Assembly: GCF_026241135.1 (NCBI RefSeq)
Contig: NZ_JAPFGA010000003.1
Location: 186,001-250,000 of the forward strand
Source: Galbibacter kalidii
GTDB lineage: Bacteria; Bacteroidota; Bacteroidia; Flavobacteriales; Flavobacteriaceae
Direction of reading: 5' to 3'
Length of the DNA stretch: 64,000 bases
The notes below the pieces were generated by a model. The model searched no databases, was not told where the DNA came from, and was given only the letters and a program-made list of their open reading frames with translations. The translations under genes were made by a program, and so were the position numbers. Positions 1 to 64,000 of the stretch are shown one piece after another (the first letter of the stretch is position 1; every line of letters starts with the position of its first letter).

Positions 1-353
1 ATGTTTATCCCGTAATGAGTGTCCATGAGTTCCTTGAAATGGTATTTGAGCCTAGGGTGTCTGCTTATGAACATTTCAAATGTATCAAAATTTGCTTTCA
101 GTATAAAATGATAGACTGCCTTAACGGCAGCTACGGTCAATGTTTTGTTGAATTTGCCTGTCGCCCCTAAATGTGTCACATAATTGTTTAGTTGTGTGCA
201 AACACTCTCTATCGCTTGCTCAATGCCATACTTGTTAATGTTTATCCAAGCAAGCCTGAGGTGGGCTTCGTGGCTAAACAACTCAGGGGCGAGTTGACAG
301 TTTTTAAACTGTTGTTCAAATTCCAAATCGGTTAATTGAAAATGATTTTCCAT
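1..353 (-). CDS. Hypothetical protein, C-terminus beyond window edge
   Basis: An open frame starts with ATG at 353 on the minus strand and runs off the left edge without a stop, giving 117 codons. The visible protein starts MENHFQLTDLEFE and carries SHEAHLRLAWINI early and AAVKAVYHFILKANF later. It is helical and soluble, with no signal peptide or membrane segment. I do not recognise a family with certainty, and no catalytic motif is visible. It reads in the same direction as the sulfur-related genes to its right but is separated from them by about 240 bases without a gene, so co-transcription is not evident. The even amino-acid composition and uninterrupted frame argue that it is real. Confidence 0.6.
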   Translation of the reverse strand, partial: MENHFQLTDLEFEQQFKNCQLAPELFSHEAHLRLAWININKYGIEQAIESVCTQLNNYVTHLGATGKFNKTLTVAAVKAVYHFILKANFDTFEMFISRHPRLKYHFKELMDTHYGIN

Positions 354-590
354 ATTATTATTATTTGTGGTTTTGTATGTATTTAATGGGCTTTACACTA
401 TCCTGCATCAATTTTGGAATGTTGACTTCGGATGTTTTATAGACAAAAAAATTGTTTTGTTACTTCTTAAATTTCTTCCCTTTGTACTCTTTTGAATTTT
501 TGTCATCATAAACCATTATGTTGATATGGCAACCATATTAAGATGGCATAAATAACTCTTTATAAAACACAAACAATGAAATACATAACG

Positions 591-1343
591 CTATATATCC
601 AAAACCTTTTTTAAGTTTTTTTCTGCTATAAAATTAGAACTATATATACCAATTATCATTCCTGTTAATGATATCCCTGTAAAACTAAGTAACAATGTCC
701 AGTCAACATCAATATTACCTATATCTCCAATAAACCCTATAAAGGATTTTATTGCGATAATCAATAACGATGTTACAATAGCTTTTTTAATGGGCAATTT
801 TAGAAACACAACCAGCACGGGGACAATCATAAAGCCACCTCCGGTACCTGTAATCCCGGTTACCAATCCTATACCCATACTCAGCAACAGGACATAAAAA
901 AGTTTGTTTTTTTGATCTGAAGATCTTGATAATTTCACTTTTTCATCCGTAATCATAAAATAAGCGGCCGTTACCAACAAAATACCAAAAAGTACCATTA
1001 TTGCTAGGTCACGTGTAACCGTAATATCACTTATTCTCAGTAATTCATCCGGGATGGAAGGCAACAAAAACTTCCGTACAACAAACATGGTTATAAAAAT
1101 GGGCAGGGCAAAAAATGTGGTCAATTGCCAATCTATTTTCCCTGTCTTTGTCTTGAGCAACACCCCTGCCAAAGCGGAAACCCCTACCACAAATAAGGAA
1201 TATGTTGTGGTGGAATACATGTTCATTAAAAACAGGTAGCTAAAAACAGGGACTGCTATAACCGAACCCCCGCAACCTGTAATTCCCATAATTGTTCCAA
1301 TAACAAACGCTCCCAAATACCCTATACACTGTAATATTTCCAT
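591..1343 (-). CDS. TauE/SafE family sulfite/sulfur-anion exporter
   Basis: A 250-residue polytopic membrane protein with the internal duplication typical of TauE/SafE permeases. The first half has a glycine-rich GIMGITGCGG segment followed by VIAVPVF, and the second half repeats it as GITGTGGGFMIVPVL. About seven to eight hydrophobic segments are visible, which fits the family length of about 250. Family members move sulfite, sulfoacetate or related anions, and some act in sulfur oxidation. Here it lies on the same strand as a DsrE-like protein and a TsdA-like cytochrome, so export of a sulfur oxyanion is a reasonable inference; the actual substrate cannot be read from the sequence. A dispersed repeat of about 150 bp separates it from the upstream gene. 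Confidence 0.85.
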   Translation of the reverse strand: MEILQCIGYLGAFVIGTIMGITGCGGSVIAVPVFSYLFLMNMYSTTTYSLFVVGVSALAGVLLKTKTGKIDWQLTTFFALPIFITMFVVRKFLLPSIPDELLRISDITVTRDLAIMVLFGILLVTAAYFMITDEKVKLSRSSDQKNKLFYVLLLSMGIGLVTGITGTGGGFMIVPVLVVFLKLPIKKAIVTSLLIIAIKSFIGFIGDIGNIDVDWTLLLSFTGISLTGMIIGIYSSNFIAEKNLKKVLDI

Positions 1344-1393
1344 TAATAATCTTACTAATAAATTATTCCCTTTTTTTCAATGAAATCCCAGGG

Positions 1394-1545
1394 GCTGTCT
1401 AAAAAGCTGCAAATTCAGATGTCATACAAAGCAATGTCATGCTGAGCCTGTCGAAGCACAATCGAAGTATAATTTATTGGAGTTCAATATGTCTTCGACA
1501 AGCCCAGACTGACAAATCAAATTCACCTAGGGCTTTTTAGAATTC
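1394..1545. repeat. Dispersed ~150-bp palindromic repeat, copy A
   Basis: A non-coding element bounded by TCTAAAAAGC (1398-1407) and its inverse GCTTTTTAGA (1532-1541). It contains GAGCCTGTCGAAG and an opposing TCTTCGACAAGCC, so it can fold on itself. The reverse complement closely matches the copy at 14299-14449. It behaves like a miniature inverted-repeat or REP-type element and encodes nothing visible. Confidence 0.7.
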
Positions 1546-1585
1546 AGCCTGATAAGAATTTCTTTATTCTATCTGAAAAAATGTT

Positions 1586-2278
1586 TTATCCTCCTGCGTA
1601 GATATAGGCGCAGCCGTGTTCTTGTGCACGACCCAACGCCCATACCCCTGAAGGAACTAATTGAATCTCGGGAAGAATACCATCTACCCACTCTTTATAA
1701 ACTTTATCGGTATCCATATCCATTTTTCCTGCAATTATACCACTGTAGACCTTTATAGCAAGGTTACAGACACAAAACATAGCTCCTCTTTCTTGCAGCC
1801 GTTTTATCCCATCTATGCCCGGAAGTGGAAAATCTCCTTCCCGTGGCTCATAATAGGGATTGCGAAGTGATGGTTTTTGGGTAGCATTATCATTTATTTT
1901 AAAAACTTCTCCCAGCTTATATTTTTTCCAAATACGGGAATGCAACACAAAAGGGATGGCGTCATGCCTTAAGACGGTCATGGCCGTAATTTCACTATCG
2001 GCAGATCCTGTTTCATTGTTGGTCAGGTAATAAGCCCAGTTCCATATAATTGGAAAGCCATCGTGAGGCATGGAACCGTCATAAACAACCCTGTGTTCAC
2101 CTTTTATTTTTTTGAACCATGCCTCGGCATCTCCCTTAGCCATAATTTTTTCATCGTCAAATGAAGGTAGGTTGACCAGAGGGTTTAAAGGATTTGAAAT
2201 TGCCGCAAACGTACTAGCCGTTGCTCCAAGTGCGAGTGCACCCACAAACTTTCGTCTTGATTGGTGATTTTTCTTCAT
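1586..2278 (-). CDS. Tat-exported DsrE-like protein
   Basis: A 230-residue protein with a twin-arginine signal at the N-terminus (SRRKFVGALALGA), so it is exported folded to the periplasm. The mature part resembles the DsrE/DsrF-like fold: a central VLRHDAIPFVL strand, a cysteine-containing GAMFCVCNLAI segment near residue 170, and the late LVPSGVWALGRAQEHG stretch that matches the 'aGv..i..lq..G' end of DsrE-type proteins. Known DsrE proteins handle sulfane sulfur or act as small redox and sulfur-relay proteins. Here the two close cysteines are the candidate reactive residues. The gene starts only 2 bases after the stop of the TsdA-like cytochrome gene, so the two are almost certainly co-translated. 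A thiosulfate/tetrathionate-linked role is inferred from that context. Confidence 0.75.
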   Translation of the reverse strand: MKKNHQSRRKFVGALALGATASTFAAISNPLNPLVNLPSFDDEKIMAKGDAEAWFKKIKGEHRVVYDGSMPHDGFPIIWNWAYYLTNNETGSADSEITAMTVLRHDAIPFVLHSRIWKKYKLGEVFKINDNATQKPSLRNPYYEPREGDFPLPGIDGIKRLQERGAMFCVCNLAIKVYSGIIAGKMDMDTDKVYKEWVDGILPEIQLVPSGVWALGRAQEHGCAYIYAGG

Positions 2279-2280
2279 GT

Positions 2281-3324
2281 TTACTGATTTTTAATTAAAT
2301 TATATTCTTTTTTATAGTATTCCATTATCGGCTGAAACGGCCCCAGTTGATGCTCTTGTTCTGAAAAATTATCCGTATAAGGACCATAGGGTGTGGATAC
2401 CGGCTTTTTTTTCAAATCGGGAAAATCCACATCCAAATTTTTCTTTTCAGGCCTATTCTGCTGATTAATGAATCCGGCAACATCGTAGGCTTCTTCATCT
2501 GTTAAAACAGGGGCTTCATACGTGGTTCCATAGGGCATATTTGCTTTGATAAAGTTCGCTGCAGTTATCACCCGGGTCATTCCGGCTCCATTATTATATG
2601 AATCCTCCCCCCACAAAGGGGGATATTGATAGAGATATCCATCTTCACCCATTTTACCCTGTCCATTATTGCCGTGACATTCAGTACAGCGGTTTACAAA
2701 AACTTCCTTTCCATGTTTCAAATTCACCGGTCTATTGGGAATCTGTATTTTCACAAATCCTTGTCCTTCAATCCTTCCATCATCCGGAGCATAACGGCTT
2801 AACCACTCCAAATAGGCGATAAATGCCTTCATTTCCTTTGAATCTTCTGGCAATACCCTTCCATTCATACTTCGCTGCATACAGCCATTGATCCTTTCTT
2901 CCAATGTTCCCAACTTATTCTCCCTATTTCTGAACTGGGGGAAACGTTGCACTATACCTATCAAAGGAGCTGCATACGGCTTTGTCCCCATCTGCAGATG
3001 ACAGTTATTACACGATAAGCGATTCCCGGCAAAATTCATTTGTTCACTTTCACTGTCCGGCCCCAAGTATTTTTGGGTGCTTTTAAAAAGCTCATAGCCA
3101 TAAGTTATGGCTTCTTCTTTTTCAAAGCCCTTTAAGTTTGATACCCCATAATCGTATTCATATACATCGACAGTTCCATTCCTTGAAAAAAATTCTTTCA
3201 TCATCCCGGAAGCATAGAATGAAACCAATAACGACAAGACAACCACAGCTGAAGTGGACACTAAAAGTATCTTGTACAACTGCCTTAATCCATGAATAAA
3301 ATTGTTTTGATTATGATTGGACAT
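2281..3324 (-). CDS. Dihaem cytochrome c, thiosulfate dehydrogenase (TsdA)-like
   Basis: A 347-residue protein with an N-terminal membrane anchor (about residues 18-38) and two CXXCH haem sites, CNNCH at 105-109 and CTECH at 213-217. Between them lies GCMQRSMNG with Cys148, 39 residues after the first haem histidine. In TsdA enzymes a cysteine at about this distance is the unusual axial ligand of haem 1, and the surrounding R(S/x)MNG pattern also fits the family. TsdA enzymes interconvert thiosulfate and tetrathionate in the periplasm. The C-terminal 60 residues are proline- and charge-rich and may tether or dock the protein. It is first in a minus-strand pair with the DsrE-like gene. An alternative reading is a generic SoxX/SoxA-type or CccA cytochrome, but the Cys-ligand motif favours TsdA. 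Confidence 0.8.
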   Translation of the reverse strand: MSNHNQNNFIHGLRQLYKILLVSTSAVVVLSLLVSFYASGMMKEFFSRNGTVDVYEYDYGVSNLKGFEKEEAITYGYELFKSTQKYLGPDSESEQMNFAGNRLSCNNCHLQMGTKPYAAPLIGIVQRFPQFRNRENKLGTLEERINGCMQRSMNGRVLPEDSKEMKAFIAYLEWLSRYAPDDGRIEGQGFVKIQIPNRPVNLKHGKEVFVNRCTECHGNNGQGKMGEDGYLYQYPPLWGEDSYNNGAGMTRVITAANFIKANMPYGTTYEAPVLTDEEAYDVAGFINQQNRPEKKNLDVDFPDLKKKPVSTPYGPYTDNFSEQEHQLGPFQPIMEYYKKEYNLIKNQ

Positions 3325-4120
3325 ATAACCGCTAATAATTCCTCTTTACAATGCTGTGTTATTCATTTACATCCTCAAGTCCATAAAAACGGAATTGATT
3401 TAATGTATGTGCTAATATAAATCCCTAATTAGCAATGGATAAGAAAATACAGGTATATGCTGTAAACAAGAGTATTATATAAGGTAGACAATGTGACATT
3501 ACTCTTAAAAACAAGGTAGACAATAGGTGAACAAGAATTATTAACACATTACTGATCACCAGAATAAGGTATAAAGAAATTATACCATCGTTAATTTAAA
3601 GCGAATCGAAAGCCCGTACTCAAAAACGGTAGATTTATCCTTGCACAAAACAGTCAGGTCCCGGCTTCGGTTAAAACTGAATGCCACATAAAGGAAAGAA
3701 CTTTTTTTCCTTTCTTCCCCATTGGAAAAATAAAACTAACATACTTATCCTTTTAAAAAGAAGTTTAAATCAATCTTTTTTTATTGACTATCAATTTGTT
3801 ACGGTTTTTTTTATTTCCCTCGTCTACCTCAGTTTAAGGATCCTGTATTAATTGTCTACCTTATATTATGCTGTTGTACACAGTGTATCCCCTTGGTTTT
3901 TATTCATTTATGGTCAAGCTAGTATATTTTTGCCCTTCATTTAAATATAAGCGTCGAAGTACGAGATGTTTTAAATGGAAAAATCATTATATCAATCAAC
4001 AAAGAACAGAAAAATGAACAATTCATCACAAATCGGGAGAACCAGATTTATGCTCGTGGATTTCGGGAACAAAGGAGATGTCAAATTAGAAAAAAGCACA
4101 ATAGTTAAAAAAGAAAAATT
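3325..4120. other. Long intergenic region with nested inverted repeats
   Basis: About 800 bases between the divergent cytochrome and desaturase genes with no convincing gene. It carries a 15-bp inverted repeat, TATAAGGTAGACAAT at about 3478-3492 and its inverse ATTGTCTACCTTATA at 3851-3865. A second, weaker pair lies inside it, AAGGTAGACA near 3513 and GTCTACCTCA near 3825. A 40-codon frame at 4014-4136 overlaps the next gene start and is not convincing. Confidence 0.5.
3925..3932 (+). promoter_or_regulatory. Possible -7 promoter element
   Basis: TATTTTTG matches the Bacteroidota -7 consensus TAnnTTTG. It lies about 190 bases before the desaturase start at 4121. A TTG occurs upstream at 3893, but at 29 bases it is farther than the usual 19-21, so this is only a candidate. 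Confidence 0.3.
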
Positions 4121-4912
4121 ATGGAAAGTATATTAAGTAATTTGCCAGGTCCCATAGACATGCTTATTGACCCTGTGTCATTAATTGTATTTGGTATTTA
4201 TGGAACTTTAATGATTTGGGAAGCGTTATTTCCCGCAAGGGCACTTCCTTCAATAAAATTTTGGAAACTAAAGGGGATGATAGCATTTATTATTTTCTTT
4301 TACTTGTCATCTTACCTGCCACTTCTGTGGGATGGGTATTTATCCAAATACCAAATAATGGATTTAACTTCATTGGGTACTTACAAGGGTGCTGTTGTAG
4401 GGATTCTCCTCTATGAATTGGGAGTTTATATATGGCACCGGGTTATGCACAAAAGTGACCTATTTTGGAAAATTTTTCATCAAATGCACCATAGTGCTGA
4501 AAGATTGGATAGTTATGGAGCATTTTATTTCAGTCCAATGGATATGATCGGCTTCACCTTTCTGGGAAGTTTTTGCCTGATAATCATAGCCGGCTTTAGC
4601 CCGGAGGCAACTACACTTATTATCCTAGGCACTACATTTTTATCCATTTTTCAGCATAGCAATATAAAAACACCTGTTTGGCTTGGATATATTATTCAAA
4701 GACCGGAAGCACACGCCCTGCATCATGCCAAAGGTATCCATGCGTATAACTATTCCGACATCTCAATTTTTGATATCCTGTTCGGTACATTTAAAAATCC
4801 TAAAGAATATACTTATGAAACAGGATTTTATAAGGGTGCATCCAATAAATTAAAAGAGATGCTTTTATTTAAAGATATTTCCAACGAAAAAAATGATGAT
4901 AATGAAATTTAG
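4121..4912 (+). CDS. Sterol desaturase/fatty acid hydroxylase family membrane protein
   Basis: A 263-residue integral membrane protein with four or more hydrophobic segments and the three histidine clusters of the fatty acid hydroxylase superfamily: HRVMH at 106-110, HQMHH at 120-124 and H198 with HH at 201-202. These bind a di-iron centre that hydroxylates or desaturates a lipid substrate in the cytoplasmic membrane. Bacterial members act on fatty acyl chains, carotenoids, ether lipids or sterol-like compounds, and the sequence does not tell which. The stop codon overlaps the start of the following exported alpha/beta-hydrolase by about 20 bases, so the two are translationally coupled and may act on the same lipid or ester. 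No signal of transfer is apparent. Confidence 0.85.
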   Translation: MESILSNLPGPIDMLIDPVSLIVFGIYGTLMIWEALFPARALPSIKFWKLKGMIAFIIFFYLSSYLPLLWDGYLSKYQIMDLTSLGTYKGAVVGILLYELGVYIWHRVMHKSDLFWKIFHQMHHSAERLDSYGAFYFSPMDMIGFTFLGSFCLIIIAGFSPEATTLIILGTTFLSIFQHSNIKTPVWLGYIIQRPEAHALHHAKGIHAYNYSDISIFDILFGTFKNPKEYTYETGFYKGASNKLKEMLLFKDISNEKNDDNEI

Positions 4913-6035
4913 GACAGAAATTATATTTTTCTTTATGCTTTTTGCTCATTATATTGCCGCACAAAGCATTGAAAATAAAGACGAGTTCGCAGCAACTAAG
5001 AAAAGTGTACAGCTCTCAACCGGAATTGAAATGAAGTATTTTGAATCCGGAAAAACCAATGGCATTCCTTTGGTTCTTTTACACGGATATACAGATAGCT
5101 CCCGCTCATTTCAAAATGTCATCCAAGAACTGTTAGATCTGGATAAGGATCTATGGATCATTGCTCCGGATTTAAGAGGACATGGGGAAACTTCTTTACC
5201 GGAAATGCATCCAATGAAAAATGTATCGGACTATTTTAAAATGTCAGATTTTGTAAATGATGTTTTAGATTTAATAAAACAAAAGAATATCGCTAAGATA
5301 CATTTGGCTGGACACTCTATGGGAAGTATCATAGCACAAGAGATTGCACTAAAAGAACCGGAGAAAATTTCGACGCTAATTCTTTTAGGAACAACAGCAG
5401 ACCCAAAAAACAATGCATTTATAAATGAATTTCTGGTAAGTGAACTTGTTTTTGGCACATGGGAAAAGCAGTTGGAAAATCAATATGGGAGTACTTGGAG
5501 GGAAAAATCGTATAGATCGACCCCTATGGATATGGGAAGCGATGTTATGGATTTTTTAAAGGAAAATTGGGTTACTGAAACCTATGCCCCTGCGACCTTC
5601 CTAGACGCTATTTATAATGAAACCATTAAAGTGCCCTTGGGGACATGGTTTGGGGCGTTGGAAGGTATGTGCGCGGTCAATAATACCGGGAGATTGGAAA
5701 ATCTTAAAACAAGAACAATGATACTATGGGCCACAGGAGATGTTCTTTTTACGGAAGAATTTGATCAAAAGACCTTAAAGTCAGCTCTGGAAAAAGCCTT
5801 CAGGAAAAATTCAACAGCTTCCTATTTTAAAACCTATGGAACTTTTACGGAAGCAAATAATGAAATTGGGCATAATTTTCATTGGGGAATACCAAAACAT
5901 GTTGCAAATGACATATTTCAATTTATTACAAACGGAAATCCCAGCATGGATACAAAAGATAAAAACCAGTTAAAAAATGATCCACTCCTTCCGCAGGTAA
6001 ATTCTAAAATTCAATTTTTCGGATTCCATAAGTGA
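4893..6035 (+). CDS. Exported alpha/beta-hydrolase
   Basis: A 380-residue protein starting with a signal peptide (hydrophobic IIFFFMLFAHYIAAQ), so it acts in the periplasm or at the surface. The oxyanion strand VLLHGYTDSS is at about 61-70. The nucleophile elbow GHSMGS places Ser142, Asp283 follows in ATGDVLF, and the histidine is in GHNFHWG (His327 or His330). The fold is thus a complete esterase/lipase-type hydrolase. A long lid-like insertion lies between residues 175 and 265. Three ATGs (4893, 4896, 4902) are possible starts and all overlap the desaturase gene. Its end abuts the convergent TPR regulator with only two bases between the stops. The substrate is unknown; an ester made from or accompanying the hydroxylated lipid of its partner is a guess. 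Confidence 0.85.
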   Translation: MMIMKFRTEIIFFFMLFAHYIAAQSIENKDEFAATKKSVQLSTGIEMKYFESGKTNGIPLVLLHGYTDSSRSFQNVIQELLDLDKDLWIIAPDLRGHGETSLPEMHPMKNVSDYFKMSDFVNDVLDLIKQKNIAKIHLAGHSMGSIIAQEIALKEPEKISTLILLGTTADPKNNAFINEFLVSELVFGTWEKQLENQYGSTWREKSYRSTPMDMGSDVMDFLKENWVTETYAPATFLDAIYNETIKVPLGTWFGALEGMCAVNNTGRLENLKTRTMILWATGDVLFTEEFDQKTLKSALEKAFRKNSTASYFKTYGTFTEANNEIGHNFHWGIPKHVANDIFQFITNGNPSMDTKDKNQLKNDPLLPQVNSKIQFFGFHK

Positions 6036-6037
6036 GA

Positions 6038-7702
6038 TTAATCCCCTTTTTCCACCTCTGAAAGAAAAGAAAAAAGATCCTCCTCCTGAGACATTTTTAA
6101 TTTTTTACGAAGTCGATATCTAGCAGTTTTTGCACTTTCAGGGGAGATTCCTAAAATACCGGAAGTTTCCTTTATGCTTAAATTCAACCGTGTTAAGGCT
6201 GCTACTTTTAAGTCATTACCACTCAGTTCAGGATATTTATCTTTTAGTATCTTCAGAAAATCAGAATGAACCTGTTCAAAATGGACTTTGAAATCCTCCC
6301 AATCTCTCTCTAAATTTTTATGTTGCTTAATAGTATGCTCTATTTCTTTCAGATATTTTATCTGATTTCCGGGAGTCGCTTCCCTGACCTCTTTTAATTT
6401 TGAATAAAGATTTTCCAACAGTTCATTTTTTTGTACAAAGTTTAAAGCATAAGAGGTCAGTTCTTTATTTTTAAAATGCAATTGATTTTCCAAATCGATT
6501 TGCTTCAAACGTTGGTTTTCCAACTCTTTTTTATTAAGATCTGCAATGGATGTCAACAACTTTTGTTGGTTTTTATTCTTTGACCTTAAACTCTTTATCA
6601 AAAAAAAGGAAAGAAGGGAAATTATGGAAATACCTGTAATCAGGAGCCATTTTATATATGTGTCTGCTTTTTTACTCTCGTTCAGATAACGCAGTTGTCT
6701 ATCCTTTTCCTGAAGTTCATTACTAAATTCTATAGCTGCAATTTGTTTGGATTTATCGGTATTGTATATAGAATCCTTAAGCACAATATAGTCATCATAA
6801 TAATTTAAGGATTCAGCAAATTCCCCTTGTTGCTTTTTTAGCAGTTGAAGTTCGCGTAGTGCTGCCAGTCTGTATTTTTTTAAATCCTTTTTATTTGCTT
6901 CAACCAAGGCGAGATTTAAATGTATTTCTGAAGTTTCGAATTCATTTTTCAGCCTTAATAGTTCCCCAAAAAGAATAAGGTTACTAATTTTCCCATCTTC
7001 ATCCCCCGCTTCCTTTCCAAGAATAGTGGACTGCCTAATATGGTATTCTGCCTGTTCCAGTTCCCCTTCTTCAATAAAAAGCCTGCCAAGCCTGTTGTGT
7101 ACTTCACTCCTCCCATAAGTAAAGTCATTTTCCGAGTGAATGCTCAGTGCATTGTCCAAAAATTCCTTGGCATCATACAAATTGTTCTGTGCCAGGAATA
7201 TATCGGCCATTTTTGTATATGTAGTTGCAATCCGTCCCTTAAGATTAAGGATTGTAAATTTTTCTATGGCCTTTTCATAAAGTTCTTCAGCTTTGGTATA
7301 CTCTTTAATATCTGCATACACCATTCCTGTATTAAGAAGACAATTGGCCAATCCCTCATTATTTCCTATGCTTTCATAAACTGCCTGAGATGAGGTCAAA
7401 TTTTCAAGAGCCTGTTTCGGATTTCCCTGAGCCCAATAAGCAACCCCTATTACCCTTCCCGATCTTGCAATACCGGACTTGTAACTTAACTTCTTTGCTA
7501 GTTCCAGGGCATCTCCCCCATATTCAATTGATTTTTTGGTATCAATGATCCAGTATTCATAACCAAGGTCGTTTAAAACATCTGTTCGTACTTTATCTGA
7601 CAGATCCTTTTGCTCCAATAACAAATGCAAGCTATCTATATCCTTTTGACCGTAAAGGTCAATTAAGCTAAAGCAAATTAGAAAGTAGAGTATGGCTCGC
7701 AT
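6038..7702 (-). CDS. TPR membrane regulator with C-terminal LuxR-like HTH
   Basis: A 554-residue protein with an N-terminal signal (ILYFLICFSLIDLYGQ), about seven tetratricopeptide repeats across residues 40-320, one membrane helix near 351-372, a coiled-coil segment (380-450), and a C-terminal helix-turn-helix near 487-540 (DLKVAALTRLNLS followed by GISPESAKTARYRLRKKL). This layout is common in Flavobacteriia. The periplasmic TPR part presumably senses a ligand or partner and the cytoplasmic HTH binds DNA. It lies next to the enzyme-less PUL but is transcribed as its own unit. A good -7 element at 7724-7731 lies 22 bases upstream of the ATG. What it regulates cannot be told from the sequence. 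Confidence 0.85.
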   Translation of the reverse strand: MRAILYFLICFSLIDLYGQKDIDSLHLLLEQKDLSDKVRTDVLNDLGYEYWIIDTKKSIEYGGDALELAKKLSYKSGIARSGRVIGVAYWAQGNPKQALENLTSSQAVYESIGNNEGLANCLLNTGMVYADIKEYTKAEELYEKAIEKFTILNLKGRIATTYTKMADIFLAQNNLYDAKEFLDNALSIHSENDFTYGRSEVHNRLGRLFIEEGELEQAEYHIRQSTILGKEAGDEDGKISNLILFGELLRLKNEFETSEIHLNLALVEANKKDLKKYRLAALRELQLLKKQQGEFAESLNYYDDYIVLKDSIYNTDKSKQIAAIEFSNELQEKDRQLRYLNESKKADTYIKWLLITGISIISLLSFFLIKSLRSKNKNQQKLLTSIADLNKKELENQRLKQIDLENQLHFKNKELTSYALNFVQKNELLENLYSKLKEVREATPGNQIKYLKEIEHTIKQHKNLERDWEDFKVHFEQVHSDFLKILKDKYPELSGNDLKVAALTRLNLSIKETSGILGISPESAKTARYRLRKKLKMSQEEDLFSFLSEVEKGD

Positions 7703-7723
7703 TTATTATGTATTCTTTACATA

Positions 7724-7731
7724 CAAATATA
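7724..7731 (-). promoter_or_regulatory. -7 promoter element of TPR regulator gene
   Basis: On the minus strand this reads TATATTTG, a perfect match to TAnnTTTG, 22 bases before the ATG at 7702. The -33 side is only T-rich, so the match rests on the -7 box and its position. Confidence 0.45.
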
Positions 7732-7775
7732 AACCAAGTTTAGATTACTTTAATAAAAACTAATTGATGCAAAAG

Positions 7776-7813
7776 AAAAAGCCCCACTATGTGCTATATA
7801 CAAAGCGGGGCTT
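7776..7813 (-). terminator. Intrinsic terminator of the first PUL
   Basis: AAGCCCC (7779-7785) pairs with GGGGCTT (7807-7813). Read on the minus strand, the hairpin is followed directly by TTTTTCTTTT. It lies 60 bases past the stop of the PUL lipoprotein gene and would end that operon before the TPR regulator. Confidence 0.7.
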
Positions 7814-7870
7814 ATCACAATTAACTAAAGAATTAATTAAAATTACAATTGTATGACTATATCGAACAAT

Positions 7871-8674
7871 TTATAGTTCCTCCGGTTTAAATATCCATAC
7901 CCAACCTGTTCCTCCTTCATTATTTGGAACATATAATATCAATTGATCTGCTGTTAAAGAGATTATGGTGTAAAGGCCGTCCGGGTTTCCCCTAGGAGCT
8001 TCTGCTCCTAGGATATTCCCATCGTTTATTTGAAGGGTTTGGTTCTTTACGTCTAATACAAAACTTCCTGCTTGTCCTTCTGCTTCAGCACTTGAATGAT
8101 AGGTGAAATTTGCACCTTTATCAAGATCAAACTTCATTTTACCCGCAGCATCAACAGGAGGACAACAGTCCCCTGCAGAGTTCCACCAAACCGCTTCCCA
8201 TTGAGAAGGATCATCTGGTGGAGACATATACCACCACAGCCCGCCATCAGGCTCAGGCCCGCCATCAAACACCCATGTTTTTCCTGCTGCAGTATCATCA
8301 CCCACTAAATCGTACCAATCCTGATCCAACTCATGATCTAATTGATCAACCTGTACATCAATGGTTTTGGTAAAAAATTCTGAGCCTAAAGTACCAACAT
8401 AGGTAAAGGTTGAAGCTCCGGGAATGGGGTAAATAAATTCTACCCTATTGGTCAGGGCTTTTCCTAAATTAAAATCCCAATAGCCGGTAATTCCGGGAGT
8501 TGTCATATGAAGTTCTATTTTATTTCCCCCTTCTGTTGCTTGGGTAGCGACTAATTCAACTTCTTCTACAGCGACTGAATTTTCAAGGTCATCTCTGTCT
8601 TCTATGGGCTGGCATGCTGTAACCAGTAGCACAAGCGACAAAGCCCAAAGATTTACAATTTTATATATTTTCAT
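7871..8674 (-). CDS. PUL lipoprotein, putative PKD-type glycan-binding protein
   Basis: Starting from ATG at 8674 the protein has 267 residues and a clean lipoprotein signal (LVLLVTACQP). Upstream in-frame ATGs would overlap susD and spoil this signal, so the later start is preferred. The N-terminal half (about 45-120) looks like a PKD/Ig-like beta domain with GITGYWDFNLGK. The C-terminal half is rich in Trp, Gly and Asp (GGLWWYMSPPDD, AVWWNSAGDCCPPVD), which suits carbohydrate binding. From memory, lipoproteins of this kind follow SusD in laminarin-type PULs of marine flavobacteria, but this is not certain. It is the last gene of the susC-susD-lipoprotein operon and is followed by a strong terminator. 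No catalytic motif is visible, so a surface glycan-binding role is inferred. Confidence 0.7.
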   Translation of the reverse strand: MKIYKIVNLWALSLVLLVTACQPIEDRDDLENSVAVEEVELVATQATEGGNKIELHMTTPGITGYWDFNLGKALTNRVEFIYPIPGASTFTYVGTLGSEFFTKTIDVQVDQLDHELDQDWYDLVGDDTAAGKTWVFDGGPEPDGGLWWYMSPPDDPSQWEAVWWNSAGDCCPPVDAAGKMKFDLDKGANFTYHSSAEAEGQAGSFVLDVKNQTLQINDGNILGAEAPRGNPDGLYTIISLTADQLILYVPNNEGGTGWVWIFKPEEL

Positions 8675-8702
8675 TTTATTAGTTTTTAAGATTAACGCAG
8701 TC

Positions 8703-10415
8703 TTACCAGCCCGGGTTTTGTTCATAAACACCGTTAGACAGTCTTATTTCTGACTCAGGGACGGGAACCAATCCTTTGGTTTCCGATCTGTATTGTACAC
8801 TATATGTAGCATCAACACCCGAGTTTCTAACATCTATTTGATTTCCAAAAGCATCTTCCACATCTCCCCAGCGAACAAGGTCGAACCAACGCAAGCCTTC
8901 AAAAGCAAGTTCGTGCATACGCTCTTCCTTTAAGGCTTCCAAAGAATAGCCAATAGCACCTAATCCTGCTCTGTTACGTACAGCATTCATTCCGTCTGAA
9001 GTTTCAGAAATTTCCGAATGCATCAATAATACATCGGCAAAACGCATATAAACATAATCTTGTGCTGCCCATAACTGCATATCAGCGTTGTTCATATCGT
9101 ATAAAAAGTAGAACATTCCTTGCACTCCGTCTTGTCCATCAGGATCATCATGCTTTATGGTTATATATTTTTTATTGACCAAGCCTGTTTCATGATCTCC
9201 TTTATCAAGTTCCCATGCATCAGTACCTTGCTCCGGATCGCCCTGTTGAAGAATGGATCCTTGCTTTCTTAAATCAGCATCATCCCACTGATTCCACAAT
9301 GTAGGATTTACAGATCCCCAGCCCCATCCTTGTCCGAAAGGCATAAGGTTAGGGTTATCACGAATTCCAAAGAAAAGGGGAGCCCTGTTATTGTATTGCT
9401 GTCCCCAATCCCAGTTGGTTGTTGAATAACGTTGGACAAACATAAATTCGTTATTTCCTGTTCCGAAAGTTGGAGTTAATCCATCCTGCCCTGCCCACAT
9501 CAGTCCTTCAGTTTCTGCCCATGGAAGTACTACCTCCCCGGCGCTTGTATTCACATAGGAATATGGCCATAGGTTTCTAAAATCATCGACTAAACCATAT
9601 CCACTATTATTGATACAATCGTTTAGATAGGCAAGTACTTGAGATTTGTTTATAGAGCCTCCTTCAGGCAAAGGTAAATCACTAGTTGCTTGTCCTTCAA
9701 TATTGGTCATATATCCCGTATAGAACAAAAATATCCTTGCCATATAGGCCTGTGCTACCCATTTGTTAGCATGGCCATATCTAGCCGTTGGAATACTAGG
9801 AAAGGGGGTCGAAGGCAACAGCTCTATCGCTGTCTTAAAGTCCGCTGCAATTTGTGCAAAAGTCTCAGAATAGGAGGCTCTTGGTACATCCCTAGGTGCA
9901 TCAACCGTAGGAATTATAGGCATCCCTCCAAAGAATTTTGCAGCTCTATAATAGAAGAAACCACGCATAAAATAGGCTTCCCCTATCGTTTCCTGCTTAA
10001 AAGTTTCTGCTTCATCTTCATTTATAAAAAATTCAGAAAAATCCGCCTCTTCAACTTTTTCTAAAATGGCATTACATCGGTTTATCCCATTATAGGTTTC
10101 TACCCATAGATCTTTATAGGTATCCTCTTCGGGATCTTTAAAACCATCTACATTTTTTGCCGATCGGTCATCAGGACCACCACCACCAAGCATCATATCT
10201 GAAAGTAGGTTGGCTGCAACAGCTTCATCACTGTGCACTCCTGCAGTATACAGTGCACTATACACTCCTGACATCGCTTCTTCAATATCATCAGGAGTAC
10301 GATAAAAGTTATTCAAACTTTTTTCATAAAGATTATCCGTTTCCAAAAACTCTTCACTACAACTTACTGATAGTATCAGTGCAGCGACGGTTATACTATA
10401 TATTAATTTTTTCAT
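8703..10415 (-). CDS. SusD/RagB family nutrient-binding outer-membrane lipoprotein
   Basis: A protein of about 570 residues from the ATG at 10415, with lipoprotein signal ILSVSCSEEFL. A slightly earlier ATG (10433) overlaps the susC stop and would add six residues. SusD features are clear: the early EKSLNNFYRTPDDIEEAMSG and TYNGINRCNAILEKVE segments, the AEAYFMRGFFYYRAAKFFGG-like helix (here GEAYFMRGFFYY), and the C-terminal block with ERMHELAFEGLRWFDLVRWG and VPVPESEI. SusD proteins sit as a lid over SusC and capture oligosaccharides at the cell surface. The gene lies directly after susC, with a downstream binding lipoprotein. Confidence 0.93.
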   Translation of the reverse strand: MKKLIYSITVAALILSVSCSEEFLETDNLYEKSLNNFYRTPDDIEEAMSGVYSALYTAGVHSDEAVAANLLSDMMLGGGGPDDRSAKNVDGFKDPEEDTYKDLWVETYNGINRCNAILEKVEEADFSEFFINEDEAETFKQETIGEAYFMRGFFYYRAAKFFGGMPIIPTVDAPRDVPRASYSETFAQIAADFKTAIELLPSTPFPSIPTARYGHANKWVAQAYMARIFLFYTGYMTNIEGQATSDLPLPEGGSINKSQVLAYLNDCINNSGYGLVDDFRNLWPYSYVNTSAGEVVLPWAETEGLMWAGQDGLTPTFGTGNNEFMFVQRYSTTNWDWGQQYNNRAPLFFGIRDNPNLMPFGQGWGWGSVNPTLWNQWDDADLRKQGSILQQGDPEQGTDAWELDKGDHETGLVNKKYITIKHDDPDGQDGVQGMFYFLYDMNNADMQLWAAQDYVYMRFADVLLMHSEISETSDGMNAVRNRAGLGAIGYSLEALKEERMHELAFEGLRWFDLVRWGDVEDAFGNQIDVRNSGVDATYSVQYRSETKGLVPVPESEIRLSNGVYEQNPGW

Positions 10416-10432
10416 TGTTTTACTTTTTATCA

Positions 10433-13400
10433 TTAAAAATCAACACTCAATCCAAGCATTACTGTTCTTGGTAAGGGATATAAACCTAAATCTACTCCTG
10501 ACGCCCACGGTGTACCATCATTTCCACCATAGGTAACTTCAGGATCCATTCCATCATATCCTGTAAACGTATACAGGTTATTGACAGAAGTATAAATATT
10601 GACGTCTTTGATATAATCTACATCGTCTAAATACTGTCCAAGTCTAAACCCAACAGTTAAGTTGCTGATTCTTAAATAATCAGCATCGTGCATATAAATA
10701 TCTGATATCCATTGGGTATTTCTGTTGGATATTGAACTCATACGTGGCAATCTGTTTGACGTTCCTTCTCCATGCCAACGATCAAAGATTCCTGTAGTAT
10801 AGTTTTGATCAAAACTATCGGCAAACGAACGGTAGGACTGCATGACCTGCATCCCAAATTTTCCTGCCATGGTTACATTGGCATAAAAACCTTTGTATTC
10901 AGCATTCAACTGAAGTCCTAGTTCAAAATCAGGATTTGGATTTCCCAACTTTACTTTATCAGCTTCATCGATCACCCCATCTTGATTTTGATCTACAAAA
11001 CGAACATCTCCGGGACGTTGATCGTCAAAATACGGAGTGCCATCAGTTGGTTTTACATAAGCATCCACCTCATCTTGATTTTGTAGAATCCCATCCGTTT
11101 CAAAACCGTAGAAATACCCAATAGGATAACCTTCTTCAGCTCTTGAAATATAGGCAGTTCCCTGTGACAATATATGTGGTTCACCGGTTATAATTCCTTC
11201 AGCATTATCAATTCGGGTAACCTCGTTTTTATTATAAGCTCCTGTTACTGTAGCACCATAGGAGAAATCCCCTATATCATCATTCCACGACAACATCACT
11301 TCAAATCCGGTATTTTCTATATCCCCTCCATTAATGATAGGTGGTGCTGCTCCGGCTGTTCCCAATTGAGGAGCTTCGACCAACCAATCTATGGTTTTTT
11401 TCTTGTACCAATCGGCTGTAAAAGCCAAACGAGAACTTAAAAATCGTGTATCAATACCTATATTTAATTGTTCTGAAGTTTCCCAAGTCACATCTGGGTT
11501 TGGTATTCTCGATGGAATAGCTGTAGAACCATATGTTGGTTTTGTATCTCCAAAATAATATCCAGGGGTAATATAAGAAAGTGTTGAACTATATATGAAA
11601 TTACTTATGTTTTGGTTACCGTTTTGTCCCCAACTTGCTCTAAGCTTGATAAAGCTATCTGTATCCATAAAGTCTTCAGCACTTATAATCCACCCTGCAG
11701 ATACAGAAGGGAAATACCCCCATCTATTTCCTTCAGCAAAGTTTGAAGAACCATCGGCACGCATAGTAGCTGACAATAAATATTTTTCTTTATAGTTATA
11801 TTGAGCCCTGGCAATATAAGAGAGTATTCCTCCACCTCCGGCAGCCCAATCGGCTCCCCAGGTATCTATCCCTCCTATTTTGTCTTTATCTACATTGTTT
11901 AAGAATGCAAAGTCAGGTGATCCGAATTGCGAATCTGCTTTAGTTCCCCCTACTTCAAAATTGATTTCATTTTTATAGGCTTCAGTACCGATCAAAGCAG
12001 TTATTTTGTGATCTCCAAAAGTGGTGTCATAAGAAAGGGTATTGGTCCATGTTGAATTATTCCCCAGATATTGACTTTGAGTAACACCATCTGTATTGTT
12101 ACCGTAAAGTACACCTAAATTAAAGACCGGATTCCATGACCTGCCATGACCAAACCAAGCATTAATACCATAGGAAGATCTAAATTTTAAACCTTCCAAA
12201 GGTTCAATCTCCATATATACATTCCCTACTACAGTATTGCTTTTATTACCAAGGTTGGAAAAGTTATGGCGGTAATACATCACAGCCACCGGATTGTGTT
12301 GAAATTCAGACAATCCACCCATCGTTGGTGTAAAACCATACTGATCAGGAGATTCATCCCAATATGCCGGCATTAAAGGGTGTTGTACCAAACCGTTGTG
12401 CAAATCATTCCAATAAATATTTCCGGTTGCAACACTTCTATTTTCTGTTTGGGAATAGGTGAAGTTTTCTCCAACGGTAATGATACTGTGGTTGTCGTTT
12501 TTAAATAATACAAACTCTGTATTTAATCGGGTAGTCAACCTTTTAAATCCGGCATCGGTAATATTACCTCCTATAATCCCTTTCTGGTCGAAGTATGAAG
12601 CCCCTAAAGCATAGGTGATATCTTCACTTCCTCCGGTAATATTAATGGAGTGATTGGATACCGGTGCATTTTTCATGGTCATTTCGTCAATCCAGTTGGT
12701 ACCTTCCCAACCGTTTTCCAACATCGTCCATACATGATCCCCTAACTCTGTTCCTAATTCACCTGGAAAAGTATCGTTTATCCAAGTGTTATTTTTAATC
12801 ATGGTTTCCCAGTCAAAAGGAGCTTGTCCCTCATTAACCCTTCCTTCATCCATAATATACATATACTCCTGAGCATTTAACGGAGTCAAGTTTTTGTATA
12901 TGTTTTGAAAACCGTAATAAGTTTCATAATGAACTTCTGCCTGTCTTGAGTTTCTACCTTTTCGAGTGGTTACCAATACAACCCCGTTTGCAGCTCGTGA
13001 ACCATAAATAGCTGCAGAAGCAGCATCTTTTAGGACATCGATACTTTCAATATCCCCGGAACTCAGGTAATCGATATTTCCTACCGCTACCCCATCAACA
13101 ATATATAGTGGATTTGAATTTCCGATAGTACCCAATCCACGAATGGTTACTTTGGTTCCTGCACCCGGTGCACCGTTGTTTCTACTAATACTTACTCCAG
13201 GAGTAACCCCCTGTAGGGCTTCCATAGCTGTTCCGGTATTCAGTCTAGCTATATCCTCTCCTTTTACATTTATATTAGCCCCGGTAGTAAGTGCTTTCTT
13301 TTGCACACCATATCCTACCACTACAACCTCTTCCAAGGCTTCCAAGGATTCTTCCATGGTAACATTGATCGTGGTTTGGTCTCCTACCAGAATGGTTTGT

Positions 13401-13642
13401 GCCACCATACCTATATAGGTAAAGGCTAGCTGATCTGACGGACTAACGCCATCTAAGCCATACTTTCCATCAAAATCTGTCAAGGTCCCATTGCTTGTTC
13501 CTTCAACGAGGACAGTCACACCCGGCATAGGCATTCCTGTAGCATCAGCAACGACTCCTGTGACGGTCTTAGTTTGCGAAAATGCACTTTGTATACTAAA
13601 CAGTAACAAAGCAAGCATCGCGAATTTAAACTTTAGCTTCAT
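10433..13642 (-). CDS. SusC/RagA family TonB-linked outer-membrane receptor
   Basis: A 1069-residue protein with a signal peptide (AMLALLLFSIQSAFSQ), a carboxypeptidase-like regulatory domain (about 24-105), a TonB box region EEVVVVGYGVQKK, a plug with the SusC signature of VRGLGTIGN-type residues and DAASAAIYGSRAANG (about 115-225), and a beta-barrel ending LGLSVDF with terminal Phe. It imports oligosaccharides through the outer membrane together with SusD. It begins an operon of susC-susD-lipoprotein. Its long 5' region holds a degenerate 21-bp-period array and a dispersed repeat, with the HTCS regulator gene upstream. No CAZyme accompanies it. Confidence 0.95.
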   Translation of the reverse strand: MKLKFKFAMLALLLFSIQSAFSQTKTVTGVVADATGMPMPGVTVLVEGTSNGTLTDFDGKYGLDGVSPSDQLAFTYIGMVAQTILVGDQTTINVTMEESLEALEEVVVVGYGVQKKALTTGANINVKGEDIARLNTGTAMEALQGVTPGVSISRNNGAPGAGTKVTIRGLGTIGNSNPLYIVDGVAVGNIDYLSSGDIESIDVLKDAASAAIYGSRAANGVVLVTTRKGRNSRQAEVHYETYYGFQNIYKNLTPLNAQEYMYIMDEGRVNEGQAPFDWETMIKNNTWINDTFPGELGTELGDHVWTMLENGWEGTNWIDEMTMKNAPVSNHSINITGGSEDITYALGASYFDQKGIIGGNITDAGFKRLTTRLNTEFVLFKNDNHSIITVGENFTYSQTENRSVATGNIYWNDLHNGLVQHPLMPAYWDESPDQYGFTPTMGGLSEFQHNPVAVMYYRHNFSNLGNKSNTVVGNVYMEIEPLEGLKFRSSYGINAWFGHGRSWNPVFNLGVLYGNNTDGVTQSQYLGNNSTWTNTLSYDTTFGDHKITALIGTEAYKNEINFEVGGTKADSQFGSPDFAFLNNVDKDKIGGIDTWGADWAAGGGGILSYIARAQYNYKEKYLLSATMRADGSSNFAEGNRWGYFPSVSAGWIISAEDFMDTDSFIKLRASWGQNGNQNISNFIYSSTLSYITPGYYFGDTKPTYGSTAIPSRIPNPDVTWETSEQLNIGIDTRFLSSRLAFTADWYKKKTIDWLVEAPQLGTAGAAPPIINGGDIENTGFEVMLSWNDDIGDFSYGATVTGAYNKNEVTRIDNAEGIITGEPHILSQGTAYISRAEEGYPIGYFYGFETDGILQNQDEVDAYVKPTDGTPYFDDQRPGDVRFVDQNQDGVIDEADKVKLGNPNPDFELGLQLNAEYKGFYANVTMAGKFGMQVMQSYRSFADSFDQNYTTGIFDRWHGEGTSNRLPRMSSISNRNTQWISDIYMHDADYLRISNLTVGFRLGQYLDDVDYIKDVNIYTSVNNLYTFTGYDGMDPEVTYGGNDGTPWASGVDLGLYPLPRTVMLGLSVDF

Positions 13643-13722
13643 TGTTTAATCATTTAAGTTAATTGAGTTAGATCTATGTTTGAAAGTTTGTGTAAAGCAC
13701 TATAGCCGGGTTTATACTTTCA

Positions 13723-13827
13723 TCAGAAAATATAAAAGACCAAAAAAACCAATAAGCCTATAATGATTAGGGTTAAAAGGATCTCTATAAGGGTTCTCCA
13801 GCCATGCTTTTCAAAAAATTTCTTCAT
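13723..13827 (-). CDS. Possible 34-residue single-span membrane peptide
   Basis: A short frame with ATG at 13827 encodes a basic start (MKKFFEKHGWR) followed by an unbroken hydrophobic helix rich in Leu, Ile, Val and Phe (TLIEILLTLIIIGLLVFLVF) and stops at once. The positive-inside start plus one perfect transmembrane segment in an otherwise AT-rich spacer is unlikely by chance. It lies just upstream of susC on the same strand. No family is recognised and the evidence is composition only. Confidence 0.4.
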   Translation of the reverse strand: MKKFFEKHGWRTLIEILLTLIIIGLLVFLVFYIF

Positions 13828-13859
13828 TATGTAAATGTTAAAAAAACATTAAATGAAGA

Positions 13860-14290
13860 ATATCACGTATTAAGCAATTGCTAGAACATTTGATGCAGTT
13901 TTTATAACAAATAGAGTAGTTGCAACATAATTTATATTTGATGCAACATTTGTTATATTATTGTAGAAATCAGTAAATGAAAGTATTATGGTATTCCGCC
14001 TGATACGTCTAATAACATATCTAGACAGGTTCTTGACCTCAACGGATACGTCCAACAATATATCCGATAGGTTAATACCCTTTTGGATACGCTCACCAAC
14101 GTATATGGAGAGGTTCCAAACCCCTAGGGTACGTTCAACAATGCTCGGGACAGGTTTTTAACCCAGACAAATGGATTGACAGACCTATTAAAAGGTATTT
14201 TTTACCCCGAGGGATGGTTTTTCAACGTATCGGAAGGTGTAAATGACCGTTGTGGATAGGTGAAAATAACCTTTGAAGGGTTGTGTCAAA
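13860..14290. repeat. Degenerate tandem array with ~21-bp (41-42-bp double) period
   Basis: The clearest part, 14001-14290, repeats a unit of 41-42 bp. AGGT anchors fall at 14027, 14069, 14111, 14152, 14193 and 14235, with AGGGT at 14277, and GGATACG-like anchors fall at 14001, 14044, 14085 and 14127. Each unit splits into two similar halves of about 21 bp. A weaker 21-bp rhythm around TTGATGCAAC extends left to about 13860. The alternating 41/42 spacing breaks any reading frame, so the array is not a coding repeat. A short TTG-started frame inside it is an artefact. Confidence 0.65.
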
Positions 14291-14298
14291 ATAAGGAC

Positions 14299-14449
14299 TG
14301 TCTTCTAAAAAGAAAATTTTAGCACAATTTGTCAGTCTGAGCCTGTCGATGACTCGTTGATTTTCAATTGACTATGCTTATACAGCCCTTCGACAGGCTC
14401 AGGGTGGCATTACTCAGCATGACATCTGAATTTGCAACTTTTTAGAAGG
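14299..14449. repeat. Dispersed ~150-bp palindromic repeat, copy B
   Basis: Bounded by TCTAAAAAG (14304-14312) and CTTTTTAGA (14438-14446), with GAGCCTGTCGA and the opposing TTCGACAGGCTC inside. It matches the reverse complement of the element at 1394-1545, including CATGACATCTGAATTTGCA near one end. It directly follows the HTCS stop codon and could serve as its 3' hairpin. Confidence 0.7.
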
Positions 14450-14455
14450 CAACCT

Positions 14456-17400
14456 CTACTCCTCTGGATCTATTTCTACTGTGACTTGTGTGGGTAGAAT
14501 CCCAAAATAACTTTTAAAGCATTTGGTAAAATATGAAGATGATGAGAACCCAACGGCATAGGACACTTCACTTATATTGGAATTACCTGCCTGAATTAAC
14601 ACCTTGGCTTTATGAAGCCTTATATTTCTTATAAACTCATTGGCTGTTTGATTGGTCAGTGCCTTTATTTTTCGGTATACCTGACTCCTACTCAAATTGA
14701 GATGAACTGCTAAGGATTCTACCCCAATGTCAGGGTCATCTATATGTGAATTGATATAGTTCAATACTTTTTGTATAAATTCCTTGTCTAAAGAAGTGGT
14801 ATTGGCATTGGCAGGTAGATCGCTGATACCACTAAAATATTTATTAAAGATCAACTGCCTACTCGTGATCAATTGCGACAAACGCAGCTTTAAAAGGCGC
14901 ATATCAAAGGGTTTTACCATATAGGCGTCTGCCCCTATTTCTATGCCATCTATTCTATCATCAATCTTAGCTTTGGCAGTAAGCATCAACAGAGGGATAT
15001 GACTGGTTCCGATATCTGTTTTTATATGTTTACAAAAGGTCAACCCGTCCATTTTCGGCATGATAACGTCCGTTAAAATAACATCAGGAAGTATCTCTTT
15101 TGCCAATTTCAATCCTTCTTTACCGTGATTTGCAGTGACTACTTTATACTGACTTGTCAGTTCGCTTTTTAAATAATTACGCAACTCGATATTATCTTCC
15201 ACGATAAGTAATGTATACACGTTTACAGAAACATCATTTGAATTATTTTCCTTCAACTGAACAGCACCGGTATCCGACCTTAGGTATTTTTCTTTTGAAG
15301 AAATAACATCTGAATTTAGGGTTGTTTGAATCTCACTTTCCCCAAAGTGCTTCTTCCCTACGGGTAATTGAACCTTAAACATTGTGCCCTTTCCTATTTC
15401 GCTGCTCACTTTAATTTTCCCTTTGTGCAAATTGACAAAACTCTGCACAACTTCCAAGCCAATTCCGGTGCCGCCATAATAGGTTTTATTCAAACTTTCA
15501 ACCTGATAAAAACGCTCAAACATTTTGTTGAGTTCCTCTTTTTCTATCCCCACCCCGGTATCTGAAACAACAATTTCTATGGCTTTACTTTGATAACCTT
15601 CTTCTACCAACGGAAAATCAATAATGTTATCGCTGGCATATAACGCAACATTGATACTGCCCCCTTCCGGAGTAGCCTTAAAAGCATTTGAAACAATGTT
15701 AAAAATCACTTTTTCAATCATGTTTTCATCTGCCCATACTATAATATCTTTTTGATCGCTGTCGTAGCTCAGGTCAATCCTTTTTTCCAAAGCCTCTTCT
15801 TTAAAGTAAGCAATAACATTTTCTGTTAATTCTTCTAAATTAATTCTTGTAGCCTTAACGTTTATTTTGTTGAATTCCAGTCTTCTAAAATCCAAAAGCT
15901 CATTCACCAATCGGTGTAGTCTGGCCGTGTTTTTATGAATGATGCGATGCTTCTCCTTAATCTTTGGGGAAAGGTTCAGGTCTTTATTGTTTATAATATC
16001 CTGAAGTGGATTCATGATCAGGGTTAAAGGTGTTCTAAACTCATGGGAAATGTTGGTGAAGAACTGGAACTTTTTCTCATTCAACTCTTTTTCTTGCTGT
16101 CTTTTTTCCCGCTCATATTTTGCCAGTTGCTTTTCACGGATTCTATTTTGGGTCAATTTATTCAAAATAAAAAGTCCTAATAAGAACAGTCCGATATATG
16201 ACGCTAAGGCCCAATTCGTTTTCCACCACGGAGGTAATACCGTAATTTTAAGCTCCAAAGGGTTTGTGCTCCAAACACCATCGTTGTTAGACGATTTTAG
16301 CTTAAAAACATAATTCCCGGGGTCTAAGTTGGTGTATGTGGCACTTTTATTAGTCCCCACATAGTTCCAGATGTTTTCATATCCATCTAAATAATAAGCA
16401 TATTCATTTTTTTCCGGTCGGGTATAATTGATTCCTGAATATTCGATGGTAAAAACTGCTTGTTGATTTGTAAGCGAAATACTATCGGTTTGAGTAATCA
16501 CTTTTTTTAGTGGGGAATTTGACTCGGTTGGACCTATTTTTTTATTGTAGATCTTCAGTTCTGACAGATACAAATGGTTTTCACGTGTATTGGTTTTTAT
16601 ATGATCAGGATCAAAATAATCTACTCCGCCATAGCCCCCAAAATAAATCTCCCCACGGGAATCTCTATACGTTGCATTCATATTAAAATCATTGGACAAC
16701 AAGCCGTCATATATGGTGAAATTGGTAAACTCTTTTGTTTTTGTGTCCATTTTTACGATTCCGGAATTCCCGGACACCCAAATATTGTGATCGTTGCTTT
16801 CAATAATTCCACATATATTATCCAGTGGCAAGCCATTTAATTTATTATACCAGGTTAGCTTATCATTATCTATATCATATTTACATAATCCGGCACCTTT
16901 GGTACCGATCCATAAAATCCCATTTTCACTTTCGTATAGGGAAAGGATATGATTGGCTGTTGTTGCATTGTCATATTTCTCTCCCATTCTATCCAGCATA
17001 GAAACAATCTCAAACTTTCCATTTTTATTTTGGATTTTGAAAAGTCCATGTGTAGTCCCCAACCACAAGTTATCTTTACTATCTGCCAAAACTTTCCAGG
17101 CATCGCAATTTGATAATCCATGTTCTATGAAAGCCTGAGAACTGTGGTGTGTAAACTCTTTTGTGTTTGGATCGTATGAATGTAATCCATTGTGGAATGT
17201 TGCTATCCAAATAATCCCTTTTAAATCTTCGGTAATACTAACAATGGTATTGGATTTAAGTTTTCCCCTAGTGTTTTCTGTATTGAAGTTGATCCATTTT
17301 TTTGTGCCGTTTTTCAAAAAATAGATTCCTTTATCCCAACTTCCGGCCCATTTATTTTTCTTACTATCTATAAACACACATTGTATGTATTCACTACCCA

Positions 17401-18628
17401 ATCCGCCATATTCACCCTTGGTTTGTTTGTTGATATGGGTGAATTTTTTTGTTTTTTTATTGTAAAGATCTATTCCTCCACCATCCATCCCTATCCAAAA
17501 CCTTCCTTGTTCATCTTCAGCAATAGATGAAACAGAACTTGTGTGTAAAGAATTTGAGTTGTTATAGATGCTTTCCAGTCCGTTGAATTTGTCATGCAAT
17601 TCGTCGTAAACAGCAATACCTTTATTGTAATAACCCAACCAAACCCTATCATCGTGATCGGTAAACAAAGACCAAATGGAATTAGACAGTAAGCTTTTCT
17701 CGTCTTTGTTACTGGCCAAGTAGTGATGTATGATATTCCCTTCAGCATCTATATGAAACAAACCGTCGTTTTCTGTACCACACAACAAAGTCCCGTCTTT
17801 CAAATCTGTTAGAGAAAAGAAAAGGTTGTTGGATATCTTGAAATTCTCTATGGTACGGATACCGGTGTCATCACCATTAAAATGACTCAGCTTAAAAATT
17901 CCATCATAATTAGATCCAGCCCATATATTGTCGTCGTCATCTATTAACAATGACTCCATATGGACCTTTATATATTCTCCATTTAAGAATACCGAAGGTT
18001 TTATAAGGTTCTTCTCTTTATCATATTCTTGTAATCCCAGATTTGTAGCTGCGTATATTTTTCCCTTTTTATCAACTTTGATGGAATACACAGTAAGAGG
18101 TATAGACTGATTTAAGGGACTGTTCAAAACTTGTTTTATGGCAAAACTGGATAGATCCAAGACATAGAGTCCCTGTCCGAAGGTTCCTATATACAAGCTT
18201 CCATCGTTTCCCTGTTGTAAACTTCTGATAGCAATATTGGTATTTTCATCAACCCCAAATTCAGTGTTTGGTATTCTTATAAATCGGTCTTTATTTCTAT
18301 CATAAAGGTTTAATCCTTCCCCAGTTCCGACCCATAATCTATCTTTATCATCCAAATAAGTGCTGTATACTATACTACTGTTTAATGAAGTGGAATCGTT
18401 TAGTGTGAACCTGTAAGATTTATAATCCAAACCATCATAGCGATACAAACCTGAACCATTGGTGCCAATCCACATAAAGCCATAATCGTCTTGATTGATG
18501 GTATATATCCCCACTTTGGGCACATCGCCCATCCTGCTCACAAAATTGAATCTTGGAGAGACATCCTGAGACCATGAAATAGCACTTAACAGCAATACTA
18601 AATAAGCAATAAGTCTATTATTAAGCAT
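14456..18628 (-). CDS. Hybrid two-component system regulator (HTCS) of the first PUL
   Basis: A 1390-residue one-protein two-component system. In order: a signal peptide; a periplasmic double beta-propeller with many 'D..G.LWIGT...GL..YD' repeats (residues about 25-700); a Y_Y_Y domain (about 745-800); a membrane helix (about 804-824); a HisKA domain with phospho-accepting His in TNISHEFRTPL; a HATPase domain; a receiver domain with LLIVEDN and the phospho-Asp in LTDVIMPKMDG; and a C-terminal AraC-type HTH (about 1286-1390). Such proteins sense an oligosaccharide in the periplasm and activate the adjacent PUL. It lies upstream of susC on the same strand. It is divergent from a TPR-AraC regulator, with a CRP-type palindrome between them. 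Confidence 0.95.
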   Translation of the reverse strand: MLNNRLIAYLVLLLSAISWSQDVSPRFNFVSRMGDVPKVGIYTINQDDYGFMWIGTNGSGLYRYDGLDYKSYRFTLNDSTSLNSSIVYSTYLDDKDRLWVGTGEGLNLYDRNKDRFIRIPNTEFGVDENTNIAIRSLQQGNDGSLYIGTFGQGLYVLDLSSFAIKQVLNSPLNQSIPLTVYSIKVDKKGKIYAATNLGLQEYDKEKNLIKPSVFLNGEYIKVHMESLLIDDDDNIWAGSNYDGIFKLSHFNGDDTGIRTIENFKISNNLFFSLTDLKDGTLLCGTENDGLFHIDAEGNIIHHYLASNKDEKSLLSNSIWSLFTDHDDRVWLGYYNKGIAVYDELHDKFNGLESIYNNSNSLHTSSVSSIAEDEQGRFWIGMDGGGIDLYNKKTKKFTHINKQTKGEYGGLGSEYIQCVFIDSKKNKWAGSWDKGIYFLKNGTKKWINFNTENTRGKLKSNTIVSITEDLKGIIWIATFHNGLHSYDPNTKEFTHHSSQAFIEHGLSNCDAWKVLADSKDNLWLGTTHGLFKIQNKNGKFEIVSMLDRMGEKYDNATTANHILSLYESENGILWIGTKGAGLCKYDIDNDKLTWYNKLNGLPLDNICGIIESNDHNIWVSGNSGIVKMDTKTKEFTNFTIYDGLLSNDFNMNATYRDSRGEIYFGGYGGVDYFDPDHIKTNTRENHLYLSELKIYNKKIGPTESNSPLKKVITQTDSISLTNQQAVFTIEYSGINYTRPEKNEYAYYLDGYENIWNYVGTNKSATYTNLDPGNYVFKLKSSNNDGVWSTNPLELKITVLPPWWKTNWALASYIGLFLLGLFILNKLTQNRIREKQLAKYEREKRQQEKELNEKKFQFFTNISHEFRTPLTLIMNPLQDIINNKDLNLSPKIKEKHRIIHKNTARLHRLVNELLDFRRLEFNKINVKATRINLEELTENVIAYFKEEALEKRIDLSYDSDQKDIIVWADENMIEKVIFNIVSNAFKATPEGGSINVALYASDNIIDFPLVEEGYQSKAIEIVVSDTGVGIEKEELNKMFERFYQVESLNKTYYGGTGIGLEVVQSFVNLHKGKIKVSSEIGKGTMFKVQLPVGKKHFGESEIQTTLNSDVISSKEKYLRSDTGAVQLKENNSNDVSVNVYTLLIVEDNIELRNYLKSELTSQYKVVTANHGKEGLKLAKEILPDVILTDVIMPKMDGLTFCKHIKTDIGTSHIPLLMLTAKAKIDDRIDGIEIGADAYMVKPFDMRLLKLRLSQLITSRQLIFNKYFSGISDLPANANTTSLDKEFIQKVLNYINSHIDDPDIGVESLAVHLNLSRSQVYRKIKALTNQTANEFIRNIRLHKAKVLIQAGNSNISEVSYAVGFSSSSYFTKCFKSYFGILPTQVTVEIDPEE

Positions 18629-18669
18629 AATGGGCTGATTATATTATTTTTAATGTGACACAAACTAGC

Positions 18670-18677
18670 CAAAAATA
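18670..18677 (-). promoter_or_regulatory. Possible -7 element of HTCS gene
   Basis: Reads TATTTTTG on the minus strand, matching TAnnTTTG, about 42 bases before the HTCS ATG. A T-rich segment stands at the -33 distance rather than a clean TTG. Confidence 0.35.
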
Positions 18678-18813
18678 ACATAAAATTACAATCAGTACTA
18701 AAAAATAAAGCAAGTTCTACTTAATTATTCACATACTATAATTTATAGTAACGGACTTTCGTACACAAGAGGAGATTCATAAGAGCTTGTGAGTCATAAC
18801 AAAAAATAGAAGA

Positions 18814-18835
18814 TTTTGTGAAAAATGTCACAAAA
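18814..18835. promoter_or_regulatory. CRP/FNR-type palindromic operator candidate
   Basis: A perfect inverted repeat TTTTGTGA-N6-TCACAAAA. The core TGTGA-N6-TCACA is exactly the classical CRP binding pattern. It lies about 100 bases before the TPR-AraC gene and 190 bases before the divergent HTCS gene. Confidence 0.55.
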
Positions 18836-18935
18836 CTAGTCGTTTCACATCTTTTTAGAGAATCTACACCGATTAATTTGTGCTTTTTTCTAACTTGCAC
18901 CTTAGTAAACCTAACCTAAATCATTAAATAGAATT

Positions 18936-20612
18936 TTGAAGTGTTTGAATTTGAATAAAACATACCTACTCTTTCCATTATTATTTTTTTGGAGTTATCT
19001 ATCTTACCCCCAAGATGCTGACACAAACTGGCTGGATACTATTGCTAGCCCTAAAGAAAAAAGCATTCAATATACAGAAATAGCTCTTCAACAATATAAC
19101 GATGGAAATCGGGATGGGTTTAAGGTCTATAACGATTCTGCTCTTTATATTGCTGAACACTATAATCTCCCCGGCATTAAGATTGACGCATTAAACAACA
19201 TTGCCACGTACCATATTTTTAACGATGAATATGAAGAAGCCTTATCAATATATCTCGAAGCCCTAGACGCTTGCAATGAATTGATGCCCCGCACTGTAGA
19301 ACATAAAATAGACCTACTGAACAACATCGCACAAGTATACAACAAAATAGGTTTGTTTGAGAAGGCAATTGTATATGCAAAACAAATCATAACCCTTTCG
19401 GAGCTTCATAACGTTTCGGACATGAAAAGAATGTCGGTCTATAATATATTGGGAAATAGTTATAAAAGGCTCAAAGAGTATGACAGAGCATTGGAATACC
19501 TAAATAAATTGAAGAGGTATGGAGAGAGCACAAATAATATAAAAGCTACGGTGCTAAGCTCGGTAAATATTATTAACATCTATTTCAATATGGAAGACTA
19601 TGACTCGACCATACAAGTGGCTACAGAATTTTTAGAATCATATCCGGATGTAGAAAGGGGAAAGTTGGAAGCTACACTGAATCTTGGAATGGCTTATGTA
19701 AAAAAAGAAGATGCAGAAAAAGCTATCCCGTACCTTATTGAGTCAAAGGAAATGGCCATAGACCAAAACAAGAAACATCTTGTAAACACCAGCTACTTAT
19801 ACCTTGCCGAGGCTTATGAACTAATAGGAAATTATGAAAAATCCCTTAAAGAACAAAAGGCTTATGCTGAAACAAACAAAGAATTATCTCAACAGAGGGC
19901 AGACGCTACTGTAGTTGACGTAAAACACGATGCTGAAAATGAAAAAGAAATTGTAGAGCAAGAACTGGAAACCGTATCAGAATCTGATACCAATAAAAGT
20001 AATATGTTACTGGGAAGCAGTGTTGCTATTGCGATTTTAGGAAGCATGCTCTTTTTTTACATCAGAAAAAAGAAACATGTCGAAAAAGAACGGGTACGCT
20101 TCGAACGTGATCACGATATTCTTTTTAACGAGAATAAAGTGCTTAAAACAAAAATGAAGGAGCTTGCCGAAAAGTATCAGAAAAAGCACGAAAAAGAGAA
20201 AGAAACAGTGTCCAAAGCGACCACACGATATAAAAATTCTTCCCTAACCCAAGAAGATCGGGAAAAATTGATGAATGCTGTTCTCGACTATATGGAAAAA
20301 GAAAAACCTTATTTGGATTTTGATATCAATCAGTCTGATCTGGCTTCCAATCTCGATATGAGTTCCCATCACCTTTCAGAAGTATTAAATTTTTGTTTTG
20401 AACAGAACTTCTACAACTTCATCAATATTTATCGGGTGAATGAGGCTCGAAAAATCATGAAAGATCCCGCTTATATAGACTATAAAATTTTGGCTATTGG
20501 CTACGAAGCCGGTTTTAAAAGCAAAACATCTTTCAACAGGGTTTTTAAAAACCATACCGGACTCACTCCTTCTGAATACCGAAAAAAGAACATTTTACAG
20601 AAGTCGGCTTAA
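18936..20612 (+). CDS. TPR membrane regulator with C-terminal AraC-type HTH
   Basis: About 558 residues: an N-terminal signal (LLFPLLFFWSYLSYPQ), TPR repeats (about 60-315, for example EEALSIYLEALDACNELMP), one membrane helix near 357-377, a charged coiled coil (380-430) and an AraC HTH pair at about 445-558 ending with GYEAGFKSKTSFNRVFKNHTG and PSEYRK. Signals caught by the periplasmic TPRs are presumably passed to the DNA-binding domain. No in-frame ATG or GTG lies near the signal peptide. The frame is closed upstream by a TAA at 18912, so initiation must use a TTG at 18936, 18945 or 18951. It is divergent from the HTCS gene and lies before the lipoprotein and adhesin genes, which share an upstream motif and may be its targets. 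Confidence 0.85.
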   Translation: MKCLNLNKTYLLFPLLFFWSYLSYPQDADTNWLDTIASPKEKSIQYTEIALQQYNDGNRDGFKVYNDSALYIAEHYNLPGIKIDALNNIATYHIFNDEYEEALSIYLEALDACNELMPRTVEHKIDLLNNIAQVYNKIGLFEKAIVYAKQIITLSELHNVSDMKRMSVYNILGNSYKRLKEYDRALEYLNKLKRYGESTNNIKATVLSSVNIINIYFNMEDYDSTIQVATEFLESYPDVERGKLEATLNLGMAYVKKEDAEKAIPYLIESKEMAIDQNKKHLVNTSYLYLAEAYELIGNYEKSLKEQKAYAETNKELSQQRADATVVDVKHDAENEKEIVEQELETVSESDTNKSNMLLGSSVAIAILGSMLFFYIRKKKHVEKERVRFERDHDILFNENKVLKTKMKELAEKYQKKHEKEKETVSKATTRYKNSSLTQEDREKLMNAVLDYMEKEKPYLDFDINQSDLASNLDMSSHHLSEVLNFCFEQNFYNFINIYRVNEARKIMKDPAYIDYKILAIGYEAGFKSKTSFNRVFKNHTGLTPSEYRKKNILQKSA

Positions 20613-20641
20613 GATTTCAACTTTTTTATTAAAACTAGTAC

Positions 20642-20695
20642 CATTCAAGCGGATGGAACATTTTCCCGTTGATGCTTCTCTAATATTGCACAGTT
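20642..20695 (+). promoter_or_regulatory. Shared upstream motif, copy 1 (lipoprotein gene)
   Basis: This stretch aligns without gaps to 21282-21335 over 54 bases. The strongest blocks are ATGGAAC and CTAATATTGCACAGT (TTAATATTGCACAGT in copy 2). TAATATTG is one base off the Bacteroidota -7 consensus. Both copies precede a gene by 35-55 bases, so it is probably a promoter plus activator site used by both genes. Confidence 0.6.
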
Positions 20696-20748
20696 ATTCA
20701 ACATAACACACTAATATCCATAGTTGTTATGTAAAAACAAACTAAGCA

Positions 20749-21264
20749 ATGAGAACAATATTACTACTATTTATTTTATCAACCGCTATGGTTTCTTGCA
20801 AGCAAGCGAATACCATGCAATTTGATCTTGCCAAATTACCTAAGAATTGGGTGAAACTCACCCCAAATAAAAAAGGTAAACTGGTCATTTTCAATCCGTG
20901 TAATGGTCCAAACATGCTTCTTTCTATTAAAGAAGATAAGAAGATCGTTTTTAAAGAGGGACAGAAAGATTTTGAATTGGATGTTCTGGAAACCTCTGAG
21001 GTCGCCGATACAGTCTTCATCAAAGCAAAATGGAACTGGACTGAATCTGAAAAAAGACAAAACATCAAATTTATATGGACGGATAGGCAAAAAGGAATCG
21101 GACGATGGATAACTACCTATTCGGGAGGATTCACTACAAACTTCTCATTTGTAACCGAAAACAAACAAGAAGATTTTGATACGATATACGAACCCTGTTC
21201 GGTATGTTGGGGCGAGGAATGTGACGAAATAAAGAAAAGTGAAATACAAGCACATTCAAATTAG
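20749..21264 (+). CDS. Small lipoprotein of unknown function
   Basis: A 171-residue protein with a lipoprotein signal (FILSTAMVSCKQ). The mature part is beta-rich with several Trp and Lys residues and a cysteine cluster near the end (EPCSVCWGEECDE). No family is recognised. It lies between the TPR-AraC regulator and the giant adhesin. Its upstream region is a near-duplicate of the adhesin's, which suggests co-regulation and possibly a role as an accessory surface or periplasmic protein of that adhesin. The cysteine cluster could form disulfides or bind a metal; neither is shown. Confidence 0.75.
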   Translation: MRTILLLFILSTAMVSCKQANTMQFDLAKLPKNWVKLTPNKKGKLVIFNPCNGPNMLLSIKEDKKIVFKEGQKDFELDVLETSEVADTVFIKAKWNWTESEKRQNIKFIWTDRQKGIGRWITTYSGGFTTNFSFVTENKQEDFDTIYEPCSVCWGEECDEIKKSEIQAHSN

Positions 21265-21281
21265 CCAAAATTACAATCAAA

Positions 21282-21335
21282 AAGATGTGCCACTCGTTCG
21301 AATGGAACTTTTTTCAGCTGACACTCAGTTAATAT
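21282..21335 (+). promoter_or_regulatory. Shared upstream motif, copy 2 (adhesin gene)
   Basis: Partner of the motif at 20642-20695, located just after the lipoprotein stop and 37 bases before the adhesin ATG. It conserves ATGGAAC and TAATATTGCACAGT at identical spacing. Confidence 0.6.
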
Positions 21336-21372
21336 TGCACAGTACAAAATCCTGAATCAACAATAAACAAAG

Positions 21373-24300
21373 ATGAAAACTAAACTGTTACTTCTTCTTT
21401 TGTTTGGATGCTTTATGTCTATTCAAGCCCAAACTACTGCCATATCTGATAACAATTTTGAACAATTTTTGGTGGATCAAGGTATAGACACCGACGGTAC
21501 TGTTAACGGAACGATCTCTAATGCCAATGCACAAAGTGTTACGCAGTTGATCTTAGACCGTAACGACATTACCGATTTTACCGGGTTGGAGGCGTTTACC
21601 AATTTGACGATTTTGAACCTTAGTAGAAATCAGTTTGCCACCATACCCACTGGAGCTTTAACGGCTTTGGAAGAATTGACTTTCCTTGGCAACAATTCCC
21701 TAACCTCTTTGGATCTTTCAGCAAATACAGCCCTGACAAAATTAAATATAACAGGGACTTATAGTGCCCCTCCTATTACGGCATTGGATTTATCAAACAA
21801 CATCAGCCTAACAGATATCAGGATAATTGATTTTGGAAACCTATCATCATTAACATTCCCGACAACAACAGACCAGATAACAAGCATATCATTAGGTGAT
21901 TTGAAATTGACCGAAATTGATTTGACCAATATGTCAGGGCTTCAAAATTTTACTCTAGATGATAACGAAGGAAGTGTGACATTAACATTACCTGCTGTAA
22001 AAGACAAACTTAAAAACCTTAGAATACAGTCGATTGGTATTGACGTGGTAGATGTTTCACAATACGTCGCTTTAGAGCAATTATTTCTTAGGTATACAGG
22101 CGTCCAAAATTTAAAACTACCAGCTACAGAAACTCTAAAAAGAATTGATATATATAGCCATAAGCTTACCGGTATCACCTCTTTTGAAAATGCATCCCAA
22201 TTAGAAAACTTAACTGTAGAATGGGCTAGAGATGAAACTCCTTTAAATATCGATATCAGCCAAAATACGGCACTTAAAACACTGGAACTCAACAATAATT
22301 ATATGCCCTCTTTGGACATTACCAACAACACTAATTTAACTTCTGCCGATCTTGCTTATAACAATCTTACTTCTCTGGATGTCACCCAAAACACCAGTTT
22401 AACTCGTTTGGAGGTTCAATCCAACAAATTGACTGCTATAGATGTTACCAACAATACCCTTTTAAGGGATTTAAAACTCCAATACAATCAAATATCAGCT
22501 ATAGATATTTCCAAAAACATCAATTTAACTGATCTTAATCTAAGTAATAATAACATAAGCATTTTAGATGTCACCCAAAACACAAAGCTTGACTACCTGA
22601 GTGTTGGTTATAATCAATTGACCGAACTCGATATCAGTAAATGTATTGGGCTAGAAGATCTTTATGCCAATGATAACCAACTCAGTGGAAATTCGATTCT
22701 CGAACAATACCATATCATACGGACTAATGATAGCGGACTAGGTTGGTACAACAATTTAAATGTTAGTAATAATAATTTATCCGGTACTGTTCCCGATTTT
22801 TCAACTTTGGTAGATGGGAATGCTTTCGGCTTTAAGTTGGCCATAGAAGAGAATTCTTTTGAATTCGGCGATTTGGAAGGAGTTCATGATGCTTTTGTTG
22901 AACTTTCGAATACACCAAGGTATCCCGAATCTTTAACAATGATATTTTCTTCATACACCTATGCTCCACAGGCAAAAGTAGATGAAGAAGGTGATATCAT
23001 AGTAAGGGATGCAGGAGAAGCTATTATTTTAACCACAACAGTAAGCGGAGAACAAAACCATTATCAATGGTATAAAGACGGTGAGCCTATTCCCGACGCC
23101 CCTGATTCCCCTAATTATGAATTGACAAGTGCCAGTACTTGTGATACCGGGGTTTATTATTGTATAGTGACCAGTGATTTGGTACCTTTTGAAAACGAAG
23201 ACCCGCCTGGAACTGACGGCAAAAACCTGGAACTGGAACGCCACAGAATTGTCCTTGGGGTAAATATGGCCATAATGGAATGTGTGTCTTTGACCGCTCC
23301 TTTAGATGGTGATGTAGATGTCCCAACAGATACCGCTATTGAATGGAGTGATGACCCGGGTGCCTGTGGTTATAAAATTAATGTCGGGACGACTCCGGGA
23401 GGAACCGATATTGTAAATAATGAAGACGTAGGGAATACCACTGTCTATAATTTTGAGGAAAACCTACCGGAAAACACCCGAATATATGTAAACATAACCC
23501 CTTATGATGGAGGGACAGACCATACCGGTTGTACAGAAGAATCATTTACCACTTATAATATCCCTGAATGTACTTCACTTGTAGAATCTGTTGGTCCTTC
23601 TGAAATAGAGTGGGAAGCTGTATCAACTGCGGAAGGTTATTATCTAACCATTGGAACGACTTCCGGCGGAATTGATCTAGTGAATAATGAAGATGTGGGT
23701 GATGTAACAACTTATACTCTTGCGACAATACCACCTGAAGGCACTGTTTTATATGTAAACATTACACCCTATAACCACGCTGGAAATGCAACAGGATGTG
23801 CCGAAGAAACTTTTACAATTCTAGCCATACCAGAATGTGCGTCCTTGACAGCTCCGCTTGACAGTGCCACGGATATCCCTATCAATACCAATCTGGAGTG
23901 GGATGCTGTTACTGGTGCCGAAGGTTACCGATTGACTGTGGGAACGACTTCAGGTGGAAACGAATTGGTGAACAATCAAGATTTGGGCAATGTCACGACT
24001 TACAGTTTTACCGAAGCTTTACCGGGAGATGCCATCATTTACATCAGTATCACGGCTTATAACGATTCAGGGGATGCTGTAGGATGTACTGAAGAGTCCT
24101 TCACTACCCTGCCCGTACCTGAATGTGTTTTACTGACAACTCCGTTGAACAATGCCACGGATGTGTCCGTCAACACCGATCTGGAATGGGCTATTGCTAC
24201 CGGTGCCGATGGTTATCGTTTGACAGCAGGAATGACTTCCGGAGGAAATGATCTGGTAGATAACCAAGATTTGGGCAATGTCACAACTTACAGTTTTACC

Positions 24301-27063
24301 AATGCCCTACCGGAAGGGACTACCGTTTATGTCAGCGTCACTGCTTACAACGAATCGGGAGACGCCACAGGATGCCTTAAAGAATCCTTCACTACCCTTG
24401 CGGTACCGGAATGCGCTTCACTGACAGCACCACTTGACGGTGCCTCGGATGTGTCCGTCGACACCGGTCTGGAATGGGAGCCTATTACCGGTGCAGATGG
24501 TTACCGTTTGACTGTGGGGACGATTTCAGGTGGAAACGATTTGGTGGATAACCAAGATCTGGGCAATGTTACGACTTACAATTTTACCGAAGCTTTAGCT
24601 GATGGAATTACCGTTTACGCTAACATTACGGCTTATAACGAATCAGGGGATGCTGTGGGGTGTGCTGAAGAGTCCTTTACCACTTTGGGCGTACCTGAAT
24701 GTACTTCATTAAGTGTACCAACGGACGGCGATATTGAGGTATCCATCAACACCAACCTGATTTGGGCGACTAGCAGTTCTGCTACAGGATACCGTCTATC
24801 CGTCGGAACAACTTCAGGGGGAACCGACATTGTAAATAATGAAGATGTAGGGAATGTAACCGACTATGCTTTTGCGAATGTACTTCCTAAAGACACTCAG
24901 GTTTTCGTCAACATCACACCGTACAATTCTGCAGGGGATGCTACAGCATGTACAGAAGCTAGTTTTACTACGGAAAAAACAATTACCGCTCCTTCTTGTA
25001 CAACACTCACCCAACCTTTGGATGGCGCAACTGATATAACTATCAATACCGACTTACAATGGGAGACCATCACCTCTGCTACAGGGTATCGCCTATCCGT
25101 AGGGACAACTTCAAGAGGAACTGATATTATCGATAACCTCGATGTAGGAAGTCTGACTACGTTACCGGTTCAGTTGCCTGAAGAAACAGAGATATTCGTA
25201 AATATTACTCCGTACAACTCTGCTGGGGATGCCACAGCGTGTACCGAAGTTAGTTTTACTACGGAAAGAATCACCGCTGCCCCTGAATGTACATCACTTA
25301 GTCTACCAATAGACGGTGACACGGAAATCTCTGTCAACACCAACTTGATATGGGCGACTAGCAGTTCGGCTACAGGATACCAATTATCTGTTGGAACAAC
25401 ATCAGGAGGAACAGATATCATCAATAATCTTGATGTAGGGAATGTGACGGACTATTCTTTTACGAATCCGCTACCGAAAGAAACAGATATCTATGTTAAC
25501 ATAACACCGTATAATTCTGTTGGGGATGCCACAGCATGTACTGAGGCTCATTTTACTACGGAAAAAACAATCACTGCTCCTTCTTGTACAGCACTCGCCC
25601 AACCTTTGGACGGGGCTACCGATGTAACTATCAATACCAACTTGCAATGGGCAACTATCGCTTCTGCTACGGGATACCGATTATCAGTTGGAACAACTTC
25701 TGAAGGAACAGACATCATCAACAACCTTGATATTGGAGACCTAACTACGTTCCCCGTTCAGTTACCTGAAGAAACAGAAATATTCGTCAATATCACACCA
25801 TACAACTCTGCCGGGGATGCCATAGCGTGTACCGAAGCTAGTTTTACTACGGAAAAGCTTACCGAAGCTCCTGAGTGTACAACATTGATCCAACCTCTAG
25901 ATGGTGATACTGATGTGGCTATTAACACCGACATAGAATGGGAAACGAGTAGTTCGGCTACAGGATACCGCTTATCTGTAGGGACAAGCTCAGGAGGAAC
26001 AGATATCGTCGATGATTTAGATGTTGGAGATTTGACTTACTATTCTTTTACAAATCCGCTGCCGGAGGAAACCACTATTTATGTAAATATCACTCCTTAC
26101 AATTCCGTAGGGGATGCCACAGCATGTACCGAGACTAGTTTTACTACGGAAAAAGTCATCGATACTCTTGAATGCGTGACTTTTCTTCAACCATTGGATG
26201 GTGCTACTGATGTAGCTATTGACATAGAACTGCAATGGACAGCAAGTGAAGGAGCCGACGATTATTTGTTGTTGGTAGGAACAACTCCCGGTGGAATTGA
26301 TTTAGTCAATACCTTGATCGAAGAAGAAACTTTTACACTTACTGAACCATTACCGGAGGAAACTACCATCTACGTTAGCATCACTCCGAGACAGCGAAGT
26401 CCTGAAGATGAAGAATCTTCACGAGGATGCACTACAGAAATCAGTTTTACCACAGAAAAACTAATCACTATACCTGATTGTACTTCATTAAAAGTACCTA
26501 ATAATACCATTGACATAGCGGTAGACACCCAGCTGGAATGGGGGGATACATCTTCAGCTGAAGGCTACCGCTTGACAGTGGGAACTGAACCGGGAAGAGG
26601 AGATATTGTTGAGGATTTGGATGTAGGTAACATCACTTCCTATACTTTTTCAGAGCCTCTACCTGAAAACACACAGATTTATGTTCAAGTCATTCCGTAC
26701 AATTCTGCAGGGGATGCTTCAGGATGTAACGAATACAGTTTTAGGACTACAACTTCAAATCCGATAGCAAATACTTCCAAATACGGGATTTCCCCAAATG
26801 GAGATGGTATCAACGATTTTTGGGAAATCCCGGGAATTGAAGAATATCCCGACAATGAAGTATCTGTATTCAACAGATGGGGAGATAAAATCTTTGAAGT
26901 AAAAGGCTATGACAATTACACTAATGTGTTTAACGGAACTGCCAATCAATTAAAAGGATTGGGGGCAGACAAACTCCCCAATGGAACATATTTCTATACA
27001 ATCAGAATCAACGAACCCCATAACCACAATAACCTACAAGGCTTTATTGTATTAAAACGTTAA
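21373..27063 (+). CDS. Giant T9SS type-B adhesin with LRR, Ig-like and 12 FN3-like repeats
   Basis: A 1896-residue surface protein. After the signal peptide (LLLLLFGCFMSIQAQ) come leucine-rich repeats (about 36-490, units such as NTSLTRLEVQSNKLTAIDVT), then an Ig-like domain (about 530-630, HYQWYKDGEPIPDA). These are followed by twelve FN3-like modules of about 95 residues (about 635-1795) that share a Cys near the start, L.W, GYRLSVGTTSGGTDI, VNITPYNSAGDA and SFTT. The C-terminal domain is the gliding-motility/T9SS type-B sorting domain (SPNGDGINDFWEIPGI, VFNRWGDKIFE, NGTYFYTI, GFIVLKR). Type-B proteins cross the outer membrane by T9SS and usually need a PorP/SprF-like partner, which is the next gene, one base away. 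The repeats are diverged at the DNA level. A role in adhesion or matrix formation is inferred. Confidence 0.92.
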   Translation: MKTKLLLLLLFGCFMSIQAQTTAISDNNFEQFLVDQGIDTDGTVNGTISNANAQSVTQLILDRNDITDFTGLEAFTNLTILNLSRNQFATIPTGALTALEELTFLGNNSLTSLDLSANTALTKLNITGTYSAPPITALDLSNNISLTDIRIIDFGNLSSLTFPTTTDQITSISLGDLKLTEIDLTNMSGLQNFTLDDNEGSVTLTLPAVKDKLKNLRIQSIGIDVVDVSQYVALEQLFLRYTGVQNLKLPATETLKRIDIYSHKLTGITSFENASQLENLTVEWARDETPLNIDISQNTALKTLELNNNYMPSLDITNNTNLTSADLAYNNLTSLDVTQNTSLTRLEVQSNKLTAIDVTNNTLLRDLKLQYNQISAIDISKNINLTDLNLSNNNISILDVTQNTKLDYLSVGYNQLTELDISKCIGLEDLYANDNQLSGNSILEQYHIIRTNDSGLGWYNNLNVSNNNLSGTVPDFSTLVDGNAFGFKLAIEENSFEFGDLEGVHDAFVELSNTPRYPESLTMIFSSYTYAPQAKVDEEGDIIVRDAGEAIILTTTVSGEQNHYQWYKDGEPIPDAPDSPNYELTSASTCDTGVYYCIVTSDLVPFENEDPPGTDGKNLELERHRIVLGVNMAIMECVSLTAPLDGDVDVPTDTAIEWSDDPGACGYKINVGTTPGGTDIVNNEDVGNTTVYNFEENLPENTRIYVNITPYDGGTDHTGCTEESFTTYNIPECTSLVESVGPSEIEWEAVSTAEGYYLTIGTTSGGIDLVNNEDVGDVTTYTLATIPPEGTVLYVNITPYNHAGNATGCAEETFTILAIPECASLTAPLDSATDIPINTNLEWDAVTGAEGYRLTVGTTSGGNELVNNQDLGNVTTYSFTEALPGDAIIYISITAYNDSGDAVGCTEESFTTLPVPECVLLTTPLNNATDVSVNTDLEWAIATGADGYRLTAGMTSGGNDLVDNQDLGNVTTYSFTNALPEGTTVYVSVTAYNESGDATGCLKESFTTLAVPECASLTAPLDGASDVSVDTGLEWEPITGADGYRLTVGTISGGNDLVDNQDLGNVTTYNFTEALADGITVYANITAYNESGDAVGCAEESFTTLGVPECTSLSVPTDGDIEVSINTNLIWATSSSATGYRLSVGTTSGGTDIVNNEDVGNVTDYAFANVLPKDTQVFVNITPYNSAGDATACTEASFTTEKTITAPSCTTLTQPLDGATDITINTDLQWETITSATGYRLSVGTTSRGTDIIDNLDVGSLTTLPVQLPEETEIFVNITPYNSAGDATACTEVSFTTERITAAPECTSLSLPIDGDTEISVNTNLIWATSSSATGYQLSVGTTSGGTDIINNLDVGNVTDYSFTNPLPKETDIYVNITPYNSVGDATACTEAHFTTEKTITAPSCTALAQPLDGATDVTINTNLQWATIASATGYRLSVGTTSEGTDIINNLDIGDLTTFPVQLPEETEIFVNITPYNSAGDAIACTEASFTTEKLTEAPECTTLIQPLDGDTDVAINTDIEWETSSSATGYRLSVGTSSGGTDIVDDLDVGDLTYYSFTNPLPEETTIYVNITPYNSVGDATACTETSFTTEKVIDTLECVTFLQPLDGATDVAIDIELQWTASEGADDYLLLVGTTPGGIDLVNTLIEEETFTLTEPLPEETTIYVSITPRQRSPEDEESSRGCTTEISFTTEKLITIPDCTSLKVPNNTIDIAVDTQLEWGDTSSAEGYRLTVGTEPGRGDIVEDLDVGNITSYTFSEPLPENTQIYVQVIPYNSAGDASGCNEYSFRTTTSNPIANTSKYGISPNGDGINDFWEIPGIEEYPDNEVSVFNRWGDKIFEVKGYDNYTNVFNGTANQLKGLGADKLPNGTYFYTIRINEPHNHNNLQGFIVLKR

Positions 27064-27064
27064 T

Positions 27065-28000
27065 ATGCGACTACTAAAAACCACCATATTTACTGCATTT
27101 TTTATAATAGCTACGCATTCAATAGCGCAGCAAACCCCTGTGTTTTCAGATTACATATACAATACATTGGTCATTAATCCGGCCCATGCTGGTCTGTATT
27201 CGGAAACAGAAGTCGTGTTGGCTAATCACGGTATGGGAAATTCTGTTGAAGGGAGTCCGAGAACATTTACCGGGACTTTCAACACCTCATTGGACAAAAG
27301 AAGAATGGGAAACCTCGGAAAAATGGGATTTGGTGCCGGGATTATCAATGATCAAATTGGAGTGACAGAAGCCACACAGGTTTTTGCTTCTTATGCCTAC
27401 AAAATACATTTGGGGCGTGATTACAATCAGCCCCGGTGGTTTCAAGCCAATCCTCAAGTGATATCCTTCGGACTTACGGCCGGACTTTTATCATATCGGG
27501 AGAATCTATTGGAATTAGGTCTGGAAGACGACCCTAATTTTGATGAAAACATCAACGCAAGCATCCCCACTATCGGAGTTGGTTTTTTATACAACCGGAG
27601 AGATCTGTATTTGGGACTTGCAGCTCCAAATGTACTGGGAAATACTTTATCATCAGATAAAAGTGTAAATCTTCAAAGTCCATATTATGCCTATTTCGGA
27701 TATCGCTTTTATGGAAATGCCCTTGAGGATTATATGATCAAGCCCAACGCTTTACTCAAATATGAAGAAGGAGCTCCATTGCAGTTGGACATCAATTTAC
27801 TGGTGAGTTACCGAAGCAAAGTTGAAGTCGGTGTTGGCTATAGAACCACGTCCATGTTCAACTTTTTGGCCGGTTTTTATGTGTTCAACAACCTGCGGTT
27901 TATCTATTCCTATAACCACAGGACTACCAATTCCCCCCTCACCAATACACATGGATTGTCGTTGAGCTATCGTTTTGGTGGTGGATATAATCAGAGTTAA
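27065..28000 (+). CDS. PorP/SprF family T9SS outer-membrane protein
   Basis: A 311-residue outer-membrane protein with signal peptide (FFIIATHSIAQQ) and the start of mature PorP/SprF proteins: PVFSDYIYNTLVINPAHAG, then GSPRTFTGTFNTSLDKR and GFGAGIINDQIGVTE. The rest alternates as beta strands of a barrel and ends in LSYRFGGGY. SprF-like proteins work with the T9SS to place one specific type-B substrate, normally the gene upstream. Here the adhesin stop and this ATG are separated by a single base, so the two form a dedicated pair. Confidence 0.92.
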   Translation: MRLLKTTIFTAFFIIATHSIAQQTPVFSDYIYNTLVINPAHAGLYSETEVVLANHGMGNSVEGSPRTFTGTFNTSLDKRRMGNLGKMGFGAGIINDQIGVTEATQVFASYAYKIHLGRDYNQPRWFQANPQVISFGLTAGLLSYRENLLELGLEDDPNFDENINASIPTIGVGFLYNRRDLYLGLAAPNVLGNTLSSDKSVNLQSPYYAYFGYRFYGNALEDYMIKPNALLKYEEGAPLQLDINLLVSYRSKVEVGVGYRTTSMFNFLAGFYVFNNLRFIYSYNHRTTNSPLTNTHGLSLSYRFGGGYNQS

Positions 28001-28060
28001 CATATATTTGAAAAGAGAAACAGAAATAAGTTTCCCAACATTTAAATTAAAAACTAATTT

Positions 28061-28405
28061 ATGCCACATTTTGTAATTGATTGTTCTGAAAATATCATAA
28101 AGATAAAATCCCCGAAAGAAATCATTCAGAAGGTATATGATACAGCTGAATCAACTGACCTTTTTGATAAAGGAGACATTAAAGTAAGAATTAACCCTTT
28201 TAAATATTACAATATCGGAAATACAAAAGATGATTTTATTCACATTTTCGCTAATATTATGGAAGGACGAACTGTTTCTCAAAAAAAGAATCTTTCTGAA
28301 AGAATTATTGCTGAACTGAAATCAATGTTCCCGGACGTTTCAATTATTTCAATCAATATTAGGGATTTTGAAAAAGCAACCTATTGTAACAAATCAATGG
28401 TATAA
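28061..28405 (+). CDS. 5-carboxymethyl-2-hydroxymuconate isomerase (CHMI)-like tautomerase
   Basis: A 114-residue protein of the tautomerase superfamily. After the initiator Met comes Pro2 (MPHFVIDCSENI), the catalytic N-terminal proline of this family once Met is removed. Further family blocks are DIKVRINPF, DDFIHIFANIMEGR, FPDVSIISINIRDFE and ATYCNKSMV at the end. CHMI isomerises a ring-cleavage product in homoprotocatechuate catabolism. No other gene of that pathway is nearby, so the enzyme may have a different ketonising/tautomerising substrate. The length equals that of typical CHMI trimers' subunits. Confidence 0.85.
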   Translation: MPHFVIDCSENIIKIKSPKEIIQKVYDTAESTDLFDKGDIKVRINPFKYYNIGNTKDDFIHIFANIMEGRTVSQKKNLSERIIAELKSMFPDVSIISINIRDFEKATYCNKSMV

Positions 28406-28443
28406 TACTGAACGAAATAAAAACAAAACTTTCGACAATATTG

Positions 28444-29496
28444 ATGCTCATCCTCACATTTTCCGTTTTTGGAAATGATGGTGCATATCTGACCCGGGGA
28501 AGCGTGATTTACCCAACTCAGGAGACAAAAATTTCCTTGGAAAAAGAAATACTATCATTCAAAATAAAGGACAGGGTTGCTTATGTTAACATTCAATTTG
28601 AATTCAATAACCCTGAAAACACCGACAGAAAACTCTTGATTGGATTCCAAGCTCCAACTGCTGCAGGCGATGTTTCGGATTCATTGAGCAACCTCAATCA
28701 AATAAATAACTTCACCATTATTCAAAACGGAAAGATCCTTCCATACCAATTGAAAGCTGCCGAATGTGAAGATTGTGAGTTGAAAGACCCGAAAGACTTC
28801 CATTTTTCTCAATCTGAGACAGGTATTTTTGTCTTCCTCTTTGAAATCACGTTTAAACCGGGACTGAATCAAATCAACCATAGCTACAATTTTCCGGCAA
28901 GTAGTAATGTTTCATTCGACCGGTTTTATAACTACATCCTCACAACAGGTTCAAAATGGGCCGGTGGAAAAATAAAAGACCTGACAGTCAACATTGACAT
29001 GGGGCAAAATCAATATTTCTACGTCAATGACATTTTCGGTCAGACTGCCGATTGGTCGATAATCGGTTCAGGAAAAGTGATCAATAAAAAATTTAACTAT
29101 ATCGATAATGGCCCGTATAGAATGGTCAGGGTCCTTAGCGGTCAGCTTCAAATTAAGGTGACGGACTTTCAACCAACAAAAAACATTGAGTTTGGAGTGA
29201 TAAGTAAATACGCTTTCTACAGTTCACCGGTTGACTACGGGAAAGCCATGATGGGAGAAATCATTTCAATACGCAACCTGACCTTAGAAACCAATCATTC
29301 TAAAAGCCAACTCAGACTTTTAAGAAATACCATATATGCTCGATATGGATATGATTTCGACAGTCCAGACCTTAAAGAATACTTTTCTCAATTTGCTTGG
29401 TATATGCCTGACCCGAATTTAAAAATGGAGGACATTAAGCTCACCGAAAAAGAGAAAGCGTTTGTGGAAAAAATATTGATGAAAGAAAAAAATTAA
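28444..29496 (+). CDS. Secreted YARHG-domain protein
   Basis: About 350 residues. The N-terminal part is a beta-rich domain resembling the DUF4424 type (NDGAYLTRGSVIYPTQE, KDRVAYVNIQFEFNNP). The C-terminus carries a YARHG domain (LRNTIYARYGYDF then LKEYFSQFAWY and LTEKEKAFVEKI). The ATG at 28444 leaves only a short hydrophobic leader (LILTFSVFGND). The frame stays open upstream through a lysine-containing stretch, so a non-ATG start that gives a full signal peptide is possible. The molecular function of both domains is unknown. It may be co-transcribed with the CHMI-like gene. Confidence 0.75.
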   Translation: MLILTFSVFGNDGAYLTRGSVIYPTQETKISLEKEILSFKIKDRVAYVNIQFEFNNPENTDRKLLIGFQAPTAAGDVSDSLSNLNQINNFTIIQNGKILPYQLKAAECEDCELKDPKDFHFSQSETGIFVFLFEITFKPGLNQINHSYNFPASSNVSFDRFYNYILTTGSKWAGGKIKDLTVNIDMGQNQYFYVNDIFGQTADWSIIGSGKVINKKFNYIDNGPYRMVRVLSGQLQIKVTDFQPTKNIEFGVISKYAFYSSPVDYGKAMMGEIISIRNLTLETNHSKSQLRLLRNTIYARYGYDFDSPDLKEYFSQFAWYMPDPNLKMEDIKLTEKEKAFVEKILMKEKN

Positions 29497-29550
29497 GGTA
29501 TGGGGTGCAGTATTGAGCAGTTTTAAACAGTAATTTTTATGCTGATTATC

Positions 29551-30681
29551 TTATCTCTTCCCATAAGTACGGTTATACCAAACAAAGAATCCCGTAATGG
29601 GAAGACTGGCAATGATAAGACTAACGAAGAAAGCAAGTATTTTCCCGGGAAGTCCCAATATACTCCCTACATGAATGGTGTAATTCATGCTTTTCAACTT
29701 TTCCCCATTGGTTTTCTCTTCATAAGTGAGCTGTTCTATGAGCTCGCCCGATTTTGGATGGTATTGGTAAATATCAACTTGATGTCTTTTGGGATTATTT
29801 CCGTATCGTGTTACTCCCTGAAGTAGGAATGCGGTATTATTTAGGCGTATTTCATAACTATCGGCTTGTTTTTTTTTCTCAGCAAGATCCTGTAATATTA
29901 CATCATAAACGCCTTTTGCTTCTTTTTCAGGTTTACGGTCGACATATTTAGAAACCCTTTTTGGGGAATGTACTCCTCCATTGGCGAGCCAATCCACTCC
30001 GGAACTAAACCCATTGAAGGCCCAAACCAGTCCGGTAAGGGCAATAACAAGTCCGAAACCAAGAATATAAAAACCGAGAATATTGTGAAGGTCATAATTC
30101 TTTCGCTTCCACTTGGTTGTAGGGCGCCAACGAAACCAATAAACTTGTTTGGCAGCAGTCTTATTTTTAGGCCACCATAACACCAATCCGGATAACAGCA
30201 AGCATATAAAAACGACGGTGCTCCAACCTACTATCTGTTTACCAACACTACCCAAAAGAAGATTGTAATGTATAATGACCACAATCCTGAAAAACTCCAT
30301 TTTGGAGTCCTGTACTTTCAATACTTGTCCGTTATAAGGATTGATAAATACCGTCTGGTAATATTGATATATATTGAAATAGTTCCAACCTGACGGATTG
30401 TTCTTGAAGGTCATGAAACGATAGCTCTTGTTAGATTCAGCCGGGACATTGATCACTTTTACAGGTCTGTCTTTCCCCAACGCCTCCTGTGCTATCGGAA
30501 GGAGTTGTTCTAGCTGTAAAGGTTCATTTTGTTGTGGAGCCACATCGTACCATTCTCGATAAAACGCATGTTTTAATTCTTCCTCAAAAACATAAATACA
30601 ACCTGTAATACCCAATATAAACACCACCAGCCCGGAAGCAAGTCCGAGCCAAAGATGGAGTTTTTTAATAAGTTGTTTCAT
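29551..30681 (-). CDS. PepSY-associated transmembrane protein (siderophore utilisation)
   Basis: A 376-residue inner-membrane protein with four main membrane segments, near residues 13-35 (ASGLVVFILGITGCIYVFEEEL), 140-165 (WSTVVFICLLLSGLVLWWP), 200-222 and 345-368. It has a DLHNILGFY-type histidine motif and periplasmic PepSY-like regions. Proteins of this family often accompany TonB siderophore receptors and include ferric-siderophore reductases. It starts 25 bases downstream of the TonB receptor stop and belongs to the same operon. A role in releasing or reducing iron from the imported chelate is inferred. Confidence 0.85.
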   Translation of the reverse strand: MKQLIKKLHLWLGLASGLVVFILGITGCIYVFEEELKHAFYREWYDVAPQQNEPLQLEQLLPIAQEALGKDRPVKVINVPAESNKSYRFMTFKNNPSGWNYFNIYQYYQTVFINPYNGQVLKVQDSKMEFFRIVVIIHYNLLLGSVGKQIVGWSTVVFICLLLSGLVLWWPKNKTAAKQVYWFRWRPTTKWKRKNYDLHNILGFYILGFGLVIALTGLVWAFNGFSSGVDWLANGGVHSPKRVSKYVDRKPEKEAKGVYDVILQDLAEKKKQADSYEIRLNNTAFLLQGVTRYGNNPKRHQVDIYQYHPKSGELIEQLTYEEKTNGEKLKSMNYTIHVGSILGLPGKILAFFVSLIIASLPITGFFVWYNRTYGKR

Positions 30682-30706
30682 TCTTTATTTGAAGTTAACA
30701 AGAAAA

Positions 30707-33016
30707 TCAAAACATAAAAGTAATGTTTCCTGTAACATTTCGGGTAAACTGTTGATTCCCGGATATGTCCCAATATTCTTCATCAGTAATGTTATTGAAT
30801 TTAAGCCCTAATCGCCATTTTCCCGTTTCATAAAATGCTGTAGCGTTAAGCAAATGATAGGACGGTATCACCATTGTGTTACTAGCATTATAGAAAGATT
30901 CATCTACATAATTACCACCAAAGCCTATTCCGATACCTTCGATACTTTTTATCGCCGGAAAGCGATAGCTAACCCAATAATTGACCATATGCTGCGGTGC
31001 TCCTTGAATCAAATTACCTTCGTTGGCGGCCGCACGAATGATTTTGTTTTCATTGAAAGCGTAACCTGTCACAATATTAAGACCTTTGAGCGGATTGGCG
31101 ATCAGTTCAAATTCTACTCCTTTGCTTACCTGTTCACCATCTTGAATAATAAAAAGATCATCACCTGTACGGATTGCATTATCAATCCCAATATGGTAAT
31201 AACTAAGGGTCATATTCAACTTCTTATCCAATAACTCTGTTTTAACCCCTCCTTCAATCTGGTTGGCAAATACAGGATCCGGTGTAAAGGTGCTTCCATC
31301 CGGTTGATCACCGGGAGCTTGGTTTTTAAAGCCACTCATATAATTAACAAAAAGTGACACCTGATCCTTAACCGGCTGATAGATCAGTCCCAATTTTGGA
31401 GAAAGTGAAGTTTGTGCATAGTAGTCCCCTTCTGTACGTTCAAATCTATCCAAACGCAGACTAAGCATGGTAGATAGATTATCTGTCCAATCAATAACGT
31501 CAGACATATATAACCCGAAGGCATTTTGACCAGACATACCACCCCCAACTGTAGCGGGATCTGACAATATCTGATCGACTTCAGTTTTCCCCAAAAGATC
31601 GTAGGGTTGTTGTACAGAAACCACATCAAAATCCTGACTCACTCGGTATGTGGCAGATTCTTTAATATATTCAAAGCTCGCCCCAATCAACATATTGTGT
31701 CGGAAACTCCCGGTTTGAAAAGAACCGTTGAAGTTTTGCTGAAAATTTGCCGAAGTCCTATCCCTTGGACCAAAAAGCCTTACATTTGGAACAAGGGTTT
31801 CCCTATCGATCCAATTATTATAAGGTTGATAACTATGATCTACAAACTCATTGATATGGGAAATGTCAGTGGTAGATGTCCAATTGTCACTCAGTTGGTA
31901 TTGTGCCTTAAAGAAATATTTCATGGCTTCCGATTCACTCAACAGATCGTTCCTATAAAAAGAAGCGTCAAAATCCACCGGAATATCTTCAAAAGAGCCA
32001 AAATCTGCATCGGCGCCGAGAAGTGTAAATGGAGCCTGTGTACCTTTTCCTTTAAAATACTCAAGGTCAAAAAGGAAAGAAAGTTTGTCGTTTACCTGAT
32101 AAAAAAGACTGGGAGCAATTAAAGTCTTTTTCCCTTTTCCATATTCGTTATAACTGTTTTGTTTATGATGAACAGCATTCAACCTGAACAATAAGGATTT
32201 GTCTTCGTTCAGGGGTGTATTGACATCCAAAGTGGTCCTGCTCAGTTCAAAGCTCCCCAAACTATAACTTAGCTGTCCTCCAAATTCAGAATACGGCTTT
32301 TTGGTCACCAAATTCAATGCCCCTCCAAAGGAAGATGCACTCGAACCGAAAAGTGTACCCGACGGTCCTTTGATAAGCTCTATCCTTTCCAGATTAGCTA
32401 TTTCTGTCCCTGTTCTCCACACAGAAGTGGCTAAACCGTTACGGGCATAGCTCCATAACTTAAATCCTCTGGATACTATATTGAACATGCCGGTAACATA
32501 ATCGGCAGGAACAACACCCGGAGCAGAACGTAATGGTTCTTTTATGTCTGTCATGATCTGCTCTTCTATCATTTCTTTACCCACGATACTATACACCTGC
32601 GGATTTTCCAAGTTTTTGAGAGGCATCCGTGCTACGTAGTCCGTTTTTTTATTGGCAAACTTATTGATCCGATCGGAAGTTAAAGTCACTCCTTGCAATG
32701 CTTCTACATTTTCTTCTATGGTTATTTGCCCTAGGTCAATATTATCTCCTGAGACTCTTATCCGCTCGGTATAAGGCTTATACCCTATGGATGTTATCTT
32801 TAAATCGTGTGTGCCGGGCACTATATTAGTTTCAAATTTACCGTTGGCATCGGTTGTTGCTCCGGTGGAGGATCCGTTGAGTAAAATATGGGCAAAGGTC
32901 ACAGGGTCACCTTTTTTATTTATAACAATACCTGTTATTAATGCATTATCCTGTTGTGCTCTTACTTGTGAAAAAACAATCCCCAAGCAAATGAAAAGCA
33001 GAGTTTTCAATTTCAT
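30707..33016 (-). CDS. TonB-dependent siderophore receptor
   Basis: A 769-residue outer-membrane receptor with a signal peptide (LLFICLGIVFSQVRAQQ), a carboxypeptidase-like regulatory domain (about 26-105), a plug (about 125-245) with LRSAPGVVPAD, NIVSRGF and IELIKGPSGTLFG, and a barrel of the siderophore type ending in NVTGNITFMF with terminal Phe. The plug residues are those of FpvA/FhuA-like siderophore receptors rather than SusC. It should import an iron chelate using TonB energy. It forms an operon with the PepSY membrane protein downstream. I could not identify a clear Fur box by eye. Confidence 0.9.
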   Translation of the reverse strand: MKLKTLLFICLGIVFSQVRAQQDNALITGIVINKKGDPVTFAHILLNGSSTGATTDANGKFETNIVPGTHDLKITSIGYKPYTERIRVSGDNIDLGQITIEENVEALQGVTLTSDRINKFANKKTDYVARMPLKNLENPQVYSIVGKEMIEEQIMTDIKEPLRSAPGVVPADYVTGMFNIVSRGFKLWSYARNGLATSVWRTGTEIANLERIELIKGPSGTLFGSSASSFGGALNLVTKKPYSEFGGQLSYSLGSFELSRTTLDVNTPLNEDKSLLFRLNAVHHKQNSYNEYGKGKKTLIAPSLFYQVNDKLSFLFDLEYFKGKGTQAPFTLLGADADFGSFEDIPVDFDASFYRNDLLSESEAMKYFFKAQYQLSDNWTSTTDISHINEFVDHSYQPYNNWIDRETLVPNVRLFGPRDRTSANFQQNFNGSFQTGSFRHNMLIGASFEYIKESATYRVSQDFDVVSVQQPYDLLGKTEVDQILSDPATVGGGMSGQNAFGLYMSDVIDWTDNLSTMLSLRLDRFERTEGDYYAQTSLSPKLGLIYQPVKDQVSLFVNYMSGFKNQAPGDQPDGSTFTPDPVFANQIEGGVKTELLDKKLNMTLSYYHIGIDNAIRTGDDLFIIQDGEQVSKGVEFELIANPLKGLNIVTGYAFNENKIIRAAANEGNLIQGAPQHMVNYWVSYRFPAIKSIEGIGIGFGGNYVDESFYNASNTMVIPSYHLLNATAFYETGKWRLGLKFNNITDEEYWDISGNQQFTRNVTGNITFMF

Positions 33017-33302
33017 TCTAGTTGATTTAGTTATTTATTTTTATTTAGATTAAATATAATTAAAGTACGAAAATATGAAGGAGAGGTTTTAGAAACAAGC
33101 TTTTCAAAGTGATTTTTTATGCTTTTTTTCTACGAAATTGTTTAAAATATATAATGCTTGATAGTATTTATCAGAACCTCAGTAATTTAACTTTAATATA
33201 GAAATACCTGAAAACTGGTCTCAAGACAATGAGATTAATCTACTTAGTGGAAATATCGATAATGAAAAAAGAATTTTATAAAATAACATTGATCAGCAGC
33301 TA

Positions 33303-33680
33303 TCACCTCCTCCCGTAAATTCCGAAATATAAACTCGTGGACATTTTTCGGGCGTTGTTTTTGGCTCTTTCGGCCAGTTCTCCGGCATATAGTTTATCTA
33401 TTGTAGAAAACCACAACTCAATCCATTTCCCAAAATGTTCCATTTCTATGGTATGGTTAAATTTCTTATCAACTTTGACATGGGCTTCATGAGGATTCCC
33501 TTTATAGCGAGCTTTATGAAAAAGATTTGACTCCCAGAAGTCGGTAAGCTTATTCAGATGAGCATCCCAATCTGATATGGTTTCATTAAAAAAAGAACCA
33601 ATGACCTGATGTTGTCGTACTTCCTCATAAAAAGAAGAAACCAGTTTAAAAATATCATCCCGGGTTTGAATATCTCTCAT
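33303..33680 (-). CDS. Group III truncated haemoglobin
   Basis: A 125-residue globin. It shows the group III layout: FKLVSSFYEEVRQHQVIGSFF near the start, WESNLFHKARYKGNP in the middle, and the proximal histidine (His82) in the MEHFGKWIELW motif that defines the family, followed by AERAKNNARKM. Such globins bind oxygen, NO or sulfide-type ligands and are thought to help with redox or NO stress. It is a single gene. Its upstream side carries the 21-bp tandem array at 33805-33950. Confidence 0.92.
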   Translation of the reverse strand: MRDIQTRDDIFKLVSSFYEEVRQHQVIGSFFNETISDWDAHLNKLTDFWESNLFHKARYKGNPHEAHVKVDKKFNHTIEMEHFGKWIELWFSTIDKLYAGELAERAKNNARKMSTSLYFGIYGRR

Positions 33681-33804
33681 TGTGATATTATGATAGTTGT
33701 TATGGAAAGCCTAATCTTGTTTTAAAACAGCAAATATGCAATAATAGTAATTATACTAGCAAACAGGCTAATCAGTAAAGCGTTAAAAATAAATTTTGAC
33801 TTCA

Positions 33805-33950
33805 TATGGGCAAGTACTGTGGCATAAATTAAAATTACTACGCTAGAATGTAAAACTACTATGCCCCAATGTAAAGTTACTTTGTCTTATATTAGAATTA
33901 CTTCACGTCAAAGTAGAATAACGATGATCCAATATTAGAATTACATTACC
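33805..33950. repeat. Seven-unit 21-bp degenerate tandem array
   Basis: Seven consecutive units start at 33805, 33826, 33847, 33868, 33889, 33910 and 33931, each exactly 21 bp except the last (20). The middle TAC is aligned at position 11-13 of units one to five, AAC in unit six and TAC one base later in unit seven. The consensus is close to AATnTARAATTACTnnG. All frames contain stops. Confidence 0.75.
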
Positions 33951-33980
33951 AAAAATCAAAAAAGCCAGTCCGGTTTCTTC

Positions 33981-34481
33981 CTATGCTTTGGTTTTTAACA
34001 ATTCATCCAGACCATCCATAGCAGTGGTAAAGCCTTCTTTGAATCCCATAGCTATGATTTTTTCCAAATCGGAAAGCTCTTTATGTTTGATCAAGATATT
34101 TACCATGGTGGTACCCTCCCCTTCTTTAAAGTCAACATTCCAATTGGAGCGGGGAAATTCATCATTTAGATTTCCGTCCTTATCACAAAAGGCATCCAGG
34201 AATTTAAAATTTGTTTTCGGACTAATGACCGTATAATCCGCTAGCGCCCAATGTTCTTCACCTTCTGGTCCACACATGGCATAGAGTCTTCTGCCTCCTA
34301 CTTTAAACTCCATAGATTTGGTTTTTGAGACCCAAGGCTTAGGTGCCCACCACTGATCGAGCAACTCCTGATCTGTCCATACTTTCCAGACCAGCGAAAG
34401 TCCGGCTCCAAATTCTCTTTTTACTTCTACCGTTTTTGTTTCTTTGTTCACGGTAAACTCAAAACTTAAATTACTTTTCAT
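33981..34481 (-). CDS. AHSA1/SRPBCC domain protein
   Basis: A 166-residue protein of the START-like SRPBCC superfamily, AHSA1 type. Diagnostic blocks are [22 protein letters not shown] near residue 28, [13 protein letters not shown], and the C-terminal amphipathic helix [17 protein letters not shown]. The fold has a deep hydrophobic pocket for a small ligand. It overlaps the end of the ArsR-type regulator gene by 11 bases. This regulator-AHSA1 pairing is very common in bacteria, and the pair is thought to be self-regulated; the ligand is unknown. Confidence 0.9.
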
Positions 34482-34797
34482 CTTTCTTGTTTTTTATGGT
34501 TAATAATAAATCATCTAATTGACTAAAACGGTTTTCCCAGATCTTTCTGAATTGTTCCAACCATTGGTCTATTTCTTTCATTTTTTCAACTTCCAACTGA
34601 TAATAGATTTCACGACCTTGTTGTTCCTGCTTGATCAATTCACATTCGGATAAAATCCTTAGATGCTTAGAAACTGCCTGTCGGGATATATCGAAGTTCT
34701 TGGCAATGGCATTGGGTGTCATTGCCTGCATTGCAATTAAAGCAATAATGGCTCTTCTTGTTGGATCGGCAATTGCCTGAAATACATCTCTTCTCAT
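34471..34797 (-). CDS. ArsR family transcriptional regulator
   Basis: A 108-residue winged-helix repressor. It begins [16 protein letters not shown] and has the recognition helix in [16 protein letters not shown], followed by the wing ([13 protein letters not shown]). No metal-binding CxC motif is present, so it belongs to the non-metal ArsR group usually paired with AHSA1 proteins. It is translationally coupled to its AHSA1 partner. A promoter and a 42-bp composite palindrome (34811-34852) lie just before the ATG, which fits autorepression. Confidence 0.92.
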
Positions 34798-34810
34798 TCT
34801 TCTTAATTAT

Positions 34811-34852
34811 GAAACCAATCAGTTGCAAATATATATGCAACTTTTCGGTTTC
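34811..34852. promoter_or_regulatory. Composite palindromic operator of ArsR-AHSA1 operon
   Basis: Perfectly symmetrical layout GAAACC-N5-GTTGCA-N8-TGCAAC-N5-GGTTTC, centred between 34831 and 34832 and beginning 14 bases upstream of the ArsR ATG. It covers the -7 promoter box, so binding there would block transcription. Confidence 0.65.
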
Positions 34853-34857
34853 GCAAA
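34826..34857 (-). promoter_or_regulatory. Promoter of the ArsR-AHSA1 operon
   Basis: On the minus strand TTTG (34857-34854) is followed after 20 bases by TATATTTG (34833-34826), a perfect -7 TAnnTTTG and normal spacing for Bacteroidota. It is 28 bases before the ATG. Confidence 0.65.
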
Positions 34858-34952
34858 TTTATCTGCTCTTTTTTCAAAAATTAACATTGAACTGGCGTTA
34901 AACTAAGAATCAAAAGCCTAACTGGTGGGACTATAGTTTAAACGGATTGCAA

Positions 34953-34973
34953 ACCTGTCTACCGGCAGGTAGA
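34953..34973. repeat. GC-rich palindromic repeat, copy 1
   Basis: ACCTGTCTACCGGCAGGTAGA in an intergenic AT-rich region, with TTGCAA on its left. It belongs to the same family as the copies at 36537, 40726, 42117 and 49233 (core CTRCCGGCAGG). Confidence 0.65.
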
Positions 34974-35062
34974 TCTCGTTACCGAGACCGATTGAGCAAG
35001 TGACTACAAAGAGTATATCGACTTGAAAAAAAGATACATTAAACGAAGCATTGAAAGTTTCG

Positions 35063-35419
35063 TTAACCAGGAAGATTGGCTTGTCCCCAATCTTCCATTT
35101 GGTTTAATATTTCTTTTAGTGATTGGCCAAAAGTGGTTAATTCATATTCTACTTTTGGCGGGAATTGTTCATAATCAATTCGGTTTACCATGCCGTCATT
35201 CACTAATTCCTTTAACTGGGAGGCAAGCATCCTTTCAGAAATACCAACCAATCGTTCCTTTAACTCATTGTACCGGAGCTTTTCCTCATGTAAAAGAAAA
35301 GCGATAATATTTATTTTCCATCGCCCGCCAATTAATGACAAGGTATGTGAAAGACCGCAATGTTCTTTCCAATAAATTTCGTTTATAGTATTTGTTGAAT
35401 TTTCTTTTCGATTACCCAT
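35063..35419 (-). CDS. HxlR family transcriptional regulator
   Basis: A 118-residue winged-helix protein with the HxlR signature: an early Cys (HCGLSHTLSLIGGRWK), LRYNELKERLVGISERMLASQL for the DNA-binding helices, and YEQFPPKVEYELT for the wing. Many HxlR regulators sense reactive electrophiles or oxidants through the N-terminal Cys and control a divergent oxidoreductase. Here a flavin oxidoreductase and a DoxX protein are divergently transcribed 81 bases away, so they are the likely targets. A 9-bp inverted repeat stands in the shared spacer. Confidence 0.92.
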   Translation of the reverse strand: MGNRKENSTNTINEIYWKEHCGLSHTLSLIGGRWKINIIAFLLHEEKLRYNELKERLVGISERMLASQLKELVNDGMVNRIDYEQFPPKVEYELTTFGQSLKEILNQMEDWGQANLPG

Positions 35420-35454
35420 ACTTACTTTTTTATTAGTGTGGTGCCGCTATTTTT

Positions 35455-35482
35455 TACGCAAAAAAATTAGAAGTTTTGCATA
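35455..35482. promoter_or_regulatory. Operator candidate between HxlR and oxidoreductase genes
   Basis: TACGCAAAA-N10-TTTTGCATA, an inverted repeat with 8 of 9 matching positions, 18 bases before the oxidoreductase ATG. Its size and place suit an HxlR dimer. Confidence 0.5.
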
Positions 35483-35500
35483 AATAAATGTACATAAAAA

Positions 35501-36139
35501 ATGAGAAAAGTTTTAATTATCAATTCAAGCGCAAGACTTGAAGGATCAAATAGTCGAGCACTTACAAAGTTATTCGAAGAAACGTGGGCTAAGAATTACC
35601 CCGAAGATGTTTATACCTATCGGGAAGTAGGCTCAACCCCTATTCCGCATATTACCAGTGAGTGGATTACAGCTTACCAAACTAAACCAGAAAACAGAAC
35701 CGGGGAAAACCAGAAACCTTTGGAGCTGAGTAACACGCTTATAAGAGAACTCAAAGAATCGGACATTTATGCAATAGGTGTTCCTATGTATAACTGGTCT
35801 ATTCCGAGTGGATTAAGATCATACATTGATCAGGTAATGAGAATAAACGAAACCTGGAAATTTAGATCAGGAATGCCAGACGGTGATTATGTCGGATTAC
35901 TTGAAAATAAAAAACTGTTCATTTTGTCGAGTAGAGGGGGTAATGGATATGGAGAAGGGGAACTCAATGCCCATATGAACTTTCAAACCAGTTATTTAAA
36001 AATGATTTTTACAGTCATGGGTGTCAAAGACATTGAAATAATTTCTCTCAACTATGAGAGTGATAAGGTATATGGAGAAGGAAATCTTTTTGCCCAAGCC
36101 CAACGTGATGTACATAGCCAAATACAAAAGTTAAAATAA
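35501..36139 (+). CDS. NAD(P)H-dependent FMN oxidoreductase (azoreductase-like)
   Basis: A 212-residue flavodoxin-fold protein. It opens VLIINSSARLEGSNSRAL (phosphate-binding loop for FMN), has the GVPMYNWSIPSGLRSYIDQV block near residue 98 that is typical of AzoR/NAD(P)H:quinone oxidoreductases, and LFILSSRGGNGYG near 145. Such enzymes reduce quinones, azo dyes or electrophiles by two electrons in the cytoplasm. It is divergent from the HxlR regulator and followed after 6 bases by a DoxX-type gene. A detoxification cassette for quinones or electrophiles is inferred. Confidence 0.9.
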   Translation: MRKVLIINSSARLEGSNSRALTKLFEETWAKNYPEDVYTYREVGSTPIPHITSEWITAYQTKPENRTGENQKPLELSNTLIRELKESDIYAIGVPMYNWSIPSGLRSYIDQVMRINETWKFRSGMPDGDYVGLLENKKLFILSSRGGNGYGEGELNAHMNFQTSYLKMIFTVMGVKDIEIISLNYESDKVYGEGNLFAQAQRDVHSQIQKLK

Positions 36140-36145
36140 ATACAA

Positions 36146-36520
36146 ATGAAAACATTTCGAACAATTATTTACTGGTTAAGTTACGCATACTATTTATATG
36201 TATTTGGTTATGCTTCACTTTTCAAGGTTTTTCAGAAACACTCGATGATGGAAAGTATGCTATCTTTAGGTTTTAATAAAACCTGGACTATATTAACAGG
36301 AGTTGGCGAACTAATCGGCGTTATATTACTTGTAATTGGGCTTATTAAGCCCTTATTAAGAAATGTGGGGATTCTATTATTGTTTCCTTTTGCGATTGGA
36401 GCATTTACTGCACACATGGCCCATAATGAATACCATCACTTTTACAATGCATTAATTATGTGTGTGCTTTCGATTGTCTTACTCGTGTTAGACAAAAATT
36501 TTAAGATTCTGATTGAATAA
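36146..36520 (+). CDS. DoxX-like membrane protein
   Basis: A 124-residue protein with four membrane helices (about 8-28, 46-66, 70-90, 98-118). The YVFGYASLFKVFQ and GVGELIGVILLVIGL stretches resemble the DoxX-like family. DoxX-like proteins often sit next to oxidoreductases and HxlR regulators in redox-stress operons; their exact role is not settled. The gene follows the oxidoreductase with 6 bases between, so they are co-transcribed. Confidence 0.85.
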   Translation: MKTFRTIIYWLSYAYYLYVFGYASLFKVFQKHSMMESMLSLGFNKTWTILTGVGELIGVILLVIGLIKPLLRNVGILLLFPFAIGAFTAHMAHNEYHHFYNALIMCVLSIVLLVLDKNFKILIE

Positions 36521-36536
36521 TTCCCAGCTACCACAT

Positions 36537-36563
36537 GCCTACCTATCGGCAGACAGGTTTGCA
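36537..36563. repeat. GC-rich palindromic repeat, copy 2 (inverted relative to copy 1)
   Basis: TGCCTACCTATCGGCAGACA followed by GGTTTGCAA. Its reverse complement matches the copy at 34946-34973 including the flanking TTGCAAACCTGTCT. It lies between two convergent stop codons and, with the outer CCACA/TGTGG arms, can form a hairpin that may serve as a bidirectional terminator. Confidence 0.6.
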
Positions 36564-36578
36564 ACTTGTGGTTATAGC

Positions 36579-36926
36579 CTACTTCATAAAATCCTCCCGA
36601 ATAGGACTAAATACATCCACTAAAACACCTCCTTCTAAACAAACAACCCCGTGTTTTGCATGTGGTGGAATGTAAAAGGTATCTCCTCCGGTTAATGTTT
36701 GGGTTTCTCCGGCTATGGTGACTTCAAATTTTCCGCCGGCTACATAGGTTACTTGAGAGTGGTAATGGTCGTGCAGGGCTCCCACGCCTCCTTTTTCAAA
36801 TTTCACTTTAACGAGCATGATCTTATCATCATAACTCATGATTTGCCGCTGAATACCTTCATCTACTTGTTCCCACAGAGATTCATCACCTTTTGAAAAT
36901 TTTTTACTTGCCCCAAATGACACCAT
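36579..36926 (-). CDS. KdgF-like cupin protein
   Basis: About 115 residues from the ATG at 36926 (an earlier ATG at 36968 adds an unlikely Lys-rich leader). A single cupin barrel with HDHYHSQVTYVAGGKFEVTI (metal-binding His residues) and GDTFYIPPHAKHGVVCLEGG. The opening RQIMSYDDKIMLVKVKFEKG and the end VDVFSPIREDF match KdgF proteins, which linearise unsaturated uronates in pectin and alginate breakdown. No lyase gene is nearby. It adjoins the GH43 end of the large PUL on the same strand and could serve uronate-containing sugars, but that link is inference. Confidence 0.8.
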   Translation of the reverse strand: MVSFGASKKFSKGDESLWEQVDEGIQRQIMSYDDKIMLVKVKFEKGGVGALHDHYHSQVTYVAGGKFEVTIAGETQTLTGGDTFYIPPHAKHGVVCLEGGVLVDVFSPIREDFMK

Positions 36927-37090
36927 ATGCTTAGCCTTTTTGTTATTAAATATTGAAGTTATAAACAAAAATAGGCTTTATTGATGAGATGTCTTTATCT
37001 CATTTTATAACAAGGGAATATATACAACAAAAGTCCTGTGTCTGCTATTGCTTAACAAGTTTTTTTATACAAGGGATCTTTTAAAATCTT

Positions 37091-38932
37091 TTACTCTATA
37101 TAAATAATGTCACTTTTTTCTGAAATGCCATTTTCGTTAAAGGCTTCAACCTGCATATAATACCCTTGATCTGTGTTTAAAGCCCTTAATTCATATTGGG
37201 CATCCTCATAAATCAAGACGGATAAATTGAGTTTATCTTCAGCTATTCCCCAATAAACCACATACCCGGTTGCCTTCTCGTCCTTATCCCAACTCAGGTC
37301 GGCATTACGCCTGTCCACTTGCCTTTCTACTTTAAAATTGGAAGGTTCTTCTGGTTTGTTTTCATATCCATTTCCAAAAACCCTGAATTCTGAAATAGAC
37401 AAATATTCATTTGAGCAATACACATGATTATATCTGATATACCTTGCATCTTTAGGTGTATCCAGTTCTATATAAGCATGTGGCATGTCTTTTTCATTTT
37501 CTGAATAATCGGCAAGGGTTTCCCAAGTTTTTCCGTCAATGGATAATTCAATGGTAAACTGTTGTCTCAAATCGTCCGGTCTTCCGAAAATCGTACTGTT
37601 ATAATCGGCAAAATTGATCTGGACGGCTTTGACATTCATCTTTTTTCCGAGATCCACCTCCACATAAATCGAATCGTTATTGGACTGGGACACCCAATAG
37701 GAACGTATTTCTTCATCGTTGATCTTGGCTATGTCGAACTCCCTGATCTGTTCCTGCATATATCCCTTCTCACTTTCGTCCACCACATTGATATCATCAG
37801 TTACCAAAGGCGAATTGGTCTTCACCGGTTTTTTATAAGAAAGCAGCATCCATCCGGTAAATCGCTGTTTGTGATTGTCTACCTCCGTATCCGGTAAATA
37901 ATGCGGATAATCACCGTAAGCGGTATTGACGAACATTTGTCCGTTGCCCTCAAACCCGGCCGGATACATCCCGAGGCGACGTTCAAATTTGTAGTTTACC
38001 GAAATGGCCATGGTAGCATAATGCCAGTAATTTCCGTTGTTGTCTTGTACTGTACTTCCGTGTCCGGATCCTTTTAAAAATCCACCGGGTTTATACGAAA
38101 TGGGGTTATAGGGAGCATATTCAAACGGGCCTAAAGGACTTTTGCTGGTGTACACACCATCGGCATAAACATTCCACTGGGTGCCGGGCGCCCCGTATTC
38201 CAAATAATAAGTGTCACCGTGTTTAACCATCCAAGGCCCTTCGATAAAAGGTTTTAAATCTGATCTATGATCTTGTCCGAAGCGTTCCCAGCCGTGGTTT
38301 TCCGGATCAAGGTTGAACAAATCTTTTTCTTCGCCCATGGGAACATAATAGTTTTCAGCATCCAATTCCACCGCACGAATAGGCCATTTGTTCGATGATT
38401 CTTCATATAAATAGACCCGACCATCGTCATCTACAAACAAATCCGGGTCTTGGATTCCCCCGGGCGGATTCAAGACTGCATAATTAGTCTTCCAATCCCC
38501 CAATTCAGGGTTATCTGTTTCTATTATGGCTCCCCTGCCCGACGGATCACCATAAACCAAAATTTTATCGCCTTTTACCACAGCAGCCGGGGCATTACTC
38601 CCATTAAAATACCAGCTTTGGGGTTTTATAAACTTCCAATTACTCATATCATCAGACATCCAGTAGCCATGGGAACGGGTGACGAACATAAAGTATTTTC
38701 CTTTAAAATTCACTACTGCAGGATCTGCTCCTGAGCGATACGACACTGCATTTTTTGCCCTGTAGTGCGACATATAGGAATAGTCGATATCCAAAGGATT
38801 ACAATAGGTTTTATAGTGTTTCTCAGTTTCTTCTATAGCCAAAGATTCTGTTGTTTCTTTCTTTGCCTCTGATTGACACGACAAGCAAAAAATCAGAACT
38901 GTATATATCAACTGTTTTTTCAGTGATTCCAT
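37091..38932 (-). CDS. GH43-family glycosidase with F5/8-C and FN3 domains
   Basis: A 613-residue lipoprotein (signal ending FCLSCQSE). The catalytic five-bladed propeller spans about 45-355, with SGADPAVVNFKGKYFMFVT (catalytic Asp), IQDPDLFVDDDGRVYLY and EGPWMVKHGDTYYLEYG (acid Glu), as in GH43. An F5/8 type C (discoidin) domain at about 430-520 and an FN3-like domain at about 528-612 follow, probably for sugar binding. GH43 enzymes remove arabinose, xylose or galactose units; the subfamily cannot be told. It is the last gene of the large minus-strand PUL and is separated from the sulfatase by a terminator hairpin, so it may also be expressed apart. Confidence 0.88.
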   Translation of the reverse strand: MESLKKQLIYTVLIFCLSCQSEAKKETTESLAIEETEKHYKTYCNPLDIDYSYMSHYRAKNAVSYRSGADPAVVNFKGKYFMFVTRSHGYWMSDDMSNWKFIKPQSWYFNGSNAPAAVVKGDKILVYGDPSGRGAIIETDNPELGDWKTNYAVLNPPGGIQDPDLFVDDDGRVYLYEESSNKWPIRAVELDAENYYVPMGEEKDLFNLDPENHGWERFGQDHRSDLKPFIEGPWMVKHGDTYYLEYGAPGTQWNVYADGVYTSKSPLGPFEYAPYNPISYKPGGFLKGSGHGSTVQDNNGNYWHYATMAISVNYKFERRLGMYPAGFEGNGQMFVNTAYGDYPHYLPDTEVDNHKQRFTGWMLLSYKKPVKTNSPLVTDDINVVDESEKGYMQEQIREFDIAKINDEEIRSYWVSQSNNDSIYVEVDLGKKMNVKAVQINFADYNSTIFGRPDDLRQQFTIELSIDGKTWETLADYSENEKDMPHAYIELDTPKDARYIRYNHVYCSNEYLSISEFRVFGNGYENKPEEPSNFKVERQVDRRNADLSWDKDEKATGYVVYWGIAEDKLNLSVLIYEDAQYELRALNTDQGYYMQVEAFNENGISEKSDIIYIE

Positions 38933-39024
38933 AAAATAATCTTGTTTAAATTTTTATCAATTTATCCATTCTATTTAGGCAAATTAGTTGAAAAACGTCC
39001 AGCGCGCCACCTGGCTCCTTCACT

Positions 39025-39047
39025 AAAAATGTCCGCTGGACATTTTT
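39025..39047. terminator. Terminator hairpin after sulfatase gene
   Basis: AAAAATGTCC-GCT-GGACATTTTT is a perfect 10-bp stem with a 3-base loop and T-rich ends on both strands. It lies 17 bases past the sulfatase stop and separates it from the GH43 gene. Confidence 0.65.
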
Positions 39048-39063
39048 TTAACGCTCGGCCCTT

Positions 39064-40842
39064 TCATGGCCGGCTATCTTTATCGATCTGTGGATCGTAT
39101 GAAGTCCCTGTATGACCTCTTAACTTATCAAAGGTCTTATAGGCTCGCTCTATCCTTTTCTTATCTACCGGCACAAATTCCTTATCGGTTACTTTATAAT
39201 GTTTTTGAAGGGAATCCAGTTTTATCCGAAGTTGTGCTTCAATAGTATCATATTCCGGATTATCAATAAGGTTGTTGACCTCATCAGGATCTTCTTGTAA
39301 ATCATACAGTTCCCAGGTATCGATATCATCGTAAAAATGAATCAGTTTATAACGAAGAGTTCTCACACCATACTGGCGTTTTACCATGTGAAAGGCCGGA
39401 TAGTCATAGTAATGATAATAAATTGCATCCCTGAAATCCTCTTCTGAAGCTTCTCCTTCCAAAACAGGTCTTAAAGATTTTCCCTGCATATCCTGTGGAA
39501 TATCCACTTGGGCATAGTCTAAAAAAGTTTCTGCAAAATCCAGGTTTTGGGTCAGGGCATTAATCACAGTTCCCTTATCTATTGATTTAGGATATTGTAT
39601 CAAAGCAGGCATACCAAAGGACTCTTCATACATATATCGCTTGTCAAACCATCCTTTTTCACCCAAATAAAAACCTTGATCAGAGGTGTAAACCACAATA
39701 GTGTTCTCTATCAAGTCATTTTCTTCCAGATAATCCAAGATTCTTCCCACACCTTCATCCACCGAGGCTATGGTCGCCAAATATTCCTGAAGATAACGCT
39801 GTCCCTTCCATTCGGCAAGCTCCCTTCCCGAAAGATTTGCTTCGTGCATGGCATCATTCTTTCCTTGATAAGCTTTGTCCCATGTAGCTCGCTGCTCAGG
39901 AGTCATACGATCAAAGTCCGTTTTCCAAGGATTATGAGCCAATTTATGGCTTCCTTTAGCAACTGTCATTTTCAGGTCATGTCCTTCGTACATATCCTTG
40001 TATATAGTCTGCTGTTGTTCTTTTGAGCCCAAAGACCCCTTGTGATCGGTAAAATAGGTATCCGGCAACGGAAATTGTACCGAATCATACTTGTTTGCAT
40101 GACGCAATGCCGGCATCCAGTTACGGTGAGGTGCTTTATGGTGTACCATCATCATAAACGGATTCGCACTGTCTTTTACCTTTTCCATATAGGCAATGGC
40201 CTTATCGGTAATCAAATCGGTGGCGTACCCCTGTTCAACAAGGGTGTCGGGCAATTTTGCAGCCCAATGTGCTGTGGTGTCTATCCGTTTTTTATCTAAA
40301 AGTGATGTATCCCTTAATCGTATAAACTGCGGATTGTAATAATTCCCCTGATCGTTTAAAATATCCCAATGATCAAACCCCTGCGGATAACCGTGTAAAT
40401 GCCATTTTCCAACAATGGACGTATTGTACCCCGCTTTTTGGAGCAGTTTTGGAAAAGTTTGCTGACTGCCATCAAAACGTTCGCCATTCATTCTGAATCC
40501 GTTGATATGGCTGTGCTTTCCGGTAAGGATAACTGCCCGGCTCGGACCGCAAATAGAATTGGTACAATAATTTCTGTTCAGTAAAGCTCCGTTTTGGGCT
40601 ATACGATCAATATTGGGTGTAGGAGCTAATTTACTGATCTCATGTCCGTAGGCGCTAATCGCTTGAATGGCATGGTCGTCGGCCATAATAAATATGATAT
40701 TCGGTCTGGTTTTGTTCTCGACTGCGCCTGCCTGTCCGGCAGGCAGGCTCGAACTGACACTATCATCAGTATTTTTCTGCTTACAGGATACTATGCCTAT
40801 TAGCAATGTCATTCCTAATATTATATATGCAAACTTTTTCAT
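39064..40842 (-). CDS. Formylglycine-dependent sulfatase (S1 family)
   Basis: A 592-residue lipoprotein (LLIGIVSCKQ). The type I sulfatase core opens with RPNIIFIMADDHAIQA (metal-binding Asp pair) and has the modification motif Cys98-Gly-Pro-Ser-Arg102 in NSICGPSRAVILTGK. VGKWHLHGYPQGFDHW, MMVHHKAPH and YTSDQGFYLGEKGWFDKRYMYE supply further active-site residues. Cys must be converted to formylglycine by a separate maturase not seen here. It removes sulfate from a glycan. A GC-rich palindrome is inserted in frame just after the lipidated N-terminus, giving SLPAGQAGA at residues 32-40; the site is a linker, so activity should be kept. It lies in the PUL between GH43 and GH3 genes. Confidence 0.93.
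   Translation of the reverse strand: MKKFAYIILGMTLLIGIVSCKQKNTDDSVSSSLPAGQAGAVENKTRPNIIFIMADDHAIQAISAYGHEISKLAPTPNIDRIAQNGALLNRNYCTNSICGPSRAVILTGKHSHINGFRMNGERFDGSQQTFPKLLQKAGYNTSIVGKWHLHGYPQGFDHWDILNDQGNYYNPQFIRLRDTSLLDKKRIDTTAHWAAKLPDTLVEQGYATDLITDKAIAYMEKVKDSANPFMMMVHHKAPHRNWMPALRHANKYDSVQFPLPDTYFTDHKGSLGSKEQQQTIYKDMYEGHDLKMTVAKGSHKLAHNPWKTDFDRMTPEQRATWDKAYQGKNDAMHEANLSGRELAEWKGQRYLQEYLATIASVDEGVGRILDYLEENDLIENTIVVYTSDQGFYLGEKGWFDKRYMYEESFGMPALIQYPKSIDKGTVINALTQNLDFAETFLDYAQVDIPQDMQGKSLRPVLEGEASEEDFRDAIYYHYYDYPAFHMVKRQYGVRTLRYKLIHFYDDIDTWELYDLQEDPDEVNNLIDNPEYDTIEAQLRIKLDSLQKHYKVTDKEFVPVDKKRIERAYKTFDKLRGHTGTSYDPQIDKDSRP
40726..40748. repeat. GC-rich palindromic repeat, copy 3, inside sulfatase gene
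   Basis: GCCTGCCTG-TCCGG-CAGGCAGGC, a near-perfect palindrome in frame within the sulfatase coding sequence. On the coding strand it reads LPAGQAG, which is out of character with the Ser/Asp linker around it. Confidence 0.8.
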
Positions 40843-41006
40843 CTGTTCTTTTTTTATTGTTTTTTAGTGGTCAGATGGAAATCGAAGATTCACGAGTTCC
40901 ATTATACAAATTAAAATTTTGCGAGTAATGCCCAAGATAATATCGGTTGGTTTGATAAATAAGTTAATGGGCATTTCATCTCAATTTGTTTTGGTTTATG
41001 TTAATT

Positions 41007-43346
41007 TTATTCCGTCAATTCAAATTCTTCCATTAATACCGATTCAGAATCAGTTCCAACAAACACTTGAAACATACCGGGCTCTGCAACAAAATCAAGA
41101 TCAGAATTATAAAATTTAAGGTCTTCTACTGAAAGCTCAAAACTGATGTTCTTCGTTTCCCCTTTTTTCAGTTCAATCTTTTTAAAGGCTTTCAACTCCT
41201 TAACCGGACGGGTTACAGAGCCCACCAGATCACGGATGTATAACTGAACAACCTCTTTTCCGTCATAGTCGCCGGTATTGGCAATATCGACAAAAACTTC
41301 CAAAGTATCCTGCATCGAAATGGTCTCGGAGCTCAATTTCAAGTTACTGTAATCGAAGTTTGTATAACTCAACCCATAACCGAAAGGATAGAGGGGTTCG
41401 TTTCGGACATCCAAATAATTACTTCTGAATTTTTCAAACTTGCCTTCTTTATTACTTAACGGACGTCCGGTATTCTTGTGATTGTAATAAATAGGCACTT
41501 GTCCCACATTCATCGGGAAGGTAGCCGTTAATTTCCCCGAAGGGTTAACATCACCAAACAACACATCAGAAATAGCCAATCCGGCCTGACTTCCCGGAAA
41601 CCAGACATTCAAAATAGCAGGCACATTTTCATTTTCTTCGACTATAGCCAAAGGTCTTCCGGTAAACAGAACCATCACTACGGGTTTTCCGGTTTTTAAA
41701 AGGGCATTCAACAAGTCTTTTTGTGCTTGTGGTATTTGCAGATTGGTCACACTGCTACTTTCTCCACTCATTTCGGCAGTTTCTCCAATGGCTGCCAGGA
41801 TAACATCAGATATTGATGCCACAGTTACGGCTTCATCCAACAGTTGTTTATCTGTTCTGTCATCACGTGGAATTTCCTTCCCGAACATGGTTACATTTTT
41901 TTCGTATTTCAAGTCATAATCCACATTACTGCCTTTGGCATAAAGTACCTCAACACTATCCCCTGCAACTTCTTTCAAGCCTTCCAAAAGCGGAATAGAT
42001 TTTTCCTGTTTGGTCGCTACACTCCAGGTTCCAGCCATATTGACCGCCGTATTGGCCAAAGGGCCAACCAATGCAATGGTTCCCTGTTTTTTTAATGGCA
42101 ATACTTTATTCCCACCGTGCCTGCCGGCAGGCAGGTTTTTAAGCAATACCATGGATTCAGCTGACACTTTTCGGGCAAAAGCCTTGTTTTCATCAGTAAA
42201 CACCTCGGTCTCGGCACGGTTTACATCACAGTATTTATATGGATTATCAAAGAGTCCGAGTTGGTATTTGGCGGTAAGAAGCCGTTTTACGGCAGTATCG
42301 ATCTCTTCCATGGAAATCTTTCCTTCATCCAAGGATTTTTTCAGTGTGGATAAAAACCCTTCACCCACCATATCCATATCTGTTCCGGCTTTAAGCGCTA
42401 AAGCTGATACTTGTTGAAGGTCACCCATACCGTGGGCTATCATCTCGTTGATTCCGGTATAATCCGACACCACAAAACCATTAAAGCCCCATTCGTTCCT
42501 AAGCAAATCGGTTAACAGCCATTTATTCCCTGTAGCCGGAATACCATCAATTTCATTAAACGATGCCATCACAGAACCCACTCCGGCGTCCACGGCCGCT
42601 TTGTACGGCGGTAGATATTCGTTATACATTCTGATTTTACTCATATCCACCGTATTGTAATCCCGCCCCGCTTCCGACGCACCATACAAGGCAAAGTGTT
42701 TTACACAAGACATCATGGTATTGTTTTTAGTCAAATCGTTTCCCTGATAGCCTTTTACCATCGCTTTGGCTATTTCACTTCCCAAAAAAGAATCCTCACC
42801 CGAACCTTCGGAAATACGGCCCCAGCGCGGGTCGCGGGAAACATCCACCATAGGGGAAAATGTCCAGTTGATTCCGTCAGCAGTAGCTTCTTGGGCTGCT
42901 ATTCTAGCTGTTTGCTTTATCAATTCCATATCCCATGAACTTGACAAGCCCAAAGGAATGGGAAAGGTTGTTTCGTATCCATGAATAACATCCATACCGA
43001 AGAGTAAAGGGATTTTTAGGCGGCTTTTTTCCACCGCTATCTGCTGAACTGCTTTTATTTTTTCAGCTGATTTTATATTGAAAAGTCCTCCTACTTTCCC
43101 TTCTTCTATTTTCTTACCAATATCTGAGCTTTGTGCCTGTCCGGTTGTAATATCTCCGGAAGCCGGTAAATTCAGCTGTCCCAATTTTTCTTCCAGGGTC
43201 ATTAAGCTTAAAATGGAATCTACCTGATTTTCAAAAGGATTGTTCGCGTTATTCGCAGTTGCTTTTGCGCCCTCGTTTTTACAGGCAAATAGCACTACTG
43301 TACAAAACAGCGATAAGATGATATATTGTTTGATTGATTTTTTCAT
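41007..43346 (-). CDS. GH3 beta-glucosidase (BglX-like)
   Basis: From the ATG at 43346 the protein has 779 residues with a lipoprotein signal (LFCTVVLFACKNE); a longer frame exists but would overlap the esterase gene and disturb this signal. The GH3 N-domain contains IPLLFGMDVIHGYET, DPRWGRISEGSGED, KHFALYGA and the nucleophile Asp295 in GFVVSDYTG. The C-domain carries GETAEMSGESSS with the likely acid/base Glu, followed by an FN3-like end. BglX-type GH3 enzymes cut beta-glucosides, including beta-1,2-linked sophoro-oligosaccharides in PULs with GH144. A GC palindrome adds LPAGRHGG near residue 405 between KN and VLPLKK. The gene is downstream of the esterase with overlapping frames. Confidence 0.92.
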   Translation of the reverse strand: MKKSIKQYIILSLFCTVVLFACKNEGAKATANNANNPFENQVDSILSLMTLEEKLGQLNLPASGDITTGQAQSSDIGKKIEEGKVGGLFNIKSAEKIKAVQQIAVEKSRLKIPLLFGMDVIHGYETTFPIPLGLSSSWDMELIKQTARIAAQEATADGINWTFSPMVDVSRDPRWGRISEGSGEDSFLGSEIAKAMVKGYQGNDLTKNNTMMSCVKHFALYGASEAGRDYNTVDMSKIRMYNEYLPPYKAAVDAGVGSVMASFNEIDGIPATGNKWLLTDLLRNEWGFNGFVVSDYTGINEMIAHGMGDLQQVSALALKAGTDMDMVGEGFLSTLKKSLDEGKISMEEIDTAVKRLLTAKYQLGLFDNPYKYCDVNRAETEVFTDENKAFARKVSAESMVLLKNLPAGRHGGNKVLPLKKQGTIALVGPLANTAVNMAGTWSVATKQEKSIPLLEGLKEVAGDSVEVLYAKGSNVDYDLKYEKNVTMFGKEIPRDDRTDKQLLDEAVTVASISDVILAAIGETAEMSGESSSVTNLQIPQAQKDLLNALLKTGKPVVMVLFTGRPLAIVEENENVPAILNVWFPGSQAGLAISDVLFGDVNPSGKLTATFPMNVGQVPIYYNHKNTGRPLSNKEGKFEKFRSNYLDVRNEPLYPFGYGLSYTNFDYSNLKLSSETISMQDTLEVFVDIANTGDYDGKEVVQLYIRDLVGSVTRPVKELKAFKKIELKKGETKNISFELSVEDLKFYNSDLDFVAEPGMFQVFVGTDSESVLMEEFELTE
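42117..42136. repeat. GC-rich palindromic repeat, copy 4, inside GH3 gene
   Basis: GTGCCTGCCGGCAGGCAGGT in frame within the GH3 gene, encoding LPAGRHGG on the coding strand at a surface loop where relatives usually have a short N-G or D-G turn before VLPL. Confidence 0.8.
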
Positions 43347-43348
43347 CC

Positions 43349-44143
43349 TTATTCTTGAGTTGAAGGTTTTGTTTTGGAAAAAAGCCATGGCAACAATTCA
43401 GGTTCTGCTAATGCTGCATCCCAACTGTTATGATTAGCTTCTTCATATAGGGTAAAATTGGGTGTTCCTCCGGCTTTTAGATAAGCACTTACCATATTTA
43501 TCGAAAGTTGAGGGTCTACGATATCGTCCTTAGCCCCGTGGAACACCCATAAAGCTGTTTTACCAGCATATTTTTTTACTGTTTCGGTATTACCACCGCC
43601 ACAAATGGCAAAAGCAGCAGCAAACATCTCAGGTTTTCGGTAGAGCAGCTCAAAAGTGCCCATTCCCCCCATGGAGAGTCCGCCAACATATAATTGTTCT
43701 TTTTTTACATACGATTCCTCTACAAATTGATCCATCAACTGCATAACCAGACTCAGTGGTTTTGATGGCGGTATTTGTGCAGGGAATTTTATCTCATATG
43801 GATGTATATTTCGATCCACTGTAACATTAGCCCAATAGCTTTCCTTTGGACACTGTGGAAAAATAACGACGGACGGGAAGTTTTTCCTGTTTTCTTCAGA
43901 AGCAAAAAGGCTGCTGCCATGTATCAGTTGACTAGCATTGTCACTACCTCGCTCTCCGGCGCCGTGAAGGAAGAGTACGAGTGGGTATTGTTTATCCTCT
44001 GAAAAGCCTTTTGGATACATGATGCGGTATTTTAAGGTATCCTTATTGACCACAAATTCTTTTTCCTGATAAAGCTGATCTTGTGCCATTAATGTTCCAG
44101 ACATTAATACCATGAGGAGTATTGTAGTTATTGTCGTTTTCAT
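43349..44143 (-). CDS. Exported esterase/prolyl-oligopeptidase-fold hydrolase
   Basis: A 264-residue alpha/beta-hydrolase with a cleavable signal (LLMVLMSGTLMAQ). Key parts are LVLFLHGAGERGSDN (oxyanion region), GLSMGGMGTFEL with nucleophile Ser157, FHGAKDDIVDP with the Asp (206/207) and EEANHNSWDAAL with His238. It resembles the 'phospholipase/carboxylesterase' and CE1-like proteins found in PULs, which remove acyl groups from sugars. It is flanked by the GH3 and metallophosphoesterase genes in one operon. The ester it cuts is unknown. Confidence 0.88.
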   Translation of the reverse strand: MKTTITTILLMVLMSGTLMAQDQLYQEKEFVVNKDTLKYRIMYPKGFSEDKQYPLVLFLHGAGERGSDNASQLIHGSSLFASEENRKNFPSVVIFPQCPKESYWANVTVDRNIHPYEIKFPAQIPPSKPLSLVMQLMDQFVEESYVKKEQLYVGGLSMGGMGTFELLYRKPEMFAAAFAICGGGNTETVKKYAGKTALWVFHGAKDDIVDPQLSINMVSAYLKAGGTPNFTLYEEANHNSWDAALAEPELLPWLFSKTKPSTQE

Positions 44144-44147
44144 CTAT

Positions 44148-45125
44148 CTAAAATTTTACGTTTTTAAAAACAAATTCGTGCTCAGGATCCTTTTTAAACT
44201 GATCTAACCAAGGGGAGTAGGTAGTTACCGAAATCGTTTTGTTTGTTGTATTCACTTTTACGATCCGTAAAAAGCCATTACCTCCGTTTTCTGATCTGTC
44301 GACACCTTTTTGGTAATTAGCCAGCATTTGATACACTTTATTCCCGTGTTTTCCTTCAGAAACCAACCTACCGACACCGGATTTCAACACATGGCCCGAA
44401 AAGACCATTAGTATATTTTTATGTTTTGAGACGAGTTTCTCCCAAAGTTGTTTTCCGTTATTAACTGCATCGTCACCGGTATCCTTCCCCACACCATAAG
44501 CTTGGGGTTGCCACCAATCCTCACCGTCATGCAAGGTACTGTCTTCATACAAATAGGCATGTGTATTGATAATGATCTTATGATCCGGATAAAGCGAAAT
44601 GATATCTTCAACCCAATCAATAGTTTTATTTCTCGGACCAAATTCCAGTGAAAACACCAACCATTTTTCTCCGGAAAGATCAAATTCAGAACACAAATTA
44701 TCCACCTTATTTTCTGGAAAGGAAGCTATTATATTAGAGTTATTTTTGAGTTCATTTAAATCAAAAAAACTATTTGCCATGGTTGTATTCCTGACATCTG
44801 CAAACTTATTGGGCTCACTTCCCATATCGTGGTTTCCCAAACAAAAAGAATAAGGGACTTTGCCGTTTAACATCTCAAATCCTTTTATGGCAATTTCCCA
44901 CTCTTTTTGAGAGTTGTTTTGGGTAATATCCCCCTCGTGTATCACAAGTGAAAACCTGTCTTTGTTATCGGCTATCCACTCCATCTGTTTATAATAGATC
45001 TCAGGAAACTCTTCAACGTATGCTTGGGTGTCCGGCAATACCACAAATTCAAAACTACGCTTATAGGATTTGCACGATAGCATCAACACGAATACTAATA
45101 ATTGCAAACAGTGTTTAAAGTTCAT
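44148..45125 (-). CDS. Calcineurin-like metallophosphoesterase lipoprotein
   Basis: A 325-residue lipoprotein (VFVLMLSCKSY). All metallophosphoesterase motifs are present: VVLPDTQAY (Asp with a PDTQ subgroup pattern), VIHEGDITQ (GD), FCLGNHDMG (GNHD), IINTHAYLYED (His) and FSGHVLKSGVG (GH). These bind two metal ions for phosphoester hydrolysis. Members of this subgroup are frequent in PULs of marine Bacteroidota, but their substrate is not settled; a phosphorylated glycan or teichoic-type decoration is possible. It is 4 bases from the esterase gene. Confidence 0.88.
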   Translation of the reverse strand: MNFKHCLQLLVFVLMLSCKSYKRSFEFVVLPDTQAYVEEFPEIYYKQMEWIADNKDRFSLVIHEGDITQNNSQKEWEIAIKGFEMLNGKVPYSFCLGNHDMGSEPNKFADVRNTTMANSFFDLNELKNNSNIIASFPENKVDNLCSEFDLSGEKWLVFSLEFGPRNKTIDWVEDIISLYPDHKIIINTHAYLYEDSTLHDGEDWWQPQAYGVGKDTGDDAVNNGKQLWEKLVSKHKNILMVFSGHVLKSGVGRLVSEGKHGNKVYQMLANYQKGVDRSENGGNGFLRIVKVNTTNKTISVTTYSPWLDQFKKDPEHEFVFKNVKF

Positions 45126-45192
45126 TGTTTTTGGTTGATTGGTTAAAATTTACGCTTTTTGATTTAATTATGTTGCATCTTCTTCCTGATTT

Positions 45193-46572
45193 TCAATAAC
45201 TAAACCCTAAAATATCGAGTCCGTTTCGCACATCTTCGTTCTGCATAAACAAATCCCAAAATAAACCCGTCCTGTAATTTTCTATCATAATGATTTGTGG
45301 ACCTTGGTCTATAGCTAAATAAGCTTCGGCCACCCAATAATCATATTCCGGACTAAAAGCATCATAAAATCCGGCCGGCCCCATCAAGGTTTCCCCTTTA
45401 CTGTGAAAAAAGTGCATCGCCGCCAAGGATTCTTCCGGAGTGTACGGAATAGAACTTACAGCTGCCGTAGGCGAAATGACCCCGGGATCGTTTCCGGGCT
45501 TATGGGCACTGTAGCCCCTAGATCCGTCATCGTTTCTGGTATAACTGGCCGTCAAACCCCAACAATCAGGACCGTAATCGGCGTAATTCTGCGGATTGTT
45601 CACACAATACTCATAATTAACCTGACTGTGGTTTACGTTTACATTCCAATAATTGGCATATTGATCGGAAAGGTTTCTCGGATCCAATCCCAAATAGGAA
45701 TAATGCGCCCAAAACAAAGGTCCGCCATAATTAGATCCCCCGGCATGTTCTACATACAAGGGTATTCCATAAGGCATATCAGATGAAACAATGTTGCCAT
45801 TTGCTGCCCATCCTTCGTGATAAGCCTCAGCAGGAATGGGATAATCAGGTGATGCTGCTCCCAAGATAAATGCTATCAGGGTTTCGTTATACCCCTTCAG
45901 TTCCAAATTAATGGCAAATCCGTGATTCGGACTCCAATGCCAATACAAGGCATTTTGTCCTTGTGTGTACCAATTCCATTCCACACCTTTCCACAGTACA
46001 TCAGCTTTATTGGCTAATACCATTTCTTCTTCGGTACCATTTTTAAAATACTCCTTTACGCAGATCAAGCCCTGAACAAAAAAGGCCGTTTCCAAAATAT
46101 CGCCCCCGTTATCTTGCTCACTAAAAGGAAGTACACTTCCGGTATTACCATCTATCCAATGCGGCCAAGCTCCGTGAAAGCGATCGGCATTTTCAAAAAA
46201 CTCAAGTATTTGAGACAATCTCGCTACACCTTCTGCCCTTGAAACATAACCGCGTTCGATGCCCACCAAAATAGCCATCAAACCAAAGCCACTGCCTCCG
46301 GTAGTCACTACATTTTCATTCAACGATGGATTGTCCGGATGATAACGTTCCCTTGCTGCTCCCGAATTGGTATTAGCAAAATCCCAAAAATACTTGAAGG
46401 TTTTTTCTTGAATCAAATCCATCAATTCCACATCGGGAATGGGCTCGACAACCACAGGGTCGTCATCAGTTCCAGAAGGTGGATCGGGGTCAAAAGGCTC
46501 GCCCGTACCGGGATCGTTAGAACAGGAAAATACAGCTATCGCAAAAAACATGTATAATAGTACCTGTTTCAT
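45193..46572 (-). CDS. GH144/glycoamylase-type protein, copy 1
   Basis: A 459-residue lipoprotein (FAIAVFSCSND followed by a Pro/Asp linker). It is an alpha/alpha-barrel protein of the glycoamylase Pfam type with TFKYFWDFANTNSGAARER near residue 60, TTGGSGFGLMAILVGIERGY, GDILETAFFVQGLI, ALYWHWSPNHGF, WAHYSYLGLDPR, and the end VAEAYLAIDQGPQIIMIENYRTG. Family GH144 includes endo-beta-1,2-glucanases and sophorose-releasing exo-enzymes. A close paralogue follows upstream. Clustering with GH3 and SusC/D supports glucan breakdown, and beta-1,2-glucan is the best guess from the family. Confidence 0.85.
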   Translation of the reverse strand: MKQVLLYMFFAIAVFSCSNDPGTGEPFDPDPPSGTDDDPVVVEPIPDVELMDLIQEKTFKYFWDFANTNSGAARERYHPDNPSLNENVVTTGGSGFGLMAILVGIERGYVSRAEGVARLSQILEFFENADRFHGAWPHWIDGNTGSVLPFSEQDNGGDILETAFFVQGLICVKEYFKNGTEEEMVLANKADVLWKGVEWNWYTQGQNALYWHWSPNHGFAINLELKGYNETLIAFILGAASPDYPIPAEAYHEGWAANGNIVSSDMPYGIPLYVEHAGGSNYGGPLFWAHYSYLGLDPRNLSDQYANYWNVNVNHSQVNYEYCVNNPQNYADYGPDCWGLTASYTRNDDGSRGYSAHKPGNDPGVISPTAAVSSIPYTPEESLAAMHFFHSKGETLMGPAGFYDAFSPEYDYWVAEAYLAIDQGPQIIMIENYRTGLFWDLFMQNEDVRNGLDILGFSY

Positions 46573-46666
46573 GTGTTTATTTTTATTGATTTTTATTGGA
46601 CACGCAACCTCGCATTCATAATCATTCCTCCGTGTTTCACTTTTGTCATGCTCGGTTTCATCATTT

Positions 46667-48025
46667 TCAATTTTTAACCGTGAAGTTTAATTTTTTAAGT
46701 CCGTTCTGCACGTCTTGGTTCTGCATAAACAGTTTCCAAAGCAAACCAGAACGATAGTTCTCGACCATGACCGGAATAGGGCCTTGATCTATGGCCAGAT
46801 ACCTAGGCAAATACCAATCGTGTTCTAGACTAAAGGCGTCGTAAGGACCATATTTCCCAATTAAAGTATCTTTTTTTTCATAGAGATTCCTTAACATTTT
46901 CATACTTTCTTTTGGTGTATATGGAAAAGACGATAAGGCCGCTGTTGGGGAAATAACACCAAAATCCTTTCCCGGACGATGACCGGCATATCCTTTCATG
47001 GAATAACTAGAAGTCAACCCCCAAAGACTATCCCCATATCCTTTGTAATTTTCAGGGTTGTCCACGGCATATTTATAGTGAATTTTTGCATGATTCTGAG
47101 TTAATTTCCAATAATCAGCATATTGATCTTTAAGTCCTTTCGGATTCAAGCCCAAATAAGAATAGTGTGCCCAAAACAATGGACCAACAATGGCCTCATC
47201 ATTGTGTTCATAATAGTTCAGTACCAAGGGTTCACCATAAAGGGAATCCTGGGACGCTATTTTACCATCCCTAGCCCATCCTTTTTCATAAACCGATGGT
47301 TTTATGGGGTGTGTAGGTGATGACGCTGCCAAAACGTACATGATCAGGCATTCGTTATATCCGCCCACGGGAAAGTTCATTTCCCAACCATGGGTAGGCG
47401 ACCAATGCCAGTATAATACATCCTTGCCATTCTTGGTGTACCAATCCCACTCCACTTCGCGCCACAGTTGATCGATCTTTTCAACCAATGCCTTCTCCCT
47501 GTCGTTTCCGTCTTTAAAATATTCTGAAACCGTTAAAAGTCCCTGAATCATAAAGGCGGTTTCCACCAAATCCCCTCCTGTATCTTTTTTGCTGAAGGGT
47601 TTTATTTTTCCAGTCTTCCCATCTAACCAATGTGGCCAGGCGCCGTGAAAACGATCGGATTTTCCTAAAAAACCGACTATTTTTTCAAGTCTCGTTAAAG
47701 CCTCTTCCCTACTAATAAAGTCACGCTCTATTCCTACTAAAATAGCCATAACCCCAAAACCTGACCCACCTAAAGTAATCACCGATTGATCATTTTGCGG
47801 GTACACATTATCCATATGAATACGCTCCCGGGCCATACCCGAATTTGGCTCAGCTCCTTCCCAAAAATAGTTGAAGGTCTGTTTCTGAAGTGTGTCCAAC
47901 AAAGCTTCATCTGAAAGTCTCGTGTCTATTGCGACATCCTTGTTTTCCTCCTTTTTATTCTTACAGGATAAAATAGTGACGCATAAAAGTAGTATTGATA
48001 ATATTTTGAATGTTGTAAATTTCAT
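46667..48025 (-). CDS. GH144/glycoamylase-type protein, copy 2
   Basis: A protein of about 452 residues from the ATG at 48025, with lipoprotein signal LLCVTILSCKN; an earlier ATG at 48058 falls inside a strong hairpin and is not favoured. It is homologous along its length to copy 1: TFNYFWEGAEPNSGMARER, TLGGSGFGVMAILVGIERD, GGDLVETAFMIQGLL, VLYWHWSPTHGW, WAHYSYLGLNPKG and YLAIDQGPIPVMVENYRSG. The two differ enough in loops to have split roles, for example endo and exo cutting or different chain positions. Both are lipid-anchored, so at least one is probably at the surface or periplasmic face. Confidence 0.85.
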   Translation of the reverse strand: MKFTTFKILSILLLCVTILSCKNKKEENKDVAIDTRLSDEALLDTLQKQTFNYFWEGAEPNSGMARERIHMDNVYPQNDQSVITLGGSGFGVMAILVGIERDFISREEALTRLEKIVGFLGKSDRFHGAWPHWLDGKTGKIKPFSKKDTGGDLVETAFMIQGLLTVSEYFKDGNDREKALVEKIDQLWREVEWDWYTKNGKDVLYWHWSPTHGWEMNFPVGGYNECLIMYVLAASSPTHPIKPSVYEKGWARDGKIASQDSLYGEPLVLNYYEHNDEAIVGPLFWAHYSYLGLNPKGLKDQYADYWKLTQNHAKIHYKYAVDNPENYKGYGDSLWGLTSSYSMKGYAGHRPGKDFGVISPTAALSSFPYTPKESMKMLRNLYEKKDTLIGKYGPYDAFSLEHDWYLPRYLAIDQGPIPVMVENYRSGLLWKLFMQNQDVQNGLKKLNFTVKN

Positions 48026-48046
48026 TGAATTCGAATTTCCAGTAAT

Positions 48047-48085
48047 GATTAGCTGCATTTTAACAATGATAAAATGCAGCTAATC
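48047..48085 (-). promoter_or_regulatory. Perfect 16-bp stem-loop within the PUL operon
   Basis: GATTAGCTGCATTTTA pairs fully with TAAAATGCAGCTAATC around a 7-base loop (48063-48069). It lies between the LamG lipoprotein stop and the second GH144-type gene. On the minus strand no T-run follows, so it is more likely an mRNA processing/stability or attenuation hairpin than a terminator. Confidence 0.65.
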
Positions 48086-48120
48086 AAACTAACTAACAAC
48101 TAACCTAAATAGGTGCTTTA

Positions 48121-49200
48121 TTAAAGCATGCTTTGTATGTCTTCCTGTGTCAATGCTACATCAAAAATCCGTAGGTCGTCCATATAACTTTGGTCAGACA
48201 AGTGATTCCACCCAATAAAGCGTGGTGCGCCCGACATGATGGACAGCACATCACAACCATCCCAATCTATCCCAGAAAACGTATTTTGACTTACCACATT
48301 GCCGTTGATGTAAACCACGCACTCGGTATTTGAAATGGTAAATGCCAAGTGGATCCATTGATCAACTGCCGGGTCCACATCGGCTGCCTCACCGCCATCA
48401 AACCAACTTTCGCCATCACCAGTACCAACATTCAGTTTAAACCGTTGCATGTCACCGGCTGCCTCTCTAAAAAATCTAAAACCTTTAGTGCGGTTATTGG
48501 CCGCATCGGTATTGTCAGGATCTTCGGGACCCATAACCAGGATACCTGCCCGATCCGGGTCGTTATTTAGCTTGTACCAAAATGTGGCGGAAAATTCTTC
48601 GTTTTGCAATGCTTCGGAAGGGAAGGTCAAATAGGAATCGGTGGCACCGGCATAGGCATTGACACCAACGTTGGCCTCGCCGGCAAAACCGGGCGAACCT
48701 TCTACAGTTGCAGCATTGTAAGTTATCAAATTAGTATAATCACCCTCAAAAGGCATATAAAGCATCTCACCCTCATACAGGGGCTCGTAAGGTGCTAGTT
48801 TACTATAATTAACCGATTGGACGGTATTGTTTCCTTCCAGGTCCGTGGCCGAAATGGTGAGTTCGTGGTCGCCATTAGTAACCCCATCAAAAGGGAGCTC
48901 AATATAAGCATTCCTGTAATCGACAAAGTCACTTAAGACGGCTATTTCGGCACCGTCCATTTGTAACACCACTTCACCAACCTCAATATCGTCTTCAACG
49001 TGTGCTTTTATTACAATTGAAGTGGTGGGTTCGGGCACCTGAATGGAGGTCCCTTCTAAAGGGTATTGAAATTCAATGACTGGTGGCCCTTGGTCTGGTC
49101 CGGGATCTACTTCGGATACAGAGTCTACTACCCCATTATAACACGAGACAACCAAGCCCCCTATTATCATTGTCATTAAGAGTTTATATAGCGTTTTCAT
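48121..49200 (-). CDS. LamG/concanavalin-like glycan-binding lipoprotein
   Basis: A 359-residue lipoprotein (IGGLVVSCYNG). After the anchor comes an Ig-like domain (about 40-130, IVIKAHVEDDIEVGEVVLQMD) and a concanavalin-like LamG domain (about 150-359), with MPFEGDYTNLI, SATFWYKLNNDPDRAGIL, WIHLAFTISNTECVVYINGN and SYMDDLRIFDVALT. The position right after susD is that of a surface glycan-binding protein. No catalytic residues are evident. It probably holds the polysaccharide for the GH144-type enzymes. Confidence 0.82.
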   Translation of the reverse strand: MKTLYKLLMTMIIGGLVVSCYNGVVDSVSEVDPGPDQGPPVIEFQYPLEGTSIQVPEPTTSIVIKAHVEDDIEVGEVVLQMDGAEIAVLSDFVDYRNAYIELPFDGVTNGDHELTISATDLEGNNTVQSVNYSKLAPYEPLYEGEMLYMPFEGDYTNLITYNAATVEGSPGFAGEANVGVNAYAGATDSYLTFPSEALQNEEFSATFWYKLNNDPDRAGILVMGPEDPDNTDAANNRTKGFRFFREAAGDMQRFKLNVGTGDGESWFDGGEAADVDPAVDQWIHLAFTISNTECVVYINGNVVSQNTFSGIDWDGCDVLSIMSGAPRFIGWNHLSDQSYMDDLRIFDVALTQEDIQSML

Positions 49201-49232
49201 GTGTTTATATTTATTGTTTTCTCAAAGGTCAC

Positions 49233-49254
49233 ACCTGCCTACCGGCAGGCAGGT
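49233..49254. repeat. GC-rich palindromic repeat, copy 5
   Basis: ACACCTGCCTACCGGCAGGC followed by AG, in the susD-LamG lipoprotein spacer. It has the same core as the copies in the sulfatase and GH3 genes. Confidence 0.75.
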
Positions 49255-49330
49255 GGAACATCCATATAATCTTTTTCACTTTGTGTTTAAAAATTAAGCA
49301 TGGATGTTTCATTTTAAGTAGTTTTATGGT

Positions 49331-50854
49331 TTAATTTTCAAGTGGAAGCGCATCTACCTGTTCTGTTGGGTAAGGGTAATACACTTTATCCTCTGAAAAG
49401 GTTTTTCCATCATGTGTCAATTCGCCATACATACCAAGGCGCACCATGTCGTAATAGCGAATGCCCCATTCCAAAGCCAGTTCTGCAAATTTTTCGTCCA
49501 CTACATTTTGAAGTGTCACCCCGCTTAAGGCCGGCATTCCGGCACGAGCCCTAACCATATTGACCACCTCATCGGCAGATATAGCAGTAGCACTGGCACC
49601 TTGGGTAAGAGCCTCTGCATATATCAATAGGATTTCAGCATAACGGATTACGATAAAATTCTTACCGCCTCCATAATTGTTACGCCCGTCGGTAAGTTGA
49701 ACGGATGGCAAGTAATGCTTGCCACTGGCAAAATTGGCCCGGGCATAATCGTTGATGACGTCGCCGTCCGGAGTGGTATTTGACATCCAGGATGGGAGCG
49801 TTGCATAATCAGGATCAGACATGATTTCATCCATACCACTGTTTGTAAACAGCACACTGGTTTGCAAACGCACCATTTCGTCCCGATCCAGCATAAACTT
49901 AATGTACTTGAGCGTGGGCTCATAAAACCCCCATCCTCCACCAGCATTTTCCCGTGCCGGTGTCCACCCTTGCGGACCATAAGGGGCATACAGGTGGTAG
50001 TGGGCATCACCTGATTCACTACCAAAATCAGAAAACTGCAGTTCAAGCAAGCTTTCATCGCTCAATTCGCCCGGTTTTTTAAAGAGTTGATAAAAATCGT
50101 TGTATAGTGAAAATTTCCCCGAATTGATAATTTGTCCGGTTGCATCGGCTACGCCTTGGTAGTCTCCTATTTCCTGAAGGGCCAAGGCTTTAATGGCCAA
50201 GGCCGTGTATTTGGTCACACCTCCCGGAATGTCGTTACGCTCATTGGGACGTAAATCGGGCAACAAGGGCATGGCTTCGTCCATCAAGCCGGCAATGTAT
50301 TGCATCACTTCTTCTTTGGTAGCAACACCTGCTTCGAGCTCCACATCTATGTCGGTACTATTTATGATAAAAATATCGCTCCACATACGCGACATGTTAA
50401 GGTGCAACCAAGCCCTGAGCACATCGGTCTCAGCCCGGTATTGGTCTGCCAAAGCAAAATCGCTTTCATCTGCAAATTCTTTATATAGTTCTATTTGTTC
50501 CCGGGCATTGTTCATGTGTACAATGTCGTTGTAGTGCGCACCCCATAAAGAATTGGGCATCCAACTGCCGGGATCGTAATTATATTGGTCTGCTTCCTGA
50601 AGTGGCACCTGATCACCTGCAGCATTTACATCGTCGCCCCGGACGGCATAGATTAAATGTTCTTCCCAGCCACGGGTTGAAAATTCGTGGTACGCCCCTA
50701 TCAGCGGCTGAACCATATCACTCGTAATGGTATAATCAGTATCACCCACATTGGTCTGTCCCTCTACAGTTTCCAATTTGTCGTGGCAAGATTGGAAAGC
50801 CATGAGCAGAAGAAGTATCCATATATTGAAAATGTGTTTTTTAAAAGTTCTCAT
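49331..50854 (-). CDS. SusD/RagB family lipoprotein of the large PUL
   Basis: A 507-residue lipoprotein (WILLLLMAFQSCHD). SusD traits are MVQPLIGAYHEF, the TPR-like helices with AETDVLRAWLHLNMSRMW, ALAIKALALQEIGDY, YAEILLIYAEAL and the C-terminal LALEWGIRYYDMVRLG followed by YPYPTEQ. It starts 4 bases after the susC stop. It should bind the target oligosaccharide at the outer face of SusC. It is rather diverged from the SusD at 8703-10415, so the two loci import different glycans. Confidence 0.92.
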   Translation of the reverse strand: MRTFKKHIFNIWILLLLMAFQSCHDKLETVEGQTNVGDTDYTITSDMVQPLIGAYHEFSTRGWEEHLIYAVRGDDVNAAGDQVPLQEADQYNYDPGSWMPNSLWGAHYNDIVHMNNAREQIELYKEFADESDFALADQYRAETDVLRAWLHLNMSRMWSDIFIINSTDIDVELEAGVATKEEVMQYIAGLMDEAMPLLPDLRPNERNDIPGGVTKYTALAIKALALQEIGDYQGVADATGQIINSGKFSLYNDFYQLFKKPGELSDESLLELQFSDFGSESGDAHYHLYAPYGPQGWTPARENAGGGWGFYEPTLKYIKFMLDRDEMVRLQTSVLFTNSGMDEIMSDPDYATLPSWMSNTTPDGDVINDYARANFASGKHYLPSVQLTDGRNNYGGGKNFIVIRYAEILLIYAEALTQGASATAISADEVVNMVRARAGMPALSGVTLQNVVDEKFAELALEWGIRYYDMVRLGMYGELTHDGKTFSEDKVYYPYPTEQVDALPLEN

Positions 50855-50858
50855 AGCG

Positions 50859-53800
50859 TTATATTTTTAAATTAATTCCAAAGGTATAAACGGCGGGAAT
50901 TGGATATACCTGTCTGTCGACTCCATTGGGTACCTCCGGGCTAAAGCCGTTGTATTTAAAGAAAGTAAAGGGTCTATCGGCCGTAAAGGTAAACTTGATA
51001 TCAGGTGCTTTATCACCTCCCCACAACTCGCTTCTAAGGTTATAGGACAGTTGTATATTCTGTATCCTGAAAAAAGCACCGTCTTCCACCCAAAAATTGC
51101 TCAACCGTTGATTCCAACCCTTACGCAGGCCTTCGGATGATGGATAAGTATCGCTCGTCCCTTCACCATGCCAGCGGTTTATGGCCAAATCAGCATCCAT
51201 ATTGGTATCGTTGGTAAAGATAATTTCGCCCCGTTTGCGATTCAATATTTTGTTTCCTGTTTGCCCGTAGACACTTACCGACAAGCCAAAATCCTTGTAA
51301 TTGACACCTATATTTCCGCCGTATGTGAATGACGGCAAGTAAGACCCCAGGATAACACGGTCGGCATCGTCTATAATATTATCACCATTTTGGTCTCTGT
51401 AAATAAGGTCGCCAGGCACGAGATCGGAATGGTTGGTCGATACAGGATCGGCATCTATTTGTGCTTGGTTTTGATACACCCCGGTGGTTTCCCAACCGTA
51501 AAATGCCCTGATAGGCTCACCAATGGTAGAACGTTGCCTAAATTCGGCACTACCGGCTTCAATATAGCCACGAGGGTCGTTTACTTGAACTACTTCGTTT
51601 TTAAGGGTTGAAAAATTAGCTGTTATGCTATAGCTGAAGTTTTCTGAAATAGCTTGATTCCAACTAACCATCGACTCAAAACCTTGGTTTCGGATGGTAG
51701 CTGCATTTCTATTTACAGTTCTGTTAACAATAGGTTGATATACCGGTATAATAGCGTTTTTGGTATCGCGTATGTAATAATCAGCATCAATGGAAAGGCG
51801 CCTGTCCAATAACTGCATATTGACTCCAAAGTTAGATTCCTCAAGAAACTCCCACTCCAAGTCACTGTATGTATTGGTAGAAGTTGTACCCGTTGTAGGA
51901 ACATCCCCTATATCCGTATTGATTACAGTAATTTCATTGTCACCCGCACTGGCCGGCACCCTGTCGTTACCCAGACGTCCCCAGCTGGCCCGTAGCTTTA
52001 AAAAGTCGAACACGCCGTTATCTGCAAAAAACTCCTCACCGGTAACCACCCAACCGGCTCCAACGGAAGGAAAGTATCCCCATCTGTTTTTTGTGTATTT
52101 ACTGGAGCCATCTGCCCGCATGGTAGCGTATAGCAAATAGCGATCGTCAAAGTTATAGGCCAATCGCCCAAAGTAGGACATACTGTAAAACCTGTTCCCT
52201 GTATCTTTTAAATTGTTTTCTTCTGAAAACGAGTTAGGATCGGCAGCATCCAAATACCAAGAAGATTCGTTTAACAAAGCCGTATTATTTATGTTTTGTC
52301 CAATGGCGCTGAAGTTGTGCCCGGACTCATCTTTAAACGAAGTACCAGCCATAACGGTCAGATCATGGTCGCCAAAACTGTCTTGATAGGTCAGGGTGTT
52401 GTCCCATATTTGGTTGGAAAAAGTGTTGTTTTTCTTTTCAAGACTTGAAATCCGTTCAAAGTTGTTTCCCAAAGTGTAGGGCAATCGCATATAACGTTCG
52501 TCCAAAGCAGAAAAATCATGGCTGTAAAGCGTTTTAAAGGTCAGCTTTTCCGGCATGATTTCATATTCCGCATAGACATTGGCCAAGAGTTTTCTTATCC
52601 TTAGCAGGTTTTCGTTATACAACAAATTTTGAAAAGGATTTTGTGTACCCCGGTAGCCCAACAGTTGTGCATTTGAAAGCTGATGGGGAGCCGCATCGGT
52701 GTTTTGTCCGTCATAAATCGGCATGATGGGCACCGCAAAATACGCCCTAAACCAAGCAGCATCATCCGGGCTGTATTTGGTGGCGTTACTAAAAATGGTA
52801 GTCGCACCTATTTTTAAACTAGGAGACACCTCGACGTCCACTTTACTGCGGATGTTAAAGCGTTCGTATTCGTTTTTCATATCCAGAACACCTTCTTGGC
52901 CAAAGTAGTTGACCCCCACAGCATAGGAAGCAGTAGCACCCCCCCCGGTAACGCCAATACTGTGATTGGTAATGGAGGCAGGGCGGATAATCTCCTTGTA
53001 CCAATCGGTATTGACGTTGGGCAGGTTGGGGTTGATACGGCTACGACCGTAACGGGCTATGGAATTTTCCACAAACTGTACATCGGCTTCTGAACCCGAT
53101 TCATAAGCCATGGTTACAAACTGTTCTGCATTAGCCATTTTAACCACGTCGCGGGCGTATTGCATACCGGTATAACCGTCGTATTCTATCTGGGGTTTCA
53201 TTTCTATGTTCCCCGATTTGGTTTCAATAATAATAACACCTCCTGCAGCCCTGACTCCATATATGGCCGAGGACGAGGCATCCTTAAGCACGTTCATCGA
53301 TTTGATATCCTTGGGGTTCAAAAAATCGATATTGCTATAAAACATACCGTCCACTACGAAAAGTGGCCCCGCATTATCATCGTTATAGGTGTTTAACCCC
53401 CTAAGCCTGACTGTAGGCTGGTTTCCGGGTGATCCGGCACTAACTACCTGCACACCTGAAACTTTTCCCTGTAAAGATTGCATAACATTAGCGGCTGGTG
53501 TTTTTTCGATTTCCTCAGAGCTTACTGAAGAAATAGCTCCTGTTAAATCTGCTTTCTTTTGGGTACCATACCCTACAACAACCACTTCCTCCAAAGATTC
53601 AACGTCGAGTTCTAATGAAACGTTGATCTGCGCTTGATTTCCAACAGTGACTTCCGTAGTTCTAAAACCAATAGCACTGAATTCAAGAATTTCACCCGAA
53701 TTGACCTGAATTTGGTAATTCCCGTCAAAATCGGTACTGGTTCCTCTGCTTGTTCCTTTTACTATCACATTGACTCCGGGAAGTGGTAAACCTTCTTCAG

Positions 53801-53894
53801 TATCGGTTACCGTTCCACTTATGCTGCGTTCTTGAGCATAGGAAAAGCCAAAAACAAATAACAAAAGGAATACTAGATTACATTTTGTTTTCAT
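50859..53894 (-). CDS. SusC/RagA family TonB-linked receptor of the large PUL
   Basis: A 1011-residue receptor: signal peptide (FLLLFVFGFSYAQ), carboxypeptidase-like regulatory domain (about 23-100), TonB box region EEVVVVGYGTQKK, plug with VRLRGLNTYNDD and DASSSAIYGVRAAGG (about 110-225), and a barrel ending TFGINLKI. It imports oligosaccharides together with the SusD next to it. It is the first structural gene of the 20-kb operon. Its 5' spacer holds three TGACGTA motifs and a regulator gene lies just upstream. Confidence 0.95.
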   Translation of the reverse strand: MKTKCNLVFLLLFVFGFSYAQERSISGTVTDTEEGLPLPGVNVIVKGTSRGTSTDFDGNYQIQVNSGEILEFSAIGFRTTEVTVGNQAQINVSLELDVESLEEVVVVGYGTQKKADLTGAISSVSSEEIEKTPAANVMQSLQGKVSGVQVVSAGSPGNQPTVRLRGLNTYNDDNAGPLFVVDGMFYSNIDFLNPKDIKSMNVLKDASSSAIYGVRAAGGVIIIETKSGNIEMKPQIEYDGYTGMQYARDVVKMANAEQFVTMAYESGSEADVQFVENSIARYGRSRINPNLPNVNTDWYKEIIRPASITNHSIGVTGGGATASYAVGVNYFGQEGVLDMKNEYERFNIRSKVDVEVSPSLKIGATTIFSNATKYSPDDAAWFRAYFAVPIMPIYDGQNTDAAPHQLSNAQLLGYRGTQNPFQNLLYNENLLRIRKLLANVYAEYEIMPEKLTFKTLYSHDFSALDERYMRLPYTLGNNFERISSLEKKNNTFSNQIWDNTLTYQDSFGDHDLTVMAGTSFKDESGHNFSAIGQNINNTALLNESSWYLDAADPNSFSEENNLKDTGNRFYSMSYFGRLAYNFDDRYLLYATMRADGSSKYTKNRWGYFPSVGAGWVVTGEEFFADNGVFDFLKLRASWGRLGNDRVPASAGDNEITVINTDIGDVPTTGTTSTNTYSDLEWEFLEESNFGVNMQLLDRRLSIDADYYIRDTKNAIIPVYQPIVNRTVNRNAATIRNQGFESMVSWNQAISENFSYSITANFSTLKNEVVQVNDPRGYIEAGSAEFRQRSTIGEPIRAFYGWETTGVYQNQAQIDADPVSTNHSDLVPGDLIYRDQNGDNIIDDADRVILGSYLPSFTYGGNIGVNYKDFGLSVSVYGQTGNKILNRKRGEIIFTNDTNMDADLAINRWHGEGTSDTYPSSEGLRKGWNQRLSNFWVEDGAFFRIQNIQLSYNLRSELWGGDKAPDIKFTFTADRPFTFFKYNGFSPEVPNGVDRQVYPIPAVYTFGINLKI

Positions 53895-53977
53895 AAATGC
53901 TTCAAATTAGTTAGAATAGTTTTTCAAAAGCAAGATATCAGGTATTTCACTTATTAGTAAAAAACCCGCTACACTTT

Positions 53978-54090
53978 AAATACGTCAACCGAAAAGGAGT
54001 AGTTAATAATTAGGTATTGACGTATGTTAAATTTAATATAAAACGAGGAAAAACGAAACCTTAAAACCCAAATGAAGTAGTAATGACGTA
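53978..54090. promoter_or_regulatory. Three TGACGTA motifs in susC upstream region
   Basis: TACGTCA at 53981-53987 and TGACGTA at 54018-54024 and 54084-54090, two in one orientation and one inverted, all flanked by AT-rich DNA. The clustering within 110 bases before susC suggests binding sites for the adjacent LuxR-type regulator. Confidence 0.4.
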
Positions 54091-54126
54091 TTTTTTTATT
54101 GTTAATTTAACGTTTTCAAGTATCGT

Positions 54127-56925
54127 TTAATTCAGATTTCGTAAATAATTAACCAAAGAACTGCTATTATCTAAATTCAAACGTTTTTTAAGACGGTATC
54201 TATGGGTTTCAACTCCTCGAATGGAGATATTCATCAGTGGCGCAATTTCTTTGGTTGACAATCCCATTTTGATGTAGGCACATAACTTTAGATCTTTTTG
54301 GGATATATCCGGATGGAATTCCTTCAACTTATTAAAAAACTCTTCGTGAACCTGATTGAAATTGTATTCAAATATTTCCCATTCGTCATCATGCGCAATG
54401 GAATAATCTACTTTTTTGACCAGTTTTTTAAATGAAAAACGGTTATTAAAATCTTCTTTATTATCATGTAGTTCTTTTTTCAGTTCTTGCAGGGTCTGGT
54501 TTTTCTTCACCAATGCCATGGCTGTATTGGCCAATTGCTTACTTTTTAATTTTACTTCCCTGCTCAGCGCTTCATTTTTCAGTTTCATGATCTTCTTTTC
54601 ATTTTCCAATGCCTTTTCTTTAAGCAATTCTTCCTGCTCCTCCACAAATTTTTTCTGTAGCAAATCTTGTTCTTTCCTTATTTTTCTTTTGTGAAGCATG
54701 TAAAAGATCCCAATTATAACAACTGCTATTGCCACATACAACACAACTCCTAAGGTATCCAGATACCATGGCGGGGAGACATCTATCTCAAGCTTTTTCA
54801 ATTCAGAAGTAATGCCTTGTGTGTTTTTTGTCCTTATTTGTAGCGTATAACTTCCGGGGTTGAGTTCAGATATTTCAATTTTATTGCCACTGACCTCATG
54901 CCAGTTTACTTGGTGATCCTGTCCGTTTAACAATTTATATTCAAAAAAGAAATCTTCAGATTTTGCTGAGGAAACCAACACATTCAAGCTATCGCGAAAG
55001 CTCATATTCACAACATCAATGTTTCTGATTTCCTGTAATTCTTTATTTAGAATCAACTTTTCAACTTTGGGAACATCTACAATGGCACTCTGTGTGTAAC
55101 CATCACTATTGATAAACATGAACCCATTGTTCAAATTTAAAGCATGGGTAGAATTATTGATCTTGGATACTTTTTCATACCCCACTATCAATCGGTTCTC
55201 AATATATTTCTTTCCTAAAGAAAACCCGTTAGTATCACCGGAAAACGATGAGAATTTTATCCCTCCAGTGTTTCCCTTAACGGCCAATTGATCTGAAATA
55301 TCTTCGGAAATGATGTAGGAGTCTTTACCTAAATTTTTATTTAAATAATCATATGGAACAATACTATCTAACAAGGGTTCATATTTTTGCCAACCACTGT
55401 TGACTTTAAAGCAAATATTGTTTTTCAAATTGTACACCCTTACATTATAGCTTGAGGAGAGTCCTTTATCCTCGTAGTTCTTAATACTGACAATAGAATC
55501 GTGGTTTCTATCGAATTTGACTCTATACAACCCTTTATAGGCATGAGCAGCCCATGCTGTATATTGATCTTCAAAAACCAAAAATTGAACAGGAATTGTC
55601 GTTTTCCCCATATGAGAGGCTTTCCAATTCCCATTTTCCTTCTCAAATTTAACAAGCCCGGCATAAGTCCCCTGAATGTATTTGTTTTGACTTTCAGACG
55701 CTTTTTTTATCGTCCACCCTCCCGTATAAGGGGAGATTAATTCCAAACGTCTATTTCTTACCTTATAGGTACCATTATTGTGTCCGCAGAACAACTCTCC
55801 ATCAACAACCGTTAGGTCCCAAACCTGCCCCTGACTGCCGTCAATAAATTGTAGATCTCCATTCTCATCGATATAGAACAGCCCCGTATTACTACCTATA
55901 TATACGATATCCCGATACCTGATAACATCATAAACAGCGCCCAATTCTCCGGATACATCGTTGTAAAACCACTGATGGCTATTCAGATCAATAGAAGTAA
56001 GACCGTTGTCAAGTCCAAGCCAGATACGATCATCAGCCACCGTAAGCCCCAAAACCGTATTGTTTGCCAATCCGTCTTCCTTGTTGATATTATAAACTAT
56101 CTTTCCTGTGGAATCTGATACGAAAATTCCATTTTTAATGGTTCCGAAAACCAAATTCCCGTTATTTAACTTGGAGAATTTATTGAGTTGATGCTCTTTG
56201 AGCAGTGGATTAACCTCTCTATTGTAAGGAATTAAATTATTGCCGTTATACAGATAACACCCACCCAGTGCCGTTGCAATAAACAATTGGTCATCCAACT
56301 TTGACACGGAAACCATTTTCTTGTCATACAAAACCGGGGCATTTAAAAAAGGGATCAGCTCATATTTATCGTTAAGGGTATAAATACCATTTCTCAATGT
56401 AGCCACATAAAGCGTATCGTCAACATTACTAATAGAAATTACTGTAGATTTAGGTTTTATCTGGGTTATTTCCCCGTTTTTGAGGATATACAATTTCAGG
56501 AAAGATCTAAAAACCACAGCATCCTTATAACTCATGATCTGCCAAAATTCTTCCGCGGTGGATTCGGTTTGTCCCAACAAGTCGTTTAAAGATTTGTATT
56601 TTAATTCCCCTTTTGGATTGTATGACCAGTATCCAAACTCTTCATAAGACCCTGTATATACCTTATCCCCTATTGCAGAAACAGAGCGAATGGTAGTCTT
56701 ATTGGGCAATTCGAAAAATCCCCATTTAAGTCTGTCGTATTCCAGCAAACCATTATTGTTTGCGACATATAATTTACCATTATCCGATCTGGAAACATCC
56801 CAGTTCTGATTTCCGGCATTATAGGCTCCGAGGGAATAGTTCTGAAAATAGGGAAAATATTGAGCAGAAATATTGTTTATAGACAATAAAAACAACAACA
56901 CATAAAAGACTCTAGATACCTTCAT
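54127..56925 (-). CDS. Beta-propeller sensor with Y_Y_Y domain and LuxR-type HTH
   Basis: A 932-residue membrane regulator. It has a signal peptide (VLLFLLSINNISAQ), a periplasmic propeller with WDVSRSDNGKLYVANNNGLL-type repeats (about 40-620), a Y_Y_Y domain (about 665-712), one membrane helix (about 722-745), a long Lys/Glu coiled coil (745-840) and a C-terminal HTH (about 875-925: CAYIKMGLSTKEIAP then ISIRGVETHRYRLKKRL). It lacks kinase and receiver domains, unlike an HTCS. It presumably senses a glycan fragment and activates the PUL downstream of it. A perfect palindrome (56943-56955) lies 17 bases before its ATG. Confidence 0.9.
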   Translation of the reverse strand: MKVSRVFYVLLFLLSINNISAQYFPYFQNYSLGAYNAGNQNWDVSRSDNGKLYVANNNGLLEYDRLKWGFFELPNKTTIRSVSAIGDKVYTGSYEEFGYWSYNPKGELKYKSLNDLLGQTESTAEEFWQIMSYKDAVVFRSFLKLYILKNGEITQIKPKSTVISISNVDDTLYVATLRNGIYTLNDKYELIPFLNAPVLYDKKMVSVSKLDDQLFIATALGGCYLYNGNNLIPYNREVNPLLKEHQLNKFSKLNNGNLVFGTIKNGIFVSDSTGKIVYNINKEDGLANNTVLGLTVADDRIWLGLDNGLTSIDLNSHQWFYNDVSGELGAVYDVIRYRDIVYIGSNTGLFYIDENGDLQFIDGSQGQVWDLTVVDGELFCGHNNGTYKVRNRRLELISPYTGGWTIKKASESQNKYIQGTYAGLVKFEKENGNWKASHMGKTTIPVQFLVFEDQYTAWAAHAYKGLYRVKFDRNHDSIVSIKNYEDKGLSSSYNVRVYNLKNNICFKVNSGWQKYEPLLDSIVPYDYLNKNLGKDSYIISEDISDQLAVKGNTGGIKFSSFSGDTNGFSLGKKYIENRLIVGYEKVSKINNSTHALNLNNGFMFINSDGYTQSAIVDVPKVEKLILNKELQEIRNIDVVNMSFRDSLNVLVSSAKSEDFFFEYKLLNGQDHQVNWHEVSGNKIEISELNPGSYTLQIRTKNTQGITSELKKLEIDVSPPWYLDTLGVVLYVAIAVVIIGIFYMLHKRKIRKEQDLLQKKFVEEQEELLKEKALENEKKIMKLKNEALSREVKLKSKQLANTAMALVKKNQTLQELKKELHDNKEDFNNRFSFKKLVKKVDYSIAHDDEWEIFEYNFNQVHEEFFNKLKEFHPDISQKDLKLCAYIKMGLSTKEIAPLMNISIRGVETHRYRLKKRLNLDNSSSLVNYLRNLN

Positions 56926-56942
56926 CCACTTAAAAAAATTTA

Positions 56943-56955
56943 CTCACTAAGTGAG
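56943..56955. promoter_or_regulatory. Palindrome before propeller-LuxR regulator
   Basis: CTCACT-A-AGTGAG, a perfect inverted repeat with a one-base centre, 17 bases upstream of the regulator ATG. It is a possible autoregulatory site. Confidence 0.4.
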
Positions 56956-57133
56956 ATTTGAAATGTTTTTTTAGTTTTTTTGCCTAACCAGTCCGACTGT
57001 GTCATTCAGGCGGGTGCCTCATGGAGTTGTCCCGAGGTAATTGACCGATCAGGCCCTAAAATAACAATAAATTTCCTTATTTGTTCATCTAGCTATCTTT
57101 TCAGGATGATTGTCGTTTCCGTTTGATTTCTTT

Positions 57134-57379
57134 TTATGAACCCTCAGTTGCTTTTAGTTTTCCTGTTTCCCGCACTTCGATCATGATCCCTTTAATGTAG
57201 TTAGGGAATTTTTTACTTATTTCATCTGCATTTTCTTCAACAGAAACAATAATTCCCATATGATTATCCCCTACTACGCCTATCCCTATAGCCGTTACTC
57301 CCGGGATGGCCAACCACTTTTTTTCCCGGTATCTTTTTATTTCCAACGCTTTTTCAATTTGTCCACGCATAATTTCCAT
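57134..57379 (-). CDS. Stand-alone homologue of the neighbouring protease N-domain
   Basis: An 81-residue protein without signal peptide. Its layout matches residues 5-80 of the adjacent protease: a charged N-terminal helix, then IPGVTAIGIGVVG (protease: KPNVVATGIGYK), GIIVSVEEN (protease: AIICSVEVK), and FPNYIKGIMIEVRETG (protease: IPASVQGVPTDVKPCG). This pattern looks like a small alpha/beta domain of the kind used as a propeptide or inhibitor. The gene starts 22 bases after the protease stop, so they are co-transcribed. A role as inhibitor, folding helper or regulatory subunit of the protease is inferred. Confidence 0.7.
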   Translation of the reverse strand: MEIMRGQIEKALEIKRYREKKWLAIPGVTAIGIGVVGDNHMGIIVSVEENADEISKKFPNYIKGIMIEVRETGKLKATEGS

Positions 57380-57401
57380 TTTCTAAATCTAAAAATTTCT
57401 T

Positions 57402-58418
57402 TTACGGTAAGTCAATTTGTAATAAATCAAAGACATTCTGAATACGATTTATAATGGTAGTCGTTTCACTTCCGGCAAACAGTAGCCCTGTTAAATTATT
57501 GTTTTCGTCCAATACTGCCGATCCGCTATCTCCACCCTGACTCATAGTACCTGCCATAAGCTGGTCTGTAAAAAGAGCAACCTTGTTCGCACCATAATTC
57601 ACCCTGGCACTTACATCAATCTGTTCGATCACACCGGTGGTAAGCCCTGTTGTTCTTCCACTTTTTTTTACATTCATTCCCAATTGTCCTTCTACTACTC
57701 CGGCGATATATCCAATTTGATGGATTTCCTCAGTGATGTCGTTCGAGTTTAAAGGCTGGGCGATAGCACAATCAACTAAATTGTTTTCCTGCTGAATTGT
57801 ATACGGACGAAGCCTACTTCTACTCCCTACCACAGGGGCTAGTGTATTTATTATTGATGCTACTACCCTGGCCGTTCGACATGGCCTGTTATCATCATTA
57901 TCTTCCTCTCCTTCGAAATGGATGGGCACAAACTCACTCAACACTGCTATTTGATCCTGTGTCACACTTCCGCCATCAAAAGCACCCGGTTGAAGTATCG
58001 GATCCCCGACTAGGGCCGCATTACTGTTAGCAAGCACATGGTTATTGGATAAAATAAATTTTTCTCCATTTTTACTCACAACACATCCAAAAGTTCCTGT
58101 TGTAATTTGAAAATGCCCCATACTAACCCCTCCCGGAGCAGGTCTGAATCGTTCTGTAGGGTCTTGGAATGCCCTTAAAATACCACAGGGTTTTACATCA
58201 GTGGGGACACCCTGCACAGATGCGGGGATAATATCTTCTTCTTTTAATACGGTAGACGTTTTTTTTACCTCCACCGAGCAAATAATAGCCAAATCGGTAG
58301 TAGGCTGACCAGCAACAATTTTATAACCGATCCCGGTAGCTACTACATTCGGTTTCTTCATAAGTTCAGACCCTTCTTCCCGAAGTATAGCCCGAATTTC
58401 TTCTATATCTTTACTCAT
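57402..58418 (-). CDS. Trypsin-fold serine protease with N-terminal extension domain
   Basis: A 338-residue protein with no signal peptide. Residues 1-80 form a small domain related to the next gene's product. The chymotrypsin-like part carries the triad His127 (ILSNNHVLAN), Asp216 (NNLVDCAIAQP) and Ser298 (SQGGDSGSAVLD), plus GRTTGLTTGVI, as in trypsin-like peptidases of the Nal1/S1-related type found in bacteria. GMNVKKSGRTTG and LTGLLFAGS strengthen the call. Cytoplasmic location, or export by a non-classical route, follows from the missing signal. The substrate is unknown. It is transcribed toward its small partner gene. Confidence 0.85.
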   Translation of the reverse strand: MSKDIEEIRAILREEGSELMKKPNVVATGIGYKIVAGQPTTDLAIICSVEVKKTSTVLKEEDIIPASVQGVPTDVKPCGILRAFQDPTERFRPAPGGVSMGHFQITTGTFGCVVSKNGEKFILSNNHVLANSNAALVGDPILQPGAFDGGSVTQDQIAVLSEFVPIHFEGEEDNDDNRPCRTARVVASIINTLAPVVGSRSRLRPYTIQQENNLVDCAIAQPLNSNDITEEIHQIGYIAGVVEGQLGMNVKKSGRTTGLTTGVIEQIDVSARVNYGANKVALFTDQLMAGTMSQGGDSGSAVLDENNNLTGLLFAGSETTTIINRIQNVFDLLQIDLP

Positions 58419-58966
58419 TTCATCCTTCTTTCAATAATTAATAAATAACGTTAGGCTTCGTCTATTTATTTGAAGTAGAACTTGATGAAATTCTTGATTA
58501 GTTACTCTTAAATTTAACGCTTTTTTCTCTAATAAATTACAAATCAGACCCTTATTTTTAACGTGAGGGAAAATAACAGCCTGTCACTTTTTATTTACAC
58601 TAACCTGTTAACTTTTCAACATTACGATTTTCATAGTATATAGAAAAAACATATTAATAAAATTAAAAAAATTAAAAAAATATTATTTTTTTAGGATAAA
58701 TATTACTATTTTTAACACAAATATCAAACATCTTAACGTTTTTGTTGTAAGTGGTATACTACTTTAAACAACCGAAATATTGTTTATATTGAATTATAAC
58801 ATCTTTCCCCTTTTAAATCTACACTAAGCCAATTTTCGGTTTAGGCGTGTCATAGTAGATAACTATTAGCGTAATTATTTAATATAAATTTTCCCCAAAA
58901 TCTATACCAAGCCGGTTTATTGGCTTAGGAGTCATTAGTTTGTTAATTAACCAAATAAAGAATCCT
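58419..58966. other. Long AT-rich intergenic region with A-tracts
   Basis: About 550 bases between the divergent protease and adhesin-side genes. A run of phased A-tracts (58652-58690, roughly 9-bp spacing) suggests curved DNA. Two copies of a stem-loop-containing direct repeat stand at 58803-58868 and 58888-58950. No gene is seen. Confidence 0.55.
58803..58950. repeat. Tandem pair of ~63-bp stem-loop repeats
   Basis: Copy 1 (58803-58868) contains TCCCC, AATCTACACTAAGCC and GGTTTAGGCGTGTCAT. Copy 2 (58888-58950) contains TCCCC, AATCTATACCAAGCC and GGCTTAGGAGTCATTAG. The copies lie 85 bases apart. Each can form a hairpin (CTAAGCC with GGTTTAG; CAAGCC with GGCTT), and base changes keep pairing, which points to an RNA or operator structure. 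Confidence 0.55.
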
Positions 58967-59200
58967 ATGAAAAAAACTACTTTCCCGACACATAAGAATG
59001 TGTTGACTTTACCATTCTTATTTATTAGCATTAATACTTATTCTCAAGTACCGGTTTATTCTACAGTTTTCACAGGAATAGACAATGCCGACAACCTGTT
59101 CACAACAGTTCAGATTTATCTTCGATTCAACGTATTTTCTGCTCTTCTTAAAGAGCAAAAATTAACCTTGGAACTATTTAATCTCAATCAGTTGTTATAG
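58967..59200 (+). pseudogene. Short secreted ORF, probably an adhesin gene remnant
   Basis: Starting at 58967 a clear signal peptide is encoded (TLPFLFISINTYSQVPVY), followed by about 50 residues (TVFTGIDNADNLFTT) that lose obvious structure and stop at 59200. There is no sorting domain or anchor. Its position right before a T9SS adhesin gene suggests the leftover 5' end of a related surface-protein gene or a decayed duplicate. A genuine small secreted protein is the alternative. Confidence 0.4.
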
Positions 59201-59360
59201 CTGTATTGATAAAACACCTATTTAGAATAATTACACCCTACCACATATGAAATTCAAACTACCATTCATTTTGATCAACAGCACTCTTCTCGTTCTTTGT
59301 AAGTTCTTAAATAACAAGACAAAAAGCGTTCAACAGGACAGTGCTAAAAATATATTCCTT

Positions 59361-62300
59361 ATGAAAACACCGAAACAGACATTATTAAAAACCGCCTTGT
59401 CTCTTTTTGTATTGATATCAAGCTTACAGATAACACAAGCACAAATAACCAATGCACCTGCTAACACGCCTTCGCCATGGATTTCAAGTACTTATCCAAA
59501 TGTGACTGCCACCCTTATTGACGATGTTCCAAGTGCACTCCCTCTATGTCTGGGAAGCGCCGGAGATCAAGCCAACCTTGTAGATGCCGATTTAACCAAT
59601 GCGGCCTTTATAAATTTTGTGTTGGGTTTAGGTGTTGGAGCAGGTTGTAATGCCACCTTTAGTGTAAGTGATGATACAAATACTTACCCTGCCGGTACAT
59701 GGGCGGGCTTCCGTATTGGCGGCTCCAGTTTATTGGACATAAGCGTTGGGCTATCTATTACCATTTCCACTTGGAATGACGGTAATCCAACAGGTGATGA
59801 ATTGGTATTAGACACCGCCCTGATCAATGTAGGTTTACTGTCGGACGGCTCTGCAACTGTGGGATTTGTAGCTCCATCAGCATTTGATGAAGTTAGAATA
59901 GAATATGAAACCCTTGTAGCAGCAGCATATGATGCAGAAATATATCATGCTACCATTATAGCTTTTGAAGCCGGTCCTGCTTTGGCGTGTAACACTACTA
60001 CTCCTATGACACGACCTGCCTATCCAATGAGTGTTTCTGACGAGAACAGTGATTTAAGTAATATCTTAACAATCAATGGTAATTCAGACACCCAAAATGT
60101 AGTCGACAGTGACCCGGATAATTTTACCACTTTGGATTTTACACTCGGTACAGGATCTTTAGCCATTAGGGATGAAGTGTCCAGTTATTCAGCCGGTACT
60201 TTTGCAGGGTTTGATATTGAATCCACTTCACTTCTCAGTACAGAATTATTGGATGAAATTACCATTACCACCTATTTAGATGGAACACAGCAAGAAAGTA
60301 TTAGTGGATCTTCCAACGGAATCCTAGCTCTAAACACGAGTATTTTAAACTCAGGAAACGAGCGCACTCAAATCGGAATTATCACCACAGCAGAATTTGA
60401 CGAAGTCCAAATTACCGGAGGGGGATTATTGGGAAGTATAGACGTTTACGGATTAACCCTGAAATCATTTTGTCCCGCCGACGCCTCGGTGTTGACATGT
60501 AACACTCCTGTTTTGGCAACTGAACCTGACTTTCCTCTATATATTAATGGAATCAACACGGGGATCAGCGGTATTGGAGTAGGTGATATTACCAATGTAA
60601 ATGCTGTAATCGATGCAGACGACACCAATTTTGCAACCATCGATATGGCAGTAGGTATCATAGGTAGCGCCTCTTTGGCTATAGCCGACCCTCTAGACAC
60701 ATATCCTGCAGATACTTATGCCGGATTCGACATTAGTACCGGAGGGCTTCTAAGTGTGGAATTACTGGATAATGTAACCCTAACTACTTATTTAGACGGT
60801 GTGGAACAAGAAACCGTTGATGTCAGTACAGATGAATTATTGGCAGTTGATAGCGGATTATTGTTTGCAGATGACGGCCGTTATCAAATTGGTTTTGTAG
60901 CCTCTTTGCCTTTTGATGAAGTTCAGATTACTATAAATCAACTGGCTGGTGTTGACATCGGCGTAACCAATATATATGGTGTTATCCTTGAAACCCTGTG
61001 TGAAGCACCTATTGTCTGTGACATAGCACCATTGACTAATCCCAGTCAACCCGTGATCCTCAATAGTGAATTTACCGGAATTATGGGAGTGGCTGGTGTG
61101 GAAACCTCGCTAAGTAATGCTGAAAATGTATTGACCGAAGATGAAACAGACTTTGCCACAGCCACCTTAGGAATAGGGGTAGCAGAAGTCGCTTCCGTTG
61201 CTGTAAAAAATGCCTTGGGTGTTTATCCCGCCGGAAGTCAGGCAGGATTTTTAATCCGCGATGCCAATGACGTACTCCAAGCGGGGCTACTGGATGTCGT
61301 TACTATTAGTACCTATTTAAATGGTACTGAAGTCGATTCTAATACAGGTAGTGGCCTTTTATTGATAGAAACTTTAGACTTGTTGGATATTGAAATCACA
61401 GGTGACCCGGAGCGATATCAATTTGCAGGGGTGATCACTACAGGGGATTATGATGAAGTTCGTATTGAGATAGGGGCTCTGGCCAGTGTTCTTAACATAG
61501 TTGAAGTTTATGGAGCTTATGTAAATCCACGGACTATAGAAGGACTTGAAAATAATCCGACTATAACTATAACCAGTGTAGCTGAAGACAATGTAGTAAA
61601 TGCCCAAGAAGCTGAAGGCAATGTAAACATTGTTGGTCAAGCTGGTGGTGATGCCTTACCAGGGGATGCAATTTCTGTAATGGTAAACGGAACAGCATAT
61701 AACACAACGGTAGAAAGTGACAACAGCTTTACAATAAGCGTTCCCGGTAGCGAACTTATTGCCGATAGTGATTTAACAGTAGAAGCAACAATCACTCATA
61801 TTACCGCTGAATGTACATCTACAGCTGAAGACACACATGAATATACTATTGACACCACCCCACCGACTATTCCAACAGTTGATGAGCTCACAACAAACGA
61901 TCCAACGCCTGTTCTTACAGGTACAGCGGATTCAGCTGACGATCTGAGCGTAACGGTAAACGGAGTCACTTACAACGAAGGGGATGGTAATCTCGTCGAC
62001 AATGGTGACGGAACATGGACATTGCAAATTCCGGATGGCAATGAAATTCCGGATGGTGTCTATGATGTAACTGCAATAGCTACCGACGAAGCAGGTAATA
62101 CAGCCAACGATGAGACCACAGATGAGCTGACCATAGACACATCTTTGCCTACTACGCCAACAGTGGATGAGATGGTTACCAACGATCCAACTCCTATTCT
62201 TACAGGTACAGCCGATTCTGAAGATGAGCTGAGTGTTACCGTAAACGGGGTGACCTATACCGAAGGGGATGGTAATCTTATCGATAACGGTGATGGCACA

Positions 62301-63935
62301 TGGACATTGCAAATCCCGGACGGTAACGAAATTCCGGATGGCATCTATGATGTAACTGCAATAGCTACCGACGAAGCAGGTAATACAGCCAACGATGAGA
62401 CCACAGATGAGCTGACCATAGACACATCTTTGCCTACTACGCCAACAGTTGATGAACTGACCACCAACGATCCTACGCCAATTATTACAGGTACAGCGGA
62501 TTCGGAGGATGACCTGACAGTGGAAGTAAACGGCGTTGTATATACCGAAGGGGATAGTAACCTTATCGATAACGGTGATGGCACATGGACATTGCAAATC
62601 CCGGACGGTAATGAAATTCCTGATGGGACTTATGATGTTATCGCTACCACAGCGGATGCAGATGGCAATACAGCTGATGATAATACCACAGACGAATTGA
62701 CTGTAGATTCCACAGCAATAACTACACCAACAGTTGATGAGTTGATCACCGATGATCCAACGCCAGTTATTACAGGTACGGCTGATTCTGATGATGATCT
62801 TACTGTTGAAGTCAATGGAGTTGTTTATACCGAAGGTGATGGCAATCTGGTAGATAATGGTGATGGTACTTGGTCACTGACCATTCCGGAAGAAAATGCC
62901 CTTGATGACGGCACATATGACGTTATCGCTACCGCTACGGGTACAAATGGCAATACAGCTAACGATGATACCACAAACGAGCTAACTATAGATTCTACTG
63001 CAGGACCAACCACACCAACGGTGAATGAAATCACAACTGATAGCCCGACACCAACCATCACCGGTACAGTCGATTCTGATGATGAGCTGACCGTAGAAGT
63101 AAACGGGGTTGTATACACCGAAGGTGATGGCAATCTGGTAGATAATGGTGACGATACTTGGTCACTGACCATTCCGGAAGAGAATGCTCTTGATGACGGC
63201 ACTTATGACGTTATTGCTACCGCTACGGATGCAAATGGCAATACAGCTAACGATGATACCACAGACGAGCTGACTATAGAAAGTCCGCCTGCTTCAGATA
63301 TTACGATCACCAAAACGGTAGACAATACAAATCCTTTGGTGGGAGATAATATTGAATTCAGCATTACTGTCAGCAACAACGGAAATACTGAATTTACCGA
63401 CATTATTGTTGATGAACGTATACAAACTGGTTTCAGTTATGTAAACCATTCAGCTTCAATCGGTACATACAACCCATCAAACAGCACTTGGACAATCAAC
63501 GAACTTGTGGCAAATGAAACCGCTACGCTCAACATCCGTGTTGAAGTCAATCCAACAGGAAGTCATACCAATGTTGCTTCCATCAGGACATCAACACCGA
63601 AAGATGCAAATGACGGTAATAATTCTTCTGAAGTGACTATAACCTTGAATTGCCTGGTTGTCTACAATGAGTTTACACCAAACAACGATGGATATAATGA
63701 TTATTTCAGGATTGAATGCATTGAGCAATATCCAAATAGTGAATTAAGGATCTTTAACCGAAACGGAAATAAAATATATGAAGTAAGAGGATATCAAAAC
63801 GATTGGACCGGGACAGCCAATATGGGTGGTACCGTTGCAAGGGATCATCAGCTTCCAGCCGGTACTTACTTCTATTCGCTTCTGGTTCCTGAACTCGGAG
63901 TAGACAAATCCGGATGGTTATTCATTGCAAAATAG
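59361..63935 (+). CDS. T9SS type-B adhesin with near-identical Ig-like repeats
   Basis: From the ATG at 59361 the protein has 1524 residues and a clean signal peptide (LFVLISSLQITQAQ). An earlier in-frame ATG at 59247 would add a second hydrophobic leader and is less likely. Four related beta modules follow (about 30-725; each with a 'DADDTNFATIDMAVG'-like start and FDEVQIT-like end). Then come an Ig-like domain (about 728-832), five Ig-like repeats of 95 residues (about 834-1310; TPTVDELTTNDPTP, GTADSEDDLTVEVNGV, DNGDGTWTLQIPDGNEIPDG), a DUF11 domain (about 1311-1430) and the T9SS type-B sorting domain (FTPNNDGYNDYFRIECI, IFNRNGNKIYEVRGY, PAGTYFYSL, GWLFIAK). The five repeats are nearly identical in DNA (61860-63290), so copy number can change by recombination. 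It is a surface adhesin or filament-type protein. Confidence 0.9.
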   Translation: MKTPKQTLLKTALSLFVLISSLQITQAQITNAPANTPSPWISSTYPNVTATLIDDVPSALPLCLGSAGDQANLVDADLTNAAFINFVLGLGVGAGCNATFSVSDDTNTYPAGTWAGFRIGGSSLLDISVGLSITISTWNDGNPTGDELVLDTALINVGLLSDGSATVGFVAPSAFDEVRIEYETLVAAAYDAEIYHATIIAFEAGPALACNTTTPMTRPAYPMSVSDENSDLSNILTINGNSDTQNVVDSDPDNFTTLDFTLGTGSLAIRDEVSSYSAGTFAGFDIESTSLLSTELLDEITITTYLDGTQQESISGSSNGILALNTSILNSGNERTQIGIITTAEFDEVQITGGGLLGSIDVYGLTLKSFCPADASVLTCNTPVLATEPDFPLYINGINTGISGIGVGDITNVNAVIDADDTNFATIDMAVGIIGSASLAIADPLDTYPADTYAGFDISTGGLLSVELLDNVTLTTYLDGVEQETVDVSTDELLAVDSGLLFADDGRYQIGFVASLPFDEVQITINQLAGVDIGVTNIYGVILETLCEAPIVCDIAPLTNPSQPVILNSEFTGIMGVAGVETSLSNAENVLTEDETDFATATLGIGVAEVASVAVKNALGVYPAGSQAGFLIRDANDVLQAGLLDVVTISTYLNGTEVDSNTGSGLLLIETLDLLDIEITGDPERYQFAGVITTGDYDEVRIEIGALASVLNIVEVYGAYVNPRTIEGLENNPTITITSVAEDNVVNAQEAEGNVNIVGQAGGDALPGDAISVMVNGTAYNTTVESDNSFTISVPGSELIADSDLTVEATITHITAECTSTAEDTHEYTIDTTPPTIPTVDELTTNDPTPVLTGTADSADDLSVTVNGVTYNEGDGNLVDNGDGTWTLQIPDGNEIPDGVYDVTAIATDEAGNTANDETTDELTIDTSLPTTPTVDEMVTNDPTPILTGTADSEDELSVTVNGVTYTEGDGNLIDNGDGTWTLQIPDGNEIPDGIYDVTAIATDEAGNTANDETTDELTIDTSLPTTPTVDELTTNDPTPIITGTADSEDDLTVEVNGVVYTEGDSNLIDNGDGTWTLQIPDGNEIPDGTYDVIATTADADGNTADDNTTDELTVDSTAITTPTVDELITDDPTPVITGTADSDDDLTVEVNGVVYTEGDGNLVDNGDGTWSLTIPEENALDDGTYDVIATATGTNGNTANDDTTNELTIDSTAGPTTPTVNEITTDSPTPTITGTVDSDDELTVEVNGVVYTEGDGNLVDNGDDTWSLTIPEENALDDGTYDVIATATDANGNTANDDTTDELTIESPPASDITITKTVDNTNPLVGDNIEFSITVSNNGNTEFTDIIVDERIQTGFSYVNHSASIGTYNPSNSTWTINELVANETATLNIRVEVNPTGSHTNVASIRTSTPKDANDGNNSSEVTITLNCLVVYNEFTPNNDGYNDYFRIECIEQYPNSELRIFNRNGNKIYEVRGYQNDWTGTANMGGTVARDHQLPAGTYFYSLLVPELGVDKSGWLFIAK
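61860..63290 (+). repeat. Five ~285-bp coding tandem repeats in adhesin gene
   Basis: Units begin near 61862, 62149, 62434, 62719 and 63003. Long identical stretches are shared between units 1-3 and between units 4-5, which form two homogenised subgroups. The period of 95 codons keeps the frame. Confidence 0.85.
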
Positions 63936-63979
63936 CATATAAAAAGACCCCTATTTAAAAACGTCAAAAAAATAAATTC

Positions 63980-64000
63980 ATGAAGATCATAAATAAAAAT
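63980..64000 (+). CDS. Start of next gene, probably PorP/SprF family
   Basis: An ATG at 63980 opens MKIINKN and runs off the right edge. In the first adhesin locus a PorP/SprF gene follows at once, and type-B adhesins usually have such a partner, so the same is expected here. The seven visible codons cannot prove it. Confidence 0.3.

Follow-up and report, generated by a model that had tools for sequence, protein, structure and literature searches.

The window, a stretch of 64,000 nucleotides of the Galbibacter kalidii genome, carries upstream of a susC-like gene a non-coding tandem array whose units follow each other every 21 bp or so. This array is viewed, at about an even chance, as a solo member, decayed in part, of a class of non-coding tandem arrays that is held together by the 21-bp spacing and not by sequence, and whose members would be helically phased platforms for protein binding. 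Arrays of this type are periodic, dispersed in the genus, linked to genes in part of the loci and devoid of a coding signal, and they change slowly in one species pair; protein binding, the identity of the binder and the function are what we infer from these features. No description of such arrays was found in the open-licence literature and the class is apparently undescribed. Taken alone, the window copy would fit a "non-coding minisatellite".

Autocorrelation of positions 13860-14290, the check that an earlier note on this DNA had suggested, leaves the note's reading of a phased repeat standing. Lags 21 (z 6.4), 42 (z 5.2) and 84 (z 4.6) are each significant at a family-wise p <0.001, taken over lags 1-130 against 1000 dinucleotide-preserving shuffles, and the claimed periodicity is thus above chance. 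The segment 13990-14290 gives lags 84 (z 6.2), 42 (z 4.8), 21 (z 4.8) and 43 (z 4.7), with family-wise p <0.001. Within the best-kept part (13990-14170) lags 84, 41 and 43 are significant (family-wise p 0.000, 0.003 and 0.004) while lag 21 is not (z 3.1, p 0.15), so that in this part the signal of the 41-43-bp pair dominates and the two halves are less similar.

Anchors of the GGATACGT type cut the array, from 14001 onwards, into units of 22, 21, 21, 20, 22, 20 and 21 bp that are followed by a degenerate tail to ~14290. The mean unit step is 20.8 bp, and members of the same sequence family elsewhere alternate 21 and 22 bp. The array proper (14001..14168, + strand) comprises four A+B pairs of ~41-43 bp starting at 14001, 14044, 14085 and 14127, with GGATACGTCnACnAACGTATCT and GGATAGGTTCATAACCCCGTC as the two ~21-bp unit types. 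In the tail (14169..14290, + strand) anchors GGATGG.., GGAAGG.. and GGATAGG.. still keep close to the 21-bp register; some other arrays, judged by eye, have similar GGTTAAA/GGATGG-type ends on that side. The division of a 41-42-bp unit into two similar halves of ~21 bp is borne out by this splitting, though the pairs run 41-43 bp, and unit lengths of 20-22 bp agree with the proposed step of about two DNA turns. The start proposed at 13860 has to be moved, for 13860-13990 holds a separate ATGTTGCA pair and the array proper begins at 14001.

A sequence model of the family, built on 15 seeds that include the window's own units, places the array at 14002-14248 in an nhmmer search (best score 60.9). 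Tandem Repeats Finder lists no array at this site, probably owing to too much divergence among the copies, and the three Rfam matches in 13600-14500 are all far below the gathering score. No repeat class that fits the array could be named previously, and none is named here either.

Segment 14001-14290 has at least three stops per frame in all six frames which, together with the 41-43-bp steps, confirms that the window array is non-coding. A decayed coding repeat of seven residues is hardly credible. It would draw on 21 being divisible by three and on the presence of at least one open frame in 20 of 30 arrays that were picked because they show arrays, the other 10 having none. It is refuted for the window array by the stops in every frame and is not favoured elsewhere: codon-like (3-periodic) variability reaches p<0.05 in one of the 30 arrays, and the arrays of relatives, where a decayed coding repeat had been considered, show no coding sign. 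Coding is least excluded for two GC-rich loci of genome G750 that belong to the X2 gene family described below.

The array lies between a gene coding for a hybrid two-component (HTCS) regulator with Reg_prop, Y_Y_Y, HisKA, HATPase, receiver and AraC-type HTH domains (14456..18628, - strand) and a gene for a susC-like TonB-dependent receptor with Plug and CarboxypepD_reg-like domains (10433..13642, - strand), after which comes a SusD-like gene (8703-10433). None of 25 homologous regulator-susC spacers, taken from 80 homologous loci, has a comparable array: the joint 21+42 score of the best 180 bp is 8.2 in the window and at most 5.5 in the 25 spacers. The array had been given a role in this spacer, a claim that falls with its absence from all 25 homologues and with the presence of kin arrays beside unrelated genes; it is probably incidental to the susC operon.

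The same spacer holds, apart from the array, a direct repeat ATGTTGCAT / ATGTTGCAA with 21-bp spacing (13920..13949, - strand), predicted to be an HTCS operator. Besides the window, 9 of 12 homologous loci out of the 80 have the ATGTTGCA pair exactly 21 bp apart, a count that allowed up to two mismatches per word and spacings of 18-24 and was made without a shuffle null. In PMC3878776, the predicted sites of Bacteroides HTCS regulators are direct repeats with ~21-bp spacing; in one example 5 bp separate two sites of 16 bp. The pair at 13920-13949 is likely the operator of the HTCS regulator, a conserved promoter-side element. That the array itself would be a multi-site operator of the adjacent regulator, the setting chosen by the earlier note, could appeal to this ~21-bp spacing and to the pair next door, but is very improbable given its absence from 25/25 homologous spacers, the occurrence of the same family by unrelated genes and a sequence unlike ATGTTGCA. 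HTCS operators as described there (PMC3878776) share with the arrays direct repeats at ~21-bp spacing and occur as one pair per sugar-operon promoter, whereas the arrays have ~6-26 units, are often dyadic and are mostly found by unrelated genes. A likely false regulatory tie to the susC operon is removed in this way, and the probable operator next door is indicated instead.

Relatives of the window array are found elsewhere in the genus. With the DNA of the whole spacer as query against 40 related genomes, the array recurs at other sites of its own genome and in congeners, other parts of the spacer giving matches too. An 86-position sequence model detects the family in five of seven genomes of the genus, its own included, and under stricter filters in 3 of 299 genomes of the bacterial family, one of these matches being weak. 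The window's genome (G000) has five arrays: four are solo (the window array, L009, L061 and L062) and one (L010) is linked to a gene termed X1. The four other genomes have 5-7 array sites each. Within its own genome the window array matches L009 at 74% over 174 bp (E 2e-25) and the X1-linked L010 at 73% over 146 bp (E 3e-17). The Galbibacter model also matches two loci from another bacterial family, L272 (E 2.5e-7) and L293 (E 6.9e-7).

The Galbibacter arrays are intergenic and their neighbours carry, by Pfam name, RimO-like radical-SAM, aldose epimerase, SAICAR synthetase, MepB-like, ParD, CpsB/CapC, GH9 and other domains. A fixed gene neighbour was considered and rejected, since most neighbours are unrelated. 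Exceptions are X1 (3 of 36 contexts), a site between convergent rimO-like and Dabb genes (three genomes) and a ~300-aa gene; the remaining 33 contexts yielded no relic of the X1 gene (best E 0.32). The ~300-aa gene is found in L011 (5209-6111) and in L084, the weak array locus of a genome of another genus (G274), lies 1.2-1.5 kb from the array and is 78% identical between the two. Among 16 arrays between co-directional genes, 13 are oriented against them in a hand count based on mechanical ORF calls. Phage and plasmid records, searched at distant sensitivity, gave no match to the L009 array DNA. A viral origin was rejected as well, a pattern scan of viral contigs giving two matches that appear by eye to be chance similarity in unrelated sequence.

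Two observations concern the movement of arrays. The convergent rimO-like/Dabb site is occupied by an array in G003, G004 and G006, and has a short arrayless spacer in G000, G001, G002 and G005. Two arrays of G006 at different sites (L012 and L068) share, besides the array itself, at least ~60 bp of either flank, showing that the mobile unit exceeds the array.

Such filled and empty sites and common flanks, together with the intergenic position and the multiple copies of tandem ~21-bp bricks, are what would be expected of a dispersed MITE-like element with an internal minisatellite, comparable to BrickBuilt of Porphyromonas gingivalis. This is a quite improbable account, for no terminal inverted repeats or target duplications are recognised by eye and a phylum-wide linkage of unrelated sequences to X1 and X2 is unlike MITE behaviour. 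BrickBuilt, as presented in PMC4596501, is a MITE/minisatellite of P. gingivalis with 23-nt bricks, a leader and a tail with small inverted-repeat ends. Like the arrays, it belongs to Bacteroidota, is non-coding and always intergenic, and consists of multi-copy tandem short bricks without spacers (PMC4596501). Unlike them it has a 23-nt step and one sequence family, reported from one species (PMC4596501), while the period here is 21 bp (20-22 in the window) and many unrelated sequences, several bacterial families and two linked gene families are involved. BrickBuilt and the TIGR arrays discussed below are the nearest known kinds and each fails a defining feature.

The period is found well outside the sequence family of the window. 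Sliding autocorrelation over the collected loci, a set in which some loci recur and coding stretches are included, uncovers further period-21 stretches, several of them intergenic and with no sequence in common with the window array. Non-coding DNA was then scanned for periods 11-40 at a score >=9, covering 136 kb from 1.1 Mb of Galbibacter and 148 kb from 75 loci of other genera; the sample included the window and L089 for other reasons and a further set of stretches drawn blind. Eight Galbibacter segments pass. The top five, each of a different sequence, share a period of exactly 21 and lack a marked shorter sub-period, and the remaining three have periods of 14, 14 and 11. In the other genera six segments pass, with periods of 21 (L251, which has a marked short sub-period, 0.54), 14, 14, 33, 12 and 21 (L094, weak, 9.4). 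Unit lengths that vary by a base keep the window array below the scan threshold. A second 21-bp-phased array of the window, absent from the earlier note, has an unrelated sequence of the TGTAAAACTACTATGCCCCAA type and is located 3' of an AHSA1-domain gene (approximately 33780..33905, no strand assigned).

The array of L010 adjoins a gene coding for a 156-aa protein (P0001), the founder of the X1 family (~150 aa). Protein searches locate X1 in 13 places in four of the seven genomes of the genus and give matches in 5 of 299 genomes of the bacterial family, while a search with a 17-row alignment reaches 26 of 395 genomes of the phylum. The 500 bp downstream of X1 exceed the 99% level of 258 shuffles (score 6.47) in 31 of 43 copies, with a period of 21 in 26, 22 in 3, 15 in 1 and 11 in 1; 14 of the 43 copies have no significant period 21 or 22 there. 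Upstream, the level is exceeded in 4 of 43 copies (period 15 in 3, 21 in 1). The count of 43 excludes L259 and L261, which end with the gene, L266 and L295, which have an internal stop, and L260, a weak match. The phylum search found 43 places outside G000, 28 of which were assigned a locus and 27 were usable; in these 27 loci, found by protein alone, period 21 is present downstream in 16 and upstream in 1.

Searches of Pfam, NCBIfam, PHROGs (best E 0.024) and PADLOC give no significant match for X1, be it to Nop, toxin-antitoxin, defence or other families. With a net charge of -7 to +4, X1 proteins are near neutral, unlike typical DNA binders. The gene is not detectable in G003 and G004, although both carry arrays, which shows that X1 is not required in the genome for array persistence. 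One X1 protein was not found in phage records, the 133 pattern matches in viral contigs include no relative, and tblastn of three X1 proteins and one X2 protein against 72,556 plasmid records detected none of them. A TPR protein of L309 picked up by the X1 profile was taken as a false match. Some X1 genes have a terminator-like hairpin, recognised by eye, ahead of the array. The X1-linked arrays of L178 (~2210-3230) and L179 (~1-1340) appear by eye to be broken by transposase-like genes, and the related X1 loci L288 and L289 have downstream a longer direct repeat (GAGCTTATGATAAGGAGGTTGTAC...) in place of the 21-bp array.

The gene beside the sampled array L211 led to a second family, X2 (~200-220 aa). 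A 21-bp array lies upstream of each of the five copies, which come from four genomes (scores 26.1, 12.2, 13.5, 19.4 and 26.3), and none exceeds the 6.47 level downstream (3.2-6.4). All but the first copy, which led to the family, were found by protein alone. One X2 protein searched against Pfam gave no match. The window array is adjoined by neither an X1 nor an X2 gene, and a profile search found no X1 gene anywhere in the window. The window copy is read as a solo or relic array on account of its degenerate units, its lack in homologous spacers and this lack of an X1 gene.

Wrap-around alignment of 27 arrays, picked because they show arrays, covers 6613 aligned nt with 2034 mismatches to the unit consensus and 44 indel events, 13 arrays having none; the indel count is a lower bound since gaps were penalised (5 bits). 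In L293 and L272, the only pair that is clearly collinear, the arrays differ at 27 positions, without a gap, over 294 columns (JC 0.098), while the adjacent X1 gene has a dS of 0.667 and a dN of 0.048; this test of slow change covers one species pair and its array limits were set after the alignment was seen. The next three 42-column windows beyond the array have an identity of 0.31-0.43. The 84 columns before it are also conserved (0.88 and 0.76, three gap columns). C-G changes are the commonest differences in this pair (9 of 27). A second pair of relatives speaks against slow change, the L175 and L176 arrays having 68% identity with 14 gaps over 257 nt.

A neutral or selfish minisatellite, in which tandem duplication makes 21-bp repeats that spread and decay and the link to X1 and X2 reflects hitch-hiking or a local mutational habit, is possible but rather unlikely. 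It accounts well for units that resemble each other more inside one locus than across loci, for the variable presence of an array at the rimO-like/Dabb site, for the two G006 arrays with both flanks in common, for arrays in genomes without X1 and for the diverged and gapped L175/L176 pair. It does not lead one to expect a single period of 21 across lineages with unrelated unit sequences, an array that evolves ~7-fold more slowly than silent sites in one pair, few indels relative to substitutions, or a gene side that is almost constant (3' for X1, 5' for X2).

Units are often dyad-symmetric. The unit profile of the window array has dyad symmetry at p<0.05, as do 15 of the 27 aligned arrays, while the clear arrays L211, L227, L238 and L286 lack it. 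The test is not specific, for it is passed by 21 of 50 flanks with and without arrays, including L284 and L289 which lack a 21-bp array. In 14 arrays picked for their dyads, the dyad pairs on the gene strand comprise 79 G-U and 52 A-C (50 and 37 without L287), 229 other mismatches and 932 standard pairs; the modest excess of G-U and the many other mismatches do not favour a role as RNA hairpins.

The arrays could also act as RNA, either as a hairpin string, as RNA antitoxin-like repeats or as a guide-RNA-like array read by X1 or X2, which is distinctly unlikely. Short hairpins are possible in many units, by eye and by the dyad test, and the layout of a gene plus an array with locus-specific repeats and alternating A/B units resembles TIGR arrays as described in PMC12045711. 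The fixed two-turn spacing is not expected of RNA, however, G-U differs modestly from A-C and other mismatches are common, some X1 genes are followed, by eye, by a terminator-like hairpin ahead of the array, and X1 matches no Nop, toxin-antitoxin or defence family in the libraries searched. TIGR arrays of TIGR-Tas yield 36-nt RNAs and have dual repeats, 8-12-nt spacers and a Nop-domain Tas protein (PMC12045711). They are alike in the gene beside a long array, in the two alternating repeat types and in a sequence conserved within a locus and different between loci, whereas the arrays here have a 21-bp step and, in the Galbibacter family, a variable stretch of ~5-6 nt. Pfam finds no Nop domain in X1 or in one X2 protein, and the window array is without such a neighbour gene.

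The preferred reading takes the arrays as helically phased platforms. B-DNA has 10.5 bp per turn and 21 bp correspond to about two turns, which is probably why the spacing would matter. Each unit would be one binding site, all sites lying on one face of the helix, and a protein would assemble side by side along the array to form a nucleoprotein platform. The linked gene, at a guess, probably encodes the binder, unless this is a partner co-evolving with the array; such a binder would explain the variety of sequences between loci while the register is kept. Of the earlier suggestion of repeated binding by one protein, the binding would still be the best reading for the class, and its setting in the regulator-susC spacer is abandoned.

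In its fuller form, whose chance falls slightly short of even, the two-turn array would be an undescribed functional DNA element of Bacteroidota made of ~6-26 head-to-tail sites with fixed spacing and a sequence free to differ between loci. Each array would be tied to an X1 or X2 gene that forms or loads a nucleoprotein filament, and solo arrays would be outlying loading sites or relics. If so, this is a genome element set by helical geometry that annotation by sequence similarity would miss. X1 and X2, sporadic and unnamed families of Bacteroidota, would gain through their arrays a first handle, with a role testable by binding and deletion. A fixed period with free sequence would then serve as a search principle for other hidden elements.

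Further known systems allow a comparison. Plasmid iterons are tandem sites of ~20-22 bp on one helical face that are bound by the product of a linked gene, at replication origins with Rep genes. The arrays resemble them in tandem ~21-bp sites facing one side of the helix, here for the proposed binding, and in a linked gene, and differ from them in that X1 and X2 match no Rep family in the libraries searched, nor did the plasmid records searched yield them. REP/BIME elements are short palindromes in intergenic clusters tied to RAYT genes, their units not being at a fixed 21-bp step. Short palindromes, intergenic clusters and the link to a gene family are found here too; unlike REP/BIME, the arrays have a fixed 21-bp step and X1 and X2 are without a transposase domain by Pfam. 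The geometry of CRISPR, with cas genes, 25-36-nt repeats and unique spacers, is different.

The regulator-susC spacer has two further elements. A 34-aa hydrophobic ORF (MKKFFEKHGWRTLIEILLTLIIIGLLVFLVFYIF; 13723..13827, - strand) upstream of susC is possibly a conserved small membrane protein. ORFs of 29-34 aa with hydrophobic ends are present in 19 of the 25 homologous HTCS-susC spacers, a count made with a filter for such ends in which some may be due to chance. The gap between the array and the regulator stop (14299..14456, no strand assigned) is occupied by a dispersed imperfect palindrome with a core CTGAGCCTGTCGA and outer arms TGTCTTCTAAAAAG / CTTTTTAGAAGGCA. The genome has eleven further partial matches to 14327-14456, of which one lies within the window, at ~1398-1517.
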